Source of the DNA: Candidatus Nanopelagicaceae bacterium
GTDB taxonomy: Bacteria; Actinomycetota; Actinomycetes; Nanopelagicales; Nanopelagicaceae
Reading direction: 5' to 3'
DNA length: 25,825 nt
Assembly (NCBI GenBank): GCA_947489825.1
Contig: CANLFL010000001.1
Span: 1-25,825, forward strand
Shown: positions 1 through 25,825 of the stretch, piece after piece
Layout of the letters: each line of letters opens with the position of its first letter
Numbering within the stretch: the first letter of the stretch is position 1
Translations under genes and position numbers: made by a program
Notes under the pieces: model-generated
What the model was told of the DNA's origin: nothing
Databases searched by the model: none
The model's input: the letters and a program-made list of their open reading frames with translations, nothing else

Positions 1-226
1 AGAAAGCAAAACCATCTGCGTACTCTGCGTTCGGGTACGGATCTTGACCGACAATGACAACTTTGACTTCATCGAGAGGTGTACTCAATGGAGCAAGAAT
101 TCGATCCATCGCGGGTATGTACTGACCTTTACTGACAAAATCAAATGTAGAGATTACGTCATCCTGCAACGGTTCAAGTATTGGAAACCACGAAGAATGG
201 ATAGGCTGAAAAATTGGGTGTTTCAC
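1..226 (-). CDS. ung: Uracil-DNA glycosylase, family 1 (partial; C-terminus beyond window)
   Basis: This enzyme removes uracil from DNA to start base-excision repair. Only the N-terminal 75 codons are present; the gene runs off the left edge. The catalytic water-activating loop GQDPYP is visible at about residues 60-65, and its Asp62 matches the catalytic Asp64 of the E. coli enzyme. Before it lies the family N-terminal pattern HSSWFPILEPL. I chose the GTG at 226 because it overlaps the stop codon of the upstream ABC ATPase gene (shared GTGA), a layout used repeatedly in this window. No ATG occurs in frame nearby, and the frame reading from the upstream ATG stops early. The overlap suggests translation coupled to the ABC gene. 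Family assignment is secure; the start is probable. Confidence 0.9.
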   Translation of the reverse strand, partial: MKHPIFQPIHSSWFPILEPLQDDVISTFDFVSKGQYIPAMDRILAPLSTPLDEVKVVIVGQDPYPNAEYADGFAF

Positions 227-1014
227 GAAGATGCTCGTGCATAAAAGCGTGATCCATCAAAGGAAACGTTTACATCAACGCCAAATACTGCAGTGATATG
301 TTCACTTGTCACCACCTGCTGCACCGGCCCACTTACCGCAATCGAACCCTCCTTTAAAAGCAGGGCGTGAGTTGTTCCCACTGGGATCTCTTCAATATGG
401 TGGGTAACAATCACAGTAGCTGGAGCACTTAGATCGCTAGAGAATTGAGAGAAACGGCGCAGCAGATCCTCGCGACCGCCTACATCAAGGCCCGCAGTTG
501 GCTCATCGAGTAGTAGCAGTTCAGGATCGGCCATTAACGCTCGTGATATTTGTACGCGTTTCTTTTCGCCTTCGCTTAATGTTCCATAATCTCGATCTGC
601 AAGCTCTCGCACACCGAATGTAGTCAGCAGTGCCACTGCTCGCGATTCATCCCACAGATCGTAATCTTCGTTCCATCGACCGAGGACCGCGTAAGCAGCA
701 GTCACAACAACATCTCGAACCTTCTCCTCATATGGAATATCTTCTGAAATGCCAACACCTGCAAGACCAATACGAGTGCGGAGTTCAAAGAGATCAACCT
801 TGCCCATCTCTTTCTCGAGGACGTAAACCTTGCCACTGGTAGGGAAAGCTCGCGTAGCTAAAAGATTGAGTAGCGTTGATTTTCCCGCTCCATTTGGGCC
901 GAGAATGACCCAGCGCTCCCCCGGAGATATTGCAAAGGTAATAGGGCCAAGAATCATCCGTGTGCCGCGACGAACGCAGACATCGGTAACTCGTAATACT
1001 TCTTGACCACTCAC
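223..1014 (-). CDS. ABC transporter ATP-binding protein (orphan ATPase)
   Basis: A 263-residue single-domain ABC ATPase. Walker A is GPNGAGKST (about 39-47), the signature is LSEGE (about 146-150), Walker B is LLLLDEPTAGLD (about 166-177), and the H-loop is VTHH (about 203-206), so it should bind and hydrolyse ATP. No permease or binding protein is adjacent; its neighbours are ung (4-bp overlap downstream) and serB (divergent). The substrate therefore cannot be read, and it may serve a transporter elsewhere or a soluble process. The start is a GTG at 1014. A GAGGAG lies 14 nt upstream, rather far, and a TATCTT hexamer lies 7 nt before the GTG, so a leaderless start is possible. Confidence 0.85.
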   Translation of the reverse strand: MSGQEVLRVTDVCVRRGTRMILGPITFAISPGERWVILGPNGAGKSTLLNLLATRAFPTSGKVYVLEKEMGKVDLFELRTRIGLAGVGISEDIPYEEKVRDVVVTAAYAVLGRWNEDYDLWDESRAVALLTTFGVRELADRDYGTLSEGEKKRVQISRALMADPELLLLDEPTAGLDVGGREDLLRRFSQFSSDLSAPATVIVTHHIEEIPVGTTHALLLKEGSIAVSGPVQQVVTSEHITAVFGVDVNVSFDGSRFYARASS

Positions 1015-1021
1015 GGGCTAA

Positions 1022-1027
1022 AAGATA
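1022..1027 (-). promoter_or_regulatory. Candidate -10 element (TATCTT) for the ABC ATPase-ung unit
   Basis: TATCTT fits the actinobacterial -10 pattern TANNNT and ends 7 nt before the GTG start at 1014. That would place the transcript start at or next to the first codon. No convincing -35 is seen. A distant GAGGAG offers an alternative, leadered reading, so this is weaker than the sites with exact 6-nt spacing. Confidence 0.35.
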
Positions 1028-1083
1028 TCTCCTCACAGCGTTCAAGACCCGTAAATTCGAGGAGATTGACCCGTGATTCACGA

Positions 1084-1089
1084 TAATCT
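1084..1089 (+). promoter_or_regulatory. -10 element (TAATCT) for leaderless serB
   Basis: TAATCT (TANNNT type) ends exactly 6 nt before the ATG at 1096, occupying -12 to -7 if transcription starts at the A of the ATG. No Shine-Dalgarno sequence precedes the ATG. Both facts fit a leaderless mRNA, which is common in actinobacteria. A TTGACC at 1066 is too close to act as a standard -35. Confidence 0.55.
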
Positions 1090-1095
1090 CTGCAC

Positions 1096-2301
1096 ATGGA
1101 AAATCAGAGTGCGTATTACACGGGCCTCATTTTGGTCTCCGGCGAAGATCGCCCTGGTATCACAGAGGCTCTATTCGCAACGCTCTCCCCATTCTCTTTA
1201 ACGATCATAGATATTGAGCAGGTAGTTATTCGCTCTCGCTTGATTTTGACCATCCTCATATCACTTGATCGCGCCCATGCATCAGCGATCGAAGCTGATC
1301 TCAACGATAAGGCGGAATCGCTAGACCTCGATATTGCAATCGCCTTCTCTGAACAAAAGAGTGAGAGCATCGCTGCAAAGATCGGGCTTACCCACGTCGT
1401 GTTGCTTTCTCAAGATTTAAAGCCAGCCGCATTAGCTGACATTGCTTCAGCAATCGCAGGGGTTGCGGGAAATATTGAACGAATTCAGCGCACTGCAAGT
1501 TATCCCGTCACGGCGATCGAATGTGTTGTCAGTGGCGCACCTACAGCCACACTTAAAAGTTCTTTGACGCCTTTAGCCGCCCAACATTTAATCGATATCG
1601 CTGTATCCCCCGGCGGTCTCATGCGTTGGGCGAAGAAGCTTGTTCTCATGGATGTTGATTCAACACTCATCGCTCAAGAAGTCATCGAACTTCTCGGAGC
1701 TAAAGCTGGTGTTCAAGCACAGGTGAAAGAGATTACCGATCGCGCAATGGCGGGTGAGATTGATTTCGAAGCGAGTTTACGCGAAAGAGTTGCCCTACTT
1801 AAGGGGCTACCCGAGTCCGTGATTGACGAAGTGAGAAATGAAATTTCACTAACTCCCGGTGCGAAAACCCTAGTTTCGACTCTTCAAAAGTTAGGACACA
1901 CAGTTGCCGTAGTTTCTGGTGGCTTTATCAACGTTATTGAACCTCTACTTACATCATTAAATATTGCACTGTACAGAGCCAATACTCTAGAGATCGTCGA
2001 TGGCCTTCTCACTGGACAGGTGCAAGGCCCAGTGATCGATCGTGCTGCCAAAGCAATAGCACTCAAGGATTTTGCAAAGCAAGAAGGCGTTGAGTTAGAG
2101 CAGACAGTTGCCATCGGAGATGGTGCAAATGATTTGGATATGATTGCGTTAGCCGGTCTCGGTATTGCATTTAACGCAAAACCTGCAGTTCGTGCGGCAG
2201 CAGATAGCGCTTTAAGCGCTCCCTATCTTGATAGTGTCCTCTACCTCTTAGGAATTACCCGCGAAGAAGTAGAAGAGTCTGGCCAGAGTAGTCGGAAGTA
2301 A
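1096..2301 (+). CDS. serB: Phosphoserine phosphatase with N-terminal ACT region
   Basis: Catalyses the last step of serine synthesis, O-phosphoserine to serine plus phosphate, in the cytosol. The 401-residue protein has an N-terminal ACT-type regulatory half (about 1-165; it begins with a LVSGEDRPGITEAL pattern typical of ACT domains) followed by a HAD phosphatase domain. HAD motif I is DVDST (186-190) with nucleophile Asp186 and acid/base Asp188; motif II is VVSGGF; motif III is GDGANDLDM. The ACT half suggests amino-acid control of activity, as in mycobacterial SerB2. It is one of only two plus-strand genes here and converges on hisG with 5 bp between the stop codons. Its start has no ribosome binding site but a perfectly placed -10 element. 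Confidence 0.95.
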   Translation: MENQSAYYTGLILVSGEDRPGITEALFATLSPFSLTIIDIEQVVIRSRLILTILISLDRAHASAIEADLNDKAESLDLDIAIAFSEQKSESIAAKIGLTHVVLLSQDLKPAALADIASAIAGVAGNIERIQRTASYPVTAIECVVSGAPTATLKSSLTPLAAQHLIDIAVSPGGLMRWAKKLVLMDVDSTLIAQEVIELLGAKAGVQAQVKEITDRAMAGEIDFEASLRERVALLKGLPESVIDEVRNEISLTPGAKTLVSTLQKLGHTVAVVSGGFINVIEPLLTSLNIALYRANTLEIVDGLLTGQVQGPVIDRAAKAIALKDFAKQEGVELEQTVAIGDGANDLDMIALAGLGIAFNAKPAVRAAADSALSAPYLDSVLYLLGITREEVEESGQSSRK

Positions 2302-2306
2302 GAATC

Positions 2307-3152
2307 TTAAAGTCTGCAGGCATGTATATCGGTGACGAGAATTCCTCTCGCACCAAGCACAAACAAATCGTCCATGACTCTATTCGTTTCACTGCGTAAT
2401 ACCATCGCTCGCACAGCTAACCAATCTGGATTCTGAAGCGGTGAAATTGTTGGAGATTCCAAACCGGGAGTGATTACACACGCGGCATCAATATCACTTT
2501 TCTGAATATCATAATCCATCAGAACGTACTGACGAGCAGTAACAACTCCTTGTAAACGTCTAATTAATACCTCTAGATCTGTCGCAATCGCGACATCTTT
2601 ACGGCTGATCACAATTGCTTCACTGGTCAGAATTGGATCACCGAATATCTCTAGCCCCGCCTGACGCAAAGTATTTCCAGTACTAACTACATCTGCAATC
2701 ACATCGGCAACACCCAGTCGGACGCTACTTTCTACCGCGCCATCGAGTCGGACAACCTCTGCTGAAATTCCAAGGCTGGCAAGATGGCTCTTCACTAGTC
2801 CTGGGTAGGCAGTGGCAACTCGCTTTCCATTAATATCTTTGATTGAGTACTTCTTGCCAGCTGGTCCAGCAAATCTAAAGGTCGAACCACCAAAATTAAG
2901 AGCCATTACTTCACTTGCAAGGGCGCCAGAATCAATCAATAGATCTCGCCCAGTTATTCCAGCCTCTAACTCACCAGAACCAACATAGATAGCGATATCG
3001 CGAGGACGTAGGTAGTAAAACTCAACTGAGTTTGTAGTATCCACAAGAACTAGGTCACGCGAGTCGGTGCGCTGCTTGTACCCAGCTTCTTTGAGAATCG
3101 CAATCGACTCCTCGGCAAGAGAGCCTTTATTCGGGATTGCAATACGTAACAT
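2307..3152 (-). CDS. hisG: ATP phosphoribosyltransferase, long (regulated) form
   Basis: First enzyme of histidine synthesis: ATP plus PRPP gives phosphoribosyl-ATP. At about 281 residues it is the long HisG form. The N-terminal catalytic part begins LRIAIPNKGSL and contains ELEAGITGRDLL; a C-terminal domain (about 205-281, with TPGLESPTISPL) is the histidine-binding regulatory module of the hexameric form, so feedback inhibition is expected and no HisZ is needed. Two ATG codons lie in tandem at 3155 and 3152. AAAGGAG ends 1 nt before the first and 4 nt before the second, and the homologues I recall begin MLR, so I chose the second. It is downstream of hisE with a 16-bp gap and is very likely cotranscribed. 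Confidence 0.95.
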   Translation of the reverse strand: MLRIAIPNKGSLAEESIAILKEAGYKQRTDSRDLVLVDTTNSVEFYYLRPRDIAIYVGSGELEAGITGRDLLIDSGALASEVMALNFGGSTFRFAGPAGKKYSIKDINGKRVATAYPGLVKSHLASLGISAEVVRLDGAVESSVRLGVADVIADVVSTGNTLRQAGLEIFGDPILTSEAIVISRKDVAIATDLEVLIRRLQGVVTARQYVLMDYDIQKSDIDAACVITPGLESPTISPLQNPDWLAVRAMVLRSETNRVMDDLFVLGARGILVTDIHACRL

Positions 3153-3168
3153 CATGCTCCTTTAATCA

Positions 3169-3432
3169 CTAGAGAAACTTATAAACATCTTGCGGAGTCA
3201 GGCCACGCGCAAGCATGAGCGTCTGCAAGTGGTAGATCAATTGGCTAATCTCTTCGGCTAACGCTTCATCACTTTCATGTTCTGCTGCGAGCCAGACTTC
3301 ACCAGCCTCTTCGATGATCTTCTTACCAATCGTGTGTACCCCTGCATCTAGCGCAGCAACCGTTTCTGAATCTGCAGGACGGTCGATCGCTTTCTTCGAA
3401 AGCTCAACCCATAGATCATCGAATGACTTCAT
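3169..3432 (-). CDS. hisE: Phosphoribosyl-ATP pyrophosphatase
   Basis: Second step of histidine synthesis: hydrolyses phosphoribosyl-ATP to phosphoribosyl-AMP and pyrophosphate. The 87-residue protein carries the all-alpha MazG/HisE metal-binding pattern [17 protein letters not shown] and [11 protein letters not shown]. It is a stand-alone HisE, as usual in actinobacteria, rather than a HisI fusion. Two in-frame ATG codons exist at 3438 and 3432. The second is preferred: a TAAACT -10 hexamer ends exactly 6 nt before it, and TAAACT abuts the first ATG directly, which leaves no room for a transcript starting there. Starting at 3432 the protein begins MKSFDDLW, matching the homologues I recall. 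It lies 16 bp upstream of hisG. Confidence 0.93.
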
Positions 3433-3438
3433 ACTCAT

Positions 3439-3444
3439 AGTTTA
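3439..3444 (-). promoter_or_regulatory. -10 element (TAAACT) for leaderless hisE-hisG
   Basis: TAAACT fits TANNNT and ends 6 nt before the second ATG (3432) of hisE. No Shine-Dalgarno sequence is present between rpe and hisE. It lies in the 37-bp gap after the rpe stop, so it can separate hisE-hisG from the rpe transcript. It also settles the start codon of hisE. Confidence 0.5.
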
Positions 3445-3469
3445 CTTGAAGATCAGCGCTCGAGGCGCA

Positions 3470-4123
3470 CTATTTACCTTCCGCCAAGGCTCGCAATTGC
3501 ATGATCATCTCGGCTGGATCTGGTGAATTAAAGACAGCGCTACCTGCAACGAAAGTATCAGCGCCAGCTTCGCGAGCGACTTCAATGGTCTCCATCGAAA
3601 TTCCACCATCTACCTGAAGCCAGATAGGACGGTCTCCGATGATGGTTTTAGTTTGACTTACCTTTTCCATCATCGCGTTCATAAATCTCTGACCACCGAA
3701 ACCGGGCTCTACCGTCATGATAAGGAACATATCTACATCATCGACATAATCTGCATAATCTGCGATTGATGATCCGGGTTTAAGAGCTAGTCCGGCGCGA
3801 GAACCCTCAGCCTTAATCGCACGAAGCGTCGCTGAGATTGCACTGCTTGCCTCCGCATGAATAGTCACACTTGCGCTGCCAGCATGAGCATAAGCAGGAG
3901 CAATACGATCTACATCAGAAATCATCAAATGAGAATCCACTGGAATTGGGGAAGAAGCAATGATCGCTGCTGCTTGCTCGAAATCAAAGGTGAAGTTCGG
4001 TACAAAGACGTTATCCATCACATCCAGATGCAAAAGATCGGAGACTGCTGCAATGCGAGATATCTCCTCATCTAGGCGAGAAAAATCTGCATTCAAGATG
4101 CTGGGCGTTATACGAATTCCCAT
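3470..4123 (-). CDS. rpe: Ribulose-phosphate 3-epimerase
   Basis: Interconverts ribulose 5-phosphate and xylulose 5-phosphate in the pentose phosphate pathway, which supplies PRPP precursors for the his and pyr genes in this window. The 217-residue TIM barrel has the family motifs in order: ITPSILNADFSRL at the N-terminus, LHLDVMDNVFVPNFTF with metal-binding His and Asp, HLM, VEPGFGGQRF, and VDGGI with a catalytic Asp. The length is normal. The ATG at 4123 has a TAAAGT hexamer exactly 6 nt upstream inside the 14-bp gap after rsmB, so it probably starts its own leaderless transcript. A weak AAGG also lies upstream. Confidence 0.96.
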   Translation of the reverse strand: MGIRITPSILNADFSRLDEEISRIAAVSDLLHLDVMDNVFVPNFTFDFEQAAAIIASSPIPVDSHLMISDVDRIAPAYAHAGSASVTIHAEASSAISATLRAIKAEGSRAGLALKPGSSIADYADYVDDVDMFLIMTVEPGFGGQRFMNAMMEKVSQTKTIIGDRPIWLQVDGGISMETIEVAREAGADTFVAGSAVFNSPDPAEMIMQLRALAEGK

Positions 4124-4129
4124 GTCGTT

Positions 4130-4135
4130 ACTTTA
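4130..4135 (-). promoter_or_regulatory. -10 element (TAAAGT) for leaderless rpe
   Basis: TAAAGT (TANNNT) ends 6 nt before the rpe ATG and lies directly after the rsmB stop codon, filling the 14-bp gap. The spacing is the same as at serB, hisE, def, metK and mIHF-gmk. Confidence 0.5.
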
Positions 4136-4137
4136 CC

Positions 4138-5523
4138 TTACGAGATTTTTCTGAAGAGGGCTAGAAACATTGCATCTGTGTTGTGTCGCTGCGTCCATAG
4201 AGCCATGCTCTTATCTCTGACTCCCCCTTCAAGACTGAGTGGCATGAATGGTTGAATGTCGATCTGTTCGAGCTCGGGATATTTCTTCAAAATATCGGCC
4301 ACCGCAATACTCGTTTCGGCTAAATGAGGCGAGCAAGTGGCATAACCAAAGACTCCACCAACGTTTAAGATCGAAATCGCAGCATCGCTAATCTCGCGTT
4401 GGAGGACTCCAAGTTGACGAAGATCAAAAAGTGATCGTCGCCAACGTACCTCTGGCCTGCGCCGCAACGCTCCCATTCCCGTACACGGAACATCAGCTAA
4501 TATGGCATCAAAACCTTCACCTCGTGTTGCGATCTCACGAGCATCCCCCACCCAGACTTCATGAGAGCCAATTACTTGCTTCACTAAATCAGCTCTAATC
4601 TGCGAAATTTCATTAGCAACAAACCTGTGATCGCCTTGGACGGCGATAGATGCAAGAAGAGCGGCCTTGCCGCCGGGTCCAGCACAGAGATCTAACCAAG
4701 AACTCTTATCTGCAGCAGCCTGTGCGAAAATGGATGCGACAAGTTGTGATCCTTCATCTTGGACACCAGCTCTGCGATGGCGCACTGCCTCCAGCGCCGA
4801 TGGAGTTACATCTGCCCTAAACCCATATGGTGAATAAGGAGTTTGAATCGCGCCCCACTCGTGGAACTCTGAAATCTCAGATCGTCCTGGCCAGGTAACA
4901 AAGGTGGGCTTTGCAGGGGTGTTATTTGCTTCAAGGAGTGCGCGAACTTCCTCGAAATCACGCAAGAGATCAAAGTATGCACTCACAATCCATTCAGGAT
5001 GAGAGTAGGTGATCGCAAGTCTGCTGACCTCGTCATTAATCAAAGCTACAGGTGCGAGCCACTCTTCCAAGGACTGTGCACTCACTTTACGAAGCAACGC
5101 GTTGACAAAAGAAGCTTTCGATTCTCCCAGAACTTTACGAGCTAACTCGACGCTTTCAGAGACTGCAGCGTGCATCGGCACTCTCATCTCAAAAATTTGC
5201 TGCAGACCCATTCTTGTGACATCGACAATGCCCGTATCAACTTCGCTCCAAGGTCGGTCACTTACTTGGGGCAAAACGTAGTCGTGCCGTCCCTGCATAC
5301 GCAGCGTTCCGTAGAGAAGTTCGGTTGCGAATGCTTTATCGCGCTGGTCAAAGGTTGAAGAATCTAGCGCCCGAGGCAAGAGAAGATTTGAGTAACCATC
5401 GCGACGATTTACTTCGGTGAGAATGTCAAAGACGAGTAACCGAACTGGATCAGCCTTTGGCTTCTTGAATGTATTTCTACGTGCCTCAACCACAGAGTTC
5501 ACCTGGGTTAATTCTTGCCCCAC
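4138..5523 (-). CDS. rsmB: 16S rRNA m5C967 methyltransferase (RsmB/Sun/Fmu family)
   Basis: Predicted to methylate cytosine in 16S rRNA with S-adenosylmethionine. An N-terminal NusB-like RNA-binding domain (about 25-155) precedes the Rossmann methyltransferase domain: SAM-binding LDLCAGPGGK (about 277-286), DVPCTG (344-349, Cys347) and YATCSP (394-399, Cys397 the likely nucleophile). About 460 residues is normal for the family. The start is uncertain. The ATG at 5523 overlaps fmt by 38 bp, whereas GTG codons at 5502 and 5493 would shorten the overlap; AGGTG lies 6 nt before the GTG at 5493. The conserved part begins only near KADPVRLL, so all three starts are possible. It follows def and fmt, a usual translation-related cluster. 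Confidence 0.92.
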   Translation of the reverse strand: MGQELTQVNSVVEARRNTFKKPKADPVRLLVFDILTEVNRRDGYSNLLLPRALDSSTFDQRDKAFATELLYGTLRMQGRHDYVLPQVSDRPWSEVDTGIVDVTRMGLQQIFEMRVPMHAAVSESVELARKVLGESKASFVNALLRKVSAQSLEEWLAPVALINDEVSRLAITYSHPEWIVSAYFDLLRDFEEVRALLEANNTPAKPTFVTWPGRSEISEFHEWGAIQTPYSPYGFRADVTPSALEAVRHRRAGVQDEGSQLVASIFAQAAADKSSWLDLCAGPGGKAALLASIAVQGDHRFVANEISQIRADLVKQVIGSHEVWVGDAREIATRGEGFDAILADVPCTGMGALRRRPEVRWRRSLFDLRQLGVLQREISDAAISILNVGGVFGYATCSPHLAETSIAVADILKKYPELEQIDIQPFMPLSLEGGVRDKSMALWTQRHNTDAMFLALFRKIS

Positions 5524-6406
5524 GCACCCAAGCAGTTGCCTTCATCTCTGACTTACCTTGAGGGATGAGCTCAACTATCTCAAGTGGCCTATCTCCTGTC
5601 CCGATAAGCACTCGATCTCTCTCAATCATCCATTCGCCAGGTTTGAGTGAGAGGTCGGCGAGCAGATCGCTAGACATGTGGCAGCGCGTGATCTTTACAA
5701 TCTCGCCACGAAAATGTGAGTACGCAATAGGATTGGGATAGAACGCTGCTACTTTGCGGTCAATTACCGCAGACGGCAGTGCCCAATCAATGAGCGCTTC
5801 AGTTTTGTTTAACTTTTTCGCCGATGAAACGCCGTCTTCACTCTGCTGCGTTGGTGAGACGCCGTTGGAAATATCCTCAAGAGTTCGCGCAATCAGCGCG
5901 ACACCTTGCTCCCCAAGAAACTCCAGGGCTTCTCTGCTTCGCATGCTTGGATCTCGCGGAAAAGAAGATTGACGATAGATGGGGCCAGTATCCATTCCCT
6001 CATCAAGTGAGAAGACAGAAATTCCGAGCGTTTGGTCACCATTTTCGATGGCACGTTGGACTGGGGCAGCACCTCGCCATGCGGGCAAGAGTGAGAAGTG
6101 GAGATTAATAAATCCATGTGTCGGTATTTTGAGGATCTCTTGTGGGAGAAGTATTCCGAATGCAACTGTTACAACACAGTCAATATCATCCAGATGGGCG
6201 GCCATCTCACTGGCTTTTCCAATCTTAATGCACTCAACTCCATGATCGCTTGCCCACGATGCGACATCACTCTGAGTCAGAGCTCGACCGCGACCAACAG
6301 CCTTATCCTCCGTAGTGAAAACTTTAACCAAAGAATCCTTGCCGGCAAGTAGAAATTCTAAGGTCGGAATAGCCACGTCAGGTGTTCCCGCAACCGCCAA
6401 ACGCAC
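5486..6406 (-). CDS. fmt: Methionyl-tRNA formyltransferase
   Basis: Adds a formyl group from 10-formyl-tetrahydrofolate to initiator Met-tRNA. The 306-residue protein has the formyltransferase fold with AFGILLP, NLHFSLLPAWRGAAP (catalytic Asn101 and His103), and GMDTGP (Asp139), equivalent to E. coli Asn106, His108 and Asp144. A C-terminal domain (about 205-306) follows. The GTG start overlaps the def stop by one base (TAGTG), and AAAGG lies 6 nt upstream, so translation is coupled to def. Pairing with def places formylation and deformylation in one transcript. Confidence 0.96.
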   Translation of the reverse strand: MRLAVAGTPDVAIPTLEFLLAGKDSLVKVFTTEDKAVGRGRALTQSDVASWASDHGVECIKIGKASEMAAHLDDIDCVVTVAFGILLPQEILKIPTHGFINLHFSLLPAWRGAAPVQRAIENGDQTLGISVFSLDEGMDTGPIYRQSSFPRDPSMRSREALEFLGEQGVALIARTLEDISNGVSPTQQSEDGVSSAKKLNKTEALIDWALPSAVIDRKVAAFYPNPIAYSHFRGEIVKITRCHMSSDLLADLSLKPGEWMIERDRVLIGTGDRPLEIVELIPQGKSEMKATAWVRGARINPGELCG

Positions 6407-6966
6407 TAGTGACCTTTGCCAAATTTCTGGTGCGGCGATACTTTAATAATCGGTGATACACCACTCTCGCTCGCGCTCATAAACCACTCGGAATCTCTGA
6501 TCTCTTTCATGGCAAGCTTTCGAAACTCATTCGGCATGCGATCTATAAAGAGAATTCCATCTAAGTGATCGGTCTCGTGCTGAAGTGCACGAGCCAAGAA
6601 CTCACTTCCATCTACAGTGATTGGTTCACCATGCATATCGAATCCTCGGGCTACTGCGCGCAGCGCCCTAGGTGTGTCATATCGAATCTCAGGAAATGAA
6701 AGACATCCCTCTTCGCCATCTTGCATTTCGTCACTCAAAGTAAGTTGTGGATTAACTAAATGTCCAAGCACGTCATCAACGCACCAGCTAAAAACACGGA
6801 GAGGGACGCCAATCTGAGGCGCAGCTAGCCCAGCACCTGGCGAATCAAGCATCGTATCGATCAAATCACTGACCAAATTCCGGAGCTCTTTATCGAAATC
6901 GACTACAGGTGAGGCAGGAGTAACCAAAACCGGATCACCGAATAATCTGATCTCTTGTATGGTCAT
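6406..6966 (-). CDS. def: Peptide deformylase
   Basis: Removes the N-formyl group from nascent proteins. All three family motifs are present: GAGLAAPQ (about 44-51), EGCLS (86-90, metal ligand Cys88) and QHETDH (129-134, metal ligands His130 and His134, catalytic Glu131). The 186-residue length is typical. It is first in a def-fmt-rsmB set and overlaps fmt by one base. The ATG has no ribosome binding site but a TAAGAT hexamer exactly 6 nt upstream, suggesting a leaderless transcript that begins within the 28-bp gap after priA. Confidence 0.97.
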   Translation of the reverse strand: MTIQEIRLFGDPVLVTPASPVVDFDKELRNLVSDLIDTMLDSPGAGLAAPQIGVPLRVFSWCVDDVLGHLVNPQLTLSDEMQDGEEGCLSFPEIRYDTPRALRAVARGFDMHGEPITVDGSEFLARALQHETDHLDGILFIDRMPNEFRKLAMKEIRDSEWFMSASESGVSPIIKVSPHQKFGKGH

Positions 6967-6972
6967 AGCGGT

Positions 6973-6978
6973 ATCTTA
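6973..6978 (-). promoter_or_regulatory. -10 element (TAAGAT) for leaderless def-fmt-rsmB
   Basis: TAAGAT ends 6 nt before the def ATG, placing transcription start at the A of the ATG. It is close to the TATAAT consensus. A TTGAAA lies 14 bp upstream, too short a spacer for a standard -35. No Shine-Dalgarno sequence is visible before def. Confidence 0.55.
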
Positions 6979-6994
6979 ACGCAGAATAAATATT

Positions 6995-8893
6995 TCAAAG
7001 CGAATGAGATAGGACATACGGGTCGATACGCATACGAGGAATCGATTTCTTGGCTATCCCCCGCTTCTTTCGATAGGTAACTAGAAAATCAAATAGTTCT
7101 TGACCATGATCTCGGGAGACAGTCAAAATAACCCGCGAATAATCTTCATCTAACCGAGTTGGACCAAGAATGCGGGTGGAGCTTGGAACCCGTCCTTCCT
7201 TAATCGATGAGGTGATACCGCTCAGAAATGTGGGTGTATCAGCGTGTGCAATTTCAAGAACGACCGCATGAACTAGCGGCGGCAACTGAGTCTGCTCGCG
7301 CTCCCTCAACTCTCTTGCAAGAAGTGGAGAGAGATTCCAACGTGATACAGCAGCAACAATTGGGTGCGAATTATCGATAACAACAAGAGCCTTACCATTC
7401 GGTGATAATAGACTCGCGCTCTGCATGATCGCCTCACGTGCGCGTTCCTGGGCGCGAAGATCTAACTGTGAGAAGAGATTATCCCCCTCGAGAATGACAA
7501 CAGCTTGATATCCACCGATTACTGCAGGAGCCATACCGGCCGTAGATAAGACAATGGAGTGTTGATTTTCTATCTCATGAACTGCATTTGTGGCATCGGA
7601 GGAGATCACTGCGAACCCCGGAAATGCTCTTCCGATTTCATGAGCGTAGCGAAGATTTCCTCGCCCTAAGAGATGAGCAGAACTCTTCTTGCACCATTTA
7701 CAACTCCACTCCACACTCGTGAGGTTGCAGAGCGAACAGATAAACCCCTTGTCGGGACCACCAAAATAAATTCGACCCCCACATTCACAGAGTGCAATAT
7801 TGCGACACGAAGCGCATGAAATTGCCTGCGAATAACCCTTGCGAGGAACGAGAAAAAGTACCGAGCCACGTGTGAGCGCACTTCTGATCGGTGAGAAGAT
7901 GCGATCCGGTAATAGTTCTCCCCGGAATTGAGGGTATGAGGTCGCATCAACCTTTGCTCGCTTGCCCTTGAGTGCTATTGCTTCGTTCTCAATCAACAAG
8001 GAAAGCTCAGAAGATGGCGCGTAGCCTGCAAAGGTAAGGTCGATCGCAGCTAGCTGTGAACGCATGATCGCAACATCTCGAACATTCCAACCAGGTGTAC
8101 GTCTTTCATAGTGTGACTCTGATCCCTCACGGAAAATCACAATTGTCTGAAGGTTGGCAACGGGTGCAAATATTGCACCACGAGTACCAATGACTATCTG
8201 CGAAGCACCTGTTGCTACCTGTAAGAAGTTGCTGTATCGAGTCGTTCTAGGAAGAGACGCGTCAAGTACTAAAAACTCCACATTAAGAAGAGTGAGTTCA
8301 TTAGCCAAGGAGTGAACTTCGCGTAACTCTGGAAGAACTACCAGCACTCCCCCCTGGCTAGCTCTCTTTTTGACCCACTCTGCAATCGTATGAAAGGGAT
8401 CTTCGCCGGGAGTAAATAAGTAATAGGAATGCGAAGGGCCCTGGTTTTTTTCTGCCGCTATCCCAGATGGCGAACGTTCTGCACCCACACTCTTTTCAGC
8501 CGAAATCACTCGCGGTGGAATTGCTCCACTCAATATTTCACTCGGTACCGCTCCCCATCTGCGAGCAACGGCAGTGACAAGGGCAATAATCTCATTAGTA
8601 AGCAACGGTGCTGGGGAGGTGACCTTCTCAATAAACTTAAGATTTCCAACGCTCGAGCTATTTACTCTTTCGATGACAAATGCGTCGACTTTCCGGCCAG
8701 AGAAATCGACCAACACCTTTACTCCAATAGAAACTTCTGCGTCCAGGCTCTGCGGAACGAGGTAGTCATAGCTCGGCTCGAGATGCGAGAGACCTGTATC
8801 TACCCAGAGACGTGCGACAGGAAGATGGGCTGAAGCAGTGCTCTCACCACGATCGACTTTCTGTACGCGAAGTCTGAGAGGCGCGGAGGTCAT
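6995..8893 (-). CDS. priA: PriA-like primosomal protein N', helicase motifs lost
   Basis: PriA normally restarts stalled replication forks as a DNA helicase. This 632-residue homologue keeps the N-terminal DNA-binding region (about 25-125) and the zinc-binding module with eight Cys in pairs (about 360, 363, 369, 371, 386, 389, 398, 401). The ATPase motifs are gone. Where Walker A (GxTGSGKT) should be, the sequence reads LFTPGEDPFHT (about 159-169), and the DEEH box is replaced by IFREGSESHY (about 253-262). Actinobacterial PriA proteins are known to lack these motifs, so it probably acts structurally rather than as a helicase. AAAGG lies 6 nt before the ATG. It follows metK with a 22-bp gap. 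Confidence 0.88.
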   Translation of the reverse strand: MTSAPLRLRVQKVDRGESTASAHLPVARLWVDTGLSHLEPSYDYLVPQSLDAEVSIGVKVLVDFSGRKVDAFVIERVNSSSVGNLKFIEKVTSPAPLLTNEIIALVTAVARRWGAVPSEILSGAIPPRVISAEKSVGAERSPSGIAAEKNQGPSHSYYLFTPGEDPFHTIAEWVKKRASQGGVLVVLPELREVHSLANELTLLNVEFLVLDASLPRTTRYSNFLQVATGASQIVIGTRGAIFAPVANLQTIVIFREGSESHYERRTPGWNVRDVAIMRSQLAAIDLTFAGYAPSSELSLLIENEAIALKGKRAKVDATSYPQFRGELLPDRIFSPIRSALTRGSVLFLVPRKGYSQAISCASCRNIALCECGGRIYFGGPDKGFICSLCNLTSVEWSCKWCKKSSAHLLGRGNLRYAHEIGRAFPGFAVISSDATNAVHEIENQHSIVLSTAGMAPAVIGGYQAVVILEGDNLFSQLDLRAQERAREAIMQSASLLSPNGKALVVIDNSHPIVAAVSRWNLSPLLARELREREQTQLPPLVHAVVLEIAHADTPTFLSGITSSIKEGRVPSSTRILGPTRLDEDYSRVILTVSRDHGQELFDFLVTYRKKRGIAKKSIPRMRIDPYVLSHSL

Positions 8894-8915
8894 AAGAGAC
8901 CTTTAGCTCGTTGGA

Positions 8916-10103
8916 CTAGATCGCCGCGCGGAGTTCATCCACGCGATTGGTTACTTCCCAAGTGAAGTTGGGAAGCTCGCGACCAAAGTGACCATAGGCC
9001 GCTGTTTGTGAGTAGATCGGACGAAGCAAGTTGAGATCTCTAATGATTGCAGCGGGACGTAGATCAAAGATTGTCGTTACTGCGTTCTGAATCTTTGCAA
9101 TTGGGACGGTTTCGGTACCGAAAGTCTCTACAAAAACGCCAACTGGATGCGCCTTTCCAATTGCGTAGGCAACCTGTACTTCGCAACGTCGAGCTAGACC
9201 TGCAGCAACAACGTTTTTGGCTACCCAACGCATTGCATATGCAGCGGAGCGATCAACCTTTGAAGGATCTTTACCGCTGAATGCACCGCCGCCATGGCGT
9301 GCCATTCCACCGTATGTATCAACAATGATCTTTCTCCCAGTGAGGCCAGCATCACCCATCGGTCCGCCAATAACAAAACGACCAGTTGGGTTGATGAGCA
9401 CTCTCAAATCACTCTGAGGTAGGTCCACCTTTGCGAGAACAGGCTTGATGACGTATTCAACAACCTCTGGGGTCAACTTCTTTGCTACATCTACATCTTC
9501 TGCATGTTGGCTGGAGATAACAACGGTATTGATCGCGATTGCTTTGTCACCGTCGTATTCAATAGTTACCTGTGTCTTTCCATCTGGGCGTAGGTAGGCA
9601 AGAGCGCCACTCTTACGTACGGCAGTGAGCTGCTCCGCCAATTGGTGTGCCAGATAGATTGGAAGAGGCATGAGTTCTTTGGTGTCATCGCAGGCATAAC
9701 CAAACATCAGACCCTGATCACCGGCACCCTGCAGATCGAGTGGGTCAACGGCAGAATCAACACGATGCTCAAATGCATCATTGACTCCTTGGGCAATATC
9801 TTGTGACTGTTGTCCAATTGAGATTGAGACGCCACAACTATTGCCATCAAAACCTTTTACTGATGAGTCGTAACCGATTCCTATGACAGTATCGCGGACA
9901 ATTCCCATGACATCTGCATATCCGTCAGTTGTTACTTCACCTGCAACATGCACCTGACCCGTTGTAATAAGAGTCTCGACTGCCACACGACTCTTGGAAT
10001 CCTGTGAGAGGAGCGAGTCAAGGATTGCGTCAGAGATCTGATCTGCAATCTTGTCTGGGTGGCCTTCGGTAACTGATTCTGATGTGAAGAGACGTTTTGA
10101 CAT
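8916..10103 (-). CDS. metK: S-adenosylmethionine synthetase
   Basis: Makes S-adenosylmethionine from methionine and ATP, the methyl donor for RsmB and many other enzymes. The 395-residue protein has the family signatures [18 protein letters not shown] near the N-terminus, [12 protein letters not shown] in the middle, and [19 protein letters not shown] in the C-terminal half. The length is normal. The ATG lies 4 nt after the coaBC stop. The upstream sequence has only weak AGG repeats, but a TAGGTT hexamer ends exactly 6 nt before the ATG, pointing to a leaderless transcript whose promoter overlaps the last codons of coaBC. Confidence 0.98.
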
Positions 10104-10107
10104 TGGT

Positions 10108-11298
10108 CTAACCTAACCTATTAAGGGCCTGATCAAGGAGAAGATCGGCGAGCGAGTCTTTATCGGTGCGATCAACATTGATCTCTTGTACAGATCCTGC
10201 CTTATTTGCAATCAAAATCACACCTTGGTTATGGTCTGATCCGAATATTTCATTAGCTGCAACATCATTGAGAAAGAGTATATCGGCACTCTTGCTCAGA
10301 AGTTTTCTCTTGCCTTCTTCAATATCCAAAGATGTCTCAGCAGCAAACGCGATAACGATCTGACTCTTCTTACGAGAGGCCACTGTTGCAACGATATCTG
10401 GATTAGATGCCAACTCAATCGAGGTGAGAGAGCCCTTCTTTATCTTCGCGTGACTTACCTGCGACGGCTTAGCATCTGCAACAGCTGCACTCATAACTAG
10501 CAGATCGCATTGATCAAATTCTTTCTCTACCTGGCTAAACATTTCTTCCGCCGTGCTTACTCTGATGCAACGGATCCCTGAAGGATCGGGTAATTCACTA
10601 TTTGCAAGAATGAGAGTGACATCAGCTCCGCGGCGGGATGCGGCGCGAGCGATTGAATAACCTTGCTTACCTGAAGAACGATTACCAATATACCGAATTG
10701 GATCTAACGGCTCACGAGTGCCACCTGCTGTAACTAGAACTTTGCGACCCAGCAGATCGTGTACAGGATTAGCGATTGCGTTGAATTCGGCAAGAATACG
10801 TGAAGTCTCAGGGAATCGACCAACGCCTACATCTTTGCCGGTCAGTCGTCCATGGTCGGGCTCCATAACAAAGAATCCACGATTGCGAAGCAGCTGAACA
10901 TTTGCAATTGTTGCTGGATTTGACCACATCGCTGGATGCATTGCAGGAACGATAAGTTTCGGAGCCGTACTTGCAAGAACCGTATTTGTAAGTAAATCAT
11001 CCGCTCTTCCTTGGGCGATGCGAGCGATTAAATCTGCAGTTGCTGGGGCGATGATTATAAAATCACTGGAACTTCCCAATGAGACATGCCTTACTTCGTC
11101 GACTTTCTCCCACACCGTTGTCGTTACTGGGCGGCCAGAGAGAGCTTCCCACGTTGCGCTACCTACGAAGTTAAGGCTGGATGGGGTTGGTATGACTGTG
11201 ACGCCGAAACCTTGATCCTGAAGACGACGAAGTAGGTCGCAGGACTTGTATGCAGCAATCCCACCACCAACGCCAAGGATTACTTCGCGCGTGGACAC
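10108..11298 (-). CDS. coaBC: Bifunctional phosphopantothenoylcysteine synthetase/decarboxylase
   Basis: Two consecutive steps of coenzyme A synthesis in one protein. The N-terminal CoaC flavoprotein domain (about 1-180) has GGIAAYK (12-18), the catalytic His71 in VRHVSLG, and the PAMHPAMW loop. The C-terminal CoaB domain (about 185-396) has [16 protein letters not shown] and NRSSGKQG, with AKIKKG further on. In the CoaC clamp the E. coli type ACGD (with Cys158) appears as TGKD here (within [11 protein letters not shown], about 151-161), so that Cys is absent. The start is a GTG with AGGAAAG 7 nt upstream. It is downstream of rpoZ by 19 bp. Confidence 0.96.
10110..10115 (-). promoter_or_regulatory. 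-10 element (TAGGTT) for leaderless metK-priA
   Basis: TAGGTT (TANNNT) ends 6 nt before the metK ATG. It overlaps the 3' end of coaBC, including part of its stop codon. It lies within a small TAGGTTAGGTTAG repetition, so the match could partly be chance, but the spacing equals that of the other leaderless candidates and no good Shine-Dalgarno sequence exists. Confidence 0.45.
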
Positions 11299-11317
11299 GA
11301 GATATCTTTCCTAGTGG

Positions 11318-11569
11318 TTACTTAACTGCTGGATCGAGATTTTCGATGGTCAAGAGACCTTCGTTGATCTCACGAAGAGCAATTGATAGCGGCTTCTCAT
11401 GAACATGTGTCTCGACCAATGGCCCGACATATTCAAGGAGACCCTCACCAAGTTGTGAATAATATGCGTTGATCTGTCGCGCTCTCTTAGCTGCGTAAAG
11501 CACAAGGCTATATTTCGATCCGCTCTTATCGAGAAGTTCGTCGATTGGTGGATTAGTGATTCCGTCCAT
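11318..11569 (-). CDS. rpoZ: DNA-directed RNA polymerase omega subunit
   Basis: A small subunit that helps RNA polymerase assembly by binding the beta' subunit. The 83-residue protein has the omega pattern [18 protein letters not shown] followed by [12 protein letters not shown] and a C-terminal tail with [13 protein letters not shown]. It is at the short end for the family. The start is well fixed by AGGAGG 5 nt before the ATG. Its position between gmk and coaBC is the common actinobacterial arrangement. Confidence 0.95.
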
Positions 11570-11609
11570 CAGTGCCTCCTATATTTTTAGCGCGTGGCAG
11601 ACTCATTCT

Positions 11610-12494
11610 TTAAGACCGCTGCGAATGAGCCAATGTTATCAGGCTTGCAACCACATGCTCGACCTGGTCATTGACCAGGATATGGTCGAAAAATGGGGAC
11701 TGAGCCATCTCTTCTTGGGCTAGGGCTAGCCTTTCAGCCCTTCTCTCCGATGAATCAGTGGCTCGTCCCTCTAAGCGCGAAACCAACTCTTCCCATGAAG
11801 GAGGCTCAAGAAAGACGAGAATTGCATCGGGCCAATTCGCCTTCACCTGTTTAGCGCCTTCAATATCAATTTCAAGGAGAACATCCTTACCTTGCGAGAG
11901 AGCATCGAGAACAGGTTGTCTCGGGGTTCCGTAACGTGCGCCGGCGAAAGCTGCCCATTCGAGGAAATAGTGATTTGTAATTGCACGATCGAACTCCTCA
12001 TCGCTCATATAGATGTAATCAACACCATGAGTTTCAGTGTGTCGCGGCTTACGCGTTGTTGCAGAGATACTCACCCAGAAATCATTGTGCGCTCGTACCT
12101 CTTTGGAGACAGTGCTCTTACCTACTCCCCCAGGACCTGAGAGAACGACGAGACTGCCATCATGCTTATTGTCTCGAGGGATGGCGAACTCCTTTACAAG
12201 TGCTCTGCGCTGATGATGTCCGAGACCCATGATTCGCCTCGTACGAGAGATACCAAGTCTATCGAGAATTGCAATCGCTCTTACTTTTCCGACACCTGAA
12301 ATGGATTCAAGTAATTCAGATACACGCATTTTCGAAACCGCTTCATCGTTGTCAGAGAGCTCTATAACTTGATCAACTGTGAGATTGCCGGCTCTGACCT
12401 CTGCCTTTACTTCGGCTCGATGAGAGCGCGAGACTCGTGCTTTTGCTAACGCTGCCGCACGCTCTGCTTCCGTGAGGACGGGCGGTTTTCTCAT
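11610..12494 (-). CDS. gmk: Fusion of actinobacterial integration host factor (mIHF) and guanylate kinase
   Basis: A 294-residue single reading frame with two recognisable parts. Residues 1-103 are a complete mIHF/sIHF nucleoid protein: a PPLT-like start (PPVLTEAERAAAL), KMRVSELLESISGVGKVRA with the helix-turn helix DNA-binding GVGKVRA, RLGISRTRR and GLG, ending at LVKEF where streptomycete sIHF nearly ends. After a short linker (104-113), guanylate kinase (GMP to GDP) follows with Walker A GPGGVGKS (120-127), SATTRKPR, YGTP and LLEIDIEGA. In Mycobacterium and Streptomyces these are two adjacent genes. No stop or usual start codon separates them here, but AAAGGAG lies at 12189-12195. The ATG has no ribosome binding site and a TAGATT -10 element at the leaderless distance. 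Domain calls are secure; the function of the fusion is unknown. Confidence 0.93.
   Translation of the reverse strand: MRKPPVLTEAERAAALAKARVSRSHRAEVKAEVRAGNLTVDQVIELSDNDEAVSKMRVSELLESISGVGKVRAIAILDRLGISRTRRIMGLGHHQRRALVKEFAIPRDNKHDGSLVVLSGPGGVGKSTVSKEVRAHNDFWVSISATTRKPRHTETHGVDYIYMSDEEFDRAITNHYFLEWAAFAGARYGTPRQPVLDALSQGKDVLLEIDIEGAKQVKANWPDAILVFLEPPSWEELVSRLEGRATDSSERRAERLALAQEEMAQSPFFDHILVNDQVEHVVASLITLAHSQRS
12189..12195 (-). promoter_or_regulatory. Embedded Shine-Dalgarno sequence inside the mIHF-Gmk fusion
   Basis: AAAGGAG, a full anti-SD complement, lies across codons 100-102, exactly at the mIHF/Gmk boundary. Six nt downstream is ATC (codon 105), in frame with guanylate kinase; no ATG, GTG or TTG follows in frame before the kinase domain. 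It may be the relic of the ribosome binding site of a formerly separate gmk, or it may support a rare internal start. The coding sequence VKEF alone could also produce it. Confidence 0.4.
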
Positions 12495-12500
12495 GACGAT

Positions 12501-12506
12501 AATCTA
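12501..12506 (-). promoter_or_regulatory. -10 element (TAGATT) for leaderless mIHF-gmk-rpoZ-coaBC
   Basis: TAGATT (TANNNT) ends 6 nt before the ATG of the fusion gene, within the 25-bp gap after pyrF. No Shine-Dalgarno sequence precedes the ATG. It would separate this housekeeping block from the PyrR-controlled operon upstream. Confidence 0.55.
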
Positions 12507-12519
12507 GAGGATCAGGGTG

Positions 12520-13224
12520 CTACTCGTGAATGGAAGCAACGAGTTGGGATGCACGAGAAGCCATTGCAGCCTTACCTTCACTCCAACGAGATGTAATAGG
12601 TCGACCAATCACCAGGAAATTTGCCCCCGCACGCATAGCTTGTGCAGGCGTCATCGTGCGCATCTGATCATCTCCGCCTGCTTCATCGGCCAGGCGAACT
12701 CCTGGAGTAATGATCTCGACAGATTGTGGAATGACTGCGCGAATAGCCTCTATCTCAAGGGGCGAGCAAACAATCGAAGTTGCACCTGCAGCCGTTGCTA
12801 CACGAGCCATCGATACGGCTGTCTCAAGAGCTGGTTTGGCATATCCAAGATCAGCGAGATCAGAATCTGCAAGGGATGTCAGAACAGTGACTGCAGTTAT
12901 CGATGTTGATGTCACTGCAGAGACAGCTGCACTGATCATCGCAGCGCCTCCACTAGCATGCACCGTCAAGAAACGTGGGTGTAGATGTTCAACAACTCCT
13001 ACTGATTTCTTCACAGTGTTTGGAATATCGTGAAGCTTAAGATCAAGGAAGATCGATGCGCCACTCTCTCGGGCGATACTTTCGATCCCTTCGCATCCAA
13101 AGGTGAGAAAGAATTCAAGACCTAATTTATAAATATCGATACTTTCACGAGTGGCATCAATCCACGCGCGGGCTGTATCAAAATCAGAGGTATCGACTGC
13201 AAGGATTATTGGGGAGTGAGCCAT
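12520..13224 (-). CDS. pyrF: Orotidine 5'-phosphate decarboxylase, type I
   Basis: Final step of UMP synthesis: decarboxylates OMP. The 234-residue TIM barrel has ILAVDTSD, IYKLGLEFF, LDLKLHDIPNT (catalytic Asp61, Lys63 and Asp66 of the DxKxxD motif), and TPGVR near the phosphate site, all typical of type I enzymes. Mycobacterium and Streptomyces carry the longer type II PyrF, so the subtype is unexpected. The ATG directly abuts the pyrD stop (TAAATG). It is the last gene of the pyr operon; pyrE is not in the window. Confidence 0.96.
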   Translation of the reverse strand: MAHSPIILAVDTSDFDTARAWIDATRESIDIYKLGLEFFLTFGCEGIESIARESGASIFLDLKLHDIPNTVKKSVGVVEHLHPRFLTVHASGGAAMISAAVSAVTSTSITAVTVLTSLADSDLADLGYAKPALETAVSMARVATAAGATSIVCSPLEIEAIRAVIPQSVEIITPGVRLADEAGGDDQMRTMTPAQAMRAGANFLVIGRPITSRWSEGKAAMASRASQLVASIHE

Positions 13225-14169
13225 TTAATTCTCATCCTCTCGATGAGCATAACCAATGGCATCCTTAACGGAGGCAAATCCCTTTGAGACCAAGAGCGCC
13301 GCAAGTTCGCGCTGAATGCGAGGAATGGCCATTGGGTCACCAAAACTTGCAGTACCTACTGAGACACCTGATGCGCCGGCCAGAATAAGTTCGAGCGCAT
13401 CTCGTCCCGAGACGACACCGCCCATTCCAAGGATTGGAACGTTGGGCATAGCGCTATGTACTTGATAAATCGCACGCACTGCAACAGGTCTTATCGCAGG
13501 TCCTGATAAGCCACCAGTTTTACCGCCAAGGTGTGGCTTCATCGTCTCAATATTAATTACCATTCCAAGCACAGTATTAATCAGCGCCAATCCATCTGCG
13601 CCGGCATCTACAACAGCCGAGGCGATGCTGGTGATATCTGTGACGTCGGGGGTCAGCTTTGCAATGATCGGTATCTCGCCTCCGATAATTTTGCGCACAC
13701 CATCTATTGCGCGAGCAGCGGTATCTCGCTCGCAGGCGAAGACCATTCCACGATTTTCAACATTGGGACATGAAATATTTACTTCCAGTGCGCTAATGCC
13801 TTGTACAGAGCGAATCTTTCGGGCCAACATCGCGTACTCATCTGTAGTCTCACCAGCGATTGAAACTATTACGCGGGCACCTTTTTCCAATAGCCATGGA
13901 ACATCCTGCGCTAAAAATTGATCGATTCCTGGTCCTTGAAGACCGATCGAATTAAGCATTCCTGAAGGTGTTTCCGCCATGCGCGGTGTGACACGGCCGT
14001 GCCTAGCTTTATTCATCACCGATTTAGTGACAACTGCACCTATATCGCGGAGATCGAAGAACTGCGAAAGTTCTTTACCCGAACTTGCACAACCGCTCGC
14101 AGTAAAAATCGGTGCCGGAAACCAGGCATTTCCTATCGTTGTGGAGTAATCCAGCGATGCCTCACTCAT
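13225..14169 (-). CDS. pyrD: Dihydroorotate dehydrogenase, class 1B catalytic subunit
   Basis: Oxidises dihydroorotate to orotate with FMN, passing electrons to PyrK and then NAD+. Class 1B is shown by catalytic Cys134 in NISCPNV (class 2 enzymes have Ser), the lack of an N-terminal membrane helix, and the adjacent pyrK. TASGC and NSIGLQGPG lie early, and GMGGV and GTASF late. I start at the ATG at 14169, giving 314 residues: it overlaps the pyrK stop as ATGA, and MSEASLDYSTTI is a sensible N-terminus. A longer reading from 14208 would overlap pyrK by 43 bp and add 13 unlikely residues. Confidence 0.95.
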   Translation of the reverse strand: MSEASLDYSTTIGNAWFPAPIFTASGCASSGKELSQFFDLRDIGAVVTKSVMNKARHGRVTPRMAETPSGMLNSIGLQGPGIDQFLAQDVPWLLEKGARVIVSIAGETTDEYAMLARKIRSVQGISALEVNISCPNVENRGMVFACERDTAARAIDGVRKIIGGEIPIIAKLTPDVTDITSIASAVVDAGADGLALINTVLGMVINIETMKPHLGGKTGGLSGPAIRPVAVRAIYQVHSAMPNVPILGMGGVVSGRDALELILAGASGVSVGTASFGDPMAIPRIQRELAALLVSKGFASVKDAIGYAHREDEN

Positions 14170-15017
14170 TGAATACCTACGGGTGGAGTTTTTCCAACCA
14201 GGTCCCACGCAACCGAACTTCCGTCCATTACCGGGCCATCAATACAGGAACGGAGCATTGAAATCGAACCGTCTTCATTCTTTACAGGTAGAACACACGT
14301 CATACAGATTCCAATTCCACATGCCATGGCTTCTTCTACTGCACACTGGTGTACGACATCCGTGCCATCCGTAATGTCAGATATCGCTCGCAACATAGAC
14401 ATGGGACCACAAGAGTAAATAACATCGACCGAGCCTTGAGTTATGAGTTCGCGAATCGGTGCGGTAACTCTGCCATGTTCGCCCATTGAGCCATCTTCTG
14501 TAAAGATCTTTAACGTTGATGCACTTCGCTTACCCTCTAAAGGAGCGTAGATCTTCGAACCTGTACTTGCGCCTAAGAGCATATCGACCTTGCATCCACG
14601 AGCCTTGAGAACTTCTGCCAATCCGAAGAGTGGTGCTGATCCGTATCCGCCGCCAACAAGAAGGGCGTTGACAGGACTTGTAGGTATTCCAAAAGCTTTA
14701 CCAAGGGGTGCGACAATATCTAACTCAGCACCTTCTTCTTGCGCACAGAGCCATTTAGATCCAGAGCCAAAGGGAGCGATGATTAACTCCATTGCTCCAC
14801 CAGATGCGCTTCCGTGGGTGATCCGAGAGATCGCAAATGCCCTTCGCAGAATCATCTTCGAAACATCGCCTCCGACTGAAATGGCAACAAAGTTTCCTGG
14901 ACGACAGACTGAGGCAAGATCTCCAATAGCAAGAAGAAGCTGGTGGTAGGCCCCTACTCGCTTGTTACTTAAAATTGTGGCGTTAAGTTGAGCTGCGCTC
15001 TTATTAATACTGCTCAT
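14166..15017 (-). CDS. pyrK: Dihydroorotate dehydrogenase electron transfer subunit
   Basis: Partner of class 1B PyrD, carrying electrons from FMN through a [2Fe-2S] cluster and FAD to NAD+. In 283 residues there is a ferredoxin-reductase-like FAD domain (RRAFAISRI), an NAD-binding domain (LLVGGGYGSAPLFGLA) and a C-terminal cluster motif Cys233-x4-Cys238-x2-Cys241-x15-Cys257. The start at 15017 overlaps the carB stop by one base (TAATG). A longer reading from 15032 is less likely because it enters carB further. It overlaps pyrD by 4 bp, as expected for subunits of one heterotetramer. Confidence 0.95.
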   Translation of the reverse strand: MSSINKSAAQLNATILSNKRVGAYHQLLLAIGDLASVCRPGNFVAISVGGDVSKMILRRAFAISRITHGSASGGAMELIIAPFGSGSKWLCAQEEGAELDIVAPLGKAFGIPTSPVNALLVGGGYGSAPLFGLAEVLKARGCKVDMLLGASTGSKIYAPLEGKRSASTLKIFTEDGSMGEHGRVTAPIRELITQGSVDVIYSCGPMSMLRAISDITDGTDVVHQCAVEEAMACGIGICMTCVLPVKNEDGSISMLRSCIDGPVMDGSSVAWDLVGKTPPVGIQ

Positions 15018-18000
15018 TACTCTTTCAACCAATCCTGAATTGGACGAACATCCAAGTCGCCGGCTTGTAAGACTTTGATTCCTTCTACGGCTGCGCTAAA
15101 TCCTGCCGTCGTAGTAATACACGGAATAGATCGTTGGATTGCGGCGGTTCGAATTGCCCATCCATCGGCTCTTGTTCCACGTCCTACAGGGGTATTTATC
15201 ACGAGATCTATCTCTCCCCCATTGAGTAGCTCAACAATCGTTTTCTCTCCGTACGGACCTGAGCCCTCAGAGGCCTTGCGAACCCGTGCAGTCATTACAT
15301 CATGAGAAGCGAGAAAATCTGCAGTACCTGATGTTGCAAAGAGTCTAAAACCTAGTGTGGCGAGTGACTTAGCCGGTGCAAGGCCCGATTCTTTATCCTT
15401 ATCAGCTAATGAGATGAAGACTGATCCCGACTTTGGAAGTGAGCCAAAGGCGCTGATCTGACTCTTGGCATAGCTTGCGCCGAATGTTGAGGAGATCCCC
15501 ATAACTTCACCTGTTGATCGCATCTCAGGTCCGAGAACCGCATCAACTCCTCTGCCATCCATCCGTCTAAATCGATTCCATGGCAGGACCGCTTCCTTAA
15601 CAGAAATTCCTTTAGCAACGCCATCGCCATTTTCAGGGAGTGTGTGATCTAAACGTAATTCGGCAATCGTTGAACCTACGGAGATCCGTGCTGCGGCTTT
15701 AGCAAGCGGTACACCAGTTGCTTTCGAAACAAAAGGCACTGTACGAGAGGCTCGAGGATTGGCTTCTAAGACATAGAGAGTGTCAGCAGCCAAAGCGAAT
15801 TGGATATTGATGAGCCCACGTACGCCAACACCTTGCGCAATTTTCAGAGTTGCTTGGCGAATAAGTACAAGTTGTTCGGGTGAAATCGTCATTGCAGGTA
15901 GTACGCAAGCGCTATCGCCAGAGTGGATTCCCGCCTCTTCAATATGCTCCATCACTCCACCCAAAAATAGCTCTTCACCATCAAAGAGCGCATCTACATC
16001 TATCTCGATTGCGCTATCAAGGAAGCGATCTACTAAGACAGGGTGGTCGGGAGTGATATCTGTTGCGCGTGCGATAAAAGAAGAGAGGGATGCGTCGTCA
16101 TAGACAATCTCCATTCCTCGACCACCAAGTACAAATGATGGACGCACGAGCACTGGATAACCAATGCGATGTGCAATCTCAATCGCCTGCATCTGTGACG
16201 AGGCCATACCAAATTCAGGTGCGGTCAGATTTACCGACGCCAGTACATCTCCAAAGGCGCCACGCTCTTCAGCTAAATTGATTGCTTCAGGGCTTGTACC
16301 AAGGATTGTTACTCCAGCGGCTTTGAGTCCGGCTGCAAGACCCAGCGGAGTCTGTCCGCCTAACTGGGTGATGACGCCAAGAACGGGGCCGGCGACTGTC
16401 TCTGCATGTACGACCTCTAATACATCTTCAAGAGTGAGGGGCTCAAAATAAAGTCGATCACTTGTGTCGTAATCTGTCGACACTGTCTCAGGGTTGCAGT
16501 TAATCATGATTGTTTCAAAGCCGGCTTCATGGAGAGTGAATGATGCGTGAACACATGAATAATCGAATTCAATTCCTTGTCCGATACGATTTGGACCACT
16601 TCCGAGAATGATGACTGCAGGAGCAGTTCTTGGTTTTACTTCACTCTCTTCTTCATAGCTTGAGTAATAGTAGGGAGTAAATGCTTCGAACTCAGCGGCA
16701 CAGGTATCGACTGTTTTATATACAGGTCGGACATTGAGATAGGCACGTATCTTACGAATTTCTTCTTCAGTGCTGCCTCTGAGAATCGCAATCTGACTAT
16801 CTGAAAATCCATGCCCTTTAGCAAAGCGCATCGCTTCCACAGTGAGCTCACCTGGTTGTGCAATCTCGCGCGCCGCGATATTAATTAATTCGATCTGCGT
16901 AAGAAACCAGCGGTCGATCTTCGTCTTTTCATACACTTCTTCGACGCTCCTGCCTGCCCACAGAACCTGCTGTACCTGCTGAAGACGGTACTCAGTTGGA
17001 ATCGATATTTGATCCATCAGTGCGGATATTCGTGAGTCAGAAATTTTTTTAGGAAAGGTAAAGATCGACTCTTTTCTCTCTAAAGAACGCATCGCCTTCA
17101 TCAGTGCTTCTGGAAAGGACCTACCGATAGCCATCGCTTCGCCGACAGACTTCATCGTGGTAGTCAGACGTGGATCTGCATCCTGGAACTTCTCGAAGGC
17201 AAATCTCGGCGCTTTAACAACTACATAATCAAGGGTGGGCTCAAATGAAGCCGGCGTTACTTTGGTGATGTCATTCTGAATCTCATCAAGGGTGTAGCCG
17301 ATCGCAAGTTTTGTTGCAATCTTTGCAATAGGAAAACCAGTTGCCTTTGATGCGAGAGCACTTGAACGCGAAACTCGTGGGTTCATCTCAATAACAATGA
17401 TGCGCCCAGTATCGGGATTGACTGCGAATTGAATATTACAGCCGCCCGTAGCAACGCCGACCTCACGGATAATTTCAATAGAGAGATTACGAAGCTTCTG
17501 AAACTCGACATCGGTTAACGTGAGGGCCGGTGCCACTGTAATTGAGTCACCTGTGTGCACACCCATAGGATCTATATTCTCGATTGAACAGACGATCACA
17601 ACATTGTCGCTGGAATCACGCATGACTTCTAATTCATACTCTTTCCATCCAATGATGGACTCTTCGAGGAGCACCTCAGAAGTCGGGCTATGCCTCAAGC
17701 CTGCACCCGCTATTTGGTGGAGAGACTCCTCATCGAATGCAATTCCCGAACCTAAGCCACCCATGGTGAAAGAAGGCCTAATAACCACTGGATAGTTCAG
17801 TTCCTTGACTGCTTCCAACACTTCATCCATCGCGTGACAGACGACAGACTTTGCAGACTCACCACCAATTTTTTCAACGATCGTTCTAAATATTTCGCGA
17901 TTCTCTCCGCGTTCGATTGCATCAACATCAGCGCCAATCAGACGGACTCCATAACGCTCTAGGGTGCCAGCTTTAAAGAGAGAGATAGCGGCGTTCAACG

Positions 18001-18283
18001 CGGTCTGTCCGCCTAAAGTCGCAAGAACCGCATCAGGTCGTTCTTTTGCAATTATTCGTTCGATAAATTCCTGTGTGATGGGTTCAATATAAGTTGCATC
18101 AGCAAATTCAGGGTCAGTCATAATTGTTGCTGGGTTTGAATTTACAAGAACTACGCGAATACCTTCAGCTCTGAGAACGCGACATGCTTGTGTACCTGAA
18201 TAATCAAATTCACATGCCTGGCCAATAACAATTGGTCCAGAGCCAATGACGAGGACAGACTTAATCGACGCATCGAGAGGCAT
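15017..18283 (-). CDS. carB: Carbamoyl-phosphate synthase, large subunit
   Basis: Makes carbamoyl phosphate from bicarbonate, two ATP and ammonia delivered by CarA, feeding both pyrimidine and arginine synthesis. The 1088-residue length is normal. The protein has two homologous ATP-grasp halves: [20 protein letters not shown] at the start and [19 protein letters not shown] near 560, each followed by NxNPxTxx[10 protein letters not shown], RPSFxxGG and EMNPRxSRSS or EANPRASRT. The C-terminal methylglyoxal-synthase-like domain (about 940-1088) is the allosteric region. The ATG overlaps the carA stop by one base (TAATG). No frameshift is seen. Confidence 0.98.
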
Positions 18284-19410
18284 TAGAGTGCGGCAGCCTT
18301 TCGTGGAAACTTCTCCATGATCGATACAAATTGATCAAAGAGATAAGCCGCATCGTGCGGACCTGCAGCAGCTTCTGGATGGTACTGAACGCTAAATGCC
18401 CCACGCTCAAGAAGTTCGAGGCCTTCTACAACATCATCATTGAGGCAGACATGAGTCACGCGTCCCGGCCCAAAGACGGTTGAGAATTGCCCATCTGTCG
18501 GGGCTTGAATCGCAAAGCCGTGGTTGTGAGATGTAATCTCTACTTTGCCATTTCGCTTATCGATAACAGGTTGATTAATTCCGCGATGTCCGAATTGCAA
18601 TTTATAGGTTTCAAAACCAAGGGCTCTTCCGAGAATCTGATGGCCAAAACAAATACCGAAGAGTGGAATCTCCTCCGTAAGAAGCTCGCGAACAAGGCTC
18701 ACCGTTTCGGTCATTGTTGCTGGATCGCCAGGGCCATTCGAGAGAAAGACTCCATCCGGGTTGAGAGCCATAATCTCGGAAAATGTTGAGTTGTAGGGAA
18801 CTACGTGAGTCTGGATTCCTCGCTCAGCCATTGCACGAGGTGTCGCACCCTTAATACCTAGGTCTACGGCAACCACTGTAAATTTCTTCTCGCCCTTCGC
18901 CGCGATCGTGTAGCTCTCAGGAGTAGAGACATCTGAGCTGAGGAATGAACCGACCATCTGGCCACTCTTGCGAACTTCAACCACCATCTCTTCACGAGAG
19001 AGCTCGAGATCAGAATATATTCCAACCCGCATGGCTCCACGGTCACGTAAATGTCGAGTCAAAGCTCGGGTATCAATTCCAGAAATTCCAACAATATTCT
19101 GCTCGACGAGGACATCAACAAGGTCGACTTCGCTCCGCCAATTACTTGTTATCGGTGAAGGATTTCTAACCACAAATCCTGCGACCCAAATCTTTGAACT
19201 CTCATTATCGTAGGCATTCATTCCAGTATTTCCAATATGGGGAGCTGTCATGACTACAACTTGGCGATGATAGGAAGGATCGGTCAGCGTCTCCTGATAT
19301 CCGGTCATTCCTGTTTGAAAGACAGCTTCACCAAATGTGCGACCAGTGGCTCCCCAACTCTTGCCTTCAAAGACACGACCATCATCGAGAACGAGAAATG
19401 CTTTACTCAT
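18283..19410 (-). CDS. carA: Carbamoyl-phosphate synthase, small (glutaminase) subunit
   Basis: Hydrolyses glutamine and channels ammonia to CarB. The 375-residue protein has the CPSase small-chain N-terminal domain ([20 protein letters not shown]) and a class I glutamine amidotransferase domain with NGPGDP, nucleophile elbow GICFGHQ, and YHPEA with the His-Glu of the triad. The ATG overlaps the pyrC stop as ATGA and the TAA overlaps the carB start, so all three are coupled. In actinobacteria this pair commonly lies inside the pyr operon. Confidence 0.97.
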
Positions 19411-20705
19411 GCATTGTTGCCTTGTTGATAAACGGCCTGACCATGAAAGAAGGTGGCAACAACACGGGCCGAGAATTCCATTCCATGAAACGGAGTATTG
19501 CGTGACTTCGATTGCAATTGATCACGATCCACGCGATACGAAGCTTTGGGATTAATCACAGTCAGATGCGCAGGGGCACCTACTGCTATTTCACGCCCAT
19601 GATCGACATAACCTGCAATACGCGCAGGTGCCACACTCATGCGATTCTGAACCGCAGCCCAATCCATAAGGCCAGATTCGACCATAGTGGCGGCAACGAT
19701 CGAAAGCGCATGCTCAAGGCCGAGCATTCCAAAGGCTGCCTCTTGCCACTCACACTCTTTGCTTTCACCAGGATGTGGAGCGTGATCAGTAGCAACAATA
19801 TCGATTGTGCCATCTGCTAAACCGTGGCGGAGCGCCATCACATCACTCTCTGTGCGAAGCGGAGGATTCACTTTGAAGATTGGGTCGTAACTTCTAGCAC
19901 TCTCATCAGTAAGCAATAAGTGATGTGGAGTTACCTCGGCGGTGACATCAATTCCTCGCGCTTTCGCCCAACGAATAATTTCTACGCCTCCTGCGGTAGT
20001 CAGATGGCAGATATGTAAACGTGAACCCACATGTTCTGCCAGGAGGACGTCGCGAGCGATAATTGCTTCTTCAGCAACTGCTGGCCATCCTTTAAGTCCA
20101 AGGGTTGCGCTGACTATTCCCTCATTCATTTGAGACCCTGAAGTAAGAGCAGGCTCTTGCGCGTGCTGGGCAATGACTCCCCCGAACTTCTTTACATATT
20201 CAAGTGCACGACGCATCACAAGCGGATCGCTCACACAATTGCCATCATCACTAAATACACGAACCTGAGCGACCGAATCGGCCATTGCGCCAATCTCTGC
20301 TAATACTTTTCCTTCAATACCTTGAGTTACCGCTCCGATAGGAAATACATCTAGGAGACCAGCACTCTTGCCCAGTCGATAGACCTGCTCAACAACCCCT
20401 GCGTTATCTGCAACTGGAGAGGTGTTGGCCATTGCAGAGAGTGCAACGTATCCACCTTTGACGCCTGCGCGGGAACCCGATAGAACAGTCTCTGAATCTT
20501 CCTTACCCGGCTCGCGAAGATGAGTGTGAAGGTCTACTAAACCTGACATAACGATCATTGATGTTGCATCAAAAACTTTCGCATTATTATCGTTCAATGA
20601 AGGAGCGACTGCCTGTATCAATCCATCTTCGATTAGTACATCACAGACTCGGCCATCAGCCAACGTTCCATTCTTGATGAGAGTTTTCTTTGTATCAGTA
20701 GTCAC
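19407..20705 (-). CDS. pyrC: Dihydroorotase, class I
   Basis: Third step of pyrimidine synthesis: cyclises carbamoyl-aspartate to dihydroorotate. The 432-residue amidohydrolase has the metal motif LHTHLREPG (His60, His62), AQHAQE, EVTPHHLLL, FKVNPPLR and ATDHAPH in the expected order for the class I enzyme. The GTG start overlaps the pyrB stop by one base (TAGTG). Adjacent pyrB and pyrC are usual, and in some bacteria the two enzymes form a complex; nothing here shows whether that holds. Confidence 0.96.
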   Translation of the reverse strand: MTTDTKKTLIKNGTLADGRVCDVLIEDGLIQAVAPSLNDNNAKVFDATSMIVMSGLVDLHTHLREPGKEDSETVLSGSRAGVKGGYVALSAMANTSPVADNAGVVEQVYRLGKSAGLLDVFPIGAVTQGIEGKVLAEIGAMADSVAQVRVFSDDGNCVSDPLVMRRALEYVKKFGGVIAQHAQEPALTSGSQMNEGIVSATLGLKGWPAVAEEAIIARDVLLAEHVGSRLHICHLTTAGGVEIIRWAKARGIDVTAEVTPHHLLLTDESARSYDPIFKVNPPLRTESDVMALRHGLADGTIDIVATDHAPHPGESKECEWQEAAFGMLGLEHALSIVAATMVESGLMDWAAVQNRMSVAPARIAGYVDHGREIAVGAPAHLTVINPKASYRVDRDQLQSKSRNTPFHGMEFSARVVATFFHGQAVYQQGNNA

Positions 20706-21652
20706 TACAAGCCCGCCTCAATCGAAGTATCGCCAGCTAAGAGAAGATAAAGAATCGCCATGCGCACACTGACACCATTTGCGACCTGTTCGACGATGAC
20801 AGAGCGTGCACTATCTGCACTCTCTGCAGTGATCTCCAAACCACGGTTCATGGGACCTGGATGCATAACGATTGCACCTGGATGCAGTGCGTTTAGACGG
20901 TCCGTATTGAGTCCAAAGTAGCGTGAATACTCACGAGCATTAGGGAAGAAGAGTTCGCCCATTCGCTCTTGCTGTACACGTAACATCATCACTGCATCTA
21001 GCGAATCAAGAACCTGATCGAAATCATAGGAAACAGCGACAGGCCAACTCTCTACACCTACGGGCAGAAGTGTGGGAGGCGCTACTAACGTGACATGTGC
21101 ACCAAGCTTGGTCAGTAACAATACATTTGATCGCGCGACCCGCGAATGGAGCACATCGCCAACAATTGCTACGCGCAATCCTTGGAGATCCTCACGTCCT
21201 TGCGACAAGTGCTTACGAATAGTGAATGCGTCGAGAAGAGCTTGGCTTGGATGTTCGTGAGTGCCATCTCCCGCATTAATCACTGCCCCTGACATCCACT
21301 CACACGCTGCAAGTCGAGCAGGAGCACCAGATGCTCCATGTCGGATGATTACGGCATCAGCTCCCATGGCTTGCAAAGTCTGCGCAGTATCTTTCAGTGA
21401 TTCACCTTTACTAACACTTGATCCCTTGGCAGAGAAGTTAATGACATCTGCCGAGAGTCTCTTTGCCGCTGCTTCAAAAGAGATTCGAGTGCGGGTTGAA
21501 TCTTCGGCAAAGAGATTAACGATAGTGCGGCCACGAAGAGTCGGAAGCTTCTTCATTGGAGTATCGCTGACTCTGGCCAATTCGGCGGCTGTATCTAAAA
21601 TCTTGATTGCATCGCCTCGACTGATGTCAGCGATTGAGAGTAGGTGCTTCAT
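20705..21652 (-). CDS. pyrB: Aspartate carbamoyltransferase, catalytic chain
   Basis: Committed step of pyrimidine synthesis: joins carbamoyl phosphate and aspartate. The 315-residue protein has the carbamoyl-phosphate site EDSTRTR (50-56), the SSVSKGES loop (78-85), [10 protein letters not shown] and [13 protein letters not shown]. There is no pyrI regulatory chain nearby, so control is probably through PyrR. The ATG overlaps the pyrR stop as ATGA. Confidence 0.97.
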
Positions 21653-22185
21653 TCTCCGCCTCCATCTGAGACTAGAACGTCATCGACTCCATCAAGCTCA
21701 GTGAGCAAAACTTTGACTGATTGCGAGGTGGAGGTAGGAATATTCTTACCAACAAAATCTGCTCGTATCGGAAGTTCACGATGGCCTCTGTCTATAAGGA
21801 CGGCAAGTTGCACTCGTGCCGGTCGTCCGATGTCACCGAGAGCATCCAGCGCTGCTCGAATTGTTCTGCCAGAGTAGAGAACATCGTCGACAAGTATCAC
21901 TGTTCGGTTTTCGATCCCGAGGGCGGGGATACTCGTGGGCATAAGTGCTCGTGGCGCTTTGAGGCGAAGGTCATCGCGAAAGAGTGTTGTATCCAATGTT
22001 CCTACCTGTATTGGGGATCCTTCGATTTTTTCAATCAACTGAGCCAGACGTAGGGCCAGGTGTGCGCCGCGTGTGGGGATTCCCAACAATGTAATTGACG
22101 ACGCCCCATTGTTGCGTTCACAAATTTCATGGGCTATACGAGAAAGGGCGCGAGAGATATCTGGCGCAGACAGAACAGAACTCAT
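21649..22185 (-). CDS. pyrR: Bifunctional PyrR: pyr operon regulator and uracil phosphoribosyltransferase
   Basis: Senses UMP/UTP and PRPP and binds pyr leader RNA; most members also have weak uracil phosphoribosyltransferase activity. The 178-residue type I PRTase fold has the PRPP loop [13 protein letters not shown] (96-108), [10 protein letters not shown], and the flexible TTLFRDD loop. It leads the pyr operon. A PyrR-binding-type hairpin lies directly upstream, next to AAGGAG 6 nt before the ATG, so the protein probably represses its own and the operon's translation. Confidence 0.96.
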
Positions 22186-22191
22186 TTAAAT

Positions 22192-22217
22192 CTCCTTCCC
22201 CGCCTCTCAGGACGGGT
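22192..22217 (-). promoter_or_regulatory. PyrR-binding RNA hairpin abutting the pyrR ribosome binding site
   Basis: On the RNA, CCCG (22216-22213) pairs with CGGG (22202-22199), enclosing UCCUGAGAGG (22212-22203), where CC pairs with GG around the loop UGAGA. UCC-N-GAGAGG is the conserved core of PyrR-binding loops in bacterial pyr leaders. The Shine-Dalgarno AAGGAG (22197-22192) follows within 2 nt, leaving no room for a terminator. This fits PyrR-controlled translation initiation as described for mycobacteria, not Bacillus-style attenuation. Confidence 0.75.
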
Positions 22218-22235
22218 CTTAAAGGATGCGGCGAA

Positions 22236-22241
22236 AGGATA
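22236..22241 (-). promoter_or_regulatory. Candidate -10 element (TATCCT) of the pyr operon
   Basis: TATCCT (TANNNT) would start transcription near 22227-22229, giving a leader of about 43 nt that contains the whole PyrR-binding hairpin. A weak TTCACA lies 19 bp upstream, and a perfect inverted repeat (22246-22262) fills the spacer. No experimental evidence is available from sequence alone. Confidence 0.4.
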
Positions 22242-22245
22242 CCAC

Positions 22246-22262
22246 CAGAGTCCCGAACTCTG
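22246..22262. repeat. Perfect 6-bp inverted repeat in the bldD-pyrR intergenic region
   Basis: CAGAGT and ACTCTG are separated by CCCGA. The repeat lies between the presumed -35 and -10 of the pyr promoter and about 48 bp upstream of the bldD start, a natural place for an operator. One arm reads ACTCTGTG, which agrees with the ACnC(A/T)GnG core of the Streptomyces BldD box but not with its flanking T and A positions. Confidence 0.4.
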
Positions 22263-22296
22263 TGAATATCTCCGTCGTTGAGCGAGTCATCCTCTC

Positions 22297-22302
22297 TACC
22301 CT
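22297..22302 (+). promoter_or_regulatory. Candidate -10 element (TACCCT) for bldD
   Basis: TACCCT (TANNNT) ends 7 nt before the ATG at 22310. No Shine-Dalgarno sequence precedes that ATG, so a leaderless start is plausible, though the spacing is one base longer than at the other sites. Confidence 0.35.
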
Positions 22303-22309
22303 GCACCTC

Positions 22310-22807
22310 ATGCTTACTCACGAGATACGAGAGATTCAAATGCGAATACGTGCGGCTAGGTTAGCCCTCGGGTGGAGTTTGGCCGATTTCGAACTCCACT
22401 CCGCTGGTGCAATCACCGCTGTTGCTATGGGTTCTTATGAGAGGGGCACACGAACTCTCTCCATCACGAAGTTGCTAAAAATCTGTGACATCTTTCAGAT
22501 CTCACTCATCCACATTTTGGCACCAACGCAAGAGTTAACTGTCGCCGATTCACTTGGCAGACATATTTATGATCTTCGCGCTCTTCAAGGGCTACCCCTT
22601 AGCGCTGAAAAAACACATCTGCTCGCATATATCCACCAAATCATTAGAGAACGTGGTGATTGGAAAGGCGCAGTGGTCTCACTACGTGCAACTGATATCC
22701 AAAACCTAGGACTGATCTTCTCGTCAAGCCAGGAGATTGAGAACCATAACTATCAGGGGTGGTTGGTAGCGCAAGGAATATCTCTGCAGAAAAGACTAGA
22801 GAGATAA
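22310..22807 (+). CDS. bldD: BldD-family transcriptional regulator with intact c-di-GMP motif
   Basis: A homologue of Streptomyces BldD, the master developmental repressor that dimerises through a c-di-GMP tetramer. The N-terminal helix-turn-helix (about 10-66) has MRIRAARLALGWSL and VAMGSYERGTRTLSI, close to BldD. In the C-terminal domain, RGD (115-117) plus eight residues plus RATD (126-129) is a complete RXD-X8-RXXD ligand signature, offset by one residue from S. coelicolor BldD as I recall it. I start at the ATG at 22310 (165 residues; BldD has 167). A longer reading from 22226 would add 28 residues with no counterpart and run through the pyr promoter. Its position between pyrR and nusB matches Streptomyces. 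It overlaps nusB tail to tail by 12 bp. Confidence 0.88.
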   Translation: MLTHEIREIQMRIRAARLALGWSLADFELHSAGAITAVAMGSYERGTRTLSITKLLKICDIFQISLIHILAPTQELTVADSLGRHIYDLRALQGLPLSAEKTHLLAYIHQIIRERGDWKGAVVSLRATDIQNLGLIFSSSQEIENHNYQGWLVAQGISLQKRLER

Positions 22808-23218
22808 GCTCGATTTAATCGAAGCGATTCTACCCAGCACTCCATGTATGTACCCTGCGGAGTCATCGGTACTTAAATCCTTTGCAAGGCTAAGCGCCTC
22901 ATCAATAACAATTGCATCATCCAAATCTGTCGCCCAGAGAATCTCGTAAATTCCTAAACGCAGAATATTGCGATCCACCGTCGGTAGACGATCCATATCC
23001 CAACCTTGTGCGTACGTTGTAATCAATTCATCGATCTTGCGCTTATGAGTGTAAATACCCTCAATCAGTGATTTCGTATATTCACGTATAGGGCGGGCAT
23101 CTGGTCCCTCTTCTGCAACATTGCGCGAAGCGAGAAGTACCAAGAGATCACTGCTTCGAATATCAGATTCGTAGAGAAGGTCTAAGGTCTGTTTTCGAGC
23201 TTTACTGCGGGCAGACAC
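22796..23218 (-). CDS. nusB: Transcription antitermination factor NusB
   Basis: With NusE, binds boxA of rRNA operons to prevent early termination and aid rRNA maturation. The 140-residue all-helical protein has the family pattern MSARSKARKQTLDLLYESD at the N-terminus, DRLPTVDRNILRLGIYEIL in the middle, and VIDEALSLAKDLSTDDSAGYIHGVLGRI at the end. The GTG start overlaps the efp stop by one base (TAGTG), so it is coupled to efp. Its 3' end overlaps the convergent bldD by 12 bp. Confidence 0.95.
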   Translation of the reverse strand: MSARSKARKQTLDLLYESDIRSSDLLVLLASRNVAEEGPDARPIREYTKSLIEGIYTHKRKIDELITTYAQGWDMDRLPTVDRNILRLGIYEILWATDLDDAIVIDEALSLAKDLSTDDSAGYIHGVLGRIASIKSSLSL

Positions 23219-23778
23219 TAGTTTGCGCGACCTTGATACGATCCATCGCGAGTGTCAACAAGAATCTTCTCATCTTGCTTAATGAAGAGAGGCACTTGAA
23301 CTTCAATACCTGTCTCTACTGTGGCTGGCTTTGTTCCACCAGATGATCGATCGCCTTGCAGACCTGGCTCTGTGTATGTGACCATTAGTTCAACCGAAGC
23401 CGGCAGCTCAATGTAGAGAGGATTGTCATCATGAATTGCAACGATGGCTTCTGTATTTTCCAGCATATAGTTTGAGGCTTCCCCCACAGTTGCTGCAGAG
23501 ATTGTCATCTGATCAAAGTTTTTGTTATCCATGAAAACGAAATCATCGCCCTCTTTGTAAAGAAAGTTCATTTCGCGCTTCTCTAGAATTGCAATCTCAA
23601 CTTTAACTCCAGCGTTATACGTCTTATCGACAACTTTGCCGGTCATCACCTGCTTGAGTTTGGTACGAACGAATGCTGGGCCTTTACCTGGCTTCACATG
23701 CTGAAATTCAACAACAGTCCATAGCTGCCCTTCGATGTCGAGGGTCATGCCATTCTTAAGATCATTTGTTGTTGCCAC
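23218..23778 (-). CDS. efp: Elongation factor P
   Basis: Relieves ribosomes stalled at polyproline. Three-domain protein of 186 residues: an N-terminal KOW-like domain with TTNDLKNGM and [17 protein letters not shown], then two OB-like domains ending in [26 protein letters not shown]. The tip loop is PGKGP with Lys32; this palindromic form is reported for an actinobacterial EF-P subfamily that works without lysine modification. I use the GTG at 23778, because homologues begin with ATTNDLK and GGAG lies 7 nt upstream; the ATG at 23796 would add six unconserved residues. A 71-bp gap separates it from aroQ, enough for its own promoter. Confidence 0.96.
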
Positions 23779-23831
23779 GGTAATGCTCCAGTTCATTGCA
23801 ACGGCAATCTGCCATCTGCTTCAAGAGTGGA

Positions 23832-23837
23832 AGTTTA
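23832..23837 (-). promoter_or_regulatory. Possible -10 element (TAAACT) for efp-nusB
   Basis: TAAACT lies in the 71-bp gap between aroQ and efp and fits TANNNT. It would give a 5' leader of roughly 45-50 nt with GGAG before the efp start. No good -35 is visible and the distance is not diagnostic, so this is only a candidate. Confidence 0.25.
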
Positions 23838-23849
23838 CCTCATCAAAGA

Positions 23850-24281
23850 TTACGAAATGAGTGTCTTGAGCGCAGCCAAAGCCAACGAATATGAGTTCGG
23901 ACCGAATCCCCCGATAGTTCCATTAGCAACCCCTGAAATTACCGAAGTATGTCTAAATTCCTCACGTGAAAGAGGATTAGAAAGGTGCACCTCAATCAGT
24001 GGGGCTTTGACCATTTCGGCGGCATCACGAATCGCATACGAATAATGGGTAAAGGCGGCTGGATTGATGATCACAGGAGTATTCGAATCGGCTGCCTCGT
24101 GAAGCCAACCAATGATTGTCGCTTCATCATCACTCTGGCGCACATCTGCGACAAAGCCATTGCTCTCGGCAGCGCTACGAATATGAGCTTCTAATTGTGG
24201 GTAACTCATATCACCATAGATTGATGAGTCACGAATATCTAACCTAGAAAGGTTTGGTCCATTGATTACTAAAACTTTCAT
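23850..24281 (-). CDS. aroQ: 3-dehydroquinate dehydratase, type II
   Basis: Third step of the shikimate pathway: 3-dehydroquinate to 3-dehydroshikimate. The 143-residue protein is a type II enzyme: NGPNLSRL, catalytic Arg and Tyr in IRDSSIYG, QSDDEA, NPAAFTHYS, IEVHLSN and FRHTS are all in order. The ATG at 24281 overlaps the aroB stop as ATGA and has GAAGG about 7 nt upstream; an ATG at 24287 would lie further inside aroB. It follows aroK and aroB directly, so three shikimate enzymes are coupled. Confidence 0.95.
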   Translation of the reverse strand: MKVLVINGPNLSRLDIRDSSIYGDMSYPQLEAHIRSAAESNGFVADVRQSDDEATIIGWLHEAADSNTPVIINPAAFTHYSYAIRDAAEMVKAPLIEVHLSNPLSREEFRHTSVISGVANGTIGGFGPNSYSLALAALKTLIS

Positions 24282-25336
24282 GAGCATACCTTCTCATATG
24301 CGCTCACGAGATGTCCCTGCGCCACATCTGCGATTCGGTCGGTTTTCCCAATCTCAGAGATAGTTACAAAGCGAAGAGTGTTTCCGCGCGATTTCTTATC
24401 CATCGACATGAGAGCCCTCAGCTCAGGCCAATCACCCGCCGAGTAGCTGATTGGAAGATTAATTCCGGTCAATATCGAGAAATGTAGATCACGAATTTCA
24501 TCGGTGATGAGCCCAAGCTCTGATTGCAGATGCGCCATAAATGCCATTCCAATAGCAACACACTCGCCATGGCGAAGAGAGAACTTAGCGTGCTTCTCCA
24601 CGGCATGGCCAAAGGTATGTCCGTAATTCAGGATCTCGCGATCAAAACTCTCTTTGAAATCTCCACTGACTACATCAGCTTTGACCTGTACGGCACGTGT
24701 GATTAACTCCAAGACAAGTACTTCGTCGGCTCGCAACGATTGTAGATCTTTACTCTTAATGAGCTGCAAGATTTGAGCATCACGTATAAATCCACACTTA
24801 ACGACCTCTGCCAATCCAGCCGAGAAATCACGATCTGAAAGAGTCGCAAACCATGAGTGATCAATCAGGACGGCGCGCGGTGAATGGAATGAACCGACTA
24901 AATTCTTACCATAATCGAGATTTGCGCCAGTTTTTCCACCTATTGCAGCATCAACCGACCCAGCAACTGAAGTAGGTATCGCAATCCAATCAATACCGCG
25001 AAGATAGGTCGCTGCAGCAAAACCTGCGATATCAGTAATCGCACCACCACCGATGCCAACAACTAAATCAGTGCGGGTAAATCCTGCCGCTGCTAACCAA
25101 TTCCAGAGCCTCAGAAGTACATCTGGACTTTTGCCCTCTTCTCCATCGGGGATGATGCAATATAGAAACTCACAATCCCCTGCCTCTACATTACCGAGTG
25201 CAATCTTCATCGACTCGGTTGTGACAATCGCGCAACGCGTACGCTCAGAAGCACGCTCGCTTAACTCATCCCTCCAGTTACACCCGATAACTACGTCATA
25301 CTTTGTTTCAGCACTTACGCTAATTACGCGGCTCAT
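24278..25336 (-). CDS. aroB: 3-dehydroquinate synthase
   Basis: Second step of the shikimate pathway: NAD-dependent cyclisation of DAHP to 3-dehydroquinate. The 352-residue protein has GIGGGAITDIAGFAAATYLRG (NAD and active-site region, about 95-115), AAIGGKTGANL, GLAEVVKCG and GHTFGHAVE with metal-binding His residues. The family's usual PTTLLAMVD stretch appears here as PTSVAGSVD, similar in shape but a little divergent. The start overlaps the aroK stop as ATGA. The length is normal. Confidence 0.96.
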   Translation of the reverse strand: MSRVISVSAETKYDVVIGCNWRDELSERASERTRCAIVTTESMKIALGNVEAGDCEFLYCIIPDGEEGKSPDVLLRLWNWLAAAGFTRTDLVVGIGGGAITDIAGFAAATYLRGIDWIAIPTSVAGSVDAAIGGKTGANLDYGKNLVGSFHSPRAVLIDHSWFATLSDRDFSAGLAEVVKCGFIRDAQILQLIKSKDLQSLRADEVLVLELITRAVQVKADVVSGDFKESFDREILNYGHTFGHAVEKHAKFSLRHGECVAIGMAFMAHLQSELGLITDEIRDLHFSILTGINLPISYSAGDWPELRALMSMDKKSRGNTLRFVTISEIGKTDRIADVAQGHLVSAYEKVCS

Positions 25337-25825
25337 AAATTAACTTCCTTACTCTTTGCTAAGATATCGGCAATTTCCTGAGCAATGTGTGACGGTGTTC
25401 CTGATTCAGTTGAAATAGTAAACGTTGCCAGAGATTCATAAATTGGTCGACGTATATTCATCAACTCTTGCCACTTAGCTCGAGGATTACCAACCAATAA
25501 AGGACGATCACGATTGAAGCCGATCCGTGGAGCAGCACTAGAAAGTGAGACATCGAGAAAACAGATGGGATCCGAAGATTCACGCAGCGCCTGTTCGACA
25601 TCTGCGTTCATGATCGCACCTCCACCTAAGGCTAGGACACCATCAAAGTCAACGAGTTCTCGCAGGACAATCTCTCGCTCAAGCTCTCTAAAGAATTCTT
25701 CACCCTTATCGAGAAATATCTCAGATACACGCAATCCAGATTCTTTTTCGATAAGTAAATCTGTATCAGCAAAACTTGTTGATAGGCGTTGACCAAGAGC
25801 TTTTCCGACAGAAGACTTTCCTGCT
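25333..25825 (-). CDS. aroK: Shikimate kinase (partial; N-terminus beyond window)
   Basis: Phosphorylates shikimate with ATP, the fifth step of the shikimate pathway. The gene runs off the right edge: 163 residues are present, beginning in the Walker A loop at AGKSSVGK, so only about a dozen N-terminal residues should be missing. DTD (shikimate binding), GGGAIM and RDRPLL follow in the correct order. An internal TTG could be misread as a start but would cut off the P-loop. It is coupled to aroB by a 4-bp overlap. aroC probably lies next outside the window, as in relatives, but this is not seen. Confidence 0.94.
   Translation of the reverse strand, partial: AGKSSVGKALGQRLSTSFADTDLLIEKESGLRVSEIFLDKGEEFFRELEREIVLRELVDFDGVLALGGGAIMNADVEQALRESSDPICFLDVSLSSAAPRIGFNRDRPLLVGNPRAKWQELMNIRRPIYESLATFTISTESGTPSHIAQEIADILAKSKEVNL

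Follow-up and report, generated by a model that had tools for sequence, protein, structure and literature searches.

An mIHF domain joined in frame to guanylate kinase in Nanopelagicales and in some related bacteria

The nucleoid protein mIHF is described as binding and bending DNA without sequence specificity (PMC3724605) and is reported to be essential in M. tuberculosis and among its most abundant proteins (PMC6155035). According to the latter source, deletion of mIHF in M. tuberculosis was polar and required complementation with gmk and rpoZ in trans. A table for Streptomyces sp. 135 lists mIHF and gmk as separate neighbours in the same order as that found here (PMC8365161).

In the window, by which we mean the whole 25,825-nucleotide stretch that was analysed, mIHF and gmk, the latter encoding guanylate kinase (Gmk), an essential enzyme in the supply of guanine nucleotides, are a single gene. 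The minus strand of 11610-12494 is one open frame encoding 294 aa, from an ATG at 12494 to a TAA at 11610-11612, and the plus strand of the same interval is packed with stops. The parts of the gene are the following.

11610 to 12494, minus strand: mIHF-guanylate kinase fusion gene, 294 codons plus TAA, both family models above their curated cut-offs
12186 to 12494, minus strand: mIHF domain with its H2TH region, codons 1-103 (NF041260, PF22525, relatives 4itq and 6tob)
12162 to 12185, minus strand: linker, codons 104-111 (8 codons; from clade linker lengths and AlphaFold pLDDT)
11613 to 12158, minus strand: guanylate kinase domain, codons 113-294 (TIGR03263 over 113-288; Foldseek match 1znw)
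12111 to 12137, minus strand: P-loop GPGGVGKST, codons 120-128 (G120, P121, V124, G125, K126 and T128 invariant in 72 aligned fusions)
12189 to 12194, minus strand: AAGGAG, codons 101-102, within the final codons of mIHF and Shine-Dalgarno-like (6-nt match in the sequence)
12180 to 12182, minus strand: ATC, codon 105, where clade B has ATG, GTG or TTG; from its sequence at most a near-cognate start

Scored against curated NCBI models, residues 5-103 reach 116.3 bits with actino_IHF (NF041260, cut-off 60) and residues 113-288 reach 208.5 bits with guanylate kinase (TIGR03263, cut-off 160.45), and Pfam agrees, placing H2TH_5 (PF22525) at 34-103 and Guanylate_kin at 115-287. Residues 5-104 match the solved mIHF relatives 4itq (E 6.4e-22) and 6tob (E 2.1e-20) and the second half matches many solved guanylate kinases, the best Foldseek match being M. 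tuberculosis guanylate kinase 1znw (E 1.2e-20, 43% identity). Only kinases appear among the 50 Foldseek matches listed, so the identity of the mIHF half rests on sequence and not on Foldseek. The NCBI mIHF model is typed 'equivalog_domain' and is therefore expected within longer proteins; here the family member is a domain of a 294-codon frame, not a free-standing protein of about 105 aa. The earlier note on this DNA, which had claimed a full mIHF (residues 1-103) and a full guanylate kinase (residues 114-294) with no stop and no usual start between them, was right in this and in its coordinates, the strand that it left unstated being minus: no in-frame ATG, GTG or TTG occurs between codon 89 (an ATG within mIHF) and codon 141 (a GTG within the kinase). 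The fusion's own ATG has no Shine-Dalgarno-like site upstream (12495-12534), the AAGGAG lying instead at the domain junction.

AlphaFold predicts two confident domains (mean pLDDT 89.3), with the mIHF helices of high confidence and with linker residues 105-109 below a pLDDT of 50. As the pTM is only 0.60, no fixed arrangement of the domains is predicted and a fixed interface, which was also considered, is unsupported; the predicted layout is of beads on a string with a loose linker.

The operon order pyrD-pyrF-[mIHF-gmk]-rpoZ-coaBC-metK was confirmed in the window, each neighbour scoring above the cut-off of its family, in agreement with the order from mIHF to coaBC that the earlier note had given.

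13225 to 14208, minus strand: pyrD (NF005574, 352.2 bits, cut-off 269)
12520 to 13224, minus strand: pyrF, upstream neighbour, 25 nt from the fusion (NF001273, 207.9 bits, cut-off 193)
11318 to 11569, minus strand: rpoZ, downstream neighbour (TIGR00690, 79.9 bits, cut-off 23.6)
10108 to 11298, minus strand: coaBC (TIGR00521, 372.9 bits, cut-off 219.7)
8916 to 10103, minus strand: metK (TIGR01034, 554.5 bits, cut-off 309.4)

A search for a promoter between pyrF and the fusion gave one weak minus-strand match, inside the gene, which is fewer than in shuffled sequences, and no RNA family scored above its gathering score in the window. Elsewhere in the window, 22226-22804 on the plus strand encodes a BldD-like regulator (NF050110, 79.3 bits, far below the cut-off of 250), divergent from pyrimidine genes and from a neighbour that we take, from its sequence, to be pyrR. 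On the minus strand, 6995-8893 encodes a 632-aa relative of PriA that falls below all NCBIfam PriA cut-offs (best 355 bits, cut-off 812) and which we presume may be of the helicase-dead type of actinobacteria.

The fusion is not confined to this contig. A search of 5.8 billion proteins gave 6989 scored homologues, of which the 120 best all carry both Pfam domains, 117 of these 120 being 289-296 aa long; where the source names them, these best homologues are called 'guanylate kinase'. In the order Nanopelagicales (freshwater acI lineage, the order of genome G004), 271 of 296 genomes have a match and 25 have none. Of the 271, 203 were taken to DNA level (the other 68 include broken contigs, e.g. 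G010, G017, G021, G083 and G120), and these comprise 167 genomes with both parts fused in one open frame, several of them one contig of genome size, and 36 with separate neighbouring genes; G424, in which mIHF is absent from the stretch examined, was left out of the counts. Four complete acI genomes have been reported (Kang et al. 2017, PMC5301498), and by our assignment the gene would be fused in those that we take as acI-A1, A4 and A7 (G138, G139, G140) and separate in that taken as acI-C1 (G041). In an even class-wide sample at least 384 of 394 genomes have a match. Outside the order 21 more fusions were found at DNA level (2 in clade D, 19 in clade E), and at the remaining 31 loci examined mIHF and gmk are separate neighbours. 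Clade E includes Microbacterium, as G515 encodes a protein with 100% identity to 'guanylate kinase [Microbacterium sp. SLBN-146]', and the Microbacterium genomes with the fusion are of 3-4 Mb and so not small. Some database labels seem wrong: three relatives with genomes of 1.0-1.4 Mb (L001, L004, L005) are labelled Streptomycetaceae or Bifidobacterium breve, and a Microbacterium-like clade-E match (P0243) is labelled Planococcus, all of which are probable mislabels.

The search for the combined architecture and its mapping on a tree, both proposed in the earlier note, thus reveal a fusion that is widespread in the order and present in Microbacterium, and not a one-off. Its remark that no description was known fared in two ways, standing for the open-licence literature, where titles and abstract openings gave no description of the fusion, and falling for the databases, which already hold hundreds of such proteins as 'guanylate kinase'. 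Each half is a known family and the architecture is already deposited, unnamed as a fusion; for annotation this means that the integration host factor of the cell is part of many proteins whose only name is 'guanylate kinase'.

On a first tree (153 rows, Gmk with five neighbouring proteins) it takes 5 changes to account for the fused state, 4 of them forced by strongly supported branches, and the sisters of clade E and the sister of clade D are genomes with separate genes. On a second tree (54 rows) clade A, to which the window belongs, clade B and clade C each come out as a single clade. A topology that unites the three is rejected with a p-AU of 0.013, to be read with care as the clades were named once the first tree had been seen. 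Clades A and B stand together in the best second tree with a support of 7, and they may represent one fusion or two. The linkers also vary in length: 52 of the 86 rows of clade A, the window among them, and 75 of the 77 clade-B genomes have one of 24 nt, compared to 57-60 nt in clade C, 39 and 60 nt in clade D and 21-36 nt in clade E. Because all outer relatives have separate genes, the data are read most simply as repeated fusion with four or more origins, although some of the changes of state may be fissions.

In 22 genomes searched (21 fused, one separate) a single Gmk scored above cut-off in each, and so did a single mIHF in the separate genome and in all but one of the 21 fused ones, the exception being G634 of clade E at 56.3 bits against 60. 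Second copies in these 22 genomes were seen only below threshold (mIHF at 13.5-19.9 bits in 9 genomes, Gmk at 22 bits or less), so in the fused relatives both functions must be carried by the fused chain. Among 72 fusions of clades A, B and E, the Gmk residues G120, K126, R148, R151, E179, Y188, E208, R240, R244 and R255, which we take to be P-loop, GMP-binding and lid residues, are invariant, as are R23, R26, K30, G69, R87, G90, G92 and Q95 of mIHF. As the fused gene is the only one of its kinase family above cut-off in all 21 fused relatives, GMP kinase activity is expected, and the window's chain is expected to phosphorylate GMP. The mIHF domain may bind and bend DNA, with which its positive charge and its predicted fold are in keeping.

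The junction itself differs between clades, and in clade B, the sister clade of the window's (of which L073, from G124, is an example), a start codon appears to be protected there. Among the first 31 genes of clade B, 26 have Leu or Val at the second linker codon, and 21 of these 26 use TTG or GTG, where 5.9 are expected from the gene's own synonymous codon use; a prediction set beforehand for 46 held-out genomes gave 31 of 40 against 8.9 expected, making 52 of 66 against 14.7 over the 77 genomes combined. No other column between -12 and +9 comes near this codon in start-codon excess, and a conserved Leu five codons upstream has none (11/77, 17.3 expected). In 15 more clade-B genomes an ATG stands one codon later, so that a start lies within a four-codon interval in 30/31 genomes of the first set and 46/46 of the held-out set, compared to means of 21.4 and 31.0 and maxima of 28 and 38 in 1000 synonymous shuffles. 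Of the 76 clade-B starts, 78% have a Shine-Dalgarno match of at least 4 nt before them, the share being 20% among 1063 other start-like codons in frame; a conserved Glu codon accounts for part of this signal. Clade-B genomes are related and these counts are hence not independent, but 31 of the 46 held-out genomes are less than 85% identical to their nearest first-set member, and in this subset a start lies in the interval in 31/31 and 18 of 26 Leu/Val codons are start-coded. The conserved start and Shine-Dalgarno-like site suggest that clade B probably makes the fusion plus a free kinase, as a dual-product gene.

Our preferred reading, to which we give a probability of about 0.68, is that the window encodes one bifunctional chain of about 32 kDa, in which a DNA-binding mIHF is followed by about 8 flexible residues and a working guanylate kinase. 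Such a gene would have arisen from two adjoining, co-transcribed genes through loss of the stop codon that separated them; the first domain would hold DNA and the second would make GDP. In clade B the internal start would probably still yield free kinase as well, whereas the lineage of the window has lost its start codon at the junction, so that the GMP kinase would be carried on the nucleoid protein and the two made one to one. This may bring GDP/GTP production to the chromosome or to RNA polymerase.

A serious rival, which we rate at somewhat below even odds, is that the fusion is neutral: in a compact genome the stop codon was lost, the domains act independently and there is no benefit beyond shared expression. 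That would fit the short flexible linker with no confidently predicted interface, the apparent retention of free kinase in parallel in clade B and the closeness of the genes where they are separate, which lie within 10 nt of each other in 26 of the 36 such relatives in the order. Two other pairs in the operon abut just as tightly, however. In sampled loci of the order mIHF-gmk is fused in 64/100 (which is not a population share, as this first set was chosen to include both states), and the other pairs are never fused: pyrD-pyrF 0/96, pyrF-mIHF 0/99, gmk-rpoZ 0/99, rpoZ-coaBC 0/98 and coaBC-metK 0/91. This is despite pyrD-pyrF and coaBC-metK lying 10 nt or less apart in 83/96 and 88/91 loci, and despite pyrF-mIHF, gmk-rpoZ and rpoZ-coaBC being in frame with only a stop between them in 28, 33 and 32 loci respectively. 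Outside the order the other five pairs are likewise fused in 0/9, 0/9, 0/52, 0/43 and 0/42 (at clade-E loci such as L151 of G515, no coaBC match lies between rpoZ and metK in 10 of 19). Closeness alone therefore does not explain the fusion, and its repeated origin, including in the 3-4 Mb genomes of Microbacterium, and the loss of the internal start in clade A also speak against neutrality; even so, some pairs tolerate joining better than others, and mIHF-gmk may be a pair that merely tolerates it.

More tentatively, and at odds clearly less than even, the fusion may be a Rosetta-stone sign of a partnership between mIHF and Gmk, either with Gmk acting on the nucleoid or with nucleotide state or oligomerisation of the enzyme tuning the packing by mIHF, and with clade B as an intermediate. 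That mIHF-gmk alone in the operon is repeatedly fused is compatible with a kinase located on the chromosome, and is no demonstration of it; the repeated joining in related bacteria hints that mIHF and guanylate kinase belong together. If the link between nucleoid protein and guanylate supply were direct, nucleotide state would have a path by which to influence chromosome structure and transcription. Since there are several independent fusions, some of them in culturable Microbacterium, the question is testable, and clade B may represent a naturally occurring stage on the way from two genes to a single fused protein.

It is unlikely that the window's organism also, or mainly, makes a separate Gmk, by starting at ATC codon 105 or ATG codon 89 or by cutting the chain. 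This would gain from the canonical start found at the same place in 76/77 clade-B genomes (within the four-codon interval), from the ATG or GTG that clade C has 42 nt into its linker in 5/5 genomes (with no Shine-Dalgarno-like site), and from the lack of such a site before the fusion's own ATG. In the subclade of the window, moreover, ATC or ATT occupies the place of codon 105 in 6/6 members, with a Shine-Dalgarno match of 6-7 nt (AAGGAG, at a spacing of 6 nt) kept in 5/6, and the AAGGAG six nt before the ATC makes weak internal initiation possible in the window, the codon being perhaps a relic or a weak start. ATC is a very poor start codon, however, most of the relatives shown lack a start codon at position 89, no ATG, GTG or TTG follows codon 89 before codon 141, and AAG GAG also encodes a conserved K-E, so that selection on the protein may be what keeps the site. 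Clade A as a whole has no excess of starts in the four-codon interval (8/28 and 22/58, null 7.8 and 18.7), and by our reading 14 of its 28 first-set genomes have at codons 103-106 neither a start codon nor a near-cognate codon behind AAGGAG. Leu/Val codons at the clade-B start place are start codons in 6 of 11 clade-A cases (2.1 expected), and Met stands at the first linker codon in 21 clade-A genomes. In clades D and E a start lies in the interval in 0/2 and 1/19. A conserved junction start, the mark of a dual-product gene, is thus found in clade B and not in the window's gene, which, having no canonical internal start at the junction, probably makes the fused chain alone.

We regard it as very improbable that the mIHF half is now no more than a degenerate N-terminal extension of the kinase. 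It does score low as a domain in clades B to E, and in clade E, where G634 falls just short of the cut-off, R86 is lost in 19/19 and this half diverges faster than separate mIHFs (identity 0.492 at a Gmk identity of 0.687, compared to 0.618 at 0.591 for separate genes). Against decay, the family cut-off is passed in all but that one of the fused genomes searched, the window's mIHF helices are confidently predicted, and within the order the divergence of mIHF relative to Gmk is no faster in fused genes (0.544 and 0.466 at Gmk identities of 0.659 and 0.612) than in separate ones (0.482 at 0.592). Of 23 mIHF columns that are at least 90% conserved in 67 separate mIHFs, the window keeps all those listed except P66, which is S in the window and which clade A keeps in 32%. 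The net charge of the domain has also stayed positive, at +7 in the window and with means of +8.1 to +9.7 in fused groups, compared to +7.4 and +8.9 in separate ones.

An assembly or sequencing artefact, in favour of which there is nothing, is ruled out by independent genomes, as the same open frame, free of the frameshift or lost stop codon for which the earlier note had advised a check, recurs in separately assembled genomes, 167 within the order and 21 beyond it.

Compared to described systems, the first domain of the single chain that we favour resembles mIHF of M. tuberculosis (6tob) and sIHF of S. coelicolor (SCO1480, 4itq) in being a whole, basic, helical domain of the H2TH type encoded just before gmk. 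Those proteins are described as separate and of about 105-107 aa (PMC3724605, PMC4255298), whereas here the domain is the N-terminal third of a 294-aa chain. The second domain is a full guanylate kinase of the TIGR03263 type with invariant active-site residues, like 1znw (M. tuberculosis Rv1389), but unlike 1znw the N-terminus of the chain carries mIHF and not the start of the kinase. The acI-C1-type genome G041 and Streptomyces have the same gene order up to metK with mIHF and gmk separate, and differ from the window in the stop codon between the two genes and, in G041, in having the kinase in another frame. A further counterpart is the 'guanylate kinase' of Microbacterium, about 298 aa long (as in Microbacterium sp. 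SLBN-146 and M. terrae), which has the same two domains in the same order and differs in its independent origin on the tree, a linker of 21-36 nt, no constraint for a start at the junction and a more diverged mIHF half. What is new here with respect to all of these is the start codon that clade B appears to protect at the fusion junction.
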